NCBI RefSeq assembly: GCF_030433685.1 | Contig: NZ_JAROCF010000001.1 | Location: 1,922,001-1,986,000, forward strand | Source of the DNA: Leifsonia williamsii | Lineage (GTDB): Bacteria; Actinomycetota; Actinomycetes; Actinomycetales; Microbacteriaceae | Direction of reading: 5' to 3' | Length of the DNA stretch: 64,000 nucleotides | Shown here: in pieces, positions 1-64,000 of the stretch | Position numbering within the stretch: position 1 is the first letter of the stretch | Layout of the letters: every line of letters starts with the position of its first letter | The notes under the pieces: generated by a model | Seen by the model: the letters and a program-made list of their open reading frames with translations, nothing else | Databases searched by the model: none | What the model was told of the DNA's origin: nothing | Position numbers and translations under genes: made by a program

Positions 1-202
1 GATGCTGTTCATCACGCACGACCTGGGCGTCATGAGCGCGATCGCCGACCGCACGTACGTCTTCAAGGACGGCACGGTGGTCGAGTCGGGCGTGACGACG
101 CAGATCCTGAACGCGCCGGAGCACGAGTACACCAAGGCGCTGATCGCCTCCCGCGCGCAATCGCTGGCGCAGGGCCGGACCCGAGCGGAGGAGACGCTGT
201 GA
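1..202 (+). CDS. ABC transporter ATP-binding protein, DppD/OppD type (3' end only)
   Basis: Only the last 66 or so residues lie in the window; the start is upstream. The fragment opens in the H-loop region (FITHDLGVMS, with the switch histidine) and continues with the typical C-terminal part of peptide-importer ATPases (YVFKDGTVVESG, then PEHEYTKALI). It powers, with its partner ATPase just downstream, uptake of peptides or similar solutes through permeases presumably encoded further upstream. The stop codon overlaps the GTG start of the next gene (GTGA at 199-202), so the two ATPases are translationally coupled, as in dppDF/oppDF pairs. Confidence 0.9.
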   Translation, partial: MLFITHDLGVMSAIADRTYVFKDGTVVESGVTTQILNAPEHEYTKALIASRAQSLAQGRTRAEETL

Positions 203-1053
203 GCATCCTCGATATCGACGACATCGTCGTCACCCACCGCCGGCCGGGCGCCCCGCCCGTGCGGGCCGTCCGCGGCGTCTCGCTCTCGGTCGAGCCAGGT
301 CAGGTGGTCGGACTCGTGGGCGAGTCGGGCTGCGGCAAGTCGTCGCTCGCCCGGGTCGCCGTCGGCATCGAGGCGCCGACCTCCGGGACGGTGCGCTTCG
401 AGGGCCGCCCGCTCGAGCCGCTGCGGATGCGGCAGCGCCCCGCGCCCGACCGGCGGCTGCAGATGGTGTTCCAGAACCCGTACGCGTCGCTGAGCCCGCG
501 CCGCACGATCGCGAGCCAGCTGCTCGACGGCGTCGCCGAGAACCTCGACCGGCGGCAGCGGGAGGCGGAGGTCGCGCGGCTGCTCGCGCTGGTCGGCCTC
601 GACACCGCCGCCGCAACGCGTTATCCGGCGCAGTTCTCCGGCGGCCAGCGGCAGCGCCTGGCGATCGCGCGAGCCCTCGCCGCGAAGCCGAGCCTGATGG
701 TCGCGGACGAGCCGGTGACGGCGCTCGACGCCTTCTCATCGGCCCAGATCGTGCGGCTGCTGCAGTCGCTCGTCGCCGAGCTGGGGATGGGGATGCTGTT
801 CATCTCGCACGACCTGTCGCTCGTGCGCGCCATCGCCGACGAGACCGCGGTGATGTACGCGGGCGAGATCGTGGAGCGCGGCCCGAGCGAGCAGCTCTGG
901 GAGCGTCCGCAGCACCCGTACACGCGCACCCTCATCGCGGCGATCCCCGAGATCGGCCCGGTCAAGAAGCTGCCAGGGCTCGACGAGCAGCCCCCGACAG
1001 CACTCTCGAACGCCGGCACGGACGCCGGCCTCACGAACGGAGCACGCCCATGA
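199..1053 (+). CDS. ABC transporter ATP-binding protein, DppF/OppF type
   Basis: Second ATPase of a peptide-type importer, 284 residues, cytoplasmic face of the membrane. Visible motifs in order: Walker A GESGCGKSS near residue 42, Q-loop in VFQNPYASLSPR, signature FSGGQRQRLAIARAL, Walker B LMVADEPVTALD and H-loop FISHDLS. The C-terminal HPYTRTLIAAIP segment is typical of the OppF/DppF group, although the final tail is short. It starts with GTG overlapping the upstream ATPase and ends overlapping the ATG of the amidohydrolase (1050). The substrate is not shown by the ATPase itself; downstream peptidases suggest peptides. Confidence 0.92.
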   Translation: MSILDIDDIVVTHRRPGAPPVRAVRGVSLSVEPGQVVGLVGESGCGKSSLARVAVGIEAPTSGTVRFEGRPLEPLRMRQRPAPDRRLQMVFQNPYASLSPRRTIASQLLDGVAENLDRRQREAEVARLLALVGLDTAAATRYPAQFSGGQRQRLAIARALAAKPSLMVADEPVTALDAFSSAQIVRLLQSLVAELGMGMLFISHDLSLVRAIADETAVMYAGEIVERGPSEQLWERPQHPYTRTLIAAIPEIGPVKKLPGLDEQPPTALSNAGTDAGLTNGARP

Positions 1054-2291
1054 TCCTCGACACCACCACGGCGACGCCCGCACTGCTGACCGGTGCACGC
1101 GTCTTCACGGGCACCGGGGACGGGCTCATCGACGCCGCCGTGCTGGTCGGGGCGGACGGCCGCATCGCCGCGGTCGGACCCGCGAAGGAGCTGCGTGCTC
1201 AGGCGGCCGGCGGTCCGTTGCGCGACGTCGACCTCACCGGTCGCGTTCTCGCGCCGGGCCTCATCAACATGCACGTTCACCTCGGGCTCGCCCTGCCGGG
1301 GACGGCCGGAGCCGCGATCGCGAGCAAGTCGGACCCCGACCTCCTGCTGGTCATGGCCGACGGGGCGAAGCGCACCCTGCACGCGGGCGTGACCACGGCG
1401 CGGCTGGTGGGGGAGAGCCGCTACCTCGACTTCGCCCTGCGGCGCGGCATCGACGCCGGGATCGTGCCGGGGCCGCGCCTGTTCACGGCCGGGCACGCCC
1501 TGTGCTGCACCGGCGGGCACGGCTGGGACTCCGACGCGCTGGAGGGCGACGGCGCCGACGAGCTGCGCCGGCTCGCCCGGCTGCAGATCCGTCACGGCGC
1601 CGACCTGATCAAGGTCTGCATCTCGGGCGGCATCGCGGGCGAGCACGAGCAGATCGACACGCCGCAGCTCACCGACGAGGAGATGGGCTCGATCATCGCT
1701 GTCGCGCACGACTGGGGCCGCAAGGTCACCGCGCACGTCGGCCCGTCGGAGACCTTGCGCCGTGCGATCGAGCTGGGCCTCGACTGCGTCGAGCACGGCT
1801 ACCAGCTCACCCGCGAGCTGACCGACCTCATGGCGGAGCGCGGCGTCTGGTACGTGCCCACCATCACGGTCAGCCGCTGCGAGGAGTTCTTCGACGCCCA
1901 GGGCGTGCCCGACTGGATGAAGCAGCGCGCGCTCGGCGCCGGACCCCGCCACTGGGAGAGCCTGCAGAACGCGATCGCCAGCGGCGTCTCCATCGCGATG
2001 GGGACCGACATGCCGCCGGCCGCCGACTTCGACGGCACGACCGCGACGGTGCGCGAGATGGAGTTCATGCAGGAGGCGGGGATGAGCGCGCTCGACGTCA
2101 TGCGCTCGGCCACCGTGCGCGCCGCCGAGCTGCTCGGCACCGACGGACTCGGCACGATCGAGGCCGGGGCGCACGCCGACCTCGTCGCCATGACCGACGA
2201 CCCGACGCTCGACGTGGCCGCGCTGCGCGGCATCGACTGGGTGATGAAGGACGGCGTCACCGTGCGCGACGACCGCGCCGGTCTGCTGTGA
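1050..2291 (+). CDS. Metal-dependent amidohydrolase (imidazolonepropionase / Xaa-Pro dipeptidase-like)
   Basis: A 413-residue amidohydrolase-superfamily enzyme (TIM barrel, one or two zinc ions). It shows the N-terminal small beta-domain, the HxH metal motif in INMHVHLG, a lysine/strand-4 region around DLIKVCISGG, histidines in TAHVG and VEHGYQL, and the terminal Asp in MGTDM. This COG1228 subgroup includes enzymes shown to hydrolyse Xaa-Pro, Xaa-Arg/Lys or acylated amino acids. No signal peptide, so it acts in the cytoplasm on imported substrate. ATG overlaps the ABC ATPase stop, and the stop overlaps the next GTG start. Exact substrate is inferred from context only. Confidence 0.85.
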   Translation: MILDTTTATPALLTGARVFTGTGDGLIDAAVLVGADGRIAAVGPAKELRAQAAGGPLRDVDLTGRVLAPGLINMHVHLGLALPGTAGAAIASKSDPDLLLVMADGAKRTLHAGVTTARLVGESRYLDFALRRGIDAGIVPGPRLFTAGHALCCTGGHGWDSDALEGDGADELRRLARLQIRHGADLIKVCISGGIAGEHEQIDTPQLTDEEMGSIIAVAHDWGRKVTAHVGPSETLRRAIELGLDCVEHGYQLTRELTDLMAERGVWYVPTITVSRCEEFFDAQGVPDWMKQRALGAGPRHWESLQNAIASGVSIAMGTDMPPAADFDGTTATVREMEFMQEAGMSALDVMRSATVRAAELLGTDGLGTIEAGAHADLVAMTDDPTLDVAALRGIDWVMKDGVTVRDDRAGLL

Positions 2292-3976
2292 GCGGCTCCG
2301 CGACGCGCGAGGTCGCCGACCGCCATGTCTCCGCGCTGGCGGAGCACGAGCCGACCGCCGCGCAGGCGCTGGGCCTCGCCTCCACCCGCCCGCTGCCGGA
2401 CCTGAGCCCGGAATGGGCGCAGGAGCGACGCGCGCTCACCCGGCGCACGGCGGCCGCCCTGCGCGGGGCCGAGCCGGACGGGGAGGCGGACCGCAGCCTC
2501 CACGCCGCCATGACCGAGCGGATGCGGAGCGAGGCCGAGCTGTTCGACACCGGATTCACCGCCCGGCTGCTGGCGCCGCTCGCGTCGCCCGTGCACGAGG
2601 TGCGCGAGAGCTTCGACGACGTCGTGGTCACCGACGACGACGCCGGCGACCGGGTTATCGAGCGCCTGCAGGCGGTCGACGGCGCGCTCGCCGACCTGCG
2701 CAGGAGGCTCGGCTGGGCGCGCGCCGCGGGGAGGGACAGCCGCTTCACCGGCACCGGCGTCGCCGCAGCGCGTCAGGTCACGGCCGTCGCCGACCAGATC
2801 GCGACGTGGATCGACCCGCGAGGGATCGACTACTTCTCGAGCATCGCAACGGCCGGCCTCGCGACGGCGCGGCGTCAGGCGCTCGATCGCGCCGCGGCGT
2901 CGGCGACGGCTGCGTTCGCCGACCTCGAGGACTGGCTGCGCAGCGATCTGCTGCCGGACGCCCCCCGCGAGGACGCCGTCGGCGAGCACGTCTACGCGCA
3001 GACCGCCCGCAGCTTCCTGGGCACCGAGCTCGACCTCGACGAGGTCTACGACTACGGCTGGCAGGAGCTGGACCGCCTGTTCTCCGAAGCGCTCTCCCTC
3101 TCTGCGCAGGTGCTCGGCGGACACGTCGGCGACGGCGGACCCGGGGAGGTCGCGGCGGCTGCGCGTGCGCTCGACGCCGATCAGCGCCACCGCGTCGAGG
3201 GGCGCGCGAACATCGTCGGCTGGCTGAACGACCGCCTCGACTGGACGCTCGAAACGGTCGGTGACGCCTTCGACCTTCCGGAGAGCATCCGCGACGTGGA
3301 CATCGTCGTGCCGACCGCCGCCACCGGCGTCGTCTACTACCTGCCGGGCGCTCCCGACGGCTCCGTGCGCAGCAAGATCGTCTGGACCGTGCCGGAGGGC
3401 GCCGACGCCATCGGCACCTGGCAGGAGGTGACGAGCTTCCACCACGAGGGCGTTCCCGGCCATCACCTGGAGCACAGCATCAACCGCGCGAACGCCGGGC
3501 TGCACCCGTGGCAGCGCTACCTGTGCGAGATCCACGGCTACGCGGAGGGATGGGCGCACTACTCGGAGCAGCTCTCGGCCGACCTCGGCCTGCTCCGCGA
3601 CCCGGCGGAACGCCTCGGGATGGTGCTGGGCCAGCTGTGGCGCACCGTGCGGATCGTCGCCGACATCGGCCTCCACACCGGTCGTCGGCTGCGCGCGAAC
3701 CCGCTCGGCGCGACCGGGCAGTGGACGCCCGAGCTGGCCCGCCGCTTCTTGACCGACATCGCCTTGGTCGACCCGCGGACCGCCCGGTTCGAGGTCGACC
3801 GCTACCTCGGCTGGCCGGGCCAGGCGCTCGCCTTCAAGGTGGGGGCCAAGCTCTGGACGGAGGCGCGTGCCGCCGCAGGGCGCGCGGGCGCCTCCGCCGC
3901 CGACTTCCACCGCCGCGCGCTCGGCCTCGGACCGATGGGACTCGCGCCGCTGCGCGCGCTCCTGACCGACTCATGA
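2288..3976 (+). CDS. DUF885 family metallopeptidase-like protein
   Basis: A 562-residue cytoplasmic protein of the DUF885 family, related in fold to M3-like zinc peptidases. The metal-binding motif is visible as HHEGVPGHH at residues 385-393, followed by a downstream acidic/aromatic segment (EGWAHYSEQL) that supplies the third ligand in related enzymes. The GTG start at 2288 is chosen because it overlaps the amidohydrolase stop (GTGA); the frame also runs open upstream but that is antisense-like noise inside the amidohydrolase. Placed after a peptide importer and an amidohydrolase, it probably trims imported peptides. Family members have few characterised substrates. Confidence 0.82.
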   Translation: MSGSATREVADRHVSALAEHEPTAAQALGLASTRPLPDLSPEWAQERRALTRRTAAALRGAEPDGEADRSLHAAMTERMRSEAELFDTGFTARLLAPLASPVHEVRESFDDVVVTDDDAGDRVIERLQAVDGALADLRRRLGWARAAGRDSRFTGTGVAAARQVTAVADQIATWIDPRGIDYFSSIATAGLATARRQALDRAAASATAAFADLEDWLRSDLLPDAPREDAVGEHVYAQTARSFLGTELDLDEVYDYGWQELDRLFSEALSLSAQVLGGHVGDGGPGEVAAAARALDADQRHRVEGRANIVGWLNDRLDWTLETVGDAFDLPESIRDVDIVVPTAATGVVYYLPGAPDGSVRSKIVWTVPEGADAIGTWQEVTSFHHEGVPGHHLEHSINRANAGLHPWQRYLCEIHGYAEGWAHYSEQLSADLGLLRDPAERLGMVLGQLWRTVRIVADIGLHTGRRLRANPLGATGQWTPELARRFLTDIALVDPRTARFEVDRYLGWPGQALAFKVGAKLWTEARAAAGRAGASAADFHRRALGLGPMGLAPLRALLTDS

Positions 3977-3996
3977 ACACCACGAAGGGGAACACC

Positions 3997-4413
3997 ATGA
4001 CCGACGCGCAGACGCTGCACGACTTCGTCGTCGCTCTCTACCGCGACCTCGGCGACCGCGCCGCCTTCGACACCCGCCTCGACCCGGACGTCACCGTGTG
4101 GGAGACGCCGCGCCCGCAGCTGATGCGCGGCATCGCCGAACTCGATGAGCTGCGGGGGCCGGCCGTGCCGCCGGCGGAGCGCACCGAGCCGCTGCCGCTC
4201 GTCACTCCCGTCGACATCGTCGCCGACGCGTTCGGTGAGACCGGGATCGTGCGCTACGTGCTGGAGGTGCGCGCACCGGAGTCCGGCGGGCTCCTCGAGA
4301 CCGTGCGGGTGACCGACGTCGTCCGGCGCGGCGGCAGCGCGGGCTGGCTGATCGTCCACCACCACGCGCAGGACCTCGCTGCGCCCGCCACCGCCTCAAC
4401 GACCGAGAACTGA
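3997..4413 (+). CDS. SnoaL-like / NTF2-fold protein
   Basis: A 138-residue protein. The pattern HDFVVALYRDLGDRAAFDTRLDPDVTVWE and the later alternating strands (IVRYVLEVRAP, WLIVHHHAQDL) match the cone-shaped NTF2-like fold of SnoaL/DUF4440 proteins, which act as small isomerases, hydrolases or binding proteins. The ATG at 3997 is preferred over 3973 because an AAGGGG ribosome site sits 6 nt before it. It lies inside the catabolic operon between the DUF885 gene and the DHDPS-family gene (13-nt gap). No catalytic residue can be assigned with confidence. Confidence 0.7.
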   Translation: MTDAQTLHDFVVALYRDLGDRAAFDTRLDPDVTVWETPRPQLMRGIAELDELRGPAVPPAERTEPLPLVTPVDIVADAFGETGIVRYVLEVRAPESGGLLETVRVTDVVRRGGSAGWLIVHHHAQDLAAPATASTTEN

Positions 4414-4426
4414 CGAAGGAGTCGCC

Positions 4427-5356
4427 ATGGACAGGAACAGCGTCGACTGGCACGGGTACATCCCGGCCATCACCACCCCCTTCACCCGTGAGGGCGCCTT
4501 CGACCGGGAGGCGTTCGCAGGGCAGCTGGGCTGGCTCGCGGACGAGGGGATGCACGGTGTGATCCTCGCCGGCACGTCCGGCGAGTGGTTCAGCCTCTCG
4601 GCGGACGAGCGCGCGGAGCTGTTCGCGTCCGGCGCGCGGCACGGCTCCGGGATGACGGTCATCGGCGGGTGCAACGCGTTCACCGCCGCCGAGGCGATCC
4701 AGCACGCCCGAGCGGCCGAGAAGGCGGGGCTCGACGGCATCCTGCTGACGCCTCCGCCGTACATGGTGCCGACGAAGGCCGAGATCGTGGAGTTCTACCG
4801 CGAGGTCTCCGATGCGACCGAGCTGCCGATCTGCGTGTACAACTGGCCGCGCGGCTGCATCGTCGACATGGGCGTCGACACCCTCGCCGAGCTGGCCGAG
4901 CTCGACAACGTCGTCGCGATCAAGAACTCCACCGGGGACTTCGCCGCGTTCCTCGCCGGTCTCTACGCGCTCGGCGACCGGGTGCGCTACTTCGGCATCC
5001 CCACCAGCGAGATCGGCGCGGACCTCGTCCAGGGCGGGCACGGCGACGGGCTCATGGGCTCCGGCGCTCCGCTCGGCCGCGACCACCCCGACTTCTGGAA
5101 TGCGCTCGCGGCGGGGGACCGGGAGCGGGCGATCGCCCTCGGCGCCCGCGACCGCGTCATCATGACCAGCTGGTTCGGCGCCGACTACGGCGCGAAGTTC
5201 GGCAACCAGCAGGCCATCATGAAGACCGCTCTGCGGCTGCGCGGCGTGCCGGCCGGCTACGTCCGCCGGCCGCTGCTCGAGCTCGACGAGGAGCAGGTCG
5301 CGCTCGTCCGCACGACGCTCGAAGGGCTCGGCATCGGGACCGTCCCGCTCTCGTGA
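4427..5356 (+). CDS. Dihydrodipicolinate synthase family lyase/deaminase
   Basis: A 309-residue class I (Schiff-base) aldolase-fold protein. The catalytic lysine is K166 in VAIKNSTGD, the conserved tyrosine is Y138 in VYNWP, and the pyruvate-binding glycine-rich loop is AGTSGEWF near residue 49. Because an HcnC/HcnA/HcnB-like dehydrogenase follows directly, the best specific guess is the LhpC type, delta1-pyrroline-4-hydroxy-2-carboxylate deaminase, which yields alpha-ketoglutarate semialdehyde in trans-4-hydroxyproline breakdown; KDG aldolase or another family activity cannot be excluded. SD GAAGGAG lies 7-8 nt before the ATG. The stop overlaps the next GTG. Confidence 0.85.
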   Translation: MDRNSVDWHGYIPAITTPFTREGAFDREAFAGQLGWLADEGMHGVILAGTSGEWFSLSADERAELFASGARHGSGMTVIGGCNAFTAAEAIQHARAAEKAGLDGILLTPPPYMVPTKAEIVEFYREVSDATELPICVYNWPRGCIVDMGVDTLAELAELDNVVAIKNSTGDFAAFLAGLYALGDRVRYFGIPTSEIGADLVQGGHGDGLMGSGAPLGRDHPDFWNALAAGDRERAIALGARDRVIMTSWFGADYGAKFGNQQAIMKTALRLRGVPAGYVRRPLLELDEEQVALVRTTLEGLGIGTVPLS

Positions 5357-6555
5357 GTGAGCGCTACGACAGCGTCGTCGTCGGAGGCGGGCTGCTGGGC
5401 TCCGCCCTGGCCTGGATGCTCGCGCGCGACGGCGCCCGCGTCGCCCTGCTCGAACGCGACCAGCTCAATCAGCACGCGTCGGGGCAGAACGCCGGCAGCC
5501 TCCACTTCCAGCTCGAGTACCGGATGGTGGAGAACGGCTGGGAGTCGGCCCGCACGGCCGCCGAGGCCATGCCGCTGCACCTGGAGGCGGCCCGTGAGTG
5601 GGCGGCCCTGGGCGATGAGCTGGGCGAGTCGGTCGGCGTCAAGCAGCCGGGCGGACTGATGCTCGCCGAGACGGCGGAGCAGGTCGCCGTGCTGGAGCGC
5701 AAGACCGCCCTCGAGCAGGAGTGGGGACTCGACGTCTCCCTGCTCGACGGCGACGAGGCCCGCCGGCTGGCGCCGTACCTCTCCGACTCGGTGGTGGCGG
5801 CCGCGTTCTGCCCGCTGGAGGGCAAGGCCGACACCCGCATCGCCGGGCCGGCCCTGGCGCGCGGCGCTGTCCGGCTCGGGGCGGAGGTGCTCACCCGCAC
5901 CGAGGTGACCGGGCTGACGCGCACGGCCGATGGATGGCGGGTGGAGGCGGTCTCCCGCCCGGGCGGGGAGGGCGGCCACGCCGTCACGCTCGAGACCGAC
6001 TCGGTGATGCTGGCGGCCGGGGTATGGACGACGCGCCTCGGCCGCATGGTCGGCGCGGAGCTTCCGACCATCCCGCTCGCCCTGCAGATGAGCGTCACCG
6101 CCCCGACCGCCCCCTTCATCCCGCACCTCGTGCAGCATGCGGGCACGAAGCTCTCGCTCAAGCAGACCGGCAACGGCACGGTGCTGATCGGCGGCGGCTG
6201 GCCGGCCCGCATGCCGCTCGGCGCGGGCGGAGAGCCCGACGTGGACGCCCGGCCGAGCCTGCTGCGCTCCTCGCTCGTCGGCAATGCGCGGGCGGCGATC
6301 GGCGTTGTTCCCCGCACCGCCCGGCTGCCCGTTCTGCGCTCGTGGGTGGGGACGACGACCGTGACCCCCGACCAGCTCCCGCTCGTGGGCGAGGTGCCGG
6401 GCAGCCCCGGAGTCTTCGTCGCCACGGGCGGCTCCGCCTTCACCCTCGGCCCCAGCTTCGCCCGATCGCTGATCGCGCTCGCGGGCGGGCGGCGGCCCGA
6501 CATCGACCTCGACCCCTACGACCCGCGACGCTTCGGAGGCCTCATCCATGTCTGA
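5353..6555 (+). CDS. FAD-dependent oxidoreductase, DAO family (HcnC / D-hydroxyproline dehydrogenase beta-like)
   Basis: A 400-residue glycine/D-amino-acid-oxidase-family flavoprotein. The N-terminal dinucleotide-binding motif is VVVGGGLLGSALAWMLA, followed by HASGQNAGSLHFQ typical of imino-acid dehydrogenase beta subunits, and a C-terminal FAD contact in GEVPGSPGVFVATGGSAF. It should oxidise the secondary amine of a cyclic or N-alkyl amino acid. GTG start overlaps the DHDPS-family stop; its own stop overlaps the ATG of the 2Fe-2S subunit (6548). It forms a complex with the two next products by analogy with Hcn and Lhp enzymes. Confidence 0.88.
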   Translation: MSERYDSVVVGGGLLGSALAWMLARDGARVALLERDQLNQHASGQNAGSLHFQLEYRMVENGWESARTAAEAMPLHLEAAREWAALGDELGESVGVKQPGGLMLAETAEQVAVLERKTALEQEWGLDVSLLDGDEARRLAPYLSDSVVAAAFCPLEGKADTRIAGPALARGAVRLGAEVLTRTEVTGLTRTADGWRVEAVSRPGGEGGHAVTLETDSVMLAAGVWTTRLGRMVGAELPTIPLALQMSVTAPTAPFIPHLVQHAGTKLSLKQTGNGTVLIGGGWPARMPLGAGGEPDVDARPSLLRSSLVGNARAAIGVVPRTARLPVLRSWVGTTTVTPDQLPLVGEVPGSPGVFVATGGSAFTLGPSFARSLIALAGGRRPDIDLDPYDPRRFGGLIHV

Positions 6556-6841
6556 CAGCAGCGGCCTCCACGCCACCCGGCTCCCCGGAGGCAGAGGCGA
6601 GCCGATCGAGATCACGGTCGACGGCGAGCGCGTCGCGTGCTTCGCCGGGGAGACCGTCGCCGCCGCGCTCCTCGCCGCGGGTGTGCCGGAGTTCTCGCGG
6701 CGCGGTGGGGAGCCGCGGCTCCCGCTGTGCAACATGGGTACCTGCTTCGAGTGCGGCGTCACCGTCGACGGCGTACCGCTCACCCGGGCCTGCCTGCTGG
6801 CGGTCTCGGCGGGCATGACCGTGGAGACGAGCCGCGCATGA
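6548..6841 (+). CDS. (2Fe-2S)-binding subunit, HcnA / gamma-like
   Basis: A 97-residue ferredoxin-like electron-transfer subunit. The plant-type 2Fe-2S ligands are C61, C66, C69 and C82 (C-x4-C-x2-C-x12-C, LCNMGTCFECG ... TRAC). Such small subunits link the substrate-oxidising FAD subunit to the NAD(P)/FAD-type subunit in hydrogen cyanide synthase, opine oxidase and D-hydroxyproline dehydrogenase. Start overlaps the upstream stop by 8 nt and the stop overlaps the next ATG by 4 nt, so the three subunits are tightly coupled. Confidence 0.9.
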   Translation: MSDSSGLHATRLPGGRGEPIEITVDGERVACFAGETVAAALLAAGVPEFSRRGGEPRLPLCNMGTCFECGVTVDGVPLTRACLLAVSAGMTVETSRA

Positions 6842-8295
6842 CCACGCACGACCTCGTGATCGTCGGCGCCGGCCCGGCGGGCGTCGCCGCGGCGCTGACG
6901 GCGGCCGACCAGGGCCTCGACGTGCTCGTCGTGGACGAGCAGAGCCGGGCGGGCGGGCAGATCTTCCGCCGGCCTCCCGCTGCCTTCCGCGCCGAGGCGA
7001 AGCTCCCCGTCGGGTACCCGTGGGCGGCCGAGCTGCTGGCCCGGGCCGAGGCCGACGAGCGTATCGCCTGGCGGTACGGCACGACCGTCTTCGGCGTCCT
7101 GCGTGCGGGCGGCGGTGATGCGGAGCAGCCGATGGAGGTGTTCCTCGCGCGCGGCGCCGAGTCGGGCAGCGTGCTCGCCCGGCGTGTGCTCATCGCGACG
7201 GGCGCCTATGACCTCCCCGTCGCCCTCCCCGGCTGGACGCTGCCGGGCGTCATGATGGCCGGCGCCGTGCAGGGGCTGCTGAAGGCGCAGCGCATGCGCG
7301 CCGCCGACCGCGTGGTGCTGGCCGGCGCCCACCCGCTGCTGCTCATCGTCGCCGCCCAGCTCGTGCAGGCGGGCGCCGCTGTGAGCGAGGTCGCCCTGGC
7401 GCGCTCGCTGCCATCGCCGTTGGAGGCGTTGCGGGCGCTGCCGGCGATCCCCGGACACCTGCGCCTGCTGCTCTCACTGGCCGGGTGCGTGCTCACGCTG
7501 CGGCGTGCCGGGGTGCGGATCTCGCTCGGTACCGTCCCGACTGCCGTCGAGGGGGAGGACCGCGTGCGCGCGGTCCGGCTGGCGAAGGCCGATGCCGCCT
7601 GGCGGGTGCGCGGGCCGGGGCGCCGCATCGAGACCGATCAGCTCGTGCTCGGCTACGGCTTCCAGCCCTCAGCCGAGCTCGCCAGGCAGCTGGGCTGCGC
7701 GCTGGTCTGGGACTCCGCCGCCGGCGGCTGGGTCGTGGAGCACGACGAGGGGATGGCGACGAGCGTCTCCGGCGTCTTCGTGGCAGGCGAGCCGACGGGA
7801 GTGGCCGGCGCTGAGCAGTCGCGGGCGGAGGGCGAGCTCGCCGCGCTCGCCATTGCCGCGGACCTCGGACGCGCGGTTCCGCCGCGGGCCGTCGCCCGGG
7901 CGCGGCGTGCCGTGCGCCGTGCCGGCCGCTTCTCCGCCGTGGTGCAGCGCATGTTCGCCCCCCGGCGGGAGGCGCTGCTCGACCTGGCGACGCCGCACAC
8001 CGAGATCTGCCGCTGCGAGACGGTGAGCCGCGCCGACATCGACGGATACCTGGATGCGAACCCGCACGTGTCCTCGGTGAACTCGGTCAAGCTCGCCTGC
8101 CGTACCGGGATGGGGCCCTGCCAGGGCCGCTACTGCGAGACGGCGGTGGCCGGGCTCGTGGCCCAGTCGCGCGGGGGCCGCATCGAGCAGGTGGGCCGGT
8201 TCGCGGCGCACGTGCCGGTCAAGCCGGTCGCGCTGGCCGCCTATGCGGCGCTCGGGGCGGACGAGCCGGCGGGGGAGGAGACCGGCGAGCGCTGA
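6838..8295 (+). CDS. NAD(P)/FAD-dependent oxidoreductase with BFD-like 2Fe-2S domain (HcnB / alpha-like)
   Basis: A 485-residue flavoprotein. Residues 5-35 carry the FAD Rossmann motif (VIVGAGPAGVAAAL), a second nucleotide-binding region follows near residue 155, and the C-terminal part has the BFD-like 2Fe-2S cluster ligands C391, C393, C421 and C428 (ICRCETV ... CRTGMGPCQGRYC). This architecture is that of the alpha subunit of HcnABC, OoxA/NoxA and LhpF. It is the last gene of the operon; 13 nt later the convergent DUF6766 gene ends. Confidence 0.9.
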   Translation: MTTHDLVIVGAGPAGVAAALTAADQGLDVLVVDEQSRAGGQIFRRPPAAFRAEAKLPVGYPWAAELLARAEADERIAWRYGTTVFGVLRAGGGDAEQPMEVFLARGAESGSVLARRVLIATGAYDLPVALPGWTLPGVMMAGAVQGLLKAQRMRAADRVVLAGAHPLLLIVAAQLVQAGAAVSEVALARSLPSPLEALRALPAIPGHLRLLLSLAGCVLTLRRAGVRISLGTVPTAVEGEDRVRAVRLAKADAAWRVRGPGRRIETDQLVLGYGFQPSAELARQLGCALVWDSAAGGWVVEHDEGMATSVSGVFVAGEPTGVAGAEQSRAEGELAALAIAADLGRAVPPRAVARARRAVRRAGRFSAVVQRMFAPRREALLDLATPHTEICRCETVSRADIDGYLDANPHVSSVNSVKLACRTGMGPCQGRYCETAVAGLVAQSRGGRIEQVGRFAAHVPVKPVALAAYAALGADEPAGEETGER

Positions 8296-8308
8296 TCGCT
8301 GCTCCGCG

Positions 8309-9004
8309 TCACTCCGCCTCCGTCGCCGTCTCGTGGTGCGGGGTGCCCACCGGCTTCGACTCCGACGAGCCGCGCTGGCGGAGGAAGATCGAGAACGCGA
8401 TCATGCTGCCGACGGCCAGGAACTCCGACTGCCAGTTCTGCAGCGTGCGGTTCCAGAAGTCCGCGGAGACCAGGTAGCCGCCCCAGCTGACCAGCTCCTG
8501 CCCGTGTTCGAGCTGGTCCTGGTTGTAGGAGACCTGGCCGGCGAGGGACTGCACGAGCCACGAGGCCAGGAAGATCGCGCCCATCACGAGCAGCAGCGAG
8601 TTCGAGTAGAGGGTGTGCCGGAAGCCGCGGACCTTCGCCCAGGCGGGGGACTCCGGGCGGGCGTACTCGTGGACGAGCTGCTCCTCGTCGGTGCCGAGGC
8701 CCTCGTCGCCGACCTTCTTCGACTCGGGCGATCCCTTCTGCACGAGCCAGATCGTGGCGAAGATGAAGAGGAAGAACTGCAGGTACTCGCTCTGCCAGTT
8801 CTCGGCGACATCCACGACGAAGTCCGACGAGGTCACGAAGTCGAGCCAGCCGACCGTCGCGGCGTGGTGGGCGATTTGGTCCTCGTTGTAGGCGGCCAGG
8901 CCGGCGAACGACTGCCCGACGAGGGCGGCGAGGAAGATGACGGCGAAGGCGATGCTGAGGCCGTGCTCGCGCAGGCGGAAGCGGGCCGTGGACGTGCCGC
9001 TCAT
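8309..9004 (-). CDS. DUF6766 family membrane protein, internally duplicated
   Basis: A 231-residue protein with four hydrophobic segments in two similar halves. The first half has GQSFAGLAAYNEDQ then ENWQSEYLQFF; the second has VQSLAGQVSYNQDQ then QNWQSEFLAVG, so it arose by tandem duplication of a helix - loop - NWQSE - helix unit. Function unknown. The ATG at 9004 overlaps (ATGA) the stop of a 27-residue open frame upstream. Confidence 0.75.
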   Translation of the reverse strand: MSGTSTARFRLREHGLSIAFAVIFLAALVGQSFAGLAAYNEDQIAHHAATVGWLDFVTSSDFVVDVAENWQSEYLQFFLFIFATIWLVQKGSPESKKVGDEGLGTDEEQLVHEYARPESPAWAKVRGFRHTLYSNSLLLVMGAIFLASWLVQSLAGQVSYNQDQLEHGQELVSWGGYLVSADFWNRTLQNWQSEFLAVGSMIAFSIFLRQRGSSESKPVGTPHHETATEAE

Positions 9005-9084
9005 CGGCCGAGCGCCACGACGAGGACCATGGCCGCGAGGCCGATCACGACGAACGCCAGCCACCCGGTGAACACAGCTTTCAT
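9001..9084 (-). CDS. Possible 27-residue single-helix membrane peptide
   Basis: The frame reads MKAVFTGWLAFVV..., with a hydrophobic core of about 20 residues (IGLAAMVLVVALG) and a positive end, i.e. one membrane span. Its TGA overlaps the ATG of the DUF6766 gene, the geometry of translational coupling. No good ribosome-binding site precedes it, which lowers confidence. It could be a real small membrane partner or merely a coupled leader. Confidence 0.45.
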   Translation of the reverse strand: MKAVFTGWLAFVVIGLAAMVLVVALGR

Positions 9085-9146
9085 GGGCTGGACGTTACCC
9101 GGGAGCCTCCAGGGAGTGGAGGGGTGGACCGGGAGGCCGGGCGGGA

Positions 9147-9458
9147 CTAGTCCTCCAGGTAGCTCCTGCCCAGCTGCTCGGGCTCGCCGGTCGTTTCGAG
9201 GATCGTCTCCTCGTCGTCGTCGAGCGCGCGCCGGTCGCGGTCGATGACGAACAGGTACAGGGCGTCGAGCAGCCCCATGGTGTTCGACAGCAGGAGCGCG
9301 ACGAACCACGGCTTGCTGTCGTTGCGGGCCGCCCGCCACAGCGAGGCGCCCTTCCAGGCCAGCGTCCAGCAGACGGCGGCGACGAGCCCGGCGCGGGCGG
9401 CCGGGGAGAGGTCTTCGAAGCGCATCGGAGCGCGGCGCTTGGTGTTCATGGCGCCCAT
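9147..9458 (-). CDS. DUF5652-like small membrane protein
   Basis: A 103-residue protein with two hydrophobic segments. The pattern KGASLWRAARNDSKPWF followed by LLLSNTMGLLDALYLFV matches the DUF5652 family (K-G-x-x-LW-x-AARN ... WF-x-x-LL-x-N-T-x-G). The C-terminal 25 residues are acidic. An in-frame ATG at 9449 is an alternative start. Role unknown; it is transcribed with the neighbouring envelope genes on the minus strand. Confidence 0.75.
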   Translation of the reverse strand: MGAMNTKRRAPMRFEDLSPAARAGLVAAVCWTLAWKGASLWRAARNDSKPWFVALLLSNTMGLLDALYLFVIDRDRRALDDDEETILETTGEPEQLGRSYLED

Positions 9459-9498
9459 TGCACCGCCGGGGGACAGCCCTGCACAAGGGGCGGCGCCG

Positions 9499-10284
9499 CT
9501 ACTCCTGCGGCAGGCACGCCGTCACCCCGCCGCGGCGGCCCGCGTCGAAGAACTCGATGCGCTGGAAGGTGTCGCCGTGGTCGGCGGTGTCGGTCCAGGC
9601 GGTGGAGTCGGAGAGGAAGGTCAGTGCGCTCGTGATCTCCTTCTCGTCGCCGTCCTCGAACTGCAGGCTCCCGTCGGCGGCGGCGCCGTAGAGCGCGGCG
9701 GCGGCCAGGCAGTCGGCCTGCAGCTCGTAGGCGTCCGTTCTGATATCGGAGACGCGCGCCTGGATGCTGTGGCCCCACTCGTGCGCGACCACCAGGTAGG
9801 CGAAGGCGTCGCCCTGGGCATAGCCTCCGCTCATCAGAGTGACGTCCCACGAGAGCTCGTCGGTCTCGCCGCAGTAGAAGGCGTTGCCGGCCTCCAGCGG
9901 CGTTCCGTTGCAGGTGGGGGCGCTGTCGGGGTCTTCGCCGTCGTAGTACCCGTAGACGGTCGGCGACGTGTACTCGCCGGTGAAGTAGTCGGACCAGTGG
10001 GTCGCCCAGAACGTGTCGACGACATCGATGGCGGTCTGCGTGTCCTCATCGAGGGCCTCGAGGTCGACCGTTTCTGCGGTCTCCTCGGGCGTGGGAGTGG
10101 CGGGGGCGGAGGTCGTGGGAGGCGCGGAGGTCGTCCCTCCGCCTCCCGCCGCGCCGCCCCAGCGGATGCTGATGCAGCCGGTGAGGGCGACGACGGTCAG
10201 GGCGGCGGCGGTGACGGCCGCGATGGTGCGGGAGGTGCTGCGGGTGGAGGTGCGGCGGGTGGAGGTGCGGACGACGGGTGTCAC
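9499..10284 (-). CDS. Lipoprotein neutral zinc metallopeptidase (YpfJ-like)
   Basis: A 261-residue predicted lipoprotein. A basic Ser/Thr/Arg N-region precedes a hydrophobic stretch and the lipobox LTGC (C37). After a Pro/Thr-rich linker comes a zinc peptidase domain with HEWGH at residues 168-172 and the downstream third-ligand motif YELQADCLA, the hallmark of the putative neutral zinc metallopeptidase family (PF04228). It should sit outside the membrane. Family members usually end in a similar small C-terminal domain, so it looks intact. Confidence 0.88.
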   Translation of the reverse strand: MTPVVRTSTRRTSTRSTSRTIAAVTAAALTVVALTGCISIRWGGAAGGGGTTSAPPTTSAPATPTPEETAETVDLEALDEDTQTAIDVVDTFWATHWSDYFTGEYTSPTVYGYYDGEDPDSAPTCNGTPLEAGNAFYCGETDELSWDVTLMSGGYAQGDAFAYLVVAHEWGHSIQARVSDIRTDAYELQADCLAAAALYGAAADGSLQFEDGDEKEITSALTFLSDSTAWTDTADHGDTFQRIEFFDAGRRGGVTACLPQE

Positions 10285-10334
10285 GGGACGCTTCTTTCGG
10301 GTGGACGCGCGCGGATGCGGTCACGGTAGCGCCG

Positions 10335-10351
10335 TGTGAGGATGGCTCACA
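10335..10351. promoter_or_regulatory. Inverted repeat TGTGAG-N5-CTCACA
   Basis: Perfect 6-bp arms around a 5-nt centre, 51 bp before the metallopeptidase start and 40 bp after the ROK gene stop. Either an operator for the lipoprotein gene or a weak terminator for the ROK gene. Confidence 0.4.
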
Positions 10352-10390
10352 ATACGGGCGAACACTGAATAACAGCCGTTCGGCAGAGGC

Positions 10391-11602
10391 TCAGGCCGCC
10401 TGGCGCAGCAGCCGCACCGCCTCCGCAGGGTTCGGGAACGCGTCGCGCCCGCGCACGGCCTCCTCCAGCACCGCGGTGAGGTGATCGGCGGCGAGGCTGA
10501 CGCCTCCCATCGCCACGGCCTCCGACCCCAGCGTCGAGGCGACGACGACGGGCGGCAGCGGGACGATGCGCCGCAGCGTCTCCTCGAAGCGGGGGAGGAA
10601 CACGTCGGCGCTGGGCGAGCTGCCGCCGCCGATCACGAGCAGCTCGGGGTCGATCGCCAGCGTCATGGCGGCCGCGCCCGTCGCGAGGTCGTCGGCGAAC
10701 TCGTCCACCGCGGCGCGCGCCGCGGGGTCTCCCTGACGGGCGAGCTCGAAGATCTGCTGCCGGCTGGGCCGCGGCGTGCCGAGCACCGAGCTGCCGTAGC
10801 GCTCGTTGAGCTCGGCCCAGCGCAGCTCCGGCATCTCGCCGACGATGCCGGCGGCGCCGTGCACCCCGCGGTGCACCTTGCCGCCGACGATGGAGGCGCC
10901 GCTGGTGCGAGCGCCGCAGAGCACGTAGACCACGTCGGCGTGGTCGCGCGCGGCGCCGATGGCGAGCTCGGCGCGGGCGCCGAGCGCCACATCCCCCTCC
11001 ACGAGCACGGCGGCGTCGAACTCGCGGCCGAACCGCTCGCGCAGGTCGAGCCCGGTCCAGCCGGGCATGCCGGTGCCGCCGAAGTGCAGCACGCGGCCGC
11101 CGGTGCTGATCGAGCCGGGGGAGCCGATCGCGACCGTCCACAGCGTGGAGCGGTCGAGCGCGAGGCTCGCGAGCAGCTCGTCGGCGACGCGAAGTGCGGT
11201 GGCGACCCGCTCCTCCGCGTCGATGCCCTCCTCGGTGGCGGCGGTGAGGTGCCCCCGGACGCCGCCGGCCAGATCCGTCACGACGGCGTAGGTGTGGTTG
11301 GCGCCGATGTCGATGGAGAGGAAGTGACCGAGGCGCGGCGCGAGCCGGTAGGAGGCGGCAGGCCGGCCGAGGCGTCCCTCTGCCGCGGCGGCGTCGCCGG
11401 GGACGAGCCAGCCCAGGTCGACGAGGTCGGTGACGATCGCGTCGATGGCCGTGCGGGAGAGGCCGGACTCCGCTGCGAGGTCGCGCATGGTCTGCGGCCG
11501 CAGCATGACCGCTCGCAGGATGCCCCACGAGTTCATGCGGCGCAGCAGGGAGCGGCTGCCGACCGATCCGTCGATGCTGTGCACCAGTGCCTCTCGTGCC
11601 AT
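10391..11602 (-). CDS. ROK-family transcriptional regulator
   Basis: A 403-residue repressor: an N-terminal winged helix (residues about 20-75, with ILRAVMLRPQTMRDLAAESGLSR split by the recognition helix) fused to a ROK sugar-kinase-like domain beginning LSIDIGANHTYAVVTD. ROK regulators bind a sugar and release DNA. It is divergent from a sugar ABC importer and alpha-galactosidase, 217 bp away, so it is probably their repressor responding to galactose or an alpha-galactoside. The GTP/ATP-like phosphate motif DIGANH is present but kinase activity is not expected. SD AGAGGG precedes the ATG. Confidence 0.88.
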   Translation of the reverse strand: MAREALVHSIDGSVGSRSLLRRMNSWGILRAVMLRPQTMRDLAAESGLSRTAIDAIVTDLVDLGWLVPGDAAAAEGRLGRPAASYRLAPRLGHFLSIDIGANHTYAVVTDLAGGVRGHLTAATEEGIDAEERVATALRVADELLASLALDRSTLWTVAIGSPGSISTGGRVLHFGGTGMPGWTGLDLRERFGREFDAAVLVEGDVALGARAELAIGAARDHADVVYVLCGARTSGASIVGGKVHRGVHGAAGIVGEMPELRWAELNERYGSSVLGTPRPSRQQIFELARQGDPAARAAVDEFADDLATGAAAMTLAIDPELLVIGGGSSPSADVFLPRFEETLRRIVPLPPVVVASTLGSEAVAMGGVSLAADHLTAVLEEAVRGRDAFPNPAEAVRLLRQAA

Positions 11603-11675
11603 GTCGTCCCTCTTCTTCGCGGCGCCCGGGGCTCTCCGGGGTGATCTGGAGCGAGTTTCATCCGGGGTCTTGCGC

Positions 11676-11703
11676 TTTATAACGCCAAGTTGCAGAATTA
11701 ACC
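11676..11703. promoter_or_regulatory. AT-rich promoter/operator region between ROK gene and sugar importer
   Basis: The only AT-rich island in the 217-bp divergent region. It contains TATAAC (11678-11683), a good -10 hexamer for the + strand operon, and further on AGAATTAA. This is where I would expect the ROK operator, but no clear symmetric site was seen. Confidence 0.35.
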
Positions 11704-11819
11704 CGCCCAGACGACTCTACCGCGGATGGGCGCCCCCGGGTCCGCGAACCTCCCACGGACTCTGCGATTCGACACTGCGCCGACGACGGACAGCCTGCCG
11801 CCGGTGCTGAGAGGCACCC

Positions 11820-12749
11820 ATGACAGCACTCCTGACCAGGGCAGCGGCCCGCGGCGGCGCGCCGGGCACCCGCCCGCGCCGCCGCAGGGACGACCGCAGA
11901 GTCGCGCTCCTGTTCATCGCGCCGGTCCTGATCGGCTTCGCCGTGTTCTACCTGTACCCGACGATCCGCGGGGTGTGGTGGTCGTTCACCGACTACAGCC
12001 TCCTGGGCGATCCCACGTTCGTCGGCGTCGAGAACTACGCGGCCGTGCTCCAGGACAAGGAGTTCTGGAACTCGATGGGCGTCACCCTCTACTACGTGAT
12101 CGTCAACGTCACGACGCAGACCGCGCTCGCGCTGCTGCTGGCGGCGCTCATGCACCGGCTCACCCGGTCCGTGGTGCTGCGCACGACGCTCCTGCTGCCA
12201 TGGCTCGTGCCGAACGTCACCGTCGGGCTCATCTGGCTGTGGCTGCTCGACACGAACCTCGGCTTCGTCAACCACCTGATCACGGGGATGGGCCTGCCGG
12301 CGGTCGGCTTCTTCACCAACCCGGCCCTCGGCATCCCGACCATCTCGATCGTCAACACCTGGGCCTTCACCGGTTACACGGCTCTGCTGTTCTACGCCGG
12401 CATGCTGCAGATCCCTGGCGACCTCTACGAGAGCGCGTCGCTCGACGGGGCGGGGGAGTGGAGGCTGTTCACCCGCATCACGCTGCCCCTGCTGCGTCCG
12501 GTGATGGCGCTCGTGCTGGTGGTCTCGCTGATCGGGTCGTTCCAGATCTTCGACACGGTGGCCGTCACCACCAAGGGCGGACCCGTCAACGCCACCCGGG
12601 TCATCTACTACTACATCTACCAACAGGCGTTCACGTTCTTCCACATGGGCTACGCCGCGACCATGGCGATCGTCCTGGTGCTGATCCTCGGCATCCTCAC
12701 GGCCGTGCAGCTGCGGCTCCTCCGCGCCTCCGAATCCCAGCTCGCCTAG
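11820..12749 (+). CDS. Carbohydrate ABC transporter permease, MalF type
   Basis: A 309-residue inner-membrane permease. After a basic N-terminus there are six predicted spans, and the EAA loop for ATPase contact is ESASLDGAGEWRLFTRITLPLL. First gene of the sugar operon; the second permease follows after 18 nt. It imports an oligosaccharide handed over by the binding lipoprotein at 13793. Confidence 0.93.
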   Translation: MTALLTRAAARGGAPGTRPRRRRDDRRVALLFIAPVLIGFAVFYLYPTIRGVWWSFTDYSLLGDPTFVGVENYAAVLQDKEFWNSMGVTLYYVIVNVTTQTALALLLAALMHRLTRSVVLRTTLLLPWLVPNVTVGLIWLWLLDTNLGFVNHLITGMGLPAVGFFTNPALGIPTISIVNTWAFTGYTALLFYAGMLQIPGDLYESASLDGAGEWRLFTRITLPLLRPVMALVLVVSLIGSFQIFDTVAVTTKGGPVNATRVIYYYIYQQAFTFFHMGYAATMAIVLVLILGILTAVQLRLLRASESQLA

Positions 12750-12767
12750 GCCAGAGAGGACACCTCC

Positions 12768-13739
12768 ATGACCACGACACAACCCGCGACGCCCGTCCTC
12801 GGCGCTCCCGCCGACGCGAGCACGGACGGGGTCGCCCCGGCTCTCGCCCGCACCACCGCGCGCCGCCGCTTCTCCCTCGGCCGGTTCCTCGGCTGGGCGG
12901 TGCTGATCGTCTCGCTCGTGCTGACGCTCTTCCCCTTCTACTGGATGCTCAAGACCGCGCTGACGCCGGCGGCGGACGTGATCAAGGACTCCGGGTCGTT
13001 CTTCCCCGGCAGCCCGACGATGATCAACTTCGCCCGCGTGCTCGGCTTCCTCAGCCCGGCGGAGGACCAGGCGGCGGGCGGGTCGGGAGCGTCGATCAAC
13101 TTCCTGCTCTACCTGTGGAACTCGATCGTCTACTGCGCGCTGATCGGCTTCTTCCAGACGCTGTTCTGCGCGATGGGCGGCTACGCCTTCGCGCGGCTGC
13201 GGTTCCCCGGCCGCAACGTGCTGTTCGCGATCCTCATCGCGGCGCTCATGGTGCCCGGCATCTTCACCCTGCTGCCCAACTTCGTGCTGGTGCGCGACCT
13301 GGGCCTGCTCAACAACGTGTTCGGGATGGTGGCGCCCAGCCTCCTGATGACCCCGTTCGCCCTGTTCTTCCTGCGGCAGTTCTTCCTCAACATCCCGGTG
13401 GACGTGGAGGAGGCCGCGATGCTCGACGGCGCAGGCAAGGCCCGCGTGTTCTGGCGGATCGCCCTGCCCATGAGCAGGGGGCCGCTCATCACGATCGGCC
13501 TGATCACGGTCGTCTGGGCGTGGAAGGACTACCTCTGGCCCCTGCTGATCGGACGCGACGAGAGCGTGCGCACCATGACGGTCGCGCTCGGCGTGTACCT
13601 GCAGCAGTCGCCGAACACCCAGCCGGACTGGACCGGCCTGATGGCCGGCTCGACGCTCTCCGTCATCCCGGTCCTGATCCTGCTGATCTTCCTCGGCCGG
13701 CGAATCGTCGAGTCCCTCAACTTCACCGGCATCAAGTGA
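12768..13739 (+). CDS. Carbohydrate ABC transporter permease, MalG type
   Basis: A 323-residue permease with six predicted spans and EAA loop VEEAAMLDGAGKARVFWRIALPM. The N-terminus is about 35 residues longer than the first span needs. SD GAGAGGA lies 9 nt before the ATG. Pairs with the upstream MalF-like subunit; no ATPase subunit is encoded in the cluster, so a shared MsiK-like ATPase elsewhere is likely. Confidence 0.93.
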   Translation: MTTTQPATPVLGAPADASTDGVAPALARTTARRRFSLGRFLGWAVLIVSLVLTLFPFYWMLKTALTPAADVIKDSGSFFPGSPTMINFARVLGFLSPAEDQAAGGSGASINFLLYLWNSIVYCALIGFFQTLFCAMGGYAFARLRFPGRNVLFAILIAALMVPGIFTLLPNFVLVRDLGLLNNVFGMVAPSLLMTPFALFFLRQFFLNIPVDVEEAAMLDGAGKARVFWRIALPMSRGPLITIGLITVVWAWKDYLWPLLIGRDESVRTMTVALGVYLQQSPNTQPDWTGLMAGSTLSVIPVLILLIFLGRRIVESLNFTGIK

Positions 13740-13792
13740 CCAACTCCACCTCCCGCTCCATCCCCGTGCACCACTCACAGAGAGAGAAACGA

Positions 13793-15133
13793 ATGACCAA
13801 GGTCCGTCGCGTCGCCGCCATCGCCGCCGCCGCCGCACTGCTCGCCGGAGTCACGGCCTGCTCGTCGAACGGCTCCGGCTCCGACGAGAAGGTGACTCTG
13901 CAGTACTGGATGTGGGACGACACGCAGGTGCCCGCCTACCAGCACTGCGCCGAGCAGTTCACCAAGGAGAACCCGAACATCACGATCAAGATCACCCAGT
14001 CGGCGTGGGCCCAGTACTGGACCAACCTGTCGACGCAGATCGCCGCGGGCAGCGCGCCCGACGTGTGGGTCGACCAGGCGTCGTACTACCCGCAGTTCGT
14101 GCAGGACAAGCAGATCGTCGACATCCAGCCGATGGTCGAGAAGGACAAGATCGACCTCGACCAGTACGTCGACGGCCTCGCCGACCTGTGGAAGGTCGGC
14201 GACGCCCGCTACGGCCTGCCGAAGGACTGGGACACCATGGGCCTGGTCTACAACAAGGCCGACCTGAAGGCGGCCGGCATCGACGAGGCGTCGCTCGCCG
14301 ACCTCACCTGGAACCCGGACGACGGCGGCACCTTCGAGCAGACCATCGCGAAGCTGACCGTGGACAAGAACGGCCGCAACGGCCTCGACCCGGCCTTCGA
14401 CAAGAACAACGTCAAGGTCTTCGGCTTCCTCCCCGAGTGGGCCGACGGCTCCCAGGGGCAGAACGGCTGGGGCAACCTCGCCGCCTCGACCGGCTGGACG
14501 TACTCCGACAAGAACCCGTTCGGCACGTCGTTCAACTACGACGACCCGAAGCTGGCCGAGACCGTGCAGTGGCTCGCCGACCTCTCCCAGAAGGGCTACG
14601 CGCCCAAGCTCGACGTGCAGTCGACGCTGGCCAGGTCGGAGGTGCTGGCCAATAACGGCGGCGCGCTGACCACGCTCGGCTCGTTCAACCTGGCCGCATA
14701 CAAGGGCAAGACCGACCAGTTCGGCTTCGCCCCGCTGCCGATCGGGCCGGAGGGCCGCAAGTCCGCCATCAACGGCCTGTCCGACGCGATCTACGCCGGC
14801 ACCAAGCACAAGGACCAGGCGTGGGAGTGGGTCAAGTACCTCGCCTCGGCCGACTGCCAGAACACCGTGGCCGAGACGGGCGTCGTCTTCCCCGCCATCA
14901 AGGAGGCGTCGGAGAAGTCGGCGAAGGTGCGCCAGGACGCCGGGCTGAACGCGCAGGTCTTCCTCGACGAGCAGCAGGCGAAGGACGGCACCTTCATCAT
15001 CCCGATCAGCTACCACGGCACGGAGATCAACCAAATCGTGCAGGACGCCATCCAGAGCGTCGCGCTCGGCCAGCAGAAGGCGAAGGAGGCCCTGCCGAAG
15101 GCCAACGACCAGGTGAACGCGCTGTTCAAGTAG
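13793..15133 (+). CDS. Sugar-binding lipoprotein (extracellular solute-binding protein family 1)
   Basis: A 446-residue lipoprotein: signal peptide with lipobox VTAC at C23, then a mature start SSNGSGSDEK and the family-1 fold (VTLQYWMWDDTQ, AQYWTNLSTQIAAGSAPDVWVDQ, LPKDWDTMGLVYN). It captures the sugar outside the membrane for the two permeases upstream. ATG at 13793 follows AGAGAG by 8 nt. Spacing to the permease (53 nt) and to the alpha-galactosidase (48 nt) fits one operon with higher expression of this subunit. Confidence 0.93.
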   Translation: MTKVRRVAAIAAAAALLAGVTACSSNGSGSDEKVTLQYWMWDDTQVPAYQHCAEQFTKENPNITIKITQSAWAQYWTNLSTQIAAGSAPDVWVDQASYYPQFVQDKQIVDIQPMVEKDKIDLDQYVDGLADLWKVGDARYGLPKDWDTMGLVYNKADLKAAGIDEASLADLTWNPDDGGTFEQTIAKLTVDKNGRNGLDPAFDKNNVKVFGFLPEWADGSQGQNGWGNLAASTGWTYSDKNPFGTSFNYDDPKLAETVQWLADLSQKGYAPKLDVQSTLARSEVLANNGGALTTLGSFNLAAYKGKTDQFGFAPLPIGPEGRKSAINGLSDAIYAGTKHKDQAWEWVKYLASADCQNTVAETGVVFPAIKEASEKSAKVRQDAGLNAQVFLDEQQAKDGTFIIPISYHGTEINQIVQDAIQSVALGQQKAKEALPKANDQVNALFK

Positions 15134-15181
15134 CCGCGGCACGTCGGCCTCCACCTCCACCATCCCTCCAGAAAGCAGACC

Positions 15182-16684
15182 ATGCTGCACACCTTCGACT
15201 TCGGAGAGCTCCGGATCCCCGCCAACGTCTCCGGAGCGCCGCAGCCGGCGCCCGGCGGCCACATCGTCCCCGCCGGCCCGCTGGCCCTGCTCCATCCCTT
15301 CGGCGACACCGAGTTCTACCGGCACGGCTGGAACTCGTGGAGCCCGTCGGGCTGGGCACGCACCGACGGCGAGACCATCGGCATCAAGAACAGCCCGGGC
15401 CGCCTGCTCACAGCCGACGACGCCGCGAACGAGACCCCGCACGCCCACTCCGGCGCCGCGGTGGGCGCGGTCGCCGGCGAGGGCGGGAACGTGCTGCTCG
15501 TCGGGGCGCTCGGCCTCGGCTCCCCGCGCGTCGGCGCCGACGGCAACGTGCTGTGGGGGAGAGGGGAGGAGGATGCCGCCGACTGGTTCGTCGCCTACGG
15601 GCCCGAAGCCGTGGTCTTCGCCGACTACGCCGACCTGCTGTCGGCGCGACTCGGCCGCCGGTCGGGCCGCGCCGGCGCGGTCTGGAGCAGCTGGTACTCC
15701 TACTTCGAGGGCATCGACGAGGAGCTCGTGGCCCGCACGGTCGCCGACCTCGCCGGGTATCCGTTCGACGTGGTCCAGCTCGACGACGGCTGGGAGCCGA
15801 TCGTCGGCGACTGGACCGCCGGGCCCGACTTCCCGTCCGGGATGGCGGCGACCGCGCGGACGATCTCCGACGCCGGGTTCACCCCCGGGCTCTGGCTGGC
15901 CCCGCTGATCGCGCTGCCGGGGTCGGAGTTCGCGCGCACCCGCCCCGACCTCCTGGTGCAGGACGATCACGGCGAGCCGCTCGTCACCGGCTACAACTGG
16001 GGCTCGCACTACTACTCGCTCGACACCACGAGGGACGAGGTCAAGGACCACCTGCGCGAGGTCTTCGAGCGCGTGGTCGGCTGGGGCTTCCGCTACCTCA
16101 AGCTCGACTTCATGTACGCGGGCGCCGTCGCAGGCCGCCGCAGCACCTCCCTCCACCGCGAGGCCGTGTACCGGGAGGCCGTGGAGCACATCCGCTCGGT
16201 GGTCGGGGACTCGGTGTACCTGCTCGGCTGCGGCGTGCCGATGATCCCGAGCGTCGGGGTCTTCGACGGGGCCAGGGTCGGGCCGGACGTCGGCGCCTTC
16301 TGGGACAACGCCGAACGCGTCGGAGACCCGTCGGGGGTCGGCGCGCGCAACTCGATCGTCGCCTCCCTCAACCGCACCTGGATGAAGCGGCTGTACGAGG
16401 TCGATCCCGACGCGGTGTACTTCCGCAGCGCCCGGAACCTGCTGGACGACGGGGAGCGCCAGGCGCTGCGCGACGCCGCGGCCATCCTGGAGTTCCGGTC
16501 GACCTCCGACCCCATCGCCTGGCTGAACGCCGCGGAGCGGGCGCACCTCGCCGAGTGGATCCAGGAGACGGCCGTCATCGAACAGACCGGACGCTACGCG
16601 TTCCGCATCGACGGGCGCGCGGTCGACCTGACCCCCATCGTCACCGGCACGGCTGCGACGGACGCGGCGTCGCTGGTGGTGTGA
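15182..16684 (+). CDS. Alpha-galactosidase, GH36 family
   Basis: A 500-residue cytoplasmic glycoside hydrolase (no signal peptide). The (beta/alpha)8 barrel shows WSSWYSYFEG, VQLDDGWEP, and the nucleophile D309 in YLKLDFMYAG; the acid/base is expected in the DVGAFWDN region. It is shorter than many GH36 enzymes (about 700 residues) because the N-terminal beta-supersandwich is reduced. It should release galactose from imported alpha-galactosides such as melibiose, raffinose or galactinol. Its stop TGA overlaps the next ATG (TGATG). Confidence 0.87.
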   Translation: MLHTFDFGELRIPANVSGAPQPAPGGHIVPAGPLALLHPFGDTEFYRHGWNSWSPSGWARTDGETIGIKNSPGRLLTADDAANETPHAHSGAAVGAVAGEGGNVLLVGALGLGSPRVGADGNVLWGRGEEDAADWFVAYGPEAVVFADYADLLSARLGRRSGRAGAVWSSWYSYFEGIDEELVARTVADLAGYPFDVVQLDDGWEPIVGDWTAGPDFPSGMAATARTISDAGFTPGLWLAPLIALPGSEFARTRPDLLVQDDHGEPLVTGYNWGSHYYSLDTTRDEVKDHLREVFERVVGWGFRYLKLDFMYAGAVAGRRSTSLHREAVYREAVEHIRSVVGDSVYLLGCGVPMIPSVGVFDGARVGPDVGAFWDNAERVGDPSGVGARNSIVASLNRTWMKRLYEVDPDAVYFRSARNLLDDGERQALRDAAAILEFRSTSDPIAWLNAAERAHLAEWIQETAVIEQTGRYAFRIDGRAVDLTPIVTGTAATDAASLVV

Positions 16685-17913
16685 TGGAGGTCGTGACGGA
16701 CACCTCCACCCCCGACCTGAATGGCGCCGGCCTGCGTGGCGCCGCCGACCTGCGCATCGGCGTCGTCGGCTTCGGCAACCGCGGGCGGCTCGCCCTGGAG
16801 GCGCACCGGCCGGGCGGCGGCTCGCGCGTCACGGCCGTCTGCGATCTCAGCGAGCGGTCGCGGGCGGAGGCGGCGGAGGCGTTCCCGGGAGCGCTCGTCA
16901 CCGCGAACCTCGCCGAGCTGCTCGGCTCCGGCGTCGACGCCGTGATGGTGCTGACGCCCGACCACCAGCACGCCGCGGTCGCGATCCCGGCGCTGGAGGC
17001 GGGCGTCGCCGTCTTCTGCGAGAAGCCGCTCGCCATCTCCCTCGACGACTGCGACCGCATCCTCGAGGCGGCCCGGCGCACCGGCTCCCGGCTGTACGTC
17101 GGGCACAACATGCGGCACATGCCGGTCGTGACGCTGATGCGGCGGCTGGTGGAGGAGGGCCGCATCGGCCGCGTGAAGGCGGTGTGGTGCCGCCACTTCG
17201 TCGGCAACGGCGGCGACTACTACTTCAAGGACTGGCACGCCGACCGGTCGAAGTCGGTCGGCCTCCTGCTGCAGAAGGGCGCCCACGATCTTGACGTGAT
17301 CCACTGGCTGGCGGGGGGCTACGCCCGCGGCGTGCAGGCGATCGGCGCGCTCAGCGTCTACGGCGACATCGACGACCGCCGCGACCGCTCGGGCGAGCGG
17401 GTCGGCGACTGGTTCAGCTTCGACAACTGGCCGCCGACCGCGCAGATGGGCCTCAACCCGGTGGTCGACGTGGAGGACATCTCGCAGGTGAACCTCGTGC
17501 TCGACAACGGAGTGCTCGCCTCCTATGAGCAGTGCCACTTCACCCCGGACTACTGGCGCAACTACACGGTGATCGGCACGGAGGGGCGTCTGGAGAACAT
17601 GGGCGACACGGCCGGCTCGGAGGTGCGGCTGTGGAACCGGCGGCACGGCAGCGCGGCGCCCGCCGACGAGACGTTCCTGGTGGAGGAGGGCGTCGGCGGG
17701 CACGGCGGCGCGGATGCCCGGCTCGTCGCGGAGTTCGTGCGGTTCGCGCGGGACGGCGGACCGACGCTGACCTCCCCGGTCGCGGCGCGGCAGGCGGTCG
17801 CGGCCGGGCTGGTGGCCACGGCGTCGATCCGCGGAGACGGGAGGCTGCTGCCGGTGCCGCCGCTCGACGACGGGCTGGTGGCGTACTTCGACGCGGGCCA
17901 GACGGGCGCCTGA
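16684..17913 (+). CDS. Gfo/Idh/MocA family NAD(P)-dependent oxidoreductase
   Basis: A 409-residue dehydrogenase. Rossmann motif RIGVVGFGNRG near residue 28, EKPLAIS with the conserved EKP at about 118-120, and a C-terminal alpha/beta domain with KGAHDLDVIHWLAGG, where D and H are the usual catalytic pair. Translationally coupled to the alpha-galactosidase, so it probably oxidises the released sugar or aglycone (galactose, myo-inositol) or acts on the glycoside itself. Last gene of the operon. Confidence 0.87.
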   Translation: MEVVTDTSTPDLNGAGLRGAADLRIGVVGFGNRGRLALEAHRPGGGSRVTAVCDLSERSRAEAAEAFPGALVTANLAELLGSGVDAVMVLTPDHQHAAVAIPALEAGVAVFCEKPLAISLDDCDRILEAARRTGSRLYVGHNMRHMPVVTLMRRLVEEGRIGRVKAVWCRHFVGNGGDYYFKDWHADRSKSVGLLLQKGAHDLDVIHWLAGGYARGVQAIGALSVYGDIDDRRDRSGERVGDWFSFDNWPPTAQMGLNPVVDVEDISQVNLVLDNGVLASYEQCHFTPDYWRNYTVIGTEGRLENMGDTAGSEVRLWNRRHGSAAPADETFLVEEGVGGHGGADARLVAEFVRFARDGGPTLTSPVAARQAVAAGLVATASIRGDGRLLPVPPLDDGLVAYFDAGQTGA

Positions 17914-17918
17914 CCCGC

Positions 17919-17939
17919 GTCGACGTAACGCACGTCGAC
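17919..17939. terminator. Inverted repeat between convergent genes
   Basis: GTCGACGT and ACGTCGAC, perfect 8-bp arms with a 5-nt loop, in the 36-bp gap between the oxidoreductase and the convergent DHA2 transporter. No T-tract. Likely a bidirectional terminator. Confidence 0.5.
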
Positions 17940-17949
17940 ACACCGCACG

Positions 17950-19704
<1,755 letters not shown>

Positions 19705-20307
19705 TCAGTGCAGCAGCTCGCGCACGACGTCGAGCCGACGCCGTACGATGACCGGCAGCTCGTCGCCGTCGGGGCCGGCGAAGAACTCCTCGACGCTCGC
19801 GCGGAAGACGGCGCCGACGAGCTGGACCGCCGCGGCGGCGCGGAGGTCGCCCTCCGGCAACCCCTCGCGGCGCTCGATCAGCTCGCGGTCGTCGCGCTCC
19901 GCCACGCCGGCGAGCTGCAGCAGGTGGGCGATCAGGCGCGGCTCGCGCTCGAACGCCCGCGTGAGCAGTGGGAGGTCGTCGACGGTCAGGCCGCCGTACT
20001 CCCAGCGCTCCAGCATGAGCGCCATCACGTCGTCGACGAGTCTGCGGATGCCGCGGGGCCCTGCGGCGAGGAAGCGCTCGGCCGCGCCTGACTCGTCCAT
20101 GTCGAGCGAGAGGCCGAGGACGGCGTTCTCCTTGGAGGCGAAGTAGTTGAAGAAGGTGCGGCGCGAGACGCCGACCTCCTCGCAGACCTCCTCGACGGTG
20201 TAGCCGGAGAGCCCGTGGTCGACGGTCATCCGGCGGGCGGTGTCGGTGAGCGCGCGCGCCGTGAGCGCCTTGCGGCGTTCGCGGGGAGAGGTTGCACTCG
20301 TGGCCAT
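19705..20307 (-). CDS. TetR-family transcriptional regulator
   Basis: About 200 residues with an N-terminal TetR helix-turn-helix (VEEVCEEVGVSRRTFFNYFASKE) and a variable ligand-binding C-terminal domain. ATG at 20307 is taken as the start because further upstream in-frame starts (ATG 20316, TTG 20343) fall inside a palindromic operator-like region; ATG 20316 remains possible. It is upstream of the DHA2 pump in the same direction, the usual arrangement of a local efflux repressor. Confidence 0.88.
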   Translation of the reverse strand: MATSATSPRERRKALTARALTDTARRMTVDHGLSGYTVEEVCEEVGVSRRTFFNYFASKENAVLGLSLDMDESGAAERFLAAGPRGIRRLVDDVMALMLERWEYGGLTVDDLPLLTRAFEREPRLIAHLLQLAGVAERDDRELIERREGLPEGDLRAAAAVQLVGAVFRASVEEFFAGPDGDELPVIVRRRLDVVRELLH

Positions 20308-20343
20308 GAGGTGCATTTTTGCACTGATCTGCTGAGAGTGCAA
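20292..20343. promoter_or_regulatory. Nested inverted repeats, probable TetR operator
   Basis: Inner palindrome GTGCA-TTTT-TGCAC at 20311-20324, and outer arms TTGCACT (20292-20298) and AGTGCAA (20337-20343) that are exact reverse complements. Four copies of the half-site TGCAC/GTGCA thus surround the TetR start and face the YdeI gene promoter, fitting autoregulation. Confidence 0.6.
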
Positions 20344-20381
20344 TGTGAGGGGGGATCGCTGCCGGTGTCGGCGGTCGCCCC

Positions 20382-20387
20382 TAGCAT
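20382..20387 (+). promoter_or_regulatory. -10 hexamer TAGCAT, leaderless start of the YdeI-like gene
   Basis: TAGCAT ends 6 nt before the GTG at 20394, so transcription should begin at the start codon. No convincing -35 or ribosome site. Confidence 0.5.
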
Positions 20388-20393
20388 CGGAGC

Positions 20394-20978
20394 GTGACCC
20401 CTCCCGCCGTCGTCGTCACCGATCCGCTCGTCGTCGCCGACGTCGCCGCCTGGCGCGCCTGGCTCGACGCCAACGAAGAGAGCTCCGACGGCGTGTGGCT
20501 GGTACTGGCCAAGAAGGGGACGACGACCCCGACCTCCCTGCGCTACGACGAGGCCCTGCTCGAGGCGCTGTGCAGCGGGTGGATCGACGGACAGGTCAAG
20601 AGCAACGACGCGGCCACCTACTACCAGCGCTTCACCCCGCGCCGGAAGGCCTCGCTCTGGTCGGAGCGCAACATCGGCCTGGTCGCGACCCTGATCGCGG
20701 AGGGGCGGATGCGGCCGCGCGGGCACGCCGAGATCGAGCGCGCCAAGGCCGACGGCCGCTGGGACCGCGCCTACGCCGGCCCCGCGACCGTGCAGGTGCC
20801 GGAAGATCTCGCGGCGGCGCTCGCCGCGTCTCCCGCCGCCGCGGAGATGTTCGCCGGATTGAAGGGGCAGAGCCGGTACTCCACACTGCACCGCATCATC
20901 ACCGCGCCCAACCCGACCACGCGCACCAACCGGCTGACGAAGCTCATCGAGAAGCTGGAGCGGGGCGAGACGCCGTAG
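20394..20978 (+). CDS. YdeI/OmpD-associated family protein
   Basis: A 194-residue protein matching the YdeI-like family: SDGVWLVLAKK, YDEALLEALCSGWIDGQVK, the YYQRFTPRRKASLWSERN block and a C-terminal helical part with SRYSTLHRI. Family members are small cytoplasmic proteins of unclear role. GTG start follows a -10-like hexamer by 6 nt rather than a ribosome site. It ends 5 nt before the convergent glycine-zipper gene. Confidence 0.8.
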   Translation: MTPPAVVVTDPLVVADVAAWRAWLDANEESSDGVWLVLAKKGTTTPTSLRYDEALLEALCSGWIDGQVKSNDAATYYQRFTPRRKASLWSERNIGLVATLIAEGRMRPRGHAEIERAKADGRWDRAYAGPATVQVPEDLAAALAASPAAAEMFAGLKGQSRYSTLHRIITAPNPTTRTNRLTKLIEKLERGETP

Positions 20979-20983
20979 GGCGG

Positions 20984-21517
20984 CTACTTCTTCTTGTCGT
21001 CCTTCTTCGAGTCGATGATGCCGCCGATGAACCCGCCGATCTCGCCGCCGAGGATGCCGCCGGCCGCGCCCCCGATCAGCGCGCCGATCCCCGCGCCGAT
21101 CGCGGTCAGGTGCGGCCCGTAGCTGAACTTGTAGACGACGACGGTCGGAGTGCCCTCCTCGTCCGCCTCCACATCGAACGCGCCCACCGTGGCGGAGGCG
21201 ACGAGGAGGGCGACCGGGCTCGCCTTCCCGGAGGCGGCGAGCTGCGCGTGCATCCTGCGCGCCTCGAAGAACGCCCGCGGCACGTCGCCCTTGTCGCGGC
21301 TCGCCTCGTGGCCGACCTTGAAGATGCGGAGCAGGAACTCGCGCTCCTCCGCGCTGACGAGCCCGGCCTCGGCGAGCCGGCTGAGCAGCATGTCCTGCTC
21401 GGCGACCAGATCGCCCTTGCTCTCCTCGATGATCCGCCGGGCCTCCACCCGTGCGGCGTGCATGCCGTCCGCGATGCCGATCACGGTGTGCGGCGGCAGG
21501 GTGTGCGTCTCGTTCAT
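20984..21517 (-). CDS. Hypothetical protein with glycine-zipper C-terminus
   Basis: A 177-residue protein, not recognised as a named family. ATG at 21517 is chosen for its strong GAGGAGG site; the frame is open further upstream but crosses the divergent MFS gene. The first 120 residues are helical and charged (EEREFLLRIFKVGHEASRD). Residues about 140-168 form a glycine zipper (GIGALIGGAAGGILGGEIGG) followed by a lysine-rich end, which suggests membrane insertion. Confidence 0.75.
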   Translation of the reverse strand: MNETHTLPPHTVIGIADGMHAARVEARRIIEESKGDLVAEQDMLLSRLAEAGLVSAEEREFLLRIFKVGHEASRDKGDVPRAFFEARRMHAQLAASGKASPVALLVASATVGAFDVEADEEGTPTVVVYKFSYGPHLTAIGAGIGALIGGAAGGILGGEIGGFIGGIIDSKKDDKKK

Positions 21518-21638
21518 GGTGCGCCTCCTCGCGCTGGTTGCCGATTGCGGGGGCAGTATGGCACCGGGGGTGCGGGGTGGGGAGGGGTCGCGTGATCCCC
21601 TCCTGACACCGTCGGAGGCATGCCGTACCCTCGGTGGC

Positions 21639-23063
21639 ATGTCCGAGTCGATGCCGACCGCGGCCTCTGCTCCTCCGCCTCCCGTCAACGGGATGCGGAC
21701 GTTCTTCCAGGTGCTCGTCAACACGATGATCGCCAATGTGACCACGTCCTTCCTGTGGTTCGCGCTGACGTTCTGGGTGTACCTGGAGACGCGGTCCGTG
21801 CTGGCCACCGGCATCGTCGGCGGCGCGTACATGCTGCTGCTCGCGGTGCTCGCCATCCCCTTCGGGACCATCGTCGACCGGCATCGCAAGTACCGGGTGA
21901 TGATGTTCGCGAGCGTGGTGTCGCTCACGGCGTTCGCCGTCGCCGGTGCGCTCTACCTGGTGTTCCCGGAGGCGACCCTGCTCGACCTCGGCGGGCCGAT
22001 GTTCTGGGTGTTCGCCGGGGTGGTGCTGTTCGGGGCCGTGATCGAGAACATGCGCAACATCGCGCTGTCGACGACGGTCACCCTCCTGGTCCCGGTCGAG
22101 AAGCACGCCAACGCGAACGGGATGGTCGGCACGGTGCAGGGGCTGGCCTTCGTCGTCACCAGCGTCTTCAGCGGGCTGGCGATCGGGCTGCTCGGGATGG
22201 GGTGGACGCTCGTCATCGCGATCGTGCTGACGGCGCTCGCGCTGCTGCACCTGGGCACGCTGCGCATCCCCGAGGCGGAGCCGCGCGTGGAGGCCGGGCC
22301 GCACGGGGAGACCAGGAAGCCGGCGGTCGACCTCCGCGGGAGCGTCGCGGCGATCAAGGCGGCGCCCGGGCTGTTCGCGCTGATCATCTTCTCGACGTTC
22401 AACAACCTGATCGGCGGCGTCTACATGGCGCTGATGGACCCCTACGGGCTCGAGCTGTTCGCCGTCGAGTGGTGGGGCGTCGTGCTCGGCATCTCGGCGA
22501 CCGGGTTCATCATCGGCGGGCTGGTGGTCGCGCGGTTCGGGCTCGGCAGCAACCCGATCCGCACGATGCTGCTCGTGGTGATGGGCATGGGGCTCCTCGG
22601 CGCGCTCTTCACGATCCGCGAGTGGTGGCTGCTCTACGCGGCCGGGATCTGGGTGTACATGCTCCTGGTGCCGGTGGTGGAGGCGTCGGAGCAGACGGTC
22701 ATCCAGAAGGTCGTGCCGTTCCGCCGGCAGGGGCGCGTCTTCGGGGTGGCGCAGGCGTTCGAGTCGGCGGCGGCGCCGATCACGTCGTTCCTGATCGCGC
22801 CGATCGCGCAGTTCGTCGTCATCCCGTACATGGCGAGCGACGCCGGGCAGGCGACCTGGGGGTGGCTGCTCGGCGGAGGGAGCACGCGGGGGATCGCACT
22901 GATCTTCCTGTTCTCGGGGCTCGTGATGATCGTGCTGTCGCTCGCGGCGTTCGGCACGCGGTCGTACCGGCTGCTCACCGCGGAGTACCGGGAGGCGGCG
23001 CCCGGATCAGAGGGTGAAGGCGCGGGCGAGGGCGAGCCGGAGTCGGAGGCGGCCTCGCCATGA
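21639..23063 (+). CDS. MFS transporter
   Basis: A 474-residue inner-membrane protein with about 12 spans. Motif A is visible as IPFGTIVDRHRKYRVM after span 2; the second half begins FALIIFSTFNNLIGG. It has an acidic C-terminal tail (EGAGEGEPESEA). ATG at 21639 sits 7 nt after a TACCCT -10-like hexamer and lacks a clear ribosome site. Its stop overlaps the ATG of a second MFS gene, so the two are co-expressed. Substrate unknown; the sequence resembles siderophore/drug exporters. Confidence 0.87.
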   Translation: MSESMPTAASAPPPPVNGMRTFFQVLVNTMIANVTTSFLWFALTFWVYLETRSVLATGIVGGAYMLLLAVLAIPFGTIVDRHRKYRVMMFASVVSLTAFAVAGALYLVFPEATLLDLGGPMFWVFAGVVLFGAVIENMRNIALSTTVTLLVPVEKHANANGMVGTVQGLAFVVTSVFSGLAIGLLGMGWTLVIAIVLTALALLHLGTLRIPEAEPRVEAGPHGETRKPAVDLRGSVAAIKAAPGLFALIIFSTFNNLIGGVYMALMDPYGLELFAVEWWGVVLGISATGFIIGGLVVARFGLGSNPIRTMLLVVMGMGLLGALFTIREWWLLYAAGIWVYMLLVPVVEASEQTVIQKVVPFRRQGRVFGVAQAFESAAAPITSFLIAPIAQFVVIPYMASDAGQATWGWLLGGGSTRGIALIFLFSGLVMIVLSLAAFGTRSYRLLTAEYREAAPGSEGEGAGEGEPESEAASP

Positions 23064-24445
23064 CCGCCCCGTCCGCCGTGAGCACGCCAGGCCGCGTGCA
23101 GGCCGTGTACCTCACGCTCATGCTGGGGAACACGCTGGCGGCCTCGTTCATCTGGGGCATCAACACGCTGTTCCTGCTGGATGCCGGGCTCACGAACTTC
23201 GAGGCGTTCGCGGCCAACGCGTTCTTCACGGCCGGGATGGTCGTCTTCGAGATCCCGACCGGCGTGGTGGCGGACACGGTCGGGCGGCGCGCGTCGTACC
23301 TGCTCGGGACGGTGACGCTCTCCGCCTCCACCGCCCTCTATTGGTTACTGTGGCTCTGGCAGGCGCCGTTCGTGTGGTGGGCGATCGTGTCGGTGCTGCT
23401 CGGGCTCGGCTTCACGTTCTTCTCGGGGGCGGTCGACGCCTGGCTGGTGGACGCGCTGACCGCGACCGGGTACACGGGCAGCCTGGAGACGGTGTTCGGA
23501 CGCGGGCTCGTGGTGACGGGGATCGCGATGTTCGCGGGCTCGGTGCTCGGCGGGGTGATCGCGCAGGCGACGAACCTGGGGGTGCCGTTCCTGCTGCGCG
23601 CGGGCGTGCTGCTGCTGATGCTGCTCTTCGCGGCCGTGGCGATGCGCGACCTCGGCTTCACGCCCGACCGCTCGCTCGGGCCGCTGCGGGCGACCAGGCA
23701 CGTGCTCGACGAGTCGATCGAGCACGGGCTGCGGAAGCCTCCGGTGCGCTGGATGATCCTGGCGGCGCCGTTCGCGGGCGGCGTCGGGATCTACGCCTTC
23801 TACGCGCTGCAGCCGTATCTGCTCGAGCTGTACGGCGACCCGACCGCGTACTCCATCGCCGGGCTGGCCGCCGCGATCCTGTCGCTGGCGCAGGTGCTCG
23901 GCGGTCTGCTGGCGTCGCGCGTGCGGCGGCTGTTCGCACGGCGGACCACGACGATCATCGGCGCCTCGATCGGCAGCGTCGTCGCGCTGGTGCTGCTCGG
24001 GCTGACCAGCGCATTCTGGCTGGCGCTGGTGCTGCTGGTGGTGTGGGGCTTCGTGTACGCCGTGTCGGGGCCGGTGCGGCAGGCCTACCTGAACGACATG
24101 ATCCCGTCGAAGCAGCGCGCGACGGTGCTGTCGTTCGACTCGCTGTTCGGGAGCCTGGGCGGGGTGTTCATCCAGCCGGCGCTGGGGCGGTCGGCCGACC
24201 TGTGGGGGTACGGCACGTCGCTGGTGATCGGGGGAGCGGTGGAGCTGGTGGGCGTGCCGTTCCTGGTCGCCTCGCGCCGGCGACGCGACCCGGCGGACAC
24301 GGCGACGGTGGCTCCGGGCGGGACGACGGAGGCGGGGCCCGCGGAGGCGACGCCCGAGGAGCCGGCGGCTCCTGCCGTCAGCGCAGCAGCGCAGCGCCCA
24401 CGAGAGCGGCGGCGAGCGCGGGGGCGCCGACCATCACAGCCGTGA
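23060..24445 (+). CDS. MFS transporter
   Basis: A 461-residue transporter with about 12 spans; motif A is EIPTGVVADTVGRR. It differs clearly from the upstream MFS protein, so the pair is not a recent duplication. The ATG overlaps the upstream stop (ATGA). After the last span there is a 60-residue Ala/Pro/Arg-rich tail whose end overlaps the convergent gene at 24378-24782 by 68 bp; the true end may be the same but this tail is unlikely to be structured. Confidence 0.87.
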   Translation: MTAPSAVSTPGRVQAVYLTLMLGNTLAASFIWGINTLFLLDAGLTNFEAFAANAFFTAGMVVFEIPTGVVADTVGRRASYLLGTVTLSASTALYWLLWLWQAPFVWWAIVSVLLGLGFTFFSGAVDAWLVDALTATGYTGSLETVFGRGLVVTGIAMFAGSVLGGVIAQATNLGVPFLLRAGVLLLMLLFAAVAMRDLGFTPDRSLGPLRATRHVLDESIEHGLRKPPVRWMILAAPFAGGVGIYAFYALQPYLLELYGDPTAYSIAGLAAAILSLAQVLGGLLASRVRRLFARRTTTIIGASIGSVVALVLLGLTSAFWLALVLLVVWGFVYAVSGPVRQAYLNDMIPSKQRATVLSFDSLFGSLGGVFIQPALGRSADLWGYGTSLVIGGAVELVGVPFLVASRRRRDPADTATVAPGGTTEAGPAEATPEEPAAPAVSAAAQRPRERRRARGRRPSQP

Positions 24446-24782
24446 TGGTCGCGATGCGCTTCGCCCAGTTCTGGAAGGGCTCGTCGGTGCTGGTCGGGTC
24501 GGCCCACTCGCGGTAGACGGCGAGGCGCGCCTCCTCGAGCGTCTCGTGCACGCCGAGGTCGCGGCCACAGCCGTCGGTGGCGACGAAGCCGTCGTGGTTG
24601 CGGTCGACCATGCCGAGGTAGTCGGAGGGGGTCGAGGCGACCCACATGCCCTCGACCGGCGAGTACCACGAGACGCGCTCGGTGTCGTCGGAGGACAGCT
24701 CGGCGGCGGGAGCGGCGGGCGCGGTGGCAGCGGCCGTGCTGGTGGTCTTCGTGGTCTTCGCGTCGGGCTGCAGGGCGGTCAT
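24378..24782 (-). CDS. Hypothetical single-span membrane protein
   Basis: A 134-residue protein. A Thr/Ala-rich N-terminus precedes a soluble segment (VSWYSPVEGMWVASTPSDYLGMVDRN, broken here, then GFVATDGCGRDLGVHETLEEARL) and a C-terminal span (ITAVMVGAPALAAALVGAALL). A GAAGGAG ribosome site lies 7 nt before the ATG, supporting it despite the 68-bp convergent overlap with the MFS gene. No known function. Confidence 0.75.
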   Translation of the reverse strand: MTALQPDAKTTKTTSTAAATAPAAPAAELSSDDTERVSWYSPVEGMWVASTPSDYLGMVDRNHDGFVATDGCGRDLGVHETLEEARLAVYREWADPTSTDEPFQNWAKRIATITAVMVGAPALAAALVGAALLR

Positions 24783-24833
24783 CGCTGCTCCTTCTCGTGG
24801 CTTCCTCGTCGCGGGACCGGGATCGGCCGTCGC

Positions 24834-24856
24834 GATATCTCGATCATCGAGTTATC
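24834..24856. promoter_or_regulatory. 23-bp near-perfect palindrome, probable operator
   Basis: Arms GATATCTCGAT and ATCGAGTTATC around a single C, with one mismatch. It is AT-rich for this genome and sits in the divergent gap between the small membrane protein (24782) and the Na+/H+ antiporter (24924), so it could control both. Confidence 0.6.
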
Positions 24857-24923
24857 CGGACTTCGTGACAAGTTTCGGCCGGGGGGTTGATTCCTGGCCG
24901 GATGCCGCGCTATATGGACCCCG

Positions 24924-26513
24924 ATGCTCGGACTCGAACTGGTCGTCGCCATCGGCCTCGCGACACTCCTCACGAAGATCGTCGCGCGCAAGACGGGGAT
25001 CGCCCAGCCGCTGCTGCTGGTCGCGATCGGGGCGCTGATCGGCCTGATCCCGGCCTTCCGCGACGTCGCCCTCGCGCCAGAGGTGGTGCTGTTCCTGTTC
25101 CTCCCGGCGCTGCTGTACTGGGAGAGCCTGACGACGTCGTTGCGGGAGATCCGGCACAACATCCGCAATATCATCCTGAACGCCACCGGGCTGGTCTTCC
25201 TCACCGCGGGGGCGGTGGCGGTGCTCGCCCACTCGCTCGGGATGCCGTGGGGGCCCGCGTGGGTGCTCGGAGCGGCCGTCGCGCCGACCGACGCCACCGC
25301 TGTCACCTCCCTGACGCGGGCGCTGCCGCGGCGCAACGTCACGATCCTCAAGGCCGAGAGCCTCGTCAACGACGGCACCGCGCTGGTGCTGTGGTCGCTC
25401 GCGGTCGGCTTCACGGTCGGCGAGACGGAGGTGCACGCCGGCACGATCACGGTCGCGTTCCTCCTGGCGGTCCTCGGCGGGGGCGCCGCGGGCGGACTCG
25501 TCGCCTGGCTGTCGATCCTCGCCCGCAAGCGGCTGCGGGACGCGCTCACGCAGAACCTCGCCATGCTGCTGACGCCGTTCGCCGCGTACCTGATCGCCGA
25601 GGCGATCCACGCCTCCGGCGTCCTCGCCGTGGTCGTGGCCGGGCTCATCCTCAGCCAGGCCGGCCCGCGCATCGGGCTTGCGGAGGCGCGGCGGCAGACG
25701 GACGCGTTCTGGAGCCTCGCGACATTTCTCCTGAACGCCAGCCTGTTCGTCCTGGTCGGGACGGAGTTCCCGATCGCGGTGCGGAGCCTGGTGAGCACCG
25801 ACCTGTGGATGGCGCTGGGCGCGGTGTTCGCGGTGTCGGCGCTGATCGTCGCGGTGCGGTTCGCGTGGCTGTTCGGCACGGCGTACTTCCTGCGGCTGGT
25901 GGACCGCCGGCCGATCCAGCGTGAGCGGCGGCTGACGAACCGGGCGCGGGTGGTCAGCGGGTTCTCCGGCTTCCGCGGAGCGGTGTCGCTGGCCGCCGCG
26001 CTCGCGGTGCCGGCGTCGGTGGGGTCGGGGCAGCCGTTCCCGCACCGCGACCTGATCGTCTTCGTCGTCACCGGGGTGATCGTGGTGACGCTCGCGGTGC
26101 AGGGGCTCATCCTCCCGGCGCTCGTGCGCTGGGCGAAGCTGGAGCCGGACCCGTCGGAGGACGAGGAGCGGCGCCTCGGCGAGGAGAAGGCGCTGGAGGC
26201 GGCGCTGGACAGCCTCCCTTCGCTCGCGGCGGAGATCGGGGTCGACGACGAGATCGCCGAGCGGGTGCGGGCAGAGTACGAGGAGCACCGGCAGCTGCTG
26301 GAGGCGGAGGAGGACGAGCACGAGGGCGAGACCACCCTCGAGCGCGACCGGCAGGCGACGGAGCTGCGGCTCGCGATGCTGGAGCGCAAGCGCCAGGCGG
26401 TGCTCGACCTGCGCGACGAGGGCCGCATCGACGACATCGTGCTGCGCGACCTGCAGCGCCGGATCGACGTGGAGGAGGTGCGCCTCTCCGGCGCCGAGCC
26501 CGGCGGCGTCTAG
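24924..26513 (+). CDS. Na+/H+ antiporter, CPA1 family
   Basis: A 529-residue protein with about 12 spans in residues 1-410 and a charged C-terminal cytoplasmic tail. CPA1 signatures: PTDATA at 121-126 and ESLVNDGTA at 145-153, where N149-D150 are the ion-binding pair, plus FSGFRGAVSLA with the conserved Arg. It exchanges external protons for sodium or potassium for pH and salt balance. The tail (EEHRQLLEAEEDEHEG) is likely a regulatory coiled coil. Confidence 0.9.
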   Translation: MLGLELVVAIGLATLLTKIVARKTGIAQPLLLVAIGALIGLIPAFRDVALAPEVVLFLFLPALLYWESLTTSLREIRHNIRNIILNATGLVFLTAGAVAVLAHSLGMPWGPAWVLGAAVAPTDATAVTSLTRALPRRNVTILKAESLVNDGTALVLWSLAVGFTVGETEVHAGTITVAFLLAVLGGGAAGGLVAWLSILARKRLRDALTQNLAMLLTPFAAYLIAEAIHASGVLAVVVAGLILSQAGPRIGLAEARRQTDAFWSLATFLLNASLFVLVGTEFPIAVRSLVSTDLWMALGAVFAVSALIVAVRFAWLFGTAYFLRLVDRRPIQRERRLTNRARVVSGFSGFRGAVSLAAALAVPASVGSGQPFPHRDLIVFVVTGVIVVTLAVQGLILPALVRWAKLEPDPSEDEERRLGEEKALEAALDSLPSLAAEIGVDDEIAERVRAEYEEHRQLLEAEEDEHEGETTLERDRQATELRLAMLERKRQAVLDLRDEGRIDDIVLRDLQRRIDVEEVRLSGAEPGGV

Positions 26514-26525
26514 ATCGCGCTGGGC

Positions 26526-26587
26526 AACCGCCGAGTACGCGGAAAGTCCGCGTACTCGGCCGTTTCGGGGCGAATTCGCGCGTACTC
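26526..26587. repeat. Palindromic intergenic repeat, copy A (also terminator)
   Basis: Perfect 14-bp arms, GCCGAGTACGCGGA (26530-26543) and its complement (26547-26560), with a 3-nt loop, followed by a conserved third segment CGAATTCGCGCGTACTC (26571-26587). Copy B at 37831-37892 has the same layout. It fills the gap between the antiporter and the convergent STAND gene. Confidence 0.8.
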
Positions 26588-26593
26588 GCGTGC

Positions 26594-29191
26594 TTACGCG
26601 GGGGTCGGGAGGGCCTCGGCGACGGCCTGCTCGGGGGTGAGGTCGCGGCCCTCGGCCATGGCGGCCGCGACCAGGTCGGCGGAGGCGCCGGTGAGCAGCC
26701 GCTCCACGTACTTCTGGTGGAAGGTGAAGATCGGGCCGTTGTGGGTGCCGCTGCGCTCGCGCAGAGCCTGCGCGGCGCCCGCCAGCCGGCCGGCGCGCAC
26801 GGGGTCGCCGGTGAGCGCGGCGACCGCGACCAGACCCTCCAGCCCGTACGCGATGCCCTCGGTGTGACCGAGGGTCGCCGACACGGTGACGCTGCGGACG
26901 AAGTGCTTGCGCGCTTCCTCCACGTCTCCGCGGATCAGACACGTCCAGCCGAGGTGGTACGTGGCGATCCGCTCGCCGACCGCGTCGCCGTCCTTGCGGG
27001 TGAGGGCCAGGCTGCGCTCGAAGTGCTCCTGCGCCTCGTGGATCTTCTGCTGCAGCAGCGCGACCCGGCCGAGCAGCACGTGCGCCATCGACTCGCCCCA
27101 GACGCTGTGGGTCGAGCGGAACAGCTCCAGCGACCGCTCCATCACCTCCCTGGCCCGGGAGGTGTCCGGCCGTTCGCCGGCCATCAGGGCGAGCGCGAGG
27201 GAGATGCGGGCCAGCCCCTCGCCGTCGGCGTCGCCCACGCGGTGGAACAGGTCGGCGCTCTCGGTGAGGTCGGCGGCGACGCTGCCGTCCGGATCCTTCC
27301 AGAACATGATCGTGCGGGTGAAGTACAGCGCGATCGCGCGCGTGTGGTCGCCGAGGGCGTCGCCGGAGGCGAGCGGCTCGTCCATCCAGGTGCGCACCTC
27401 GCCGAGCAGGCCGGTGACCCACCAGTACAGGTAGAGCCGGTAGGCGAGCTCAGCGGCGCGGTCCCAGTCGCGGGAGCCGAGGAGGTGCCGCTCGGCCGCG
27501 CGCAGGTTGTCGCGCTCGTCGCCGAGCCGCTGCATCCACTCCCGCTGGCCGGTGCCCTTGAGGTCCGCCTCGGCGCGCGCGGCAAGGGCGCGGAAGTACT
27601 CGGCGTGGGCGTCGCGGGCGCTGCCGAGGCCGCCCTCCTTCTCCAGCCGCTCGCGGGCGTATTCGCGCACGATGGCCTGCATCGAGAACCGGGCGCGCTC
27701 CTCGCCGTCGTGCTGCTGGCCGACGAGGCTGCTGTCGACGAGCGCGGCGAGGTCGCTGAGCACGTCGTCGCCGTCGTCGCCGACCGCCTCCGCCGCCTCC
27801 AGCGTGAACCCGCCCTCGAAGACGCCGAGCCGGGCGAGCAGGCGGCGCTGGTCGTCGGTGAGCAGCTGCGTGCTCCATTCGATGGTGCGGCGGATGGTCT
27901 GCTGCCGCTCGGGGAGGTCGCGCGACCCTCCCACGAGCACCGACAGCCGCCGGTCGAGGCGGTCCAGCAGGTCGGCGGGGGAGAGCACGCGCACCCGGGC
28001 CGCGGCCAGCTCGATCGCGAGCGGGACGCCGTCGACCGCCGCGCAGACGCCCGCGACGGCGGAGGCGTTCTCGGCGGTGACCTCGAAGTCGGGTTTGACC
28101 GCGTGCGCGCGGTCGACGAACAGGCTCACCGCCGAGTCGTCGCCCAACGGCCCGACCTCGTAGCTCTGCTCGGCGCTGACCCGCAGCAGGGCGCGGCTCG
28201 TGACCAGCACGGCGACGCCGGGGGCCTGGGCGAGCAGCCGGGTGAGCAGCGGCGCGGCGTCGAGGATCTGCTCGAAGTTGTCGAGCACGAGCAGCATCTG
28301 CCGGTCGCGGAGCGCGGTGACGAGGTTGTCCGCCATCGGCGCGTCGCCGGTGTCGCGCACGTCGAGCGCCTGCGCGATGCGGTTGGGGACGCGGTCCGGC
28401 TCCTGCACCGCCGAGAGGTCGACGAAGACGGCGCCGTCGTCGAAGCCCGGGGCGGCGGCTCGCGCGGCGGCGATGGCGAGGCGGCTCTTGCCGATGCCTC
28501 CCGGGCCGACCAGGGTGAGGAAGCGGGTGCCGGACTGCAGCATCCCGCGGATCACCGCGACGTCGGCCTCCCGGCCCACGAGTCCGGTGAGCGGGGTGGG
28601 CAGGCGCACGGGGTCGGCGAGGCCGTCGGCGTCGGCACCGCCTCCACCCGGGCCGCCGTGCGGGCTCACCGCGGGCGTCGGCCCGGTCGCGGCGGCGAGG
28701 AGGGCGGCCCTGCTCTGGTCGAAGCGCTCGGCGAGCAGGGTGGCGAGGTCGGCCTCCAGCAGCCGCGCCAGCTCCCTGGCGGTCTCGAAGTACTTGTAGG
28801 CGGCGCGGTCGTCTTCGCGGATGCGGCCGATCAGCTCGGTCAGCCGCGGCTCGCGATGGCTGGCCGGGCTCTTGATGTAGAGCAGCCGCGGGAGGTCGTC
28901 AGGGCACAGGTTGTACTCGTCCTCGAGGCCCGACACCGTCTCTTCGGGGGCGACCCAGCCGTACTTCTCCCAGTACAGGCCGACGAAGACGTCGCTCTGG
29001 TCGAGGTAGGCACGGTAGAGCTCGCGCGGCGGATGCGGCCGTGCGCCGAGCTCGAACATGACGGGGGCGAGGTGGAGGCGCTCGATGGCGGTCCGCGCGG
29101 CTCGGCGCTCGTCGGCGAGCTCCTGCAGCGTGGAGGAGACGAAGACCCGTAACCGCTGATCGGGTGTGCGGATTACGTGAGGGGCACTCAT
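26594..29191 (-). CDS. DUF4062 - STAND NTPase - TPR protein
   Basis: About 865 residues, cytoplasmic. Domains in order: DUF4062 (residues about 12-105, LRVFVSSTLQELADERRA ... SDVFVGLYWEKYGW), an NB-ARC-like STAND ATPase with Walker A GPGGIGKS at about 229-236, Walker B MLLVLDNFEQ and the GVPLAIELAAARV motif, a winged-helix part, then TPR-like helices to the end. STAND proteins act as signal-triggered oligomeric switches; similar architectures occur in regulators and in candidate defence proteins. No DNA-binding HTH is seen. Start is ATG 29191 or 29200. It stands alone between two divergent/convergent neighbours. Confidence 0.85.
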   Translation of the reverse strand: MSAPHVIRTPDQRLRVFVSSTLQELADERRAARTAIERLHLAPVMFELGARPHPPRELYRAYLDQSDVFVGLYWEKYGWVAPEETVSGLEDEYNLCPDDLPRLLYIKSPASHREPRLTELIGRIREDDRAAYKYFETARELARLLEADLATLLAERFDQSRAALLAAATGPTPAVSPHGGPGGGGADADGLADPVRLPTPLTGLVGREADVAVIRGMLQSGTRFLTLVGPGGIGKSRLAIAAARAAAPGFDDGAVFVDLSAVQEPDRVPNRIAQALDVRDTGDAPMADNLVTALRDRQMLLVLDNFEQILDAAPLLTRLLAQAPGVAVLVTSRALLRVSAEQSYEVGPLGDDSAVSLFVDRAHAVKPDFEVTAENASAVAGVCAAVDGVPLAIELAAARVRVLSPADLLDRLDRRLSVLVGGSRDLPERQQTIRRTIEWSTQLLTDDQRRLLARLGVFEGGFTLEAAEAVGDDGDDVLSDLAALVDSSLVGQQHDGEERARFSMQAIVREYARERLEKEGGLGSARDAHAEYFRALAARAEADLKGTGQREWMQRLGDERDNLRAAERHLLGSRDWDRAAELAYRLYLYWWVTGLLGEVRTWMDEPLASGDALGDHTRAIALYFTRTIMFWKDPDGSVAADLTESADLFHRVGDADGEGLARISLALALMAGERPDTSRAREVMERSLELFRSTHSVWGESMAHVLLGRVALLQQKIHEAQEHFERSLALTRKDGDAVGERIATYHLGWTCLIRGDVEEARKHFVRSVTVSATLGHTEGIAYGLEGLVAVAALTGDPVRAGRLAGAAQALRERSGTHNGPIFTFHQKYVERLLTGASADLVAAAMAEGRDLTPEQAVAEALPTPA

Positions 29192-29311
29192 GTTATGCAT
29201 TTTCTTGCGTTCGCATGCGGTTGTACAAGGGCGGAGCGCGCACTCATACCACTGGTGGGCCCGGAATCAAGGCTCTTCAGGCATTCCCCCGGCCGCGGCA
29301 CAGTGGCGAGC

Positions 29312-29635
29312 GTGAAAAGCGTCGCCTGGTCCCTTCTCGGCTTCTGCACCGTCGTGTCGGCGGTGGCCTTCGTCCACCTCCTCACGCCGGACGTGCAGGA
29401 CAGCCCGTCAGCGTTCGTCGGGGCAGGTTCGGCGGCGGTCGGAGCAGCGTCCGGAGCGGCCGGGCCGGAGGCGACGACCGGCGGGGTGCTGTCGTCGCTG
29501 ACCGCGACCGGATGGGCCGACGCCGTTGTGGCGCTCGTGTTCGCGGCGGTCGCGTTCGCCTTCGGCTCGTACCTCACCGCGAAGGCGGCGGCGGACGCCG
29601 ACACGGACGACGCGCCCGTCCCCGAGTTCGCCTGA
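29312..29635 (+). CDS. Hypothetical two-span membrane protein
   Basis: A 107-residue protein: span 1 at residues 3-23 (SVAWSLLGFCTVVSAVAFV), a Ser/Gly/Ala-rich outer segment, span 2 at about 70-92 (ADAVVALVFAAVAFAFGSYL), then an acidic end. Start is GTG 29312 or 29303; neither has a strong ribosome site. Not recognised as a known family. Divergent from the STAND gene by about 110 bp, which holds the promoters of both. Confidence 0.6.
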   Translation: MKSVAWSLLGFCTVVSAVAFVHLLTPDVQDSPSAFVGAGSAAVGAASGAAGPEATTGGVLSSLTATGWADAVVALVFAAVAFAFGSYLTAKAAADADTDDAPVPEFA

Positions 29636-29663
29636 CCGGCCGGCTGCCGGATCGGGCAGCCCC

Positions 29664-29720
29664 CGAGTACACGAAAAATGCGCGGATTCGTTGCGAATCC
29701 GCGCATTTTTGGTGTACTCG
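29664..29720. terminator. Long near-perfect hairpin, bidirectional terminator
   Basis: Inner arms AAAAATGCGCGGATTCG (29674-29690) and its exact complement (29694-29710) with a TTG loop, then one G/G mismatch, then outer arms CGAGTACAC (29664-29672) and GTGTACTCG (29712-29720). The 5-nt A and T runs give T-tracts on both strands. It lies between convergent genes and shares the CGAGTAC ends with the repeats at 26530 and 37831. Confidence 0.85.
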
Positions 29721-29742
29721 ACGGCTGGCTGCCGGGGGAGGG

Positions 29743-30390
29743 CTACATGTCGCGGTAGCGGCGGGCGGCGGCGAGGGCCTCGCGGAGCTGGGCGACGTCC
29801 ATGCGGTGCACGTAGCCGGGAGTGTCGCGCTGGATGCGCCAGCCCTCGGCGAGCGGGCCGATGTCGAGCGGGTCGAAGCCGAACTGGTCGATCAGCTCGG
29901 CGACGCGGGCGCGGGCCTCCTCGTCGTCGCCGGCGACGATCAGCGCGCGGCGGCCGGGCGTCCCCGAGGACTGGCCCTCGGTCGTGAGCGCGGCGGCGCC
30001 GATGTGGTTGAACGCCTTCACGACCTTCGAGGTCGGGAGGATCGCCTGCAGCCGCTCGGCGACGGTCGTGGACTCGTCGTCCAGCTCGGCGATGTGGCCG
30101 TCGCGCTGCGGGTAGTAGTTGTTGGTGTCGATCACGATCTTGCCCGCCAGCTCGGCCACGGGGAGGGTCGCCTCGGCGGCGAGCGGTGTCGTGACGACGA
30201 CGAGGTCGCCGGCGGCGGCGGCCTCGGCGGGCGTGGCCGCGCGGGCCTGCGGGCCGAGCTCGGCGACGAGGCCTGCGAGGGTCTCGGGGCCGCGCGAGTT
30301 GCTCAGCACGACGTCGTAGCCGTGCGCGACGGCGAGGCGCGCGAGCTGGGAGCCGATGTGTCCAGAACCGATGAGTCCGATGGTTGCCAT
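29743..30390 (-). CDS. NADPH-dependent F420 reductase-like protein
   Basis: A 215-residue Rossmann protein of the F420:NADP oxidoreductase / NAD(P)-binding family. The N-terminal motif is IGLIGSGHIGSQLA with SNSRGPETL (Arg after the second strand, suggesting NADP), then VVVTTPLAAEATLP and KVVKAFNHIGA, all typical of the family. It would shuttle hydride between NADPH and coenzyme F420, used by F420-dependent oxidoreductases in actinobacteria; some members act on other substrates. Monocistronic-looking, GAAAGA site before ATG. Confidence 0.82.
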   Translation of the reverse strand: MATIGLIGSGHIGSQLARLAVAHGYDVVLSNSRGPETLAGLVAELGPQARAATPAEAAAAGDLVVVTTPLAAEATLPVAELAGKIVIDTNNYYPQRDGHIAELDDESTTVAERLQAILPTSKVVKAFNHIGAAALTTEGQSSGTPGRRALIVAGDDEEARARVAELIDQFGFDPLDIGPLAEGWRIQRDTPGYVHRMDVAQLREALAAARRYRDM

Positions 30391-30434
30391 GTCTTTCGAC
30401 AACCGGTGCCGCGCCGCGCCCATTCCCGGGGAGG

Positions 30435-31124
30435 TCAGGGCGCGAGGGCGGTGAGGTACGCGGCGTAGCCGTCGGGGGCGCGGCCGGAGAGGCGCGCGGA
30501 GGTGATCACCGGCTGCTCCTCGGAGGCCGCGATGGCCACCCCGGCCGCACGGAGCCGGTCGACCAGGGCGACGTCCTCGCCGGTCGCGAGCGGCTCCATC
30601 CCGCCCACCATGCGGTACGCGCCGGCACGCACGCCGAGGTTGGCGCCGTGCACGTGCCCCAACGCGGCGCCGGGGGAGTGGCGGGCGTGCCAGACGCGGC
30701 GCCGTGGGTCGTCGAGGTCGTCGAGGCGGGGGACCACCGCTCCCACGTAGGCGTCGGCCGTGGCGGCGGCGCGGAGGTGCTCGCGGAGCCAGCGGCGCGG
30801 CACGACGCCGTCGCCGTCGGTCATCGCGATCCACACGGCGTCGTCGGCCTCGGGGGCGCTCGCGAGCGCGGCCTCGATGGCGGCGGCGCGGCTGCGGCCG
30901 ACGCTCTCGTACGAGCGCTCGATCGTGCGGACGAGGGGATGCCGTGCCGCGATCTCCGCCGAGTCGTCGGTGCACGCGTCGAGCAGCAGGACGAGGGACG
31001 TGCGCACCAGCGGCACCGCCGCGCAGGCCCGCTCCAGGGACGTGAGGCAGGCGTCCAGTGTGGCGGCCTCGTCGCGGGCGGGCACGGCGACGACGACGCG
31101 CTGGATGGGCGGGCGGGCGGTCAC
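30435..31124 (-). CDS. Glycosyltransferase family 2
   Basis: A 229-residue GT-A-fold enzyme without membrane spans. VVVAVPARDEAATLDACL at the start is the nucleotide-sugar binding beta-alpha unit; TDGDGVVPRRWL carries the DxD-like metal site; GHVHGANLGVRAGAYRMVGGM and GEDVALVDRL form the acceptor/catalytic region. GTG start overlaps the upstream stop (GTGA). Third gene of a coupled cluster with the deacetylase-methyltransferase and an acyl-CoA dehydrogenase-like gene, implying assembly of a modified glycan or glycolipid. Confidence 0.85.
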   Translation of the reverse strand: MTARPPIQRVVVAVPARDEAATLDACLTSLERACAAVPLVRTSLVLLLDACTDDSAEIAARHPLVRTIERSYESVGRSRAAAIEAALASAPEADDAVWIAMTDGDGVVPRRWLREHLRAAATADAYVGAVVPRLDDLDDPRRRVWHARHSPGAALGHVHGANLGVRAGAYRMVGGMEPLATGEDVALVDRLRAAGVAIAASEEQPVITSARLSGRAPDGYAAYLTALAP

Positions 31125-32446
31125 GCGGTCGCCTCCGGTCGCGAGTCCTCGGGTCGTCGCGGCCCCTCGGGTCGCCGCAGCATCTCGGGTCGCCGCAGCA
31201 CCTCGAGCAGGAACCCCTCGTCGCGGTGCTCGACCACCACCTCCAGGCCGCTGCGCTCCCGGAAGACGCGGTGCGCCTCCACCCCGGACTGCGCGAAGTC
31301 GTCGGCGTGACCGGTCCAGTGGCAGAGCACCACCTCTCCGCCCGGGGCGAGGGAGGCGACGCAGCGGTCGACGGCGTCCCTCCACTCGTCCGCCGCCAGG
31401 TAGTAGGCGACCTCGCTGACGAGCACGAGATCGAAGGGACCCTCCGGCCAGTCGCGCGGCACCCGTGCGCGCTCGACCACGGCCTGCGGGAAGGACGCGA
31501 CCCGTCGGGCCGCCGTCTCGACCGCTGCCGCCGAGGCGTCGACCGCGAGCAGCGCGTCGCAGCGCTCGGCGAGCACGGCGGTCAGCTCCCCGACCGAGCA
31601 GCCGACCTCGAAGGCGCGCCCGTACCGCTCGCGCGGCAGGACGGCGGCGATCAGGGCGCGCTTGCGCCGCTCGTACCAGCGCGAGCGCACCGACCACGGG
31701 TCCTCCCGCTCGCGGTGCAGGCGCTCGAAGTGCTCGTCCAGCGCTGCCCGCTCGGCGAGGATCAGCGCCTCCCGTCCCTCCGCCGCCCGCTGCACGAAGC
31801 CCTCCGCCAGCACGCCGGCGGGGTTCGCCGGGCTGCGCAGCTGGGAGGTGAAGGAGCGCAGCGCCTCCCGCTTGCGCCTCCGCTGCGCCGGGGTCAGCTC
31901 GACCGCCCGCAGCCGCTGCCACGGCACGTCGTCGGGCCGGCCCCACTGCCACAGCCAGACCGGGTACGAGAGCACCGTCTCCCCGCGCTCCTCGGCGGCC
32001 CTGGCCACCTCGCGGCCGAGCGTGCGGTGGTCGCCGTGCCGGTCGCCCGGCCAGGGCGCGAGCAGCAGGCGGGGGCCGGGAGCAGCGTCGAGCACGCGGG
32101 CGATCGCGGCGTGCAGCGTGTCGGCGTGGTGCTTGAGCGCGCCGTCGGGGAGGTGGAGTGGCACCACGCGGGCGTCCGGCAGCCCCAGCACGGCGAGCGC
32201 CTCCGCCAGCTCGTCGAGCCGGGCCGGGTCGTCGCTCGTCGCGGCGACGACCGTGACCTCGACGCCGCGGTCGGCGGCGATCGCGAGCAGGCCGCCGGCG
32301 CCGAGCGTCTCGTCGTCGGGGTGGGCGGAGAACATGATCAGGCGCGGAGGGAGGCCGTCGGGGTCGAACGCGGGCACCGCCTCCCACTCGGGCCGGTCCT
32401 CCCAGTCGCCGGGGGCGGTCACGGCGGTGAACGGGTCGAAGCTCAC
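31121..32446 (-). CDS. PIG-L deacetylase fused to NodS-like SAM methyltransferase
   Basis: A 441-residue two-domain enzyme. Residues about 35-215: PIG-L/LmbE zinc deacetylase with AHPDDETLGAGG and GDRHGDHRTLG (metal ligands H, D, H). Residues about 240-420: class I methyltransferase with motif I AFEVGCSVGELTAVLAE and VLVSEVAYYLAADEW, like NodS N-methyltransferases of Nod-factor synthesis. Deacetylating an N-acetyl sugar and then methylating the amine is a plausible joint reaction. The tail has short repeats (RRPEMLRRPEGPRRPED). GTG 32446 is chosen for the 4-nt overlap with the acyl-CoA dehydrogenase stop; GTG 32449 is the alternative. Confidence 0.87.
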   Translation of the reverse strand: MSFDPFTAVTAPGDWEDRPEWEAVPAFDPDGLPPRLIMFSAHPDDETLGAGGLLAIAADRGVEVTVVAATSDDPARLDELAEALAVLGLPDARVVPLHLPDGALKHHADTLHAAIARVLDAAPGPRLLLAPWPGDRHGDHRTLGREVARAAEERGETVLSYPVWLWQWGRPDDVPWQRLRAVELTPAQRRRKREALRSFTSQLRSPANPAGVLAEGFVQRAAEGREALILAERAALDEHFERLHREREDPWSVRSRWYERRKRALIAAVLPRERYGRAFEVGCSVGELTAVLAERCDALLAVDASAAAVETAARRVASFPQAVVERARVPRDWPEGPFDLVLVSEVAYYLAADEWRDAVDRCVASLAPGGEVVLCHWTGHADDFAQSGVEAHRVFRERSGLEVVVEHRDEGFLLEVLRRPEMLRRPEGPRRPEDSRPEATA

Positions 32447-33564
32447 CACCAGCGGCCGTCCTCGCCCGCAGCGGCGGTGGCGGCGACCTTGGCCGCGAGG
32501 GAGGCGTCGTCGCGGCCCCGGTGGTACTGGCTCACGTACAGCTCGAGGTCGGCGCAGCGGCGGGCGAGAGCGTCGTCGAAGGCGAGCGCGGCCGGTCCGA
32601 GCACGTCGCGCACGGCGGCGAGTGCGGCGACGGCGGCATCCGCGACGACCCCGCGCACGAGGTGGCCGAGCACGGCCCCGTTGTCGCCCGCATCGATGGC
32701 GGCCGCTGCTGCGTCAAGCTGCAGCCGGGCAGAATCGAGGAGGCGGTAGACCTCCCCGACGCGCGCCCCGGTCAGCGCGTCGTCGGGGCGCGCGGAGGCG
32801 CGCTCGACCAGCGCGCGCAGCAGCGGCAGAGAGCCGCCGTACCAGCAGGCGGCCACGCCGATCGCTCCCCAGCGGAACCCGGGCCGCGACAGGTACCAGC
32901 CGGGCGCGCCGACCGGCACGGCGACCGCGCCGTCGAAGCGCAGCGGGCCGCTCGTGACCTCGCGGAGCCCGCGGGCGACCCATTCCGCCGGTTCGGAGGC
33001 GATGGCGGACTGCTGGAGGCGGACGGCGAACATCCTCCGCCCCCCGTCCTCCGTGTGAGCGGTGACGAGGGCGTCGGTGAGCCGGTCGCCGAGGGAGCAC
33101 CACGGTTTGACGCCGTGCAGCGTCCACCGGTCGGCGGCGGGATCGCGTCGCGCCTCGAGCACTGTGCCGGGGGCCTCGGCGGCGAACACGCCCCAGGTCG
33201 TCCCTGTGTCGGCAGCAGGATGGGCGCCGGGAGCGGGATGGGCGCCGGGAGCGGGCTGGGCGCCGGGAGTGGGATGGGCGCCGGGAGCGGGATGCCCCGC
33301 CTCGGCCAGGATCGCGACCGCGTCGAGGTGCGGCTCCAGCACGCGGGCGGCGGTCAGGTCGGTGCGGGCGACCTCCGCGAGCGCGGCGAACCGCTCCGAC
33401 GTCCGGCCCGAGCCGGGGAGAGGAGCGAGCGCACCCGGGTCCACGGCGGCGAGCGCGGCGAGCAGCGGGCCCACCTCGCCCGGGCGGGCCGCGGCGGCGG
33501 CGCCGTACGCGTCGAGCGGAGAGGCGGAGGTGGTGGGCGCCTCGTCGACGCTCGCGCGGGTCAT
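32443..33564 (-). CDS. Acyl-CoA dehydrogenase-like flavoprotein
   Basis: A 373-residue acyl-CoA dehydrogenase-fold protein. Recognisable parts are the beta-domain (TWGVFAAEAPG, LHGVKPWCSLGDRLTDALVTA) and the C-terminal helices (RVGEVYRLLDSARLQLDAAAAAID). It has an odd hexapeptide repeat (PGAHPA units) at about residues 90-115, from a tandem DNA repeat. SD GAGGGA precedes ATG. First gene of the coupled cluster; a catalytic Glu could not be placed, so it may act on a carrier-bound or sugar-linked acyl group, or be non-dehydrogenating. Confidence 0.8.
   Translation of the reverse strand: MTRASVDEAPTTSASPLDAYGAAAAARPGEVGPLLAALAAVDPGALAPLPGSGRTSERFAALAEVARTDLTAARVLEPHLDAVAILAEAGHPAPGAHPTPGAQPAPGAHPAPGAHPAADTGTTWGVFAAEAPGTVLEARRDPAADRWTLHGVKPWCSLGDRLTDALVTAHTEDGGRRMFAVRLQQSAIASEPAEWVARGLREVTSGPLRFDGAVAVPVGAPGWYLSRPGFRWGAIGVAACWYGGSLPLLRALVERASARPDDALTGARVGEVYRLLDSARLQLDAAAAAIDAGDNGAVLGHLVRGVVADAAVAALAAVRDVLGPAALAFDDALARRCADLELYVSQYHRGRDDASLAAKVAATAAAGEDGRWW
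33218..33296. repeat. 18-bp tandem repeat, about 4.4 copies, inside the acyl-CoA dehydrogenase-like gene
   Basis: Unit GGATGGGCGCCGGGAGCG with two variant bases in the third and fourth copies. In frame it encodes repeats of P-G-A-H-P-A on the minus strand, so copy number changes keep the frame. Confidence 0.9.
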
Positions 33565-33668
33565 TCCCTCAACAAACCACGGGACGGGCCACTTCTCGAC
33601 CCCCTGGTCAGGCGGCGTACCGTGGCTCGACGGCGTACCGTGGCGGCCAGCCGACGAAGGGAGCCGCC

Positions 33669-34079
33669 ATGTCCACCGCGTCCGAGATGCTCGCCGCCCA
33701 TCCATCCGCCGAGGAGACGGGCGGCTCGGGCCTTGCCGCGCTCGCCGCCTGCATCGACACGTGCGTGGAGTGCGCGCAGGCATGCACCGCGTGCGCCGAC
33801 GCGTGCCTGGCCGAGGAGATGGTCGCCGACCTGCGCGCGTGCATCCGCACCGACCTCGACTGCGCCGACGTGTGCGCCGCCACCGCCGCGCTCGTGACCC
33901 GGCGGACCGCTCCGCAGCCCGCCGTGCTGCGCGCCGTGGTCGAGGCCTGCCGTGTCGCCTGCGCCACCTGCGCCGCCGAGTGCGAGCAGCATGCCGGCAT
34001 GCACGAGCACTGCCGCATCTGCGCCGAGGCCTGCCGTCGCTGCGAGCGGGCGTGCGCCGAGCTCCTGGCAGTGCTCTGA
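33669..34079 (+). CDS. Four-helix-bundle copper-storage protein (Csp-like, DUF326)
   Basis: A 136-residue protein with 18 cysteines spaced C-x3-C-x2-C-x3-C along helices (CIDTCVECAQACTACADAC near residues 28-46, then EACRVACATCAAEC and CRICAEACRRCERAC). This matches Csp copper-storage proteins, in which cysteines line the bundle core and bind many Cu(I) ions. No Tat or Sec signal, so a cytosolic Csp3-type rather than an exported Csp1. SD GAAGGGAG lies 7 nt before ATG. Confidence 0.9.
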   Translation: MSTASEMLAAHPSAEETGGSGLAALAACIDTCVECAQACTACADACLAEEMVADLRACIRTDLDCADVCAATAALVTRRTAPQPAVLRAVVEACRVACATCAAECEQHAGMHEHCRICAEACRRCERACAELLAVL

Positions 34080-34128
34080 GTCGCCCGCCGACCGGGCCCC
34101 GTACCGTTCGGTCGGTAACCTGGAGGCG

Positions 34129-34950
34129 ATGAACACCACCGCCCCCGCCGTCCTCGAACTGCACGACGTCACCTTCCGCCGCGACGGCCGCAGCATCCTC
34201 GACGGGATCGAGCTCACCGTGCGCGCGGGCGAGCACTGGGCGTTGCTCGGGCCCAACGGCGCGGGCAAGAGCACGATGCTGGGCTTCTGCGGCGCGATGA
34301 CCTTCCCGACCTCCGGCACGGTCGACGTGCTCGGCCGGCGGCTCGGCCGGGTCGAGCTGCAGGAGCTGCGCCGGCACATCGGGCACGTGAACCCGCGGCA
34401 CCCGGTGCGCTCGCCGCTGACCGCGCTGGAGGTCGTGCTCACCGGGTTGACCGGCACGCTGGAGCCGCCGATGCGGTGGGAGCCGAGCGCCGACGAGACC
34501 CGCCGCTCGCGCGAGCTGCTCGACACCGTCGGGTTGGCCGACCATGCGGACGCCCGCTGGCCCACCATGTCGCAGGGGGAGCGCGGGCGCGCCCTGATCG
34601 CGCGGGCGCTGGTCGCCGAGCCGAGTCTCCTGCTGCTCGACGAGCCGACGACCGGCATCGACGTCGCGGCGCGCGAGCAGCTGCTGGAGACGGTCGACGA
34701 CCTCTCGCACAGCGCCCCCGACCTGGCGTCCGTGCTGGTGACCCACCACCTGGAGGAGCTGCCGGAGACCACCACGCACGCGCTGCTGATCGCGCACGGC
34801 CGCATCGTGGCGAGCGGCGACATCGCGGAGGCGGTCACGACCGAGACGGTGACCGCGGCCTTCGAGCACCCCATCCGCGTCGAGCGCGACGGCGGGCGGT
34901 GGAGCGCCCGGGCGGTGCGCGACCGGCGGGACGCGGCGGCGCGGGCGTAG
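34129..34950 (+). CDS. Orphan ABC ATPase
   Basis: A 273-residue ABC nucleotide-binding protein: Walker A GPNGAGKST, a signature MSQGERGRALIARAL that lacks the usual SGG, Walker B LLLLDEPTTGID and H-loop LVTHHLEELP. No permease is encoded nearby, so either the membrane partner lies elsewhere or the protein is a non-transport ABC ATPase of the YlmA/ModF-like sort. TAACCT seven nt before a purine-rich GGAGGCG-ATG start. Confidence 0.85.
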   Translation: MNTTAPAVLELHDVTFRRDGRSILDGIELTVRAGEHWALLGPNGAGKSTMLGFCGAMTFPTSGTVDVLGRRLGRVELQELRRHIGHVNPRHPVRSPLTALEVVLTGLTGTLEPPMRWEPSADETRRSRELLDTVGLADHADARWPTMSQGERGRALIARALVAEPSLLLLDEPTTGIDVAAREQLLETVDDLSHSAPDLASVLVTHHLEELPETTTHALLIAHGRIVASGDIAEAVTTETVTAAFEHPIRVERDGGRWSARAVRDRRDAAARA

Positions 34951-34969
34951 CGGGCGCGCGGCTCCTGCC

Positions 34970-35440
34970 TCACTCGAGCCGCAGCACCAGCTCCTCCACC
35001 GGGGCCCCGGCCCCCGCCGCATACGACACCTCGCGTCCGACCTGCACGAATCCGGCCCGGTCGAGCACCCGCCGGGACCCGATGTTGTCGGCGGCCACCC
35101 GCGCGTGCAGCGGGCGCACCGGTTCGGCGGCGACGAGGAGGCGCAGCGCCGCCGTCGCGATCCCGCGGTTCCACAGGTCGCGCCGGATCCAGTAAGTCAC
35201 CTCGCGGTCGCCGTCGAGCGTGAAGGCGGCGACCGTGCCCGCGAAGGCGCCGTCGGCCTCCACCGTCCGCATGCTGATGGTCGGGGAGGAGCGCAGCCGC
35301 CCCAGATGCGCGTCGAACGCCGCACGGTCGTCGGGGTCGGCGGCGGTGAACGCGGCCATGCGCACGGCCTCCGGGTCGCGCATCATCGCGAAGATCGCGT
35401 CGGCGTCGTCGTCGGCCACCGCGCGCAGCGTCACGTGCAT
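34970..35440 (-). CDS. GNAT-family N-acetyltransferase
   Basis: A 156-residue RimJ/RimL-like acetyltransferase. The acetyl-CoA-binding motif A is reduced to RRDLWNRGIATAALRLLV (R-x2-W-x-x-G-x-A/G), followed by ARVAADNIGSRRVLDRAGFVQVG, the typical N-x-x-S-x-x-x-L-x-x-x-GF segment. Substrate unknown. The start has no ribosome site but has TAGCAT 6 nt upstream. Divergent from the alpha/beta hydrolase. Confidence 0.87.
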   Translation of the reverse strand: MHVTLRAVADDDADAIFAMMRDPEAVRMAAFTAADPDDRAAFDAHLGRLRSSPTISMRTVEADGAFAGTVAAFTLDGDREVTYWIRRDLWNRGIATAALRLLVAAEPVRPLHARVAADNIGSRRVLDRAGFVQVGREVSYAAGAGAPVEELVLRLE

Positions 35441-35446
35441 GGGCCG

Positions 35447-35452
35447 ATGCTA
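35447..35452 (-). promoter_or_regulatory. -10 hexamer TAGCAT, leaderless start of the acetyltransferase gene
   Basis: Reading on the minus strand TAGCAT is followed by 6 nt and then the ATG at 35440. Back-to-back with TACGCT (35460-35465), the -10-like hexamer of the divergent hydrolase. Confidence 0.5.
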
Positions 35453-35473
35453 GCGCCGGTACGCTGGAGGATC

Positions 35474-36253
35474 GTGCCCGACTACGCCATCGCCGACGAC
35501 GGGGTGCGGCTCGCCGTCGAGGAGCGCGGCAGCGGCGTCCCCGTCCTTCTCATCGCCGGGCAGGCCACGGGGATGCGCGGCTGGGGACCGTTCGCCGACG
35601 CGCTGGCCGAGGACTTCCGGGTCATCCGGTTCGACCATCGCGGCATCGACGACAGCGAGGAGGGAGACCCGGCCCGCTACAGCACGCGGCTGTTCGCCGA
35701 CGACGCGGTCGCCGTGCTCGACGCGGCGGGCGTCGCCGCGGCGCACGTCGTCGGCCACTCGATGGGCGGCCGGGTCGCGCAGTGGCTCGCCGCCGAGCAC
35801 CCGTCGCGGGTCCGCCGGCTGGTGCTCATCGCGACGAGCGCGAACGACCGGGTCGCCCCGCGGCGCGATCCCACGGCGGTGGCCGACCTGCTGAGCGGCG
35901 ACCGCTCCCGCATGACGCCGCTGTTCTTCGACGACGACTGGGCGCAGGCCAACGCGAGCACCGTCGACGCCTTCTTCACCCGCACGGCCTCGCGTCCCGC
36001 CCTCCGCGGGCACTTCGCCGCCAGCCGCGACCATGACGCGGTGGAGGCGCTGGGCCGCATCCGCGCCGAGACGCTGGTCGTCCACGGCACCCGCGACCCC
36101 CTCGCTCCCGTGGAGCACGCGCGGCAGCTCGCCGCCGGCATCGCGGGAGCCCGGCTCGACGAGCGCGACGCCGGCCACGGCCTCCACCTCGACACCCCGG
36201 AGGTCGTGGAGGCGGTGCGCGCGTTCCTGCTGCCGCCCGCGCAGCGGGGCTGA
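35474..36253 (+). CDS. Alpha/beta hydrolase
   Basis: A 259-residue alpha/beta-hydrolase-fold enzyme. Nucleophile elbow GHSMGG (Ser in VVGHSMGGRVAQ), acidic residue in VHGTRDPLAP, and the catalytic histidine in DAGHGLHLD. The oxyanion/cap region is ordinary. GTG start with GGAGG 4 nt upstream. Substrate cannot be told from sequence; similar proteins are annotated as 3-oxoadipate enol-lactonase-like hydrolases. Confidence 0.87.
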   Translation: MPDYAIADDGVRLAVEERGSGVPVLLIAGQATGMRGWGPFADALAEDFRVIRFDHRGIDDSEEGDPARYSTRLFADDAVAVLDAAGVAAAHVVGHSMGGRVAQWLAAEHPSRVRRLVLIATSANDRVAPRRDPTAVADLLSGDRSRMTPLFFDDDWAQANASTVDAFFTRTASRPALRGHFAASRDHDAVEALGRIRAETLVVHGTRDPLAPVEHARQLAAGIAGARLDERDAGHGLHLDTPEVVEAVRAFLLPPAQRG

Positions 36254-36330
36254 TCAGACCCGCTGAGCACACCCGCTGAGCACGCCGCTGGGGGGAGACC
36301 CGGCCCCGCCCCTCCGTGCTACCACGGAAA

Positions 36331-36349
36331 TTCCGAGAATCTCTCGGAA
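36331..36349. promoter_or_regulatory. Perfect palindrome TTCCGAGA-N3-TCTCGGAA
   Basis: Eight-bp arms around ATC, 100 bp before the FAD oxidase start and in the 195-bp gap after the hydrolase. Symmetric and relatively AT-rich, so more like a repressor site than a terminator. Confidence 0.5.
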
Positions 36350-36448
36350 ACCTCTGGTGCGCCGGTCGGAGGAGCGGGCATCCTGTGCTCCGGTGCGCCC
36401 CGCTGTGCGGCCACCGAACACCCGAGAACACCCGAACAGGAGACCCCC

Positions 36449-37828
36449 ATGTCGCTTACCGAGACCGCCGTCTCGGATCGCTTCCGAGACCTCGCCGCGC
36501 GCCTCACCGGCTCCGTGGTGACCGCCGCCGACCAGGACTGGGACGCGGCCCGCCAGGCGTGGAACCTCGCCGCCGACCAGCGCCCGGAGTCCGTCGTCGT
36601 CGCCGCCGACGCCCCGGACGTCGTCGCGGCCGTGCAGTTCGCCGCCGCGAACGGCCTCCGCGTCGTCCCGCAGGGCACCGGCCACCTCGCCGGCCCGCTC
36701 GGCGACCTCTCCGGCGTGCTGCTGCTGCGCACCGCCGCCCTGCGCTCGGTCGACGTCGACCCCGACGCCCTCACCGTCCGCGTCGGCGCGGGCGTGGTCT
36801 GGGGCGAGGTCACCGCGGCGCTCGCCCCGCACGGGCTGGCGGCCCTGGCCGGCTCGTCACCCGACGTCGGCGTCGCCGGTTATATGACCGGTGGAGGCTA
36901 CAGCTGGCTCGCGCGCGAGCACGGGCTGGGCTGCACGGCCGTCACGGCGTTCGACGTCGTCACCGCCGACGGCGTGCAGCGGCACGCGACCGCCGACGAG
37001 GAGCCGGACCTGTTCTGGGCGTTGCGCGGAGGCGGAGGCAACACCGCCATCGTCACCTCCCTCACCTTCGGGGTCTTCCCGATCCCGCAGGTCTACGCCG
37101 GCATGATCCTCTACCCGATCGAGCGTGCCGACGAGGTCCTGCACGCGTACGAGCGCTGGACGCGCGACCTCACCGAGGCGGCGACCACCTGCGTGCGGCT
37201 GGTGCGCGTGCCGCCGATGCCCGACATCCCCGAGTTCCTGCGCGGCAAGGCGTTCGTCGGCGTCGACGGCGCGATCGACCTCCCGGACGACGAGGCGGCC
37301 GCGGTGCTCCAGCCGCTGCGCGACCTGGGCCCGGCGATCGACACGTTCGGCCCGCTGCCGACCGCGCAGCTCGGGATGCTGCACATGGACCCGCCAGGGC
37401 CGGTGCCCGGTCTCGGCGACGGCCTCATCCTCACCGACCTCACCGAGGGCGCGATCGAGGCGCTGCTCGACGTGGCCGGACCGGAGGCGCAGACCGCGCT
37501 GCTCGCTGTCGACCTGCGGCACCTGGGCGGCGCCGTCGCGCGTCCCGCAGAGCAGGGCGGCGCGCTCGACCACCTCGCCGGGCGGTTCCTTCTGTACGCG
37601 GTGGGCGTCGTCGCCGACCCGGCGCTCGTGCCGGTCATCGAGCGCGACCTGGCGACGCTGCGCGCAGCGCTGGAGCCGTGGACCGAGCCGATCGACTACG
37701 CCAACTTCCGCGAGGTGAAGGCGGACGCCACCCGCTTCTTCGGGCCGGAGACCCTCGACCGCCTCCGCGCGGTCAAGGCCCACTACGACCCGCAGGACGT
37801 CATCCGCACCGCGCACCCGCTCGGCTGA
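36449..37828 (+). CDS. FAD-binding oxidoreductase, berberine-bridge-enzyme-like (PCMH domain)
   Basis: A 459-residue flavoprotein: FAD-binding PCMH domain at residues 40-215 (VPQGTGHLAGPLGDLSGVLL, GVAGYMTGGGYSWLAREHGLG) and a C-terminal BBE segment (YANFREVKADATRFFGPE, then LRAVKAHYDPQDVIRT). The usual 6-S-cysteinyl FAD site C-G-x-x-G is replaced (GGGYSWLARE), and the histidine for 8-alpha-histidyl FAD would be in GTGHLA. It likely oxidises a sugar or alcohol. Single gene with SD CAGGAG. Confidence 0.86.
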   Translation: MSLTETAVSDRFRDLAARLTGSVVTAADQDWDAARQAWNLAADQRPESVVVAADAPDVVAAVQFAAANGLRVVPQGTGHLAGPLGDLSGVLLLRTAALRSVDVDPDALTVRVGAGVVWGEVTAALAPHGLAALAGSSPDVGVAGYMTGGGYSWLAREHGLGCTAVTAFDVVTADGVQRHATADEEPDLFWALRGGGGNTAIVTSLTFGVFPIPQVYAGMILYPIERADEVLHAYERWTRDLTEAATTCVRLVRVPPMPDIPEFLRGKAFVGVDGAIDLPDDEAAAVLQPLRDLGPAIDTFGPLPTAQLGMLHMDPPGPVPGLGDGLILTDLTEGAIEALLDVAGPEAQTALLAVDLRHLGGAVARPAEQGGALDHLAGRFLLYAVGVVADPALVPVIERDLATLRAALEPWTEPIDYANFREVKADATRFFGPETLDRLRAVKAHYDPQDVIRTAHPLG

Positions 37829-37830
37829 CG

Positions 37831-37892
37831 AACCGCCGAGTACGCGGACTCTCCGCGTACTCGGCGGTTTCCGGCCGAATTCGCGCGTACTC
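37831..37892. repeat. Palindromic intergenic repeat, copy B (also terminator)
   Basis: Eighteen-bp perfect arms, 37831-37848 (AACCGCCGAGTACGCGGA) and 37852-37869, loop CTC, then the same third segment CGAATTCGCGCGTACTC (37876-37892) as copy A. It separates the FAD oxidase from the convergent DUF2252 gene. Confidence 0.8.
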
Positions 37893-37913
37893 GGCGGCCT
37901 CCGGGGGCGGGGA

Positions 37914-39302
37914 TCAGGCCGTGGCGAAGGCGCCGTCGCGGGCCGCCTCCAGGAAGACCGCGTAGTCGGCCTCGGCCTGGTCGGCGTACGCCACCGACCA
38001 GCGCGTGACCGCGCGCACGAAGGCGTTGCCCCCGCCGAGGTAGCCGGCGATATACGCCGCCTTCGGCGACCGCGCATGCGCACGGGCGAGCACCGCCGCG
38101 CACACCCGCGCGTAGTCGTGGAACTGCGCCCTGTTCATCGCCGCGAGGTCGAACGACGCGTTCCGGTTGCGGAACAACCGCATGTAGAAGCGGAACCTCT
38201 CCGCCGTGAGATAGCCGAGGAACGGGTCGGAGACGGCCTGCAGGATGCGCTGGCACGCCACCACCCGGTAGCCCTGCTCGTCGGGCAGCAGCACAGGGTC
38301 GAGGTAGCCGGGCAGCGGCTGCACCCCGCCGAACCGTTCGACGACGGAGCTGGTCGCCTCCTTCAGCTGGAGGAGCAGCACCTCCTCGACCGGGCCGACC
38401 AGCGCGAGCACGAAGCATCGGGTGCCGACGCTGCCGACGCCGACCACCCGGCGGGCGATGTCGGCGATGCGCAGCTGCGAGAGCAGCAGGGCGACGTTGG
38501 GCGGCACGGTCAGCCGGTAGCGCTCGAACGCGAGCAGCGCCTCGTCGCGGAGCTCCGGCTCCAGCCGGGTGAGGATCGGCGGCTGTTCGACGAACCGGAA
38601 GTCCCCGTCGCCCCCGTCGGTGAGCACCCGGCGGGCGACGCGCTCGCTGGTGCGCTTCTGCGACGAGCGGACCACCTCCGCGATGAGGCGCTCCATGTCC
38701 TCGCTCAGCCGCCTCCGGCGCTCCTGCACCGACGTCGGCGTGAAGTACCGCTCCTGCAGGGGCAGCCGCAGGGCGCGGGCCAGCCAGTCGCGATAGACGC
38801 CCGCGGCGGCGGACACGGTGTCGCGGATGTGGTCGTCGGGCAGCCGCAGCGACCGGCCGGCGAGCACCACGCTCGTGAGCAGCCGCTTCACGTCCCACTC
38901 CCACGGCCCGACGGTCGCCTCGTCGAAGTCGTTGATGTCGAACACCATGGAGCGCTCCGGCGACCGGTAGATGCCGAAGTTCGACAGGTGCGCGTCGCCG
39001 CAGATCACGACCTCGGCGCCGGTGACGGGACCCGCCGCCAGGTCGGCGGCCTGGATGGCGGCCGTGCCGCGGTAGAACGCGAAGGCGTCCGCGCTCATCC
39101 GCTCCACCCGCAGGTCGATCAGGTTCTGCAGGCGCTGCTCGTGCTGCGCCCGCAGGATGCCGATGGGGTCGCGGCCGGGAGGCGGCGAATAGTCGCCGTG
39201 CGCCGAGCGCGGCAGGTCGGCGCGGCGATCGTGCCCCGCCTCCCGCAGCTCGGCCTCCAGCAGGGGGCTCTCGGCGTTGGCGGGAACGGCTTGGGCACTC
39301 AT
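37914..39302 (-). CDS. DUF2252 family kinase-fold protein
   Basis: A 462-residue cytoplasmic protein of the DUF2252 family, whose core resembles aminoglycoside-phosphotransferase/HipA-like kinases. The catalytic-loop-like motif is CGDAHLSNFGIY (D and N), and the metal-binding acid is in VFDINDFDEA. Other conserved blocks: FYRGTAAIQAADLA and EWDVKRLLTS. Substrate unknown. SD GAGGAGGT lies 7 nt before the ATG. Confidence 0.87.
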   Translation of the reverse strand: MSAQAVPANAESPLLEAELREAGHDRRADLPRSAHGDYSPPPGRDPIGILRAQHEQRLQNLIDLRVERMSADAFAFYRGTAAIQAADLAAGPVTGAEVVICGDAHLSNFGIYRSPERSMVFDINDFDEATVGPWEWDVKRLLTSVVLAGRSLRLPDDHIRDTVSAAAGVYRDWLARALRLPLQERYFTPTSVQERRRRLSEDMERLIAEVVRSSQKRTSERVARRVLTDGGDGDFRFVEQPPILTRLEPELRDEALLAFERYRLTVPPNVALLLSQLRIADIARRVVGVGSVGTRCFVLALVGPVEEVLLLQLKEATSSVVERFGGVQPLPGYLDPVLLPDEQGYRVVACQRILQAVSDPFLGYLTAERFRFYMRLFRNRNASFDLAAMNRAQFHDYARVCAAVLARAHARSPKAAYIAGYLGGGNAFVRAVTRWSVAYADQAEADYAVFLEAARDGAFATA

Positions 39303-39374
39303 GGCGTACCTCCTCGGGCGGGCTCATCATAGGGCGGGGGAGGCGGGCGCGGGCATGGGGAAGTCGGCCGTTGC

Positions 39375-39380
39375 TACGCT
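39375..39380 (+). promoter_or_regulatory. -10 hexamer TACGCT, leaderless start of the 126-residue gene
   Basis: TGCTACGCT, an extended -10, ends 6 nt before the GTG at 39387. Confidence 0.45.
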
Positions 39381-39386
39381 CCTCCC

Positions 39387-39767
39387 GTGGACGGGAACGG
39401 TAGCGGCAACGTGAGCACCAACGCGGACGACTGGATCGAGCACCGCCGCGGCGACGGCGAGCGCGTCGGGTGGATGCGCCCCGACGGCGACGGGTTCGTC
39501 GCCGTCGACCTGCTCGGCCGCGAGCGCACCGGCGTCGTCGACTGGCTCACCGCCGAGGAGACGCTGGAGACGGTCGGCATCGGCTACCTCGCCGACATCT
39601 ACGAGCTGGAGCAGGAGGACGGCACCCGGCTGCGCGTTCGCATCGCCGAGGTGTCGCCGCGGCGCGTGCTGGTGAAGCACGACGACTTCGGAGCGGTCGG
39701 CATCCCGCAGGTGTACATCGACCTCCCGTTCCCCGCGCCGGAGGGTCTGCGGCCGCTGCGGCGCTGA
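39387..39767 (+). CDS. Hypothetical acidic protein
   Basis: A 126-residue soluble protein, not recognised as a known family. It contains beta-rich stretches (GWMRPDGDGFVAVDLLGRE and RVRIAEVSPRRVLVKHDDFG) and no membrane span. It may be a small beta-barrel. GTG 39387 is chosen because of the -10 hexamer 6 nt upstream; GTG 39411 is an alternative. Followed after 88 bp by the GH15 gene. Confidence 0.65.
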   Translation: MDGNGSGNVSTNADDWIEHRRGDGERVGWMRPDGDGFVAVDLLGRERTGVVDWLTAEETLETVGIGYLADIYELEQEDGTRLRVRIAEVSPRRVLVKHDDFGAVGIPQVYIDLPFPAPEGLRPLRR

Positions 39768-39784
39768 CCGTCGAGCTCCCCCTG

Positions 39785-39831
39785 TTGCACCCCCGCGGCC
39801 CGGCGTTAGCATCCGGGCCAGGCGCCGGGCC
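39785..39831 (+). promoter_or_regulatory. Probable promoter with alternative hairpins before the GH15 gene
   Basis: TTGCAC (39785-39790), 16-bp spacer, TAGCAT (39807-39812). The arm GGCCCGG at 39797 can pair with CCGGGCC at 39813 or, extended to GGCCCGGCG, with CGCCGGGCC at 39823-39831. The inner palindrome flanks the -10 box, so it may be an operator. Confidence 0.45.
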
Positions 39832-39855
39832 ACGCGGCGCAGGAGGGTGTGCGCC

Positions 39856-41721
39856 ATGACCGAGCCGTTCCCCGACATCGCCGACCACGGCCTCATCGGC
39901 GACCTGCAGTCCGTCGCTCTCGTCTCGACCGCGGGGTCGGTCGACTGGTTCTGCGCGCCGCGGTTCGACTCGCCGTCGATCTTCGCCTCGCTGCTCGACC
40001 GCGAGAAGGGAGGGTATTTCCGCATCCACGCCGCGGGCGAGGGGATGCGCGTGAAGCAGATGTACTTCCCGCAGACGGCGGTGCTGATCACCCGGTTCAT
40101 GAGCGAGGCCGGCGTCGGCGAGGTGATCGACTTCATGCCGGTCGCCGACGAGCCGACGGTGCCGACGCCGAACCGGCTGCTGGTGCGCGCGATCCGGATG
40201 GTGCGCGGGGAGCTGACCTTCCGGGTGGAGTGCCGCCCACGGTTCGACTACGGCCGCCGGCAGCACACGGCGACGGGGTACCCGCACGGCGTGCGCTTCG
40301 AGTCGGGCGACACCAGCGCCGCGCTGCACGGGCTGGGCGGCGACGTGCTCGACGGCGACGACGTCGACACCTCCCTCACGCTGAAGGCGGGCGCCCTGCG
40401 GATGCTCGTGTTCGAGACCGAGCCGGAGTCCGCTCCGCACGAGCTGACCAGCGCCCGCGGCACCCGGCTGTTCCGCGAGACGGTCGCCTTCTGGCGCGAG
40501 TGGATCGGCCGCAGCACCTACCGGGGCCGGTGGCGGGAGGCGGTCGAGCGCTCCTCCATGGTCCTCAAGCTGCTGCAGTACGCGCCGACCGGGGCGCTCG
40601 TCGCGGCGCCGACCGCGGCCCTGCCCGAGCAGCTCGGCGGGGTGCGCAACTGGGACTACCGGTACACCTGGATCCGCGACTCCTCGTTCTCGATCGACGC
40701 GCTGCTCGCCCTCGGCCACTCGGAGGAGGCGCTCGGCTTCATCCTCTGGGCGGGCGACCGCGTCGTCGAACAGGTGGGGGAGGCGTCGGGGCCGCTCAAG
40801 ATCATGTACCGCATCGACGGCTCCTCCGACCTGGAGGAGCTGACGCTCGACCACTTCGAGGGCTACGCCGGCTCCCGGCCGGTGCACATCGGCAACGGCG
40901 CGGCCGACCAGCTGCAGCTCGACATCTACGGCGAGGCGATCGACGCGCTCGCGATCGGCGAGCGGGTCCGCGCGATCGGGCATCCCGGCTGGACCAAGCT
41001 CGTGTCGATCATCGACTGGCTCGCCGACAACTGGGACCAGCCCGACGAGGGCGTGTGGGAGACGCGCGGCGGCCGCAAGGACTTCACCTACGGTCGCATC
41101 ATGTGCTGGGTCGCGTTCGACCGGGCGATCAGGATGGCGGTGGAGCGGGGGAGGCCCGCCCCACTGGAGAAATGGACGGCCGCCCGCGACGCGGTCTACC
41201 AGCAGGTGTTCACGCGCTGCTGGAACCCCGACCGCCGGGCGTTCACGCAGTATCCCGGCACGGACGTCCTGGACGCGATCACCCTCCTGATGCCGATCGT
41301 CGGCATGATCTCGCCGCAGGACCCGATGTGGCTGTCGACGCTCGACGCGATCACCGACGAGCTCGTCACCGACAGCCTGGTGTACCGCTACAACCCGTCG
41401 GCCTCGCCGGACGGGCTGCCGGGCGCGGAGGGCACCTTCTCGCTCTGCTCGTTCTTCTACGTGCGAGCGCTCACCGACGCCGGACGGCTGGACGAGGCCC
41501 GCTACGCGTTCGAGAAGATGCTCACCTACGGCAACCACGTCGGGCTCTACGCCGAGGAGATCGACCCGGCCGGCCTCCAGCTCGGCAACTTCCCGCAGGC
41601 GTTCACGCACCTGGCGCTGATCAGGGCGGCGATCAGCCTGGACGCGGCCCTGAACGCGCATCCCGCGGGCGCGCAGCAGCAGCAGCAGCCGGCGGGCGCG
41701 CGGACCGGGGTGCTCTCGTGA
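39856..41721 (+). CDS. GH15 glycoside hydrolase (glucoamylase/trehalase-like)
   Basis: A 621-residue enzyme: N-terminal beta-sandwich (IGDLQSVALVSTAGSVDWFC) and C-terminal (alpha/alpha)6 barrel. Barrel motifs: GGVRNWDYRYTWIRDSSFS, PDEGVWETRGG with the predicted general acid E402, and LYAEEIDPAGLQLGNFPQAF with the predicted base. This subgroup includes mycobacterial trehalases as well as glucoamylases. Cytoplasmic (no signal). ATG 39856 has AGGAGG 9 nt upstream. A Gln/Ala run near the end (QQQQQ) precedes the stop, which overlaps the ATPase GTG. Confidence 0.88.
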   Translation: MTEPFPDIADHGLIGDLQSVALVSTAGSVDWFCAPRFDSPSIFASLLDREKGGYFRIHAAGEGMRVKQMYFPQTAVLITRFMSEAGVGEVIDFMPVADEPTVPTPNRLLVRAIRMVRGELTFRVECRPRFDYGRRQHTATGYPHGVRFESGDTSAALHGLGGDVLDGDDVDTSLTLKAGALRMLVFETEPESAPHELTSARGTRLFRETVAFWREWIGRSTYRGRWREAVERSSMVLKLLQYAPTGALVAAPTAALPEQLGGVRNWDYRYTWIRDSSFSIDALLALGHSEEALGFILWAGDRVVEQVGEASGPLKIMYRIDGSSDLEELTLDHFEGYAGSRPVHIGNGAADQLQLDIYGEAIDALAIGERVRAIGHPGWTKLVSIIDWLADNWDQPDEGVWETRGGRKDFTYGRIMCWVAFDRAIRMAVERGRPAPLEKWTAARDAVYQQVFTRCWNPDRRAFTQYPGTDVLDAITLLMPIVGMISPQDPMWLSTLDAITDELVTDSLVYRYNPSASPDGLPGAEGTFSLCSFFYVRALTDAGRLDEARYAFEKMLTYGNHVGLYAEEIDPAGLQLGNFPQAFTHLALIRAAISLDAALNAHPAGAQQQQQPAGARTGVLS

Positions 41722-42815
41722 TCCCGCTGACGATCGGCACGGCTGTGGAGGCGCCGGAGCGCCCGGCGGTCATCGACGGCTCCCGGTTCAACCGGCACAC
41801 CTTCTGGTGCGGGCAGAGCGGCTCGGGCAAGACGTACGCGCTCGGCGTGGTGCTGGAGCAGCTCCTCCTGAACACGGAGCTGCCCATCGCCGTGCTCGAC
41901 CCGAACGCCGACTTCGTGCGCCTGGCCTCCACCCGGGAAGACGCCGACCCCGACCAGGCCGCCCGGTTGGCCGCCCTCGACATGCGCGTGCTGCACTCCA
42001 GCACTCCGGCCGAGCCGCAGCTCCACACCCGGTTCGTCGACCTCAGCGTGCGCTCGCAGGCGGCGGTGGGGCGGCTCGACCCGATCGCCGACGAGGAGGA
42101 GTACAACGCCCTCCTGCACCTCGACAAGAACGTCGGCCACTTCGACCGCTCGACCTTCCTCTCCGGACTCGTCGGCTCGCCCGACGCGGCCCAGCACCGC
42201 CTGGGGCTGCGGATCGACAACCTGGAGATCCTCGACTGGCCGCTGTGGGCGTTCGGCGGCGGCTCCGCGACCGACGTGGTCGACGAGCGGCCCCGCGTGA
42301 CGGTGCTCGACGTGGGCGGCTTCGCGCACCCGGCCGAGCCGCAGGCCGCCGCGCTCGGCATCCTGGAGCACCTGTGGGAGCGCAGGATGGAGCGCCGGCC
42401 GCTGCTGATCGTGATCGACGAGGCGCACAACTTCTGCCCGCCGGAGCCGCGGAACAGCGTGGAGGCGCAGCTCACCGAGCAGCTCATCCAGATCGCCGCC
42501 GAGGGCCGCAAGTTCGGCCTCTGGCTGTTCCTGTCGACGCAGCGGCCGACGAAGATCCATCCCAACGTGCTCTCGCAGTGCGACAACCTCGGCCTGATGC
42601 GGATGAACGCGCCGCGCGACCTCGCCGAGATCGGCGACGTGTTCGGCTTCGTGCCGCAGCACCTGCTGGAGCAGTCGCCGTCGTTCCGCAAGGGCGAGGC
42701 GCTGTTCGCGGGGGCGTTCAGCGACGAGCCGCAGCTGGTGCGGATCGGCCGCCGTCTGACGGTCGAGGGCGGCGGCGACCTGTCCGTCGAGCCGAGCCCG
42801 GCGGCCGGGGCGTGA
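41718..42815 (+). CDS. HerA-like (DUF87) AAA ATPase
   Basis: A 365-residue P-loop ATPase of the HerA/FtsK group: Walker A GQSGSGKT at 32-39, Walker B LLIVIDEAH with D234-E235, and STQRPTKIHPNVLSQCDN, the arginine-finger and sensor region typical of HerA helicase-type ATPases. It lacks the N-terminal HAS barrel and no NurA nuclease gene is nearby. GTG start overlaps the GH15 stop, an unusual coupling. Such hexameric motors translocate DNA or protein. Confidence 0.85.
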   Translation: MIPLTIGTAVEAPERPAVIDGSRFNRHTFWCGQSGSGKTYALGVVLEQLLLNTELPIAVLDPNADFVRLASTREDADPDQAARLAALDMRVLHSSTPAEPQLHTRFVDLSVRSQAAVGRLDPIADEEEYNALLHLDKNVGHFDRSTFLSGLVGSPDAAQHRLGLRIDNLEILDWPLWAFGGGSATDVVDERPRVTVLDVGGFAHPAEPQAAALGILEHLWERRMERRPLLIVIDEAHNFCPPEPRNSVEAQLTEQLIQIAAEGRKFGLWLFLSTQRPTKIHPNVLSQCDNLGLMRMNAPRDLAEIGDVFGFVPQHLLEQSPSFRKGEALFAGAFSDEPQLVRIGRRLTVEGGGDLSVEPSPAAGA

Positions 42816-42816
42816 C

Positions 42817-43350
42817 GTGGCGGATGCTGAGATGACGGCGACGGCTCCGCACCCGGCGCACCGCGCGCTCTGGCGCCACTGGGGCACCCCGGCGGCGGTC
42901 TACGGCACCGTCGTCTACTCCAGCCTGATCGCCGCCGCGTCGGTGGAGGCCGAGCACGCCGCCGCCGGTCGCATCCTGCTGTTCAGCGTGACCACGATCG
43001 TCGTGTTCTGGCTTGCCCACGTCTTCTCGGTCGCCCTCGCGCACCACGGCGACGCGGACAGCGTCGGCGCCCGGGTGCGCGACTCGCTGGGCCACGCCTT
43101 GTTCGAGTCGAGCGGGATGCTGGAGGCGGCGATCGTGCCGAGCATCCCGCTGGTGCTGTCGGTGTTCGGGCTGCTGCAGGTGCGCGCGGCGGTCGTCCTG
43201 TCGCTGTGGTGCGCGGTCGTGGTGCTCGCCCTGCTGGGCTACCTGGCGTTCCGCGTGCGCGACCGGCCGCTGTGGGTACGGCTGGTGGGTGCCGCCGCGA
43301 CCGCGCTGTTCGGGGTCGCGGTGGTGGCGCTTGAGGCGCTGCTGCACTGA
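42817..43350 (+). CDS. Hypothetical five-span membrane protein
   Basis: A 177-residue protein with five hydrophobic segments (AAVYGTVVYSSLIAAAS, ILLFSVTTIVVFWLAHVF, IVPSIPLVLSVFGLL, VVLSLWCAVVVLALLGYLAF and a C-terminal AAATALFGVAVVALEALL). Begins 2 nt after the ATPase stop; GTG 42817 or ATG 42832. No family recognised. Being in the GH15-ATPase transcript it may be a membrane partner. Confidence 0.7.
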   Translation: MADAEMTATAPHPAHRALWRHWGTPAAVYGTVVYSSLIAAASVEAEHAAAGRILLFSVTTIVVFWLAHVFSVALAHHGDADSVGARVRDSLGHALFESSGMLEAAIVPSIPLVLSVFGLLQVRAAVVLSLWCAVVVLALLGYLAFRVRDRPLWVRLVGAAATALFGVAVVALEALLH

Positions 43351-43409
43351 GGGCGCTGCTGCACTGATCCGCTGCTGAACTGATCCACCGTGGCACGGGG
43401 CGATGCCGA

Positions 43410-44630
43410 CTACGGAGCCGTCCCGTCGTGCCGGTGCGCCTTCAGCTCGTGCCGCTCGGCCTTGCGCTCGGCGCCCTCCTGCCTCATCAGGGCGCGGGTC
43501 GCTTCCAGGTCGCCGAGCATCGGCCGCCAGGTGCGGGCGCGGGGGTCGGAGTCGACCAGCACCGCGCGGACCAGCAGCGTCAGCGGCACCGCCAGGATCG
43601 CGCCGATCGCCCCGAGGACGACCGCCCAGAACAGCACGGAGAAGAAGGTGAGCGTCTGGCTCAGCGCCACCGCGTTGCCGACCACCTTCGGCTGCACCAC
43701 CGACTGGACCACCGCGTTGATGACGCCGTAGACGATGATGACGGCGACGACGGTCGGCCAGCCTCCCGTCAGCCAGCCGAACACCAGCGGCGGCACGAGG
43801 GCGATGAAGTAGCCGACGTTCGGGATGAACGAGCACAGGAACGACAGGATGGCCCACAGCAGCGCCGCCGGCACGCCGAGGATCAGGAGCGCGACGCCGT
43901 TGATCACGCCCTGCACGACGCCGAGCGCCGTCGTCACGACCATGTAGCGGCGGACGCTGTGCGCGAAGCCGGTCAGCGCGTAGACGAGGTTCGGTCGCAC
44001 CGGTTGCAGCTGCCGTAGCAGCGTCGGCGTGTAGGCGGCGTCCGCCGGCATCAGGATGAGCATGGTCAGCACCACGACCAGGAACGACACCAGGCCGAAC
44101 GCGCCGCCCAGCAGCCCGGTGAAGAAGTCGAGGAACTTCGACGGGTCGAAGCCCTTGGTGATCTGCGACACCTCCTGCGGCCCGACGCCGATGCTCTGCA
44201 GCCAGGAGCCGATCTGCTGGCCCGCCTGCTCCAGCTGCGGCTTGTACTGCGGCAGCATGGCGACGAACTGTGCGAGAGCGATCACGATGACCGCGGCGAA
44301 GGCGGCGAGGAGCGCGAAGATCGTCAGCGCGACCGCCCCGGTGGCGACCCCCTCCGGAGTGCCGTGCCTGGTCAGCCAGACGCGCACCGGCTGGGCGCAG
44401 ATGGTGAGGACGAGCGCGAGGAGGGTCGGTGCGAGGATGCCGCTGATCGCGGCCATGCCGAACGACACGACCGTCGCTCCGGCCAGCGCGAGCAGGATGC
44501 GGGTGCTGCGCCCGACCCCGGTCTGCACGGAGGCGGCTGTGCTCTCGGCGTCCGCGTCGTCTCCGCTGGGGGGCGCGGGCTGCGGCGTCTTCGCGCGGCG
44601 CCGGAGCGGCCACCACTGCGGTGTGGGCAT
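43410..44630 (-). CDS. AI-2E family transporter (DUF20)
   Basis: A 406-residue membrane protein with about eight spans and the large extracytoplasmic/central helical insertion typical of AI-2E proteins (LPQYKPQLEQAGQQIGSW). Conserved blocks SFIPNVGYFIALVPPLVFGW and VVQPKVVGNAVALSQTLTF are signatures. Members export autoinducer-2 or act as Na+(Li+)/H+ antiporters. The C-terminal tail is basic and His-rich. SD GAGGAG before ATG. Confidence 0.88.
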   Translation of the reverse strand: MPTPQWWPLRRRAKTPQPAPPSGDDADAESTAASVQTGVGRSTRILLALAGATVVSFGMAAISGILAPTLLALVLTICAQPVRVWLTRHGTPEGVATGAVALTIFALLAAFAAVIVIALAQFVAMLPQYKPQLEQAGQQIGSWLQSIGVGPQEVSQITKGFDPSKFLDFFTGLLGGAFGLVSFLVVVLTMLILMPADAAYTPTLLRQLQPVRPNLVYALTGFAHSVRRYMVVTTALGVVQGVINGVALLILGVPAALLWAILSFLCSFIPNVGYFIALVPPLVFGWLTGGWPTVVAVIIVYGVINAVVQSVVQPKVVGNAVALSQTLTFFSVLFWAVVLGAIGAILAVPLTLLVRAVLVDSDPRARTWRPMLGDLEATRALMRQEGAERKAERHELKAHRHDGTAP

Positions 44631-44765
44631 GGCTGCTCCTCACTGCGCGCGGAGCCGGGCAGGGCTCGAGCGGGCGCGCATCGCGTGCGGTGAGACGGCC
44701 GGGCGGGCGGGTGCCCGCCCGGCCGTGGCGCCGGGTCGCCGAGCGACTCGGCGGGTCCGTCGGCC

Positions 44766-44817
44766 CAGGCCGTCGGTTCAGGCCGTCGGTTCAGGCCGTC
44801 GGTTCAGGCCGTCGGTG
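44766..44817. repeat. 13-bp tandem repeat, four copies, across the stop of the SHOCT gene
   Basis: Unit CAGGCCGTCGGTT repeated four times (last base G in the final copy). The last unit contains the TGA stop of the gene at 44804, so the other units lie directly downstream. Confidence 0.9.
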
Positions 44818-45301
44818 CCGCAGGCGGCGTCGTCCCGGTGGGCGGTGCTGCTGCCGCAGCGGTCGCGGCCATCGGGGCGGCATGCGCGCCGGCCCCCGAT
44901 GCAGGCGGCGTGGCGGGCCGGCCGAGCGCGACCGACTTGAGGTGCTCGAACTCGGCCGGCGAGATGGCGCCCGAGTCGAGCAGGGCCTTCGCCTTGCTGA
45001 TCTCGTCCGCCGGGCTCGACCCGGCCACCTGACGGATGTAGTCGTCGGTCGCCGACTGCATCTGACGGGCCTCCCTCTGGTTGCGCTGAGCCATTCCGGG
45101 GCCGCGCGCGATCAGGTAGACCAGCGCCGTGAGGAACGGCACGAAGATCAGGAAGATGATCCACACCGCCTTCCACCAGCCGTTGAGCGTGTGGTCACGG
45201 AACAGGTCGCTGATGATCGCGAACAGCGCGAACAGGTACGCGACGAACGCGAAGCTCCAGAAGAAGAGCCAGATGACACTCCAGAAGTTGCTCCAGTCCA
45301 T
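44804..45301 (-). CDS. Membrane protein with PLDc_N and SHOCT domains
   Basis: A 165-residue protein: two N-terminal spans (FWSVIWLFFWSFAFVAYLFALFAII split by a short loop, and WWKAVWIIFLIFVPFLTALVYLI, given here in part) ending in the ARGPGMAQRN motif of PLDc_N proteins, then a SHOCT motif (EISKAKALLDSGAISPAEFEHLK) and a Pro/Ala/Thr tail. SHOCT is a short oligomerisation motif. ATG 45301 has GGAGGGG upstream. Function unknown. Confidence 0.82.
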   Translation of the reverse strand: MDWSNFWSVIWLFFWSFAFVAYLFALFAIISDLFRDHTLNGWWKAVWIIFLIFVPFLTALVYLIARGPGMAQRNQREARQMQSATDDYIRQVAGSSPADEISKAKALLDSGAISPAEFEHLKSVALGRPATPPASGAGAHAAPMAATAAAAAPPTGTTPPAAPTA

Positions 45302-45533
45302 TACGGTTCACCCCTCCCTCCGGGCCCGGTCGAGCCTGGATGTGGGCTGAAGATAACTCCGCCGACCGCCTTCCGGCTATACCGCAGTTTTGCCGTCTTC
45401 CCGGGGGCGCCCGATGCCCGTACGGTTTGGGCGTGCGAGCCGCTCCGCGTGCGCGGCACCCCTCCGCCGCGTACGCGGTTCCGCCCGCCGGCCCCTGCGA
45501 CCGGCGGGGCGGCAGGACCGCCGCGGCCTCCGA

Positions 45534-46409
45534 TCAGGACAGCGCGGCGAGCTCCCGGGGGAGGCGGTCGACGAGCTCCGACGCGAGGTAGCCGACCGGC
45601 GCGAGGTCCGCAGCCAGCGCCGCGCCCGCGGCCGTGTGCAGGTAGGTGCCCCACACCGCCGCCTGCAGCGGGTCGGCGCCGCGCGCGGCAAGGCCCGCGA
45701 TGGCGCCGGATTGGACGTCGCCGCTGCCGGAGGTGCCCAGCCCGTGGTCGTCGTCGTCGAGCGCGAACAGGTCGCCGGCGGGGGAGGCGATGCGCCCGAA
45801 GCAGCTCACCACCGCGTCGTAGTGGCGCGCGATCGCGAGGGTGTCGTCGTCGAGCGAGCGGAGGTCGCGGCCCAGCAGCCGCGCCGCCTCCGCCTGGTTC
45901 GGCGTGAGGATGCGCCGCCCGCGACCGGCGAGCCGCGGGTGGCCGGCGAGCGCACCGAGCGCGAAGGCGTCGAGCACGAGCACGGTGTCGCGTCCGACCG
46001 CGCGGGCCGCGCGGGGCAGCATGCGGGCGGTCTCGGCCGCGTCGTCCAGTCCGGGGCCGAGCAGCACCGCATCGGCCGAGTGGAGGTCGTCGGCCGCAGC
46101 CCCCAGCGCCGAGCCGCGCACGTGGCCGTCGCGCGTCTCGGCCAGCGGGACGACACCCGACTCCGGCACCGCGACGGCGACGGCGGTGGCGACCGAGGCG
46201 CCGACCGCCAGGCTCAGCCTCCCCGCTCCGACCCGCAGCGCCGCCCGGCCGGCGAGCATCGCCGCGCCGGGAGAGCGGGAGGCGCCGCCCACGACCAGCA
46301 CGGACCCGCGCGACCGCTTCGAGCCGGTGGCCTCCGGCAGCGGCCAGCCGCGCAGCAGCTCGGGCGTCACGCGCCGCGGAGCTGCGCCGCCGCGATCACG
46401 CGTCGGCAC
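45534..46409 (-). CDS. nnrD: ADP-dependent NAD(P)H-hydrate dehydratase
   Basis: A 291-residue ribokinase-like enzyme that repairs hydrated NAD(P)H using ADP. Motifs: GSVLVVGGASRSPGAAMLAGRAALR, LLGPGL, LTPNQAEAARLLG, and the anion-hole region GTSGSGDVQSGAIAGLAARG (GSGD in place of the common GTGD). The epimerase domain fused in many NnrDs is absent. The GTG start overlaps the upstream histidine phosphatase by 14 bp. Very likely intact. Confidence 0.87.
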   Translation of the reverse strand: MPTRDRGGAAPRRVTPELLRGWPLPEATGSKRSRGSVLVVGGASRSPGAAMLAGRAALRVGAGRLSLAVGASVATAVAVAVPESGVVPLAETRDGHVRGSALGAAADDLHSADAVLLGPGLDDAAETARMLPRAARAVGRDTVLVLDAFALGALAGHPRLAGRGRRILTPNQAEAARLLGRDLRSLDDDTLAIARHYDAVVSCFGRIASPAGDLFALDDDDHGLGTSGSGDVQSGAIAGLAARGADPLQAAVWGTYLHTAAGAALAADLAPVGYLASELVDRLPRELAALS

Positions 46410-47106
46410 GGGTCGCCCCAGGGTGCTCGGTGGCGGGGAGGCCCGCGACGGCGAGGTGGGCGTCGTCGGCGAACGCCTCCACGCGCCACCGGCCGTCGTC
46501 CGCCTGGGTGAGCGCGGTCACGGACGCGTTGGTCACCGGGCGGGTGAGCAGGAAGTCCGCGAGCTCCTCCTCGGTCATCCCGAGCAGCACGTAGAGGAAG
46601 ACGCTGACGATGGCGTCGTGCGCGAACACGGCGACGGTGTCGGCCGCCGGGAGGTCGCGCAGGAACGAGCGCAGCCGCAGCGCCAGGTCGGCCCACGACT
46701 CGCCGCCCGGCGGCCGGTAGTACAGCTTGCCGACCCAGCGGCGCCGGGCCGCCTCGTCGGGCAGGCGGCGCTCGACTCCCAGGGTCGTGAGCGCGTCGAT
46801 GACGCCGAGCTCGCGGTCGCGCAGCCGCTCGTCGATGCGCAGCGGCGCCTGCTCGCCGAGGGCGATGCGACCGGTCTGCAGCGCGCGGCGGTACGGGGAG
46901 CTGAACAGCACGACGTCGGCCGGCAGCGCATCGCGCAGCCGCGCCCCCAGGGCGGCGGCCTGCAGCTCGCCGAGCGGGGAGAGCGGGATGTCGGCGTCGC
47001 GCGCCTGCACCGCGATCGTCTCGCTGCCCGCGGCCTCGGCGGCCGTGGCGGCGACGTTCGCGGTGCTCTCGCCGTGCCGGATGAGGAGGAGCCTGCGAGC
47101 GGTCAT
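46396..47106 (-). CDS. Histidine phosphatase family protein
   Basis: A 236-residue phosphoglycerate-mutase-like phosphatase. The catalytic RHGES motif lies at residues 9-13 (LLLIRHGESTANV) and the second histidine in VAVFAHDAIVSVFLY, with the conserved proton donor Glu in the DRELGVIDAL region and the Arg in SSPYRRALQT. Substrate unknown. Its ATG overlaps the stop of the upstream terpenoid-cyclase-fold gene (ATGA), and its end overlaps the dehydratase start, making a three-gene unit. Confidence 0.88.
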   Translation of the reverse strand: MTARRLLLIRHGESTANVAATAAEAAGSETIAVQARDADIPLSPLGELQAAALGARLRDALPADVVLFSSPYRRALQTGRIALGEQAPLRIDERLRDRELGVIDALTTLGVERRLPDEAARRRWVGKLYYRPPGGESWADLALRLRSFLRDLPAADTVAVFAHDAIVSVFLYVLLGMTEEELADFLLTRPVTNASVTALTQADDGRWRVEAFADDAHLAVAGLPATEHPGATRADA

Positions 47107-48026
47107 GCGGAGGACTGTACGCCCGCTCCCGCCCAGTCCAACACGCGCAGCGCCCGCAGCGTGACCATGCGGCTCGGCTCGCCCACCGCCTCCAGGTCGA
47201 TCAGCGGCCGCCCGGGCAGCACGCGGTCGAGCAGCCAGCGGCCGTCGGGAAGGCGCTTGCTCTCGACCAGTGCCACGGCCTCCGCCGCCCGCTCGTCATA
47301 GGGCACGCCGGCAGCGCGCAGGTGGTCCAGCCCGCGGAGCACGTCGTAGTGCCAGTACGCCGGGAAGTGGAAGGCGAGCCAGTGCTCGTCGGGGACGACG
47401 CCGTCGCGCAGCCGCCGCATCATCCGGCGCTCCAGCAGGTACTCCTGGCCGCGGGCGAGCGCGGTCCGCACGTCGGTCGGCCCACCGCCGTCGCGGTAGG
47501 CGGCCAGCCCCTCCAGCACGCAGATCGTGCTGTGGAACGAGCCGGGCTCCTGCCGGGTGCGGGCGTAGCAGTTCCAGCCGCCGTCATCCTGCTGCTGCGA
47601 GAGGAGGAGCGCGACCAGCTCCTCGCGCGCCTCGCCGAAGTACGCGCTCGCGGTGAGGACGCGGCCGTTGATGCACGGCTCCTCCTCGCCGACGAAGAAG
47701 GGGTGGTGGTCCCACTCGGCACCCCAGTCGACGCCGGCCTTCACCCGCTCCACCGCCTCCCGCACCCGGGCGTCGCGCGGCCGGACGCCGAGCGTCGCGA
47801 GCAGCAGCAGCGCGTCGTCGGTGGCCGTGCGGTCCTCGGGCAGCCACACCGCGCCGCCCCAGGTGCCGTCAGCGTCCTGCCGGTCGAGCACCGCGGCGCC
47901 CCAGCCCTCGTGCGCGACGCGCTCGCGCTCGTTCGTCCACTCCGCCGCGTGCTCGCGCAGCAGGTCGCGCCTCACCTGCCAGCGCACCGCCGGATCCCCC
48001 TCGAGCAGCCACCCCACCACATCCAT
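47103..48026 (-). CDS. Terpenoid cyclase/prenyltransferase-fold protein
   Basis: A 307-residue (alpha/alpha)6-barrel protein. Repeats of the QW-like type are visible: LDRQDADGTWGGAVW, LLSQQQDDGGWNCYA and SKRLPDGRWLLD. There is no DxDD motif of squalene cyclases, so cyclase activity is doubtful. CINGRVLTASAYFGEA and FHSTICVLEGLAAY hold conserved Cys and His that may bind metal, as in protein prenyltransferases. Starts leaderless (TAGGGT 6 nt before the ATG). Confidence 0.75.
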   Translation of the reverse strand: MDVVGWLLEGDPAVRWQVRRDLLREHAAEWTNERERVAHEGWGAAVLDRQDADGTWGGAVWLPEDRTATDDALLLLATLGVRPRDARVREAVERVKAGVDWGAEWDHHPFFVGEEEPCINGRVLTASAYFGEAREELVALLLSQQQDDGGWNCYARTRQEPGSFHSTICVLEGLAAYRDGGGPTDVRTALARGQEYLLERRMMRRLRDGVVPDEHWLAFHFPAYWHYDVLRGLDHLRAAGVPYDERAAEAVALVESKRLPDGRWLLDRVLPGRPLIDLEAVGEPSRMVTLRALRVLDWAGAGVQSSA

Positions 48027-48032
48027 GCCGCG

Positions 48033-48038
48033 ACCCTA
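48033..48038 (-). promoter_or_regulatory. -10 hexamer TAGGGT, leaderless start of the cyclase-fold gene
   Basis: On the minus strand TAGGGT is followed by CGCGGC and then the ATG at 48026. Confidence 0.5.
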
Positions 48039-48062
48039 GCCTCGGGCACCGACACCGGCACT

Positions 48063-48087
48063 ACCCGCAACGAGTCACGACCCGACG
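48063..48087. repeat. 25-bp dispersed element, copy 1
   Basis: ACCCGCAACG-AG-TCACGAC-C-CGACG; 22 of 25 bases match the element at 60357-60381. Lies 18 nt downstream of the XRE regulator stop, read on the minus strand. Confidence 0.65.
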
Positions 48088-48104
48088 AGCGGGTGGGTGG
48101 ACGG

Positions 48105-48944
48105 TCAGGCGAAGGACTGGGTGCCGAGCACGGAGAGCAGCGCGAGCTTCTCGGCGGCCTCCGTGCGCGGGGAGGCGGTGAGCACGAGCAGGCACTGCGA
48201 CTGGTCCTCGGTGAACAGCGCCTGGCAGTCCAGCTCGATCGCGCCGAGCTCCGGGTGCACGAGCGTCTTGTGGTCCTCGAACCGCCGAGCCACCTCGTGC
48301 CGCTCCCACAGCTGCGCGAACTCGGGGCTCTCGCGCAGCAGCGCGCGCACCAGCTCCCCGGCGCGCGACCGCGCCCCGAGCATGCCGTACGCGTCGCGCA
48401 GGGAGGCCACCTGCGCGCGGCTCTGCCGGTCGCGGTCCTCCTCGGGGTACATCGCACGCGCGGTCTCCGGCTGCGTGAACCAGCGGTAGTACTCGCTGCG
48501 CTCCAGCCCGGTGTAGCCCGACCGGTCGCCGAGCAGGGCGACCGCCATGCGGTTCTGCACCAGCGTCTCCCCGGTGTTCGACAGCACCAGCGCGGGCGTG
48601 TCCTCCAGCCGGTCGAGCACCCGCTGCAGCGCGGGAGGCACGTGCGCGCCTCCCGAGAGCCGGTCCGGCGGGTTGTGGCCGGCGACCCGGTAGAGATAAT
48701 CGCGCTCGTCGGCGCTCAGCCGCAACGCCCGGGCGAGGGAGTCGAGCATCTGCTCGCTCGGCTGCGGGCCGCGGCGCTGCTCCAGCCGCGTGTAGTAGTC
48801 GGCGGACATCGCGGCGAGCAGGGCGACCTCCTCGCGGCGCAGTCCGGCGGCGCGGCGGCGGGCTCCGGCGGGCAGCCCGACGTCGGCCGGCTGCAGCGTC
48901 TCCCGGTGGCGGCGGAGGAAGTCGGCGAGCGCGGAGCGGTCCAT
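48105..48944 (-). CDS. XRE-family regulator with MmyB-like ligand-binding domain
   Basis: A 279-residue regulator: HTH_31/XRE domain at residues 25-85 (RREEVALLAAMSADYYTRLEQRRG) and a C-terminal MmyB-like PAS domain (LDRLEDTPALVLSNTGETLVQNRMAVALLG, shown in parts). In this family the C-terminal domain binds a hydrophobic ligand such as a fatty acid. The divergent SDR gene at 49046 is its probable target, the common arrangement for MmyB-type regulators. SD GGAGGG directly precedes the ATG. Confidence 0.9.
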   Translation of the reverse strand: MDRSALADFLRRHRETLQPADVGLPAGARRRAAGLRREEVALLAAMSADYYTRLEQRRGPQPSEQMLDSLARALRLSADERDYLYRVAGHNPPDRLSGGAHVPPALQRVLDRLEDTPALVLSNTGETLVQNRMAVALLGDRSGYTGLERSEYYRWFTQPETARAMYPEEDRDRQSRAQVASLRDAYGMLGARSRAGELVRALLRESPEFAQLWERHEVARRFEDHKTLVHPELGAIELDCQALFTEDQSQCLLVLTASPRTEAAEKLALLSVLGTQSFA

Positions 48945-49045
48945 CCCTCCATGATGCGCGACCGGGAGCGGCGCAACCAGGGATCGCCGATCCTCCGATG
49001 AGCGGTTCCCTTCCCCCGCCTCGCACTGCGACGGAGGCTGATGGC

Positions 49046-49822
49046 ATGAACATCACAGGGAACACCGTCTTCATCCCCGGCGCGACGAGCGGCATCGGCC
49101 TCGCGCTGGCCGTCGCCCTCCAGCAGCGCGGCAACACCGTCGTCGTCGGCGGCCGCCGCACCGACCTGCTCGAGCGGATCGCCGCCGAGCACCCCGGCAT
49201 CGACACCGTGCGCATCGACACCGCCGACCCCGACAGCATCCAGGAGGCCGCGGCGACCGTGCTCCAGGCGCACCCCGATCTCAACGTGCTCGTCACCATG
49301 GCGGGAATCATGCGCGTGGAGGACTGGCACCGCCCCGAGGGCTTCCTCGCGACTGCGGAGGCGACCGTCACCACGAACCTGCTCGGCCCGATCCGCCTCA
49401 TCGGCGCGTTCATCGAGCACCTGCAGACCCGGCCCGACGCGACGATCGTGACCGTGTCGTCCGGGCTGGCCTTCGCCCCGCTCGCCGCGACCCCGACCTA
49501 CAACGCGACCAAGGCGGCCATCCACCTCCTCAGCGAGAGCATCCGCCTCCAGCTCGCCGGCAGCAGCGTGAAGATCGTGGAGCTGGAGCCGCCGTCGGTC
49601 GCCACCGATCTCATGCCCGGGCAGCGTGAGAGCGCCTTCGCGATGCCGCTCGACGCGTTCGTCGCCGAGGTCATGCAGCTGATCGAGACGCAGCCCGACG
49701 CGACGGAGATCCAGGTCGAGCGGGTGAAGTTCCTCCGCTACGGGGAGGCTCGCGGCGACTACGCCGAGGTGGTGCGGGTGCTCAACGCGTCCGACCCGCA
49801 CGGCAAGGACGCGGCCGCCTGA
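49046..49822 (+). CDS. Short-chain dehydrogenase/reductase (DltE-like)
   Basis: A 258-residue SDR. NAD(P) motif IPGATSGIGLALA (G-x3-G-x-G), GRRTDLL with Arg suggesting NADP, the catalytic serine in VSSGLAFAP, and YNATKAA (Y-x3-K). SD GGAGG lies 8 nt before the ATG. Divergent from the MmyB-type regulator, 101 bp between starts. Substrate unknown; regulator and enzyme probably form a small inducible redox module. Confidence 0.9.
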   Translation: MNITGNTVFIPGATSGIGLALAVALQQRGNTVVVGGRRTDLLERIAAEHPGIDTVRIDTADPDSIQEAAATVLQAHPDLNVLVTMAGIMRVEDWHRPEGFLATAEATVTTNLLGPIRLIGAFIEHLQTRPDATIVTVSSGLAFAPLAATPTYNATKAAIHLLSESIRLQLAGSSVKIVELEPPSVATDLMPGQRESAFAMPLDAFVAEVMQLIETQPDATEIQVERVKFLRYGEARGDYAEVVRVLNASDPHGKDAAA

Positions 49823-49850
49823 GCGGCCGGCCCTCGGCCTTCGGTCTCAT

Positions 49851-49908
49851 CGATGTGTCACGACACGCCGTGCGGGCGCTCGCCTGCACGGCGTGTTGCG
49901 CCACATCG
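49851..49908. terminator. Two-part hairpin between convergent genes
   Basis: Outer arms CGATGTG (49851-49857) and CACATCG (49902-49908), inner arms ACACGCCGTGC (49863-49873) and GCACGGCGTGT (49886-49896), separated by unpaired 5-nt bulges. Followed by GAGTAC. Lies between the SDR and the YcaQ-type gene. Confidence 0.65.
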
Positions 49909-49931
49909 AGTACGACGGGCGGTGAGGCCGC

Positions 49932-51032
49932 TCACGGCCACGCGACCGTGAGCCCCTGCCAGGCCGCGAGCTGGTCGACCGCCGTGCGCACGGCCTCCCG
50001 CGTCGCGGCGTCAGCGTGCTCGTCCTCGTGCACGGCCGCGACGCGCAGGAGGCCGGCTTTGCGGTCGGCGGTCGCGTCGAGCTTGCCGATCAGGCGGTCG
50101 TCGTGGAGGATCGGCAGCGCGAAGTAGCCCCACCGCCGTTTCGCCGCCGGCTTGTACATCTCGAGCAGGTACTCGAAGCCGAAGACCTCCTGCGTGCGGA
50201 TGCGGTCGTGGACGAGCCGGTCGAACGGCGACAGCAGTGCGGTCCGGCCCCGGAACCCGGCGCCGACCGCCTCCGCCCCGACGAGCGCGGGATCGACCCG
50301 CCAGCGCAGCCGGCTGCCCTCCACCGTCGCCTCGTCGCCGGCCTCGCCGACCAGCTGCGGGCGCGCGATACCCAGCGAGCGGAGCCTCCGCTCGTCGCGC
50401 AGCGGACGCGCCTGCTCCTCGGGCACCGGTTCGGGGAGGTCGGGGTGGAGGCGCTCGGTGAGGTCCCAGGTGCGCTGGCGGCCGATGCGCCCGGCGACCG
50501 CGATCTCGCCGCGCGCGGCCAGCGCCTCGAGCATCCGGGTGACGTTCTGCTCGTGCGTCCATCCGCTCGAGACCCACGGCGTCTGGGCGGTGTCGGGGAT
50601 GTCCTTCGACAGCAGCGGCCCCTCGGCGCGGAGGCGGTCGAGCACGTCCTGCCGGAAGCGCGGATTGGCGGCGAGCCACGCCCGCCAGCCGCCGTGCTCC
50701 GGGCCCGCGGACATCCGGTCGAGCAGCAGCGGGAGGTCGGAGACCGGCCGGATCATCGCGAACGGCGGCGTCACCGGGTCGTCCTGGGCCTTGAGCTCGT
50801 AGAGGAGGCGGTCCTCCTCGAGCGCGGCCCGCAGCTGCTCGGGCCGGTAGTCGGCACCGAGGCGGGTGAAGGCGATGAGGTCGGCGCTCGGCGCGACGGC
50901 CGCGGTGGGGTCGAGCTGCAGGAAGGTGAGGTGCTCGACCAGCGGCACCAGCTCGCCCGGCCGGTCGGCGTCGAGCCGCTGGGCCCGCACCGCGATCCGC
51001 CGGGCTTCGTCGCGCTCGAGGTGGATGGTCAT
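49932..51032 (-). CDS. Winged-helix DNA glycosylase, YcaQ/AlkX-like (HTH_42)
   Basis: A 366-residue protein of the HTH_42 family with tandem winged helices. The catalytic-type motif QLD is at residues 39-41 (LTFLQLDPTAAVAPS), matching the QxD of YcaQ rather than the QxQ of AlkZ; YcaQ-type enzymes unhook interstrand crosslinks. Also RTALLSPFDRLVHDR and the C-terminal LGKLDA-type strand (IGKLDATADRKAG). ATG overlaps the FAD oxidoreductase stop (ATGA). It may repair damage made by reactive products. Confidence 0.85.
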   Translation of the reverse strand: MTIHLERDEARRIAVRAQRLDADRPGELVPLVEHLTFLQLDPTAAVAPSADLIAFTRLGADYRPEQLRAALEEDRLLYELKAQDDPVTPPFAMIRPVSDLPLLLDRMSAGPEHGGWRAWLAANPRFRQDVLDRLRAEGPLLSKDIPDTAQTPWVSSGWTHEQNVTRMLEALAARGEIAVAGRIGRQRTWDLTERLHPDLPEPVPEEQARPLRDERRLRSLGIARPQLVGEAGDEATVEGSRLRWRVDPALVGAEAVGAGFRGRTALLSPFDRLVHDRIRTQEVFGFEYLLEMYKPAAKRRWGYFALPILHDDRLIGKLDATADRKAGLLRVAAVHEDEHADAATREAVRTAVDQLAAWQGLTVAWP

Positions 51033-52102
51033 GCGTCGAGCACCCGCCGCGCGAGCAGGTCGCCCACCAGCGGGCCCATCGTCAGCCCGGCGGCGCCGAA
51101 GCCCGCGTTCACGAACAGGCCGGCGTGCCCCTCCACCGGTCCGAACACCGGCTCGTCGCCGTCGGCCAGCGGACGCAGCCCCACGCGGGTTTCGATCACC
51201 GTGGCGTCGGCGAGGCCCGGCGCGACGGCGAGGGCGTCGGCGAGCACCTGGCGGAGGCCGTCCGCGGTCTCGCGCGCGTCGAAGCCCGAACCCGTCTCGC
51301 GAGTCGCCCCGGCGACCACCCGGCCGCCGTCGAACGCGACCAGGTAGTGCGGAGCGACCGGATGCACCGAGGGCCAGTCGCGCGTCTCGACGCCCTCGAC
51401 CCGCAGGTGCACGAGCTGCCCGCGCTGCGGCTCCACGCCGACGCGGGCGCCGAGCGGCGCGAGCAGGAGGTCGGTCCAGGCGCCCGCCGCGACGACGACC
51501 GCGTCGGCCGGGACCGCGCGGCCCTCCACCTCCACGCCGCCGCTCTCGGTCAGTGCCGCCGTGCCCTCGATCAGCTCGGCCCCGTGCGCCTGGGCTCCGG
51601 CGAGGAGCGCCTCGCGCAGCCGACGGCCGTCGACCCGGGCGCCGCCGCTGAGGTGGAGGGCGTCGAAGCCGTCGGCGAGCGGCGGGAACAGCTCGCGCGC
51701 CTCCGCCGCGCCGATCCGGCGCACCTCGCCGATCGTGGCGGCCTCGGCCGCCCGGGACGCGATGCGCTCCTCGGCCGCGTCGATCACCGCGCGATCGCGA
51801 TTGACGACGAGCGCTCCGGCGCGGTGGTAGCCGGTGTCACGCACTCCGGCCTCCGCCAGCCGTTCCACGAGTTCGGGGTAGTAGTCGGCGGCGGCCGCAT
51901 AGAGGCGGTAGAAGTCGCCGCCCGCCGACGAGCTCCACGGCTGGATGATGCCGGCTCCCGCCGCGGTCGCCCGGCCCGCGAGCCCCGCCTCGACGAACGT
52001 CACCGCGGCACCCCGGCGCGCCAGTGCGAACCCGGTGGCCGCGCCGGCGACCCCGGTGCCGACGATCGCGACGCGGAGCCGCCCCTCCGCACCGCCGCTC
52101 AA
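51029..52102 (-). CDS. FAD-dependent oxidoreductase, DAO family
   Basis: A 357-residue glycine-oxidase/ThiO-like flavoprotein. N-terminal Rossmann motif VAIVGTGVAGAATGFALA, then FVEAG (Glu binding ribose), AAGIIQPWS-like loop (AGAGIIQPWSS), and the C-terminal LFVNAGFGAAGLTMGP. TTG at 52102 is chosen since it overlaps the upstream hydrolase stop (TTGA); no ATG or GTG fits nearby. Oxidises an amine or amino acid; substrate unknown. Middle gene of a three-gene coupled operon. Confidence 0.87.
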   Translation of the reverse strand: MSGGAEGRLRVAIVGTGVAGAATGFALARRGAAVTFVEAGLAGRATAAGAGIIQPWSSSAGGDFYRLYAAAADYYPELVERLAEAGVRDTGYHRAGALVVNRDRAVIDAAEERIASRAAEAATIGEVRRIGAAEARELFPPLADGFDALHLSGGARVDGRRLREALLAGAQAHGAELIEGTAALTESGGVEVEGRAVPADAVVVAAGAWTDLLLAPLGARVGVEPQRGQLVHLRVEGVETRDWPSVHPVAPHYLVAFDGGRVVAGATRETGSGFDARETADGLRQVLADALAVAPGLADATVIETRVGLRPLADGDEPVFGPVEGHAGLFVNAGFGAAGLTMGPLVGDLLARRVLDA

Positions 52103-52833
52103 TCGATGACCTCGAGGATCTTCTCGGCGAGCTCGCGCGGACGGGTGAACATCGGCCAGTGGCCGGTCGGCAGCTCCACGACCTCCCAGTCGCGCAGCAT
52201 CCGCAGCTCGGAGACGAAGTCGACTCCGCCCTCCACCCACGACCGCAGCTGGTCGGCGCCGAACTCGCAGGCGATGATCGTGGCAGGGACGGCCCTGCGC
52301 CGCTCGTCGTCGTCGAGCTCGATGGCGCCGGTCACCACCAACCCGGGCTCGGGCACCGCCTGGCGGCGGAACTCCTCGCGCAACTCATCGGTGAGGTCGA
52401 CCAGGTCCTCGTCCTCGAAGGCGTCCCACTCGGGCAGCGGCACGACGCCGTCGACGGGTTCCAGCCCGGACGGGACCACCTCTCCCGGGGCCAGCGGCCA
52501 CGCGTCCACGTAGATGACGCGCGCCACCCGCTCGGGCCGCGCGTCGAGCGCCGCGGCCGCGAGCGGACCTCCGCCGGAGTGCCCGACGAGCACGACGTCG
52601 CGCTCACCACCCTCCGGGTCGCCGAGCGCGTTCGTCTCGCGCGCGCCGTCGATGGCGGCCACGATGGCGGCGACCTGGTCGGGCACGGTGACGACGGTGC
52701 GCGCCGGGTCGTCGCGTTCCAGTCCGGGCAGAGTCAGGGGATGCGCCCGGTGCCCCGCGTAGTCGAGGTGCCGCGCCACCTCCTGCCACGCCGATGCGCC
52801 GAGCCAGAATCCGGGGACGAGCACGATCTCCAT
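52099..52833 (-). CDS. Alpha/beta hydrolase
   Basis: A 244-residue hydrolase of the salicylate-esterase/EstC-like type: IVLVPGFWLGASAWQ (oxyanion loop), nucleophile GHSGGG (VLVGHSGGGPLAA), and PTGHWPMF with the catalytic histidine. First gene of the operon with the FAD oxidoreductase and YcaQ-type glycosylase. It begins without a ribosome site, TAGCGT lying 6 nt before the ATG. Confidence 0.88.
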   Translation of the reverse strand: MEIVLVPGFWLGASAWQEVARHLDYAGHRAHPLTLPGLERDDPARTVVTVPDQVAAIVAAIDGARETNALGDPEGGERDVVLVGHSGGGPLAAAALDARPERVARVIYVDAWPLAPGEVVPSGLEPVDGVVPLPEWDAFEDEDLVDLTDELREEFRRQAVPEPGLVVTGAIELDDDERRRAVPATIIACEFGADQLRSWVEGGVDFVSELRMLRDWEVVELPTGHWPMFTRPRELAEKILEVID

Positions 52834-52839
52834 CCCCCG

Positions 52840-52845
52840 ACGCTA
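52840..52845 (-). promoter_or_regulatory. -10 hexamer TAGCGT, leaderless start of the hydrolase operon
   Basis: Minus strand: TAGCGT, six bases (CGGGGG), then ATG at 52833. Confidence 0.5.
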
Positions 52846-52875
52846 CCCGGCGCCACCGACAGCGGGCCAGGGCCG

Positions 52876-52951
52876 GCCGTCACCGCCGCGCGCCCGTCAG
52901 CGCCCCGCCCGTCACCGCCCCACCCGTCAGCGACCGCCCGTCAGCGCCGCG
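52876..52951. repeat. About 15-bp tandem repeat, five imperfect copies, across the DoxX stop
   Basis: Units of the form GCCCGTCAsCGCCCC with periods of 14-15 bp. The last unit contains the stop codon (TCA at 52941-52943) of the DoxX-like gene, and the rest lies just downstream of it. Confidence 0.8.
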
Positions 52952-53333
52952 CGGTCGACCAGAGCGCCGCCGCCACCAGCACCGGCTGGAAGAACAGCCG
53001 CACGAACCGCTTGCGGTCGGTGTCGAGGCCGAACGCGCTGCGGCGATGGCGCCACTGCGAGAGGTTGCCGGGGAACACCGCCACGAAGAAGGCCGCGGCC
53101 ACCCGCCCGACCGTGTTGCGCCTCCGCCGCGCCACCAGCAGGGCCGTGCCGAGCGCCACCTCGGCGACGCCGGAGCCGAGCACGACCGCGTCCTCGTCGA
53201 CGGGGAGCGCCGCTATCAGGCCCTCCGGCACCTGCGCGCGGAACTCCTCCCGCGCGAACGTCAGATGGCTCGCGCCGGCGAACACCAGTGCTGCTCCCAG
53301 CAGCACGCGGACGACGGTTCGGGGTGCGGACAT
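52941..53333 (-). CDS. DoxX-like membrane protein
   Basis: A 130-residue protein with four hydrophobic segments: VVRVLLGAALVFAGASHL (the DoxX-type first span with GASHL), AVVLGSGVAEVALGTALLV, a third weak span (VGRVAAAFFVAVFPGNLSQW) and a C-terminal LFFQPVLVAAAL. NLSQWRHRRSAFGLDT is typical of the DoxX-like subgroup. Role unknown, often redox or membrane stress. SD GAAGGAG 6-7 nt before ATG; 40 nt behind the methyltransferase. Confidence 0.82.
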   Translation of the reverse strand: MSAPRTVVRVLLGAALVFAGASHLTFAREEFRAQVPEGLIAALPVDEDAVVLGSGVAEVALGTALLVARRRRNTVGRVAAAFFVAVFPGNLSQWRHRRSAFGLDTDRKRFVRLFFQPVLVAAALWSTARR

Positions 53334-53373
53334 GCGGACTCCTTCTTCTTCTGCGGTCAGGTGGTGGTGCCGG

Positions 53374-54207
53374 TCAGCCGACCGGCTTCGACGCCCGCAG
53401 CGAATAGCTGAGCGGCGCAACGCCGTCCAGCGCCCCGAGCGCGTGCTCGCCGCCCGGGCGCTCGACCATCTGGCCGGGGAGCGCCTCCCACGGCACGCTG
53501 TCGTGCTCCTCGAACAGGTCGATGCGGAGGCCCGCCGACAGCAGGGCGGTGATGATCTCGCCGAGCGAGTGGTTCCACTCGTATGTCGTCGTCGCCGTGA
53601 GCGGCCGGGCCGTCTCGACATAGCTGGAGTCGTCGCTCCACACCAGCGGCCGCTCGCGCTCGAAGTACGGGAAGCGGAGGTGCAGGTCCTCCGTCATCGT
53701 CTCGTCCATCGCCCAGAGGATGGGGTGACCCTCCCGGATGAAGAGGAATCCGCCCGGCTTCAGCAACTCGGCCACGACCCTCGCCCAGCGCTCGACACTC
53801 GGCAGCCAGCACAGCGCTCCGATGCCCGTGTAGACGAGGTCGAACGTCCCGGCGGGCAGCGCGGAGGCCGCGTCGTAGACATCCGCCTCCACGAAGTCCA
53901 CCTCGTCGCCGGTCTCTGCGACGAGCCGGCGCGCCTCGGCCACCGCCACGGGGGAGAAGTCGAGGCCGGTCACCCGCGCGCCGAGCCGCGCCAGCGAGAG
54001 CGTGTCCGTGCCGATGTGGCACTGGAGGTGCACCGCGCGCAGCCCCGCCACCGAGCCCAGCCGGGGGAGGTCGAACCGCACGACGTCGGAGAGTGCCTCC
54101 CTGTCCTCGATGAACCGCGAGACCCGGTACCCGTGCTCGCCGCGGTCGGCGTGCAGTTCGGCGCGCTCGTCCCAGTTGGCGCGGTTGGCGTCGGCGTAGG
54201 CGGTCAT
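53374..54207 (-). CDS. Class I SAM-dependent methyltransferase
   Basis: A 277-residue methyltransferase. Motif I is AVHLQCHIGTDTLSLARLGARVTGLDFS, shown here as its two ends (HLQCHIGTD and VTGLDFS), and the post-motif LVYTGIGALCWLP and LLKPGGFLFIREGHP follow. The C-terminal part has an aromatic-rich TTTYEWNHSLGEI typical of this actinobacterial group. Substrate unknown. SD GAAGGGA before ATG. Divergent from the HSP100 gene. Confidence 0.88.
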   Translation of the reverse strand: MTAYADANRANWDERAELHADRGEHGYRVSRFIEDREALSDVVRFDLPRLGSVAGLRAVHLQCHIGTDTLSLARLGARVTGLDFSPVAVAEARRLVAETGDEVDFVEADVYDAASALPAGTFDLVYTGIGALCWLPSVERWARVVAELLKPGGFLFIREGHPILWAMDETMTEDLHLRFPYFERERPLVWSDDSSYVETARPLTATTTYEWNHSLGEIITALLSAGLRIDLFEEHDSVPWEALPGQMVERPGGEHALGALDGVAPLSYSLRASKPVG

Positions 54208-54306
54208 GGCGGTTCCCTTCGGCAGAGTGCTCCGCGAAGGTGCAGAGCCGTGCAGTTTATCGAGGGGATCGACGCCCGGGAATACCCGACCCCCCACAGC
54301 GTTGAA

Positions 54307-54327
54307 CTTGAGTGCACGTCGCTCAAC
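54307..54327. promoter_or_regulatory. HAIR element (HspR operator)
   Basis: CTTGAGT-N7-GCTCAAC against the consensus CTTGAGT-N7-ACTCAAG: 12 of 14 positions match with exact spacing. It lies 22 bp before the HSP100 start, so HspR should repress this gene and heat shock should release it. Confidence 0.8.
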
Positions 54328-54348
54328 TTTAAGAAACAGGAGACATCA

Positions 54349-56892
<2,544 letters not shown>

Positions 56893-56917
56893 GCCGCGCG
56901 GCCCAGCCGCACCCGAC

Positions 56918-56957
56918 GCGAAACGGCGCCGGTCCCGAAGGGGGCCGGCGCCGTTTC
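56918..56957. terminator. Strong hairpin terminator of the HSP100 gene
   Basis: GAAACGGCGCCGG pairs with CCGGCGCCGTTTC around a short GTCCCGAAGGGGG loop region, 26 nt after the stop. Confidence 0.8.
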
Positions 56958-57037
56958 GGCGTTCTCTGAACGACCTTTCATCCGCACTCACCCCCCACCC
57001 ACCCCCTCCACAGCCCGCGCGGGCACCCTGTGGGACG

Positions 57038-59434
57038 ATGACCACCCGTGACCCCGCCCGCCCGCTCGCGCCCCGCGTGCCCGCCCGCCTCGATCGTCTG
57101 GCCGAGCCCCTGCGCGGCTTCGAGCTGCGCATTCCGCGCACCCGGGCGGGGGCGGTGTGGAAGTTCCTGGCGTTCGCGCTCGTCGCGGCCGTCCTGAGCA
57201 CGCTGTTCCTGCTGCCCGGTGTGCTGGGAGCGGGGGCGACCGCGGCCGCGGGGGTGAGCGACTTCGAGTCACTGCCGGACGACCTCACCATCGGGCAGTT
57301 CGCCCAGAACTCGACCGTGTACGCCAAGCAGGGCGGGCAGGATGTGCCGATCGCGCAGTTCTACGCGCAGGACCGGCAGGACGTCGGCTGGAAGGACGTC
57401 GCGCAGGACGTCAAGGACGCAGCCGTCTCCGCCGAGGACCCCCGTTTCTACTCAGAGGGTGCTGTGGACATCCTGGGCACGATCCGCGGCGCGCTCGCGA
57501 CCGTCGTCGGCGGGGATGTGCAGGGCGGGTCCTCCATCACGCAGCAGTACGTGAAGAACATCGGGGTCGAGAAGTGCGAGGCGCTCACCGACCAGAAGAA
57601 GCTGCAGGCCTGCTACGACGATGCCGCCGGCGTCACGCTCCAGCGCAAGGTGCAGGAGATGCGGTACGCGGTGGGGCTCGAGAAGAAGTACAGCAAGCAG
57701 GAGATCCTGCTCGGCTACCTCAACGTCGTCGGCTTCGGCGGCCAGGTGTACGGCGTCCAGGCGGCGGCGCACTACTACTTCGGCACGACGGCCGCGCAGC
57801 TGACTCTGCCGCAGGCGGCGACGCTCGTGGCGATCCTGAACAACCCGTCGAACCTCCGCATCGACCATGCCGACGACAAGGACAACGGCGCCGCGAACGG
57901 CTACAAGCTCACCAAGGAGCGGCGCGACTACGTCCTCGACCGGATGTACAAGACGCACACCATCACCGCGGCCGAGCGCGAAGCGGCGAAGAAGACGCCC
58001 GTCCAGCCCGTCATCACCCCGACGACGAGCGGATGCGCCGCCGCCGCCCAGTACAACGCAGCGTTCTTCTGCGACTACGTGCGCGACGTCGTGCTCAACG
58101 ACTCCGCGTACGGCAAGACAGCGAACGACCGCTGGGCCACCCTCAACCGCGGCGGCCTGAAGATCTACACGACCCTGAACCTCGACCTGCAGGCCACGGC
58201 GCAGCAGGCGCTCAGCGCGTACGTCCCCGCCTCCCGCCCCGACATCGACCTCGGCGGCTCCAACGTCTCGGTCGAGGTCGGCACCGGGCGCATCGTCACG
58301 ATGGTGCAGAACCGGGCCTTCAACAACACCGACCAGCCGGCCGACGGCACGACCGCGGTGAACTACAACACCGACGAGGACTACGGAGGCTCGCAGGGCT
58401 TCCAGACCGGCTCCACGTTCAAGGCGTTCGACCTGGCGGCGTGGCTGGAGGCGGGGCACGGGCTGTACGAGACGGTGAACGCGTCGCAGCACCTGTTCCC
58501 GACCTCCGACTTCACGAACTCCTGCCAGAACATCGACGGCCCGGACTGGCCGGTCACCAACGACGAGGGGTCGGCCAGCCGGCTCTCGGTGCTGGCGGCG
58601 ACCGCCGAGTCGGTGAACACGGCGTTCGCGAGAATGGGGACCGAGACCGACCTGTGCTCGATCCTCAACGCCGCGAAGAGCCTCGGCGTGCACCCCGCGT
58701 CGGCGGAGAACCCGCTGACGTCGACGCCGTCGATGATCCTCGGCACGAACTACCTCTCGCCGCTGACGATGGCGACCGCGTACGCGGGCATCGCCAACAA
58801 CGGCTCCGCGTGCACGCCGATCGCGATCGACCGCGTGGTCAATGCCGACGGCAGCGAGCACCCCGTCACCAAGACGACCTGCACGCCGGGGCTGAAGCCC
58901 GACATCGCGGCCGGCGTCGCCTACGCGCTGCAGGGCGTCATGCGCGGCGGCGGAACGGCCGCGAGTGCCAACCCGTACGACGGGACGCCCATCTTCGGCA
59001 AGACCGGCACGACCGACGACTCGCTGCAGAACTGGCTCGTCACCTCGACCACCAAGGTCGCGACGGCCACCTGGGTGGGCAACGTGTCGGGATCGACGCC
59101 GCTGCGCGACCTCGAGTTCAACGGCGTGAACGGCGGCAACGTGAAGTTCCACGTCGCCGAGCCGATCCTCACCGCGCTCGACGCGCTGTACGGCGGCGAC
59201 GACTTCACCGAGCCGAGCGACGCGGTGCTCTACGGCGCCGACAACAGCAGCTCGAACTCCGACTCGGGCTCTGGGTCGGGCGACGGGGAGGCCACCCCGA
59301 CGCCGACGCCCACGCCGACGCCGTCCGCGACCGAGGAACCGCAGCAGACGCCGGAGCCCGTGCCCACGCCGACGCCCGTGCCGACGCAGGAGCAGAACGC
59401 GCCCGGCCTCCCTGTGCCCAAGCCGACGCCCTAG
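57038..59434 (+). CDS. Bifunctional penicillin-binding protein (class A PBP)
   Basis: A 798-residue cell-wall synthase. One N-terminal span at about residues 42-65, glycosyltransferase GT51 domain (catalytic E133 in EDPRFY, then GGSSITQQYVKN), and transpeptidase domain with S459-T-F-K462, S525-V-N527 and K655-TGTT. The linear order is that of PBP1A/PonA. It polymerises and cross-links peptidoglycan outside the membrane. The tail (about 90 residues) is rich in Ser, Thr, Pro and Gln. No SD of note; ATG 57038. Confidence 0.93.
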   Translation: MTTRDPARPLAPRVPARLDRLAEPLRGFELRIPRTRAGAVWKFLAFALVAAVLSTLFLLPGVLGAGATAAAGVSDFESLPDDLTIGQFAQNSTVYAKQGGQDVPIAQFYAQDRQDVGWKDVAQDVKDAAVSAEDPRFYSEGAVDILGTIRGALATVVGGDVQGGSSITQQYVKNIGVEKCEALTDQKKLQACYDDAAGVTLQRKVQEMRYAVGLEKKYSKQEILLGYLNVVGFGGQVYGVQAAAHYYFGTTAAQLTLPQAATLVAILNNPSNLRIDHADDKDNGAANGYKLTKERRDYVLDRMYKTHTITAAEREAAKKTPVQPVITPTTSGCAAAAQYNAAFFCDYVRDVVLNDSAYGKTANDRWATLNRGGLKIYTTLNLDLQATAQQALSAYVPASRPDIDLGGSNVSVEVGTGRIVTMVQNRAFNNTDQPADGTTAVNYNTDEDYGGSQGFQTGSTFKAFDLAAWLEAGHGLYETVNASQHLFPTSDFTNSCQNIDGPDWPVTNDEGSASRLSVLAATAESVNTAFARMGTETDLCSILNAAKSLGVHPASAENPLTSTPSMILGTNYLSPLTMATAYAGIANNGSACTPIAIDRVVNADGSEHPVTKTTCTPGLKPDIAAGVAYALQGVMRGGGTAASANPYDGTPIFGKTGTTDDSLQNWLVTSTTKVATATWVGNVSGSTPLRDLEFNGVNGGNVKFHVAEPILTALDALYGGDDFTEPSDAVLYGADNSSSNSDSGSGSGDGEATPTPTPTPTPSATEEPQQTPEPVPTPTPVPTQEQNAPGLPVPKPTP

Positions 59435-60297
59435 ACGCGCTCGCTGCCCAGCCACGCCTCCAAGACGCGCCCGCGCAGCGCGTTCGACCGCTCGGCGAAG
59501 GCGCGCTGGCGCCGGACGTACTCCGCCTTGCCCTCCGGCGTCTCGATCCGCACCGGCTCCCCGCCCCAGGCGCGGGCGTCGTAGGGAGACGCCTCCATGT
59601 CGAGGCGGCGGATGTCGCGCGCCAGCTCGAACGCGTCGAGCAGCAGCTCGCCCGGCACCAGCGGGCCGAGCTTCATCGCCCACTTGTAGACGTCCATCCC
59701 GGCGTGGAGGCATCCAGGCTGCTCCAGCTCGGGCTGCGTCTCGCGCGTGGGAGCGAACCGGTTGCGGGGCACCGCGTCGGGCGTGAAGAAGCGGAAGGCG
59801 TCGATGTGCGTGCAGCGCAGCTCGTGCGTGTCGACGACCGCGTCGGTGCCCTCCTGCCCGAGCCGCAACGGCACGGGGTGGCGGTGCTCGCGCTGCCGGT
59901 ACACCATCGCCCACTCGTGCAGGCCGAAGCAGCCGAACTGTCCGGGCCGGGCGGAGGTGGAGCGGAGGATGCGTTCGACCGTACGCAGCATCGGCGCCTT
60001 CTCGGCCTCCAGCGCCTCCCCGTCGACGGTCAGGCTGCCGGGCGTCTCGCCGGCGCGGTACCAGCGCCACTCGGCGCGCGGAGTGTCTGCGGCCTCCAGC
60101 AGCTCCACCCCGGCGCCGGGATGCCAGCGCCGCAGGAGCGACGGCGAGTACGAGTAGTACGTGTAGAGGAAGTCGTCGACCGGGTCCTTCTCACCGCGCG
60201 CCGCGCGCTCGCGGCGACCGGCGGTCAGCGCATCGGCACGCTCGGCGTGCGCGGCCTCGCGGGCGCGCCACTCGGCGGGGGAGAGGAGGATCGGCAC
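59431..60297 (-). CDS. Putative 3-methyladenine DNA glycosylase-like protein
   Basis: A 288-residue protein found in many actinobacteria and annotated as 3-methyladenine DNA glycosylase, though no clear helix-hairpin-helix or catalytic Asp motif is seen. Conserved blocks are DDFLYTYYSYSPSLLRRWHPG, given as DDFLYTYYSYSP here, and FGCFGLHEWAMVYRQ, HAGMDVYKWAMKLGPLVPG (partly). The name is therefore family-level and uncertain. GTG start is leaderless (TATCCT 6 nt before). Its end overlaps the convergent PBP stop by 4 bp. Confidence 0.65.
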   Translation of the reverse strand: MPILLSPAEWRAREAAHAERADALTAGRRERAARGEKDPVDDFLYTYYSYSPSLLRRWHPGAGVELLEAADTPRAEWRWYRAGETPGSLTVDGEALEAEKAPMLRTVERILRSTSARPGQFGCFGLHEWAMVYRQREHRHPVPLRLGQEGTDAVVDTHELRCTHIDAFRFFTPDAVPRNRFAPTRETQPELEQPGCLHAGMDVYKWAMKLGPLVPGELLLDAFELARDIRRLDMEASPYDARAWGGEPVRIETPEGKAEYVRRQRAFAERSNALRGRVLEAWLGSERV

Positions 60298-60303
60298 CCA
60301 TCG

Positions 60304-60309
60304 AGGATA
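60304..60309 (-). promoter_or_regulatory. -10 hexamer TATCCT, leaderless start of the 288-residue gene
   Basis: Minus strand: TATCCT, six bases (CGATGG), then GTG at 60297. Confidence 0.5.
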
Positions 60310-60321
60310 GGCGACCGCCGC

Positions 60322-60381
60322 CGAGTCGTGACATCACGTCACTTCTCGCGCGCGCAACCCGCAACGGCTCACGACTCGACG
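60322..60381. repeat. Dispersed element copy 2 within a 10-bp-arm inverted repeat
   Basis: The 25-bp element at 60357-60381 matches 48063-48087 at 22 positions. Its TCACGACTCG (60369-60378) is the exact complement of CGAGTCGTGA at 60322-60331. The element includes the stop codon of the HD gene. Confidence 0.65.
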
Positions 60382-61001
60382 CCGGAACCGCCCAGCCCCT
60401 CCAGCGGGTTCTCGCGCAGCTTGCGGGCGACGCCGCCGTCGACCAGCCGCCGGGCGGAGGTGTCGGGCTTGCGCTCGGCCTGGTCGGTGACGCAGGCGGT
60501 GAACTCCGCGCCGAGCGCCAGGCGCGGGTACGCCGCGAGCACCTCCCGCATGAACGGCTCCGGCAGCACGTCGGCGCGCGCGCCCGAGATGTCGAGGGCG
60601 GTCGCGATCTCGAGCAGGTAGCCCTCGACGTCCATCGCCGGGTCGACGGACGGCCAGTTGTGCCGCACGATCACCTCGTGCACGCGCGTGCGCCGGGCCT
60701 GTGGCCAGCCGGCGCCCGCAGTCAGAGCAACGCCGACGTGGCCGCCGGCGTCCTCGTAGGCGAGGGTGTGGTTGTCGAAGGCGGTGACGATCCCGATGTC
60801 GTGCAGCATCGCAGAGACATACACCAGCTCGCGGTCGTAGCCGGTGCGCCCCTCCACCGCGGCGAACGCCTCCGCCCACAGCCACGACCGGGTGACGTGG
60901 TTGAGCAGCGAGGGCGAGTGGTACTCGGCGGCGAGATCGCGGGCGGCGCGGGCCGCGGGGGTGTCGGGAGCGGTGAAGGCGGGGAGGCGCAGATCGGTCA
61001 C
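60369..61001 (-). CDS. HD domain hydrolase
   Basis: A 210-residue HD-domain phosphohydrolase-like protein. The metal-binding H...HD is in NHVTRSWLWAEAF and SAMLHDIGIV, with the final acidic residue near ALDISGARAD. It resembles the cyanamide-hydratase-like HD family (DLAAEYHSPSLLNHVTRSW). GTG start with a canonical GGAGGGG site. Monocistronic-looking; the product is cytoplasmic and its substrate unknown. Confidence 0.82.
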   Translation of the reverse strand: MTDLRLPAFTAPDTPAARAARDLAAEYHSPSLLNHVTRSWLWAEAFAAVEGRTGYDRELVYVSAMLHDIGIVTAFDNHTLAYEDAGGHVGVALTAGAGWPQARRTRVHEVIVRHNWPSVDPAMDVEGYLLEIATALDISGARADVLPEPFMREVLAAYPRLALGAEFTACVTDQAERKPDTSARRLVDGGVARKLRENPLEGLGGSGVES

Positions 61002-61154
61002 CCCTCCATGGTTGCCGGGAGGCCGGGGTCGCGTCGACAGAGATCGCGCCGGAATCGGAGGATATCCGGCCAGGAGACGCGCGCCCCTCCTCCGTTCCCT
61101 GCCAGGACTCGGCGTGGCGGCCCGCGCCTCCTCCCTTCCCGACGGCCTTCGGCC

Positions 61155-62186
61155 TCAGTCCCGCGTCGGGTCGAGCACCGCGATCCCCACCGGCGGAGCC
61201 GTCTCGGCCAGCGGCAGCAGCCGTGCCGCCTCCGCCAGCCCCACCCGCGCGCCGAGCAGCGCCTGCGGCGACACCGCTCCCGACGCGACGAGGTCGAGCA
61301 TCGCGGGGTAGTCCGTCGCCGACATGCCGTGGCTGCCGAGCACGTCGAGCTCCCACCCGATGACGCGGTCGAGCGGCAGGGCGGGCCCGCCGGTCAGCAG
61401 CCCGATCTGCACGTGCCGCCCGCGCCTCCGCAGCGACCGCACCGCGGCTCCGGCTGTCGCGACCGACCCCACGGCGTCGACCGACACGTCCGCTCCACCC
61501 CCGGTCAGGTCGGCGATGGCGCCGGGGGTGGAGTCGTCCGACAGCACGGTCTCGGCCGCGCCCAGCTGCCGCGCCAGCTCCAGCGCGGCAGGGGACCGGT
61601 CCACGGCGATCGGACGCGCGCCGAGCGCCGCGGCGATCATCACCGCGCTGAGGCCGACGCCGCCCGCGCCGTACACCGCGACCCACTCGCCCTCCCGCAC
61701 GTGCGCCCGCGCCGTCAGCGCCCGGAAGGCCGTCGCGAACCGGCAGCCGAGGCTCGCGGCCGCGTCGAACGCGAGCCCGTCCGGGACGGCGACCAGGTTG
61801 AGGTCGGCGGCGCGCACCACGACCAGCTCGGCGTGCGACCCCCAGTGCGTGAAGCCGGGCTGGGTCTGCTGCGGGCACACCTGCGCCTGCCCGCTGCGGC
61901 ACCACTCGCAGCGCCCGCAGCCGTTGACGAAGGGCGCGGTGACGCGGTCGCCGGCGCGCCAGTGCTCGACCCCCGCGCCCACGGCCTCCACGACACCGGC
62001 GAACTCGTGCCCGGGGACGTGCGGAAGCGACACCGAGTCATCGTGCCCGGCCCACGCGTGCCAGTCGCTGCGGCACAGCCCCGACGCGGCGACCCTGATC
62101 AGCGCCGCGCCGTCGGGGACCGCGGGATCGGGCACCTCGGTGACGGTGACGGGGGCGCCGAAGGCGTCGTAGTACAGGGCTCTCAT
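61155..62186 (-). CDS. Zinc-dependent alcohol dehydrogenase (MDR family)
   Basis: A 343-residue medium-chain dehydrogenase. Catalytic zinc ligands in CRSDWHAW and GHEFAGVV; four structural-zinc cysteines in NGCGRCEWCRSGQAQVCPQQ (C-x2-C-x2-C-x7-C). NAD(P)-binding VYGAGGVGLSAVMIA follows. Oxidises an alcohol, substrate unknown. SD GGGAGA lies before ATG 62186. It is 43 nt downstream of the PucR gene. Confidence 0.9.
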   Translation of the reverse strand: MRALYYDAFGAPVTVTEVPDPAVPDGAALIRVAASGLCRSDWHAWAGHDDSVSLPHVPGHEFAGVVEAVGAGVEHWRAGDRVTAPFVNGCGRCEWCRSGQAQVCPQQTQPGFTHWGSHAELVVVRAADLNLVAVPDGLAFDAAASLGCRFATAFRALTARAHVREGEWVAVYGAGGVGLSAVMIAAALGARPIAVDRSPAALELARQLGAAETVLSDDSTPGAIADLTGGGADVSVDAVGSVATAGAAVRSLRRRGRHVQIGLLTGGPALPLDRVIGWELDVLGSHGMSATDYPAMLDLVASGAVSPQALLGARVGLAEAARLLPLAETAPPVGIAVLDPTRD

Positions 62187-62229
62187 GGTCGTTCTCCCAG
62201 GGTTGCAGCCGGATGGAGGAGGGGGTCCG

Positions 62230-63744
62230 TCACCGCCGCACCGCCCGGCAGGCCAGGTGCACGGCGAGCCGTGTCTCCGGGTCGGCGAGGTCGAGGCCGA
62301 GCAGCTCCTGCGCCCGGGCGATGCGCGTGGACACCGTGTTGCGGTGCAGTCCCAGCGCGTCCGCGGTCGCCGCGATGCCGGATTCGTGGTCGAGGTAGGC
62401 GGTGAGCGTCTCGACCAGCTCGGGGCCGCGGGCGAGCAGCGGGGCGAGCAGCGACTCCGCCGCCGGCACGAAGGTGTCGCTGCCCGTCCACGACAGCAGC
62501 AGCTGCTCCAGCCCGAGCGCGTCGATCCGCAGGAAGTACCCGGTCGCCGAGCGGTCGGCGGCGAGCCGCGCGGCGTCGGCTGCGCCCTCGATGGTGGCGA
62601 CGAGGCCCGCGGGGCCGGTCTCGAGCGTGCCGATGCCGGTGGCGACGGTGAAGGACCGGCGGGCGGAGGCGTGCAGCATGCGCAGCGCACGCACGGCCTC
62701 CTCGACCCGGCTGGGGGCGGGAGGCGCGGCGAAGCTCAGCCACCCCGTCACGCCGCGTCCGCTGGTGGCGACGTGCGAGTCGAGCGGAAGGGCGGTCAGC
62801 TCGCGGGTGACGAAGCGGAGCAGTTGGAGGGTGTCGACGCGGCTGCGACCGATCATCCGGAACCCCAGGTGGTAGCCCGTGGTCCGCCAGCCGCGCTCGA
62901 GCATCCGCTGCTCGAGCTCGGCGTCGCGGTCGTCGCTGCGCTCGAGGAAGTCGCGCAGCAGCCCGGAGGCGACAGCGGCGTCGTTGACGTCGGCGACCTC
63001 GTCGATGAGGATGCGTGCGGCGACCGCCGGCATGGCGACCTCCGCCGCGATGCCGAGCGCGCTGAGCTGGAACGTGCTCAGCCCGGTGCCGAAGACCGCG
63101 AGCCGCAGCCCGGCCCGGCTGGGGCTGTCGACGCGGACGGACGCCGCAGAGCCGTCGGCGACCGCCACGGTGTCGAGCCAGGGCCCGAAGTCGATGGCCG
63201 CGTGCACCGCCGACGGCAGCTCGCCTCCCGCCTGCAGCAGCACGCCCTCCCCGTCGATCAGGGCGACGCCGTGCCCGACGCTCGCCGAGAGGTGCCGCAG
63301 CAGGTCGGCGAGGTTGTCGGCGTGGTACTCGATCGACTGGGCGACCCGGCGCACGTAGCCGAGCGTCAGGGCGTCCCGGCCCTCGACCAGCTCCCACGCC
63401 GCGCGGGCGAGCGCCATGGGCTCGTCCACGGCGAGCAGGGCCAGACCGAGCCGTTCCGCGAGCGCCCGGGTTCCCGGCCCGAAGCCCTCGGCGCCGGGGG
63501 CGGCGAGCGCGCGGTAGCCGCGGTCGCGCACCCGGCGCACCAGGGCGTCCTGCTGCCACGGCGTGGCCGGGGGAGCGGAGGTGAGCAGCGCGAGCAGGCC
63601 GGTCCCGTCATCGGGCAGGTCGGTCTCGCCCGCGCCGACGACGAGGTCGCGCCACTCGGTGGCCGGGTCCGCCCCCGCCACCGGGTGGAGGCCGCCGCCG
63701 GCCGGGTGGGCGAGCAGCGCCGCGAGGGTCAGGCGGTCGCTCAT
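62230..63744 (-). CDS. PucR-family transcriptional regulator
   Basis: A 504-residue regulator with an N-terminal PucR ligand-sensing region, a central GGDEF-like fold (residues about 320-420) and a C-terminal HTH_30 domain (YLDHESGIAATADALGLHRNTVSTRIARAQ shown in part; LHRNTVSTRI is the recognition helix). PucR-type regulators often control purine, hydantoin or amino-acid catabolism. The ATG overlaps the stop of the upstream DUF917 gene, implying one operon and possibly control of that operon. Confidence 0.88.
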   Translation of the reverse strand: MSDRLTLAALLAHPAGGGLHPVAGADPATEWRDLVVGAGETDLPDDGTGLLALLTSAPPATPWQQDALVRRVRDRGYRALAAPGAEGFGPGTRALAERLGLALLAVDEPMALARAAWELVEGRDALTLGYVRRVAQSIEYHADNLADLLRHLSASVGHGVALIDGEGVLLQAGGELPSAVHAAIDFGPWLDTVAVADGSAASVRVDSPSRAGLRLAVFGTGLSTFQLSALGIAAEVAMPAVAARILIDEVADVNDAAVASGLLRDFLERSDDRDAELEQRMLERGWRTTGYHLGFRMIGRSRVDTLQLLRFVTRELTALPLDSHVATSGRGVTGWLSFAAPPAPSRVEEAVRALRMLHASARRSFTVATGIGTLETGPAGLVATIEGAADAARLAADRSATGYFLRIDALGLEQLLLSWTGSDTFVPAAESLLAPLLARGPELVETLTAYLDHESGIAATADALGLHRNTVSTRIARAQELLGLDLADPETRLAVHLACRAVRR

Positions 63745-64000
63745 GCCGCATCCACCCCGTCCCCGTCGACACCGGCCGATCCGGCCGGCCCGTCCAGCCC
63801 GTCGACTCCGCCCGGCCCGTCCACCCCGTCCAGCCCGAACGCGGAGGGCGTGATGCGCCGCAGCCGCGCCGCGCGCTCGGTCCACCACGCCGGGGCGGGC
63901 AGCGCGAGCACGGTGACGTGCCGGGCGAGCGTGACGCCGTCGGCCTGCAGGATGTCGCGCGACAGCGTGTCGAGCGCCACGATGATCTCGGGCGTGGCGG
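63741..64000 (-). CDS. DUF917 family protein (C-terminal end only)
   Basis: The last 86 or so residues; the start lies beyond the window. TPEIIVALDTLSRDIL and VTVLALPAPAWWTERA ... ITPSAFGLDG resemble the C-terminal domain of DUF917 proteins (accessory to hydantoinase/oxoprolinase genes; ...GPRAFGY-type ending). The final 28 residues are an odd low-complexity run of G-V-D-G and G-L-D-G units. Coupled to the PucR gene by ATGA overlap, a common pairing for DUF917. Confidence 0.6.
   Translation of the reverse strand, partial: ATPEIIVALDTLSRDILQADGVTLARHVTVLALPAPAWWTERAARLRRITPSAFGLDGVDGPGGVDGLDGPAGSAGVDGDGVDAA

Follow-up and report, generated by a model that had tools for sequence, protein, structure and literature searches.

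What pathway could draw on an acyl-CoA dehydrogenase (ACAD)-like protein, a deacetylase fused to a methyltransferase (MT) and a glycosyltransferase (GT)? The question is raised by three overlapping genes of Leifsonia williamsii in the window, i.e., the whole 64-kb stretch of DNA analyzed. The features are:

33564-32443, minus strand: ACAD-like gene, 373 aa, ATG start
32449-31121, minus strand: PIG-L/MT fusion gene, 442 aa, GTG start
31124-30435, minus strand: GT2 glycosyltransferase gene, 229 aa, GTG start
32443..32449, minus strand: overlap of ACAD stop and fusion start, reads GTGGTGA
31121..31124, minus strand: overlap of fusion stop and GT start, reads GTGA

Coordinates, strand and both junctions were checked and bear out the first-pass annotation, which had described three genes coupled by overlaps. 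With the first GTG as start, the ACAD/fusion genes overlap by 7 bases; with the second, the overlap is GTGA. The first is favored because homologues begin with MVxFD. For comparison, 80 related actinobacterial loci were used, which are the best 80 of at least 305 and were thus picked for likeness to the fusion. An ATGA or GTGA context is present at the ACAD stop in 74 of the 79 scored among these best 80. A synteny survey, also proposed in the first pass, shows the order ACAD-PIG-L-MT-GT in 77 of the best 80; the exceptions have the GT upstream (L055), lack the ACAD gene (L064) or lack the GT gene on a short contig (L014). The F420_oxidored-type gene downstream (29743-30390) is present in 0 of the best 80 loci and was rejected as a member of the operon.

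Both domains of the fusion pass their Pfam cut-offs, in agreement with the earlier reading of a deacetylase (AHPDDE) joined to a NodS-like MT. PIG-L (PF02585) scores 66.9 bits against a cut-off of 28.2 and matches residues 39-151; the NodS-type SAM methyltransferase part covers approximately residues 236-420, where NodS (PF05401) scores 55.4 bits against 24. The best NCBIfam model is NodS at 66.8 bits, which misses the equivalog cut-off of 300. The AHPDDE motif and the distal D/H residues are unchanged across 17 aligned fusions: H43, D45, D46, E47, D136, H138, D140 and H141 are invariant in the 17 rows and conserved in 90-91 of 91 loci. Metal ligands of PIG-L are given in a passage of PMC4101496 as His49/Asp52/His157. 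The solved structure nearest to the MT domain by sequence is PDB 4ISC, 'Methyltransferase' (E 2.6e-42), but this is a free-standing 164-residue chain, unlike the fused domain of the window. Fusions of this kind have a name in NCBI annotation, 'bifunctional PIG-L family deacetylase/class I SAM-dependent methyltransferase'. This existing name was absent from the first-pass annotation, as were the breadth of the module and its company of stress genes.

The four domains are not confined to the actinobacterial loci. Matches to all four are found in 13 of 17 loci from the plasmid collection, in Pseudomonadota, Deinococcota and Actinomycetota, and also in a Nostoc plasmid. The four activities occur together in at least four phyla: Actinomycetota, Pseudomonadota, Deinococcota and Cyanobacteriota. 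Distances between loci, taken for each of the four domains, correlate with one another at r of 0.79-0.86 (91 loci with all four, the species tree being ignored). The four-part module and its conservation are directly observed.

PIG-L is missing from 13 loci. In 12 of these 13, all Rubrobacter-type, there is a CE4 deacetylase, which is unrelated to PIG-L; in locus L164 the GT, ACAD and MT are detected, and PIG-L and CE4 are both undetected. The CE4 HMM, applied to 99 further loci, finds none at E 1e-10. The Pfam model Polysacc_deac_1 scores 73-92 bits against 23.1 on all six Rubrobacter-type CE4 genes tested. NodB is the best NCBIfam model in 3 of 3 tested, with 110-116 bits, which misses the equivalog cut-off of 240, and the CE4 deacetylase is approximately 31-34% identical to NodB. 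Peptidoglycan deacetylases are also CE4 relatives. A reductase-like gene is present in 10 of the 12 CE4-type loci, one member being typed as ferredoxin-NAD reductase-like.

This displacement of PIG-L by an unrelated NodB-like enzyme is observed directly. It supports amino-sugar de-N-acetylation, a sharp chemical prediction, and through it the analogy with NodC/NodB/NodS; it is new here and the strongest support for a de-N-acetylase working with a NodS-type MT and a GT. The first-pass annotation had drawn that analogy and had suggested that the ACAD-like protein may act on an acyl chain. The CE4 displacement and the Pfam NodS match uphold its glycosyltransferase, amino-sugar de-N-acetylase and NodS-type MT; the acyl-chain part is not supported (see below). 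In a tree of the MT domains, which covers 22 of the 25 quartet rows selected, five NodS proteins (four annotated, one from a nodABC-nodU cluster) are placed beside the CE4-type MTs. The fork that unites them is weakly supported (82/71), with a long NodS branch and two very long outgroups. This placement is suggestive of an origin of NodS in this MT family; if NodS does derive from it, the family would hold a candidate ancestor of the Nod-factor N-methyltransferase.

A PIG-L deacetylase following a GT is also the pattern of low-molecular-weight thiols: in the bacillithiol and mycothiol pathways a glycosyltransferase step precedes a PIG-L/LmbE deacetylase. The module could be of this type and possibly stand in for a missing MshB, since MshC and Mca pass their cut-offs in this genome and no protein passes that of MshB, and BshB1 is the top PIG-L-type NCBIfam model for the fusion. 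However, its 51.9 bits are below the BshB1 cut-off of 182.5, and a mycothiol deacetylase identity was rejected by score, the fusion having 22.5 bits against an MshB cut-off of 224.35. Mca itself scores 191.5 bits for MshB and may double as MshB, the Rubrobacter-type loci replace PIG-L by CE4, and some phyla that carry the module are not known for mycothiol. A thiol-type pathway is most improbable.

The ACAD-like protein of the window has the ACAD fold and a KPWCS flavin-region motif; both Pfam ACAD models stay under their cut-offs, at 20.7 bits against 22.4 and 19.8 bits against 33.3. The catalytic Glu is missing: in a comparison with the canonical ACADs L134-L136 from this genome, Tyr347 occupies the column of their catalytic Glu. 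Three further control frames, L133, L137 and L138, were wrongly chosen and left aside. An acid stands at this YEGT-type position in 7 of 88 loci, Asp in five and Glu in two, and the Gln that precedes the position (Gln346 in the window) is found in 88/88 ungapped loci, three of the 91 being without this segment. At a second helix position, which we take to be the alternative catalytic site of acyl-CoA dehydrogenases, the window has Gly233; Gly is present in 90/90 ungapped PIG-L-type loci and an acid in 0/90. Rubrobacter-type copies have Asp at this position in 6/6 aligned.

The invariant Gln beside the site and the absence of a conserved catalytic Glu make action on an acyl chain doubtful. A genuine acyl-CoA dehydrogenase is disfavored, given a window protein with no acid at either catalytic position and Pfam ACAD scores below cut-off. 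It would introduce a double bond into the acyl chain of an N-acylated amino-sugar lipid, in line with the acyl-chain role that the first-pass annotation suggested, but no acyltransferase or acyl carrier was seen in nine recurrent neighbor clusters read by eye, with Pfam on two. The seven acidic positions and the Asp of the Rubrobacter-type copies leave room for a dehydrogenase role, which we nevertheless consider very unlikely. A role as a flavin-dependent oxygenase or oxidase is more likely, and it is likelier that the protein oxidizes a glycoside than that it acts on an acyl chain.

KijD3 and DnmZ are ACAD-fold amino-sugar N-oxygenases (nitrososynthases) of antibiotic sugar pathways. Both are among the Foldseek matches of the window protein, and KijD3 is the top match (1.4e-11), with ordinary ACADs nearly equal; KijD3 is not among the 50 VIA-align rows listed. 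Oxygenases and dehydrogenases are not told apart by comparing whole folds. These matches would also suit a specialized, secreted natural product with an amino sugar, antibiotic- or signal-like. A small set of genes kept fixed in four phyla, the lack of a scaffold synthase in the neighbor clusters read and the company of stress genes argue against such a product, which is highly improbable.

The third protein is a GT2 with a GT-A fold, modeled as a compact globular protein of 229 aa. Glycos_transf_2 (PF00535) scores 40.8 bits against 23.3 in Pfam, with five extra N-terminal residues in the query. Its GT-A neighbors are generic and include TarS, TarP, WrtF and heparosan synthase. These wall and capsule enzymes are in line with modification of the envelope, where the GT would decorate a surface glycan or glycolipid, deacetylation and N-methylation would change its charge, and the stress link would reflect envelope remodeling. 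The peptidoglycan deacetylases related to CE4 fit this as well, as do a further GT and a UDP-galactopyranose mutase near two Deinococcus loci. Two points speak weakly against it: the compact GT model, and the nine neighbor clusters read by eye, in which no flippase, polymerase or carrier-lipid transferase was seen. Envelope modification is unlikely.

Stress genes are enriched around the module. At a distance of up to 10 kb, catalase is found in 8 of 52 genomes, where 0.29 would be expected, and ferritin/Dps in 3 of 52 (expected 0.37); the Lyase_1 control is found in 0 of 52 (expected 0.70, with 150 places used, 201 by table). The 52 genomes remain from 54 matching ones after removal of G139 and G267, the weakest two, for which the listed match covers the MT part only; G217, G237, G279 and G299 were kept although their listed match is also the MT part only. 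Among the best 80 of at least 305 actinobacterial loci, Dps is near 19 (expected 0.45), Lyase_1 near none (expected 1.07) and catalase near one (expected 0.33), so the catalase enrichment rests on the 52-genome set. All these statistics ignore kinship and assume uniform gene positions and rounded genome sizes. Trehalose genes flank the module in Comamonas (otsA-ACAD-PIG-L-MT-GT-otsB) and adjoin it in Legionella lytica (otsB-GH65-PIG-L-MT-GT-ACAD). In seven of the 14 annotated named loci, the displayed stretch contains no gene for catalase, Dps or trehalose. In the window there is none of this genome's catalase or ferritin/Dps genes, and a scan of nine flanking proteins (24.9-39.3 kb) gave no trehalose enzyme. 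In Acinetobacter baumannii, Table 2 of PMC5660220 shows ACICU_02432-02435 down 31- to 62-fold, with otsAB and a catalase also lowered, in a contrast of colistin-dependent mutants with their parents and not of stressed with unstressed cells.

We infer substrate, step order, flavin chemistry, product and role as follows. The GT2 would most likely move an N-acetylated amino sugar (GlcNAc-type) onto an acceptor, the PIG-L domain would take off the N-acetyl group, the NodS-type domain would methylate the resulting free amine, and the ACAD-fold flavoprotein would oxidize the glycoside. To such a stress-associated module, giving an N-methylated and possibly N-oxidized amino-sugar conjugate made alongside catalase, Dps and trehalose, we give roughly even credence. 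That one fixed four-enzyme set recurs in at least four phyla, and often sits close to genes for catalase, Dps or trehalose, suggests a shared stress metabolite. A wider joint reading is quite unlikely: at least four phyla would use stress metabolites of a new class, namely N-methylated and N-oxidized (hydroxylamine- or nitrone-like, radical-trapping) amino-sugar glycosides made with catalase, Dps and trehalose, and the NodS of rhizobia, perhaps along with a deacetylase of NodB type, would have been recruited from this older pathway.

In the literature, as titles, abstract openings and some passages with few subscription papers, no function or product was found for the gene set, nor an activity measurement for any of its enzymes. 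Among known systems, a close one is ACICU_02432-02435, where the four functions recur in identical order, but PIG-L and MT are separate genes. It lies beside a BLUF photoreceptor and is noted by annotation, with no function assigned in the passages concerned (PMC5660220, PMC6240043, PMC9020721).

KijD3 and DnmZ resemble the window ACAD-like protein in fold and in having an amine-exposing step alongside, but sequence searches of the PDB did not retrieve them. BshA/BshB (bacillithiol) and MshA/MshB (mycothiol) share the GT followed by a PIG-L/LmbE deacetylase, whereas the module adds an N-methyltransferase and an ACAD and misses the BshB1 and MshB cut-offs. The Nod-factor system, compared through the nodABC-MT-nodU cluster of Bradyrhizobium guangxiense (L175), has in common with the module a GT, a de-N-acetylase and a NodS-type N-methyltransferase, although the module proteins miss both the NodS and NodB equivalog cut-offs. 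In contrast to the Nod system, the module mostly has PIG-L and not CE4, has a 229-aa GT and not NodC, adds an ACAD-like flavoprotein, and has stress genes and not nod genes as neighbors.

The coordinates given by the first-pass annotation for the three genes are confirmed. All are minus-strand genes in a genome of 3.89 Mb (G000), and among named organisms the nearest protein relatives belong to Leifsonia.

33564–32443, minus strand: acyl-CoA-dehydrogenase-like (ACAD) gene
32449–31121, minus strand: fusion of a PIG-L de-N-acetylase and a NodS-type methyltransferase (MT)
31124–30435, minus strand: GT2 glycosyltransferase (GT)

The junctions are GTGGTGA (ACAD/fusion) and GTGA (fusion/GT). The fusion exceeds the Pfam cut-offs for the PIG-L and NodS models and the GT that for the GT2 model; the ACAD-like protein is below cut-off for the Pfam ACAD models. 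Such fusions already carry the NCBI name "bifunctional PIG-L family deacetylase/class I SAM-dependent methyltransferase". The GT is modeled as a compact GT-A structure (pLDDT 95.2), with fold neighbors whose donors are UDP-GlcNAc, GDP-fucose and others. Two 18-bp tandem repeats are present in the reading frames. That at 33210–33294 (4.7 copies) codes for a PGAHPA-type linker in the ACAD-like protein, a low-confidence loop of the predicted model (residues about 90–120); that at 31138–31205 encodes the extreme C-terminus of the fusion, an RRPE-type tail immediately before the GT start.

A palindromic intergenic repeat is located at positions 29665–29719. A 61-bp query of it gives 10 genome matches, the query itself counted, some of which are inverted pairs. 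The window also encodes an 868 aa DUF4062-NB-ARC-TPR (STAND-type) protein (26594–29200) and a DUF2252 protein (37914–39302, 410 bits). Elsewhere in the genome a PIG-L-type deacetylase is fused to a response-regulator receiver domain (locus L001, C1:2195861); MshC and Mca are over cut-off, and no protein of the genome reaches the MshB cut-off.

Genome contigs were scanned with an alignment of 17 fusions and loci were scored by HMMs of the four domains. The set used consists of the best 80 of 305 confirmed stretches and is thus selected for likeness to the fusion. Among these 80, the order ACAD-PIG-L-MT-GT is kept in 77 (exceptions L014, L055 and L064) and PIG-L and MT form a single open frame in 79. 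Within the Actinomycetales 54 of 159 genomes match; phylum-wide, matches at 1e-20 are present in 29 of 198, though in some of them through PIG-L alone. Of 17 loci taken first from a plasmid collection (L114–L130), 13 match all four domains; where these quartets are annotated, PIG-L and MT are separate genes. L127 has no GT, the annotated ACAD of L129 gives no HMM match, and two loci are in polysaccharide clusters, L123 with PIG-L alone and L130 with PIG-L and a GT2 match about 4 kb off. A Nostoc plasmid has all four, with the GT on the opposite strand. Pairwise distances of the four domains correlate (r 0.79–0.86, 91 loci, uncorrected for species relationships), as co-inheritance would give.

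In three loci on Deinococcus plasmids (L115 5608–7971, L167 1145–3484, L168 4851–7199) the ACAD-like protein is extended at its N-terminus by some 385 aa, which on visual inspection resemble a family-1 glycosidase; the L115 extension shows no Pfam match at E 0.01 and no PDB sequence match. In L167 (Deinococcus radiodurans) the module seems broken up, with an opposite-strand helicase gene separating PIG-L from MT and no GT annotated within the 14.5 kb shown.

Neighboring genes were compared with expectations that presume uniform positions and rounded genome sizes, related genomes being counted though non-independent. A catalase gene is within 10 kb in 8 of 52 matching genomes (expected 0.29; four families) and ferritin/Dps in three (expected 0.37), and the control Lyase_1 is in none of the 52 (expected 0.70, from 150 listed places). 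In the best 80 of 305 loci, Dps is present in 19 (expected 0.45), catalase in one (0.33) and Lyase_1 in none (1.07). Two queries, one from L008 identified by eye and one from L115 annotated as Dps, give concordant Dps matches. The 14 annotated, named quartet loci (L114–L118, L120–L122, L124–L129) were read without a null; in seven the stretch includes a gene for catalase, Dps or trehalose metabolism, and in the other seven it includes none of these. Catalase is found in Acinetobacter, Paracoccus and two related Sulfitobacter, and Dps in Deinococcus. The gene order is otsA-ACAD-PIG-L-MT-GT-otsB in Comamonas and otsB-GH65-PIG-L-MT-GT-ACAD in Legionella lytica, where the ACAD is annotated "hypothetical". 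According to PMC5660220 (section 8), ACICU_02432–02435 (GT, MT, LmbE and ACAD-related) are down 31- to 62-fold in colistin-dependent A. baumannii mutants, alongside a catalase and both the synthase and the phosphatase for trehalose-6-phosphate. Gene order and annotation are our grounds for identifying these genes with the module; in an A. baumannii record (L119) the HMMs detect each of the four domains. Excerpts of PMC6240043 and PMC9020721 place the four-gene set next to a BLUF photoreceptor gene and give no function. The 64-kb window has no catalase or ferritin/Dps gene, which counts against inferring stress from this locus alone.

As regards the deacetylase DISPLACEMENT, some phylum-level matches have ACAD and MT without PIG-L. 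PIG-L is present in four and absent from 12 of 16 stretches of 9–16 kb; with L103, a contig end from the phylum-level scan, there are 13 loci without it. A CE4 deacetylase is present in 12 of these, from 11 genomes, 10 of which belong to one family; in the other, L164, neither PIG-L nor CE4 was detected. Of the 12 CE4-type loci, 11 have ACAD and 10 a Pyr_redox_2 protein, one of which was typed as similar to ferredoxin-NAD(+) reductases; L154 lacks ACAD, GT and reductase. At E 1e-10 this CE4 is in none of 99 other loci (80 + 17 + L149 + L099; two are not quartets). The annotated order on a Rubrobacter indicoceani plasmid is polysaccharide deacetylase, acyl-CoA dehydrogenase, SAM methyltransferase, FAD oxidoreductase, glycosyltransferase. 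The best evidence for assigning de-N-acetylation of an amino sugar to this step is the occurrence of two unrelated deacetylase folds, PIG-L and CE4, at the same place in the module.

We give about even chances to a stress-associated pathway that leads to an N-methylated amino-sugar conjugate and includes a flavoenzyme step. Action of the ACAD on an acyl chain, proposed in the first-pass annotation, is unsupported. That annotation's analogy to NodC, NodB and NodS (GT, N-deacetylase and N-methyltransferase) is better supported than could have been known then. For the fusion (METHYLTRANSFERASE) the top NCBIfam model is NodS, at 66.8 bits vs a cut-off of 300, and the nearest solved structures are 4ISC (E 2.6e-42) and, second, NodS 3OFJ (E 6e-14). 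In a 34-row tree five NodS proteins form one group adjoining the CE4-type MTs (weak support, 82/71; long NodS branch), and NodS may possibly have descended from this MT family. NodB is the best NCBIfam model for the three CE4 proteins tested (110–116 bits, under the equivalog cut-off of 240); their CE4 motifs seem intact by eye, and they have 31–34% identity to a NodB.
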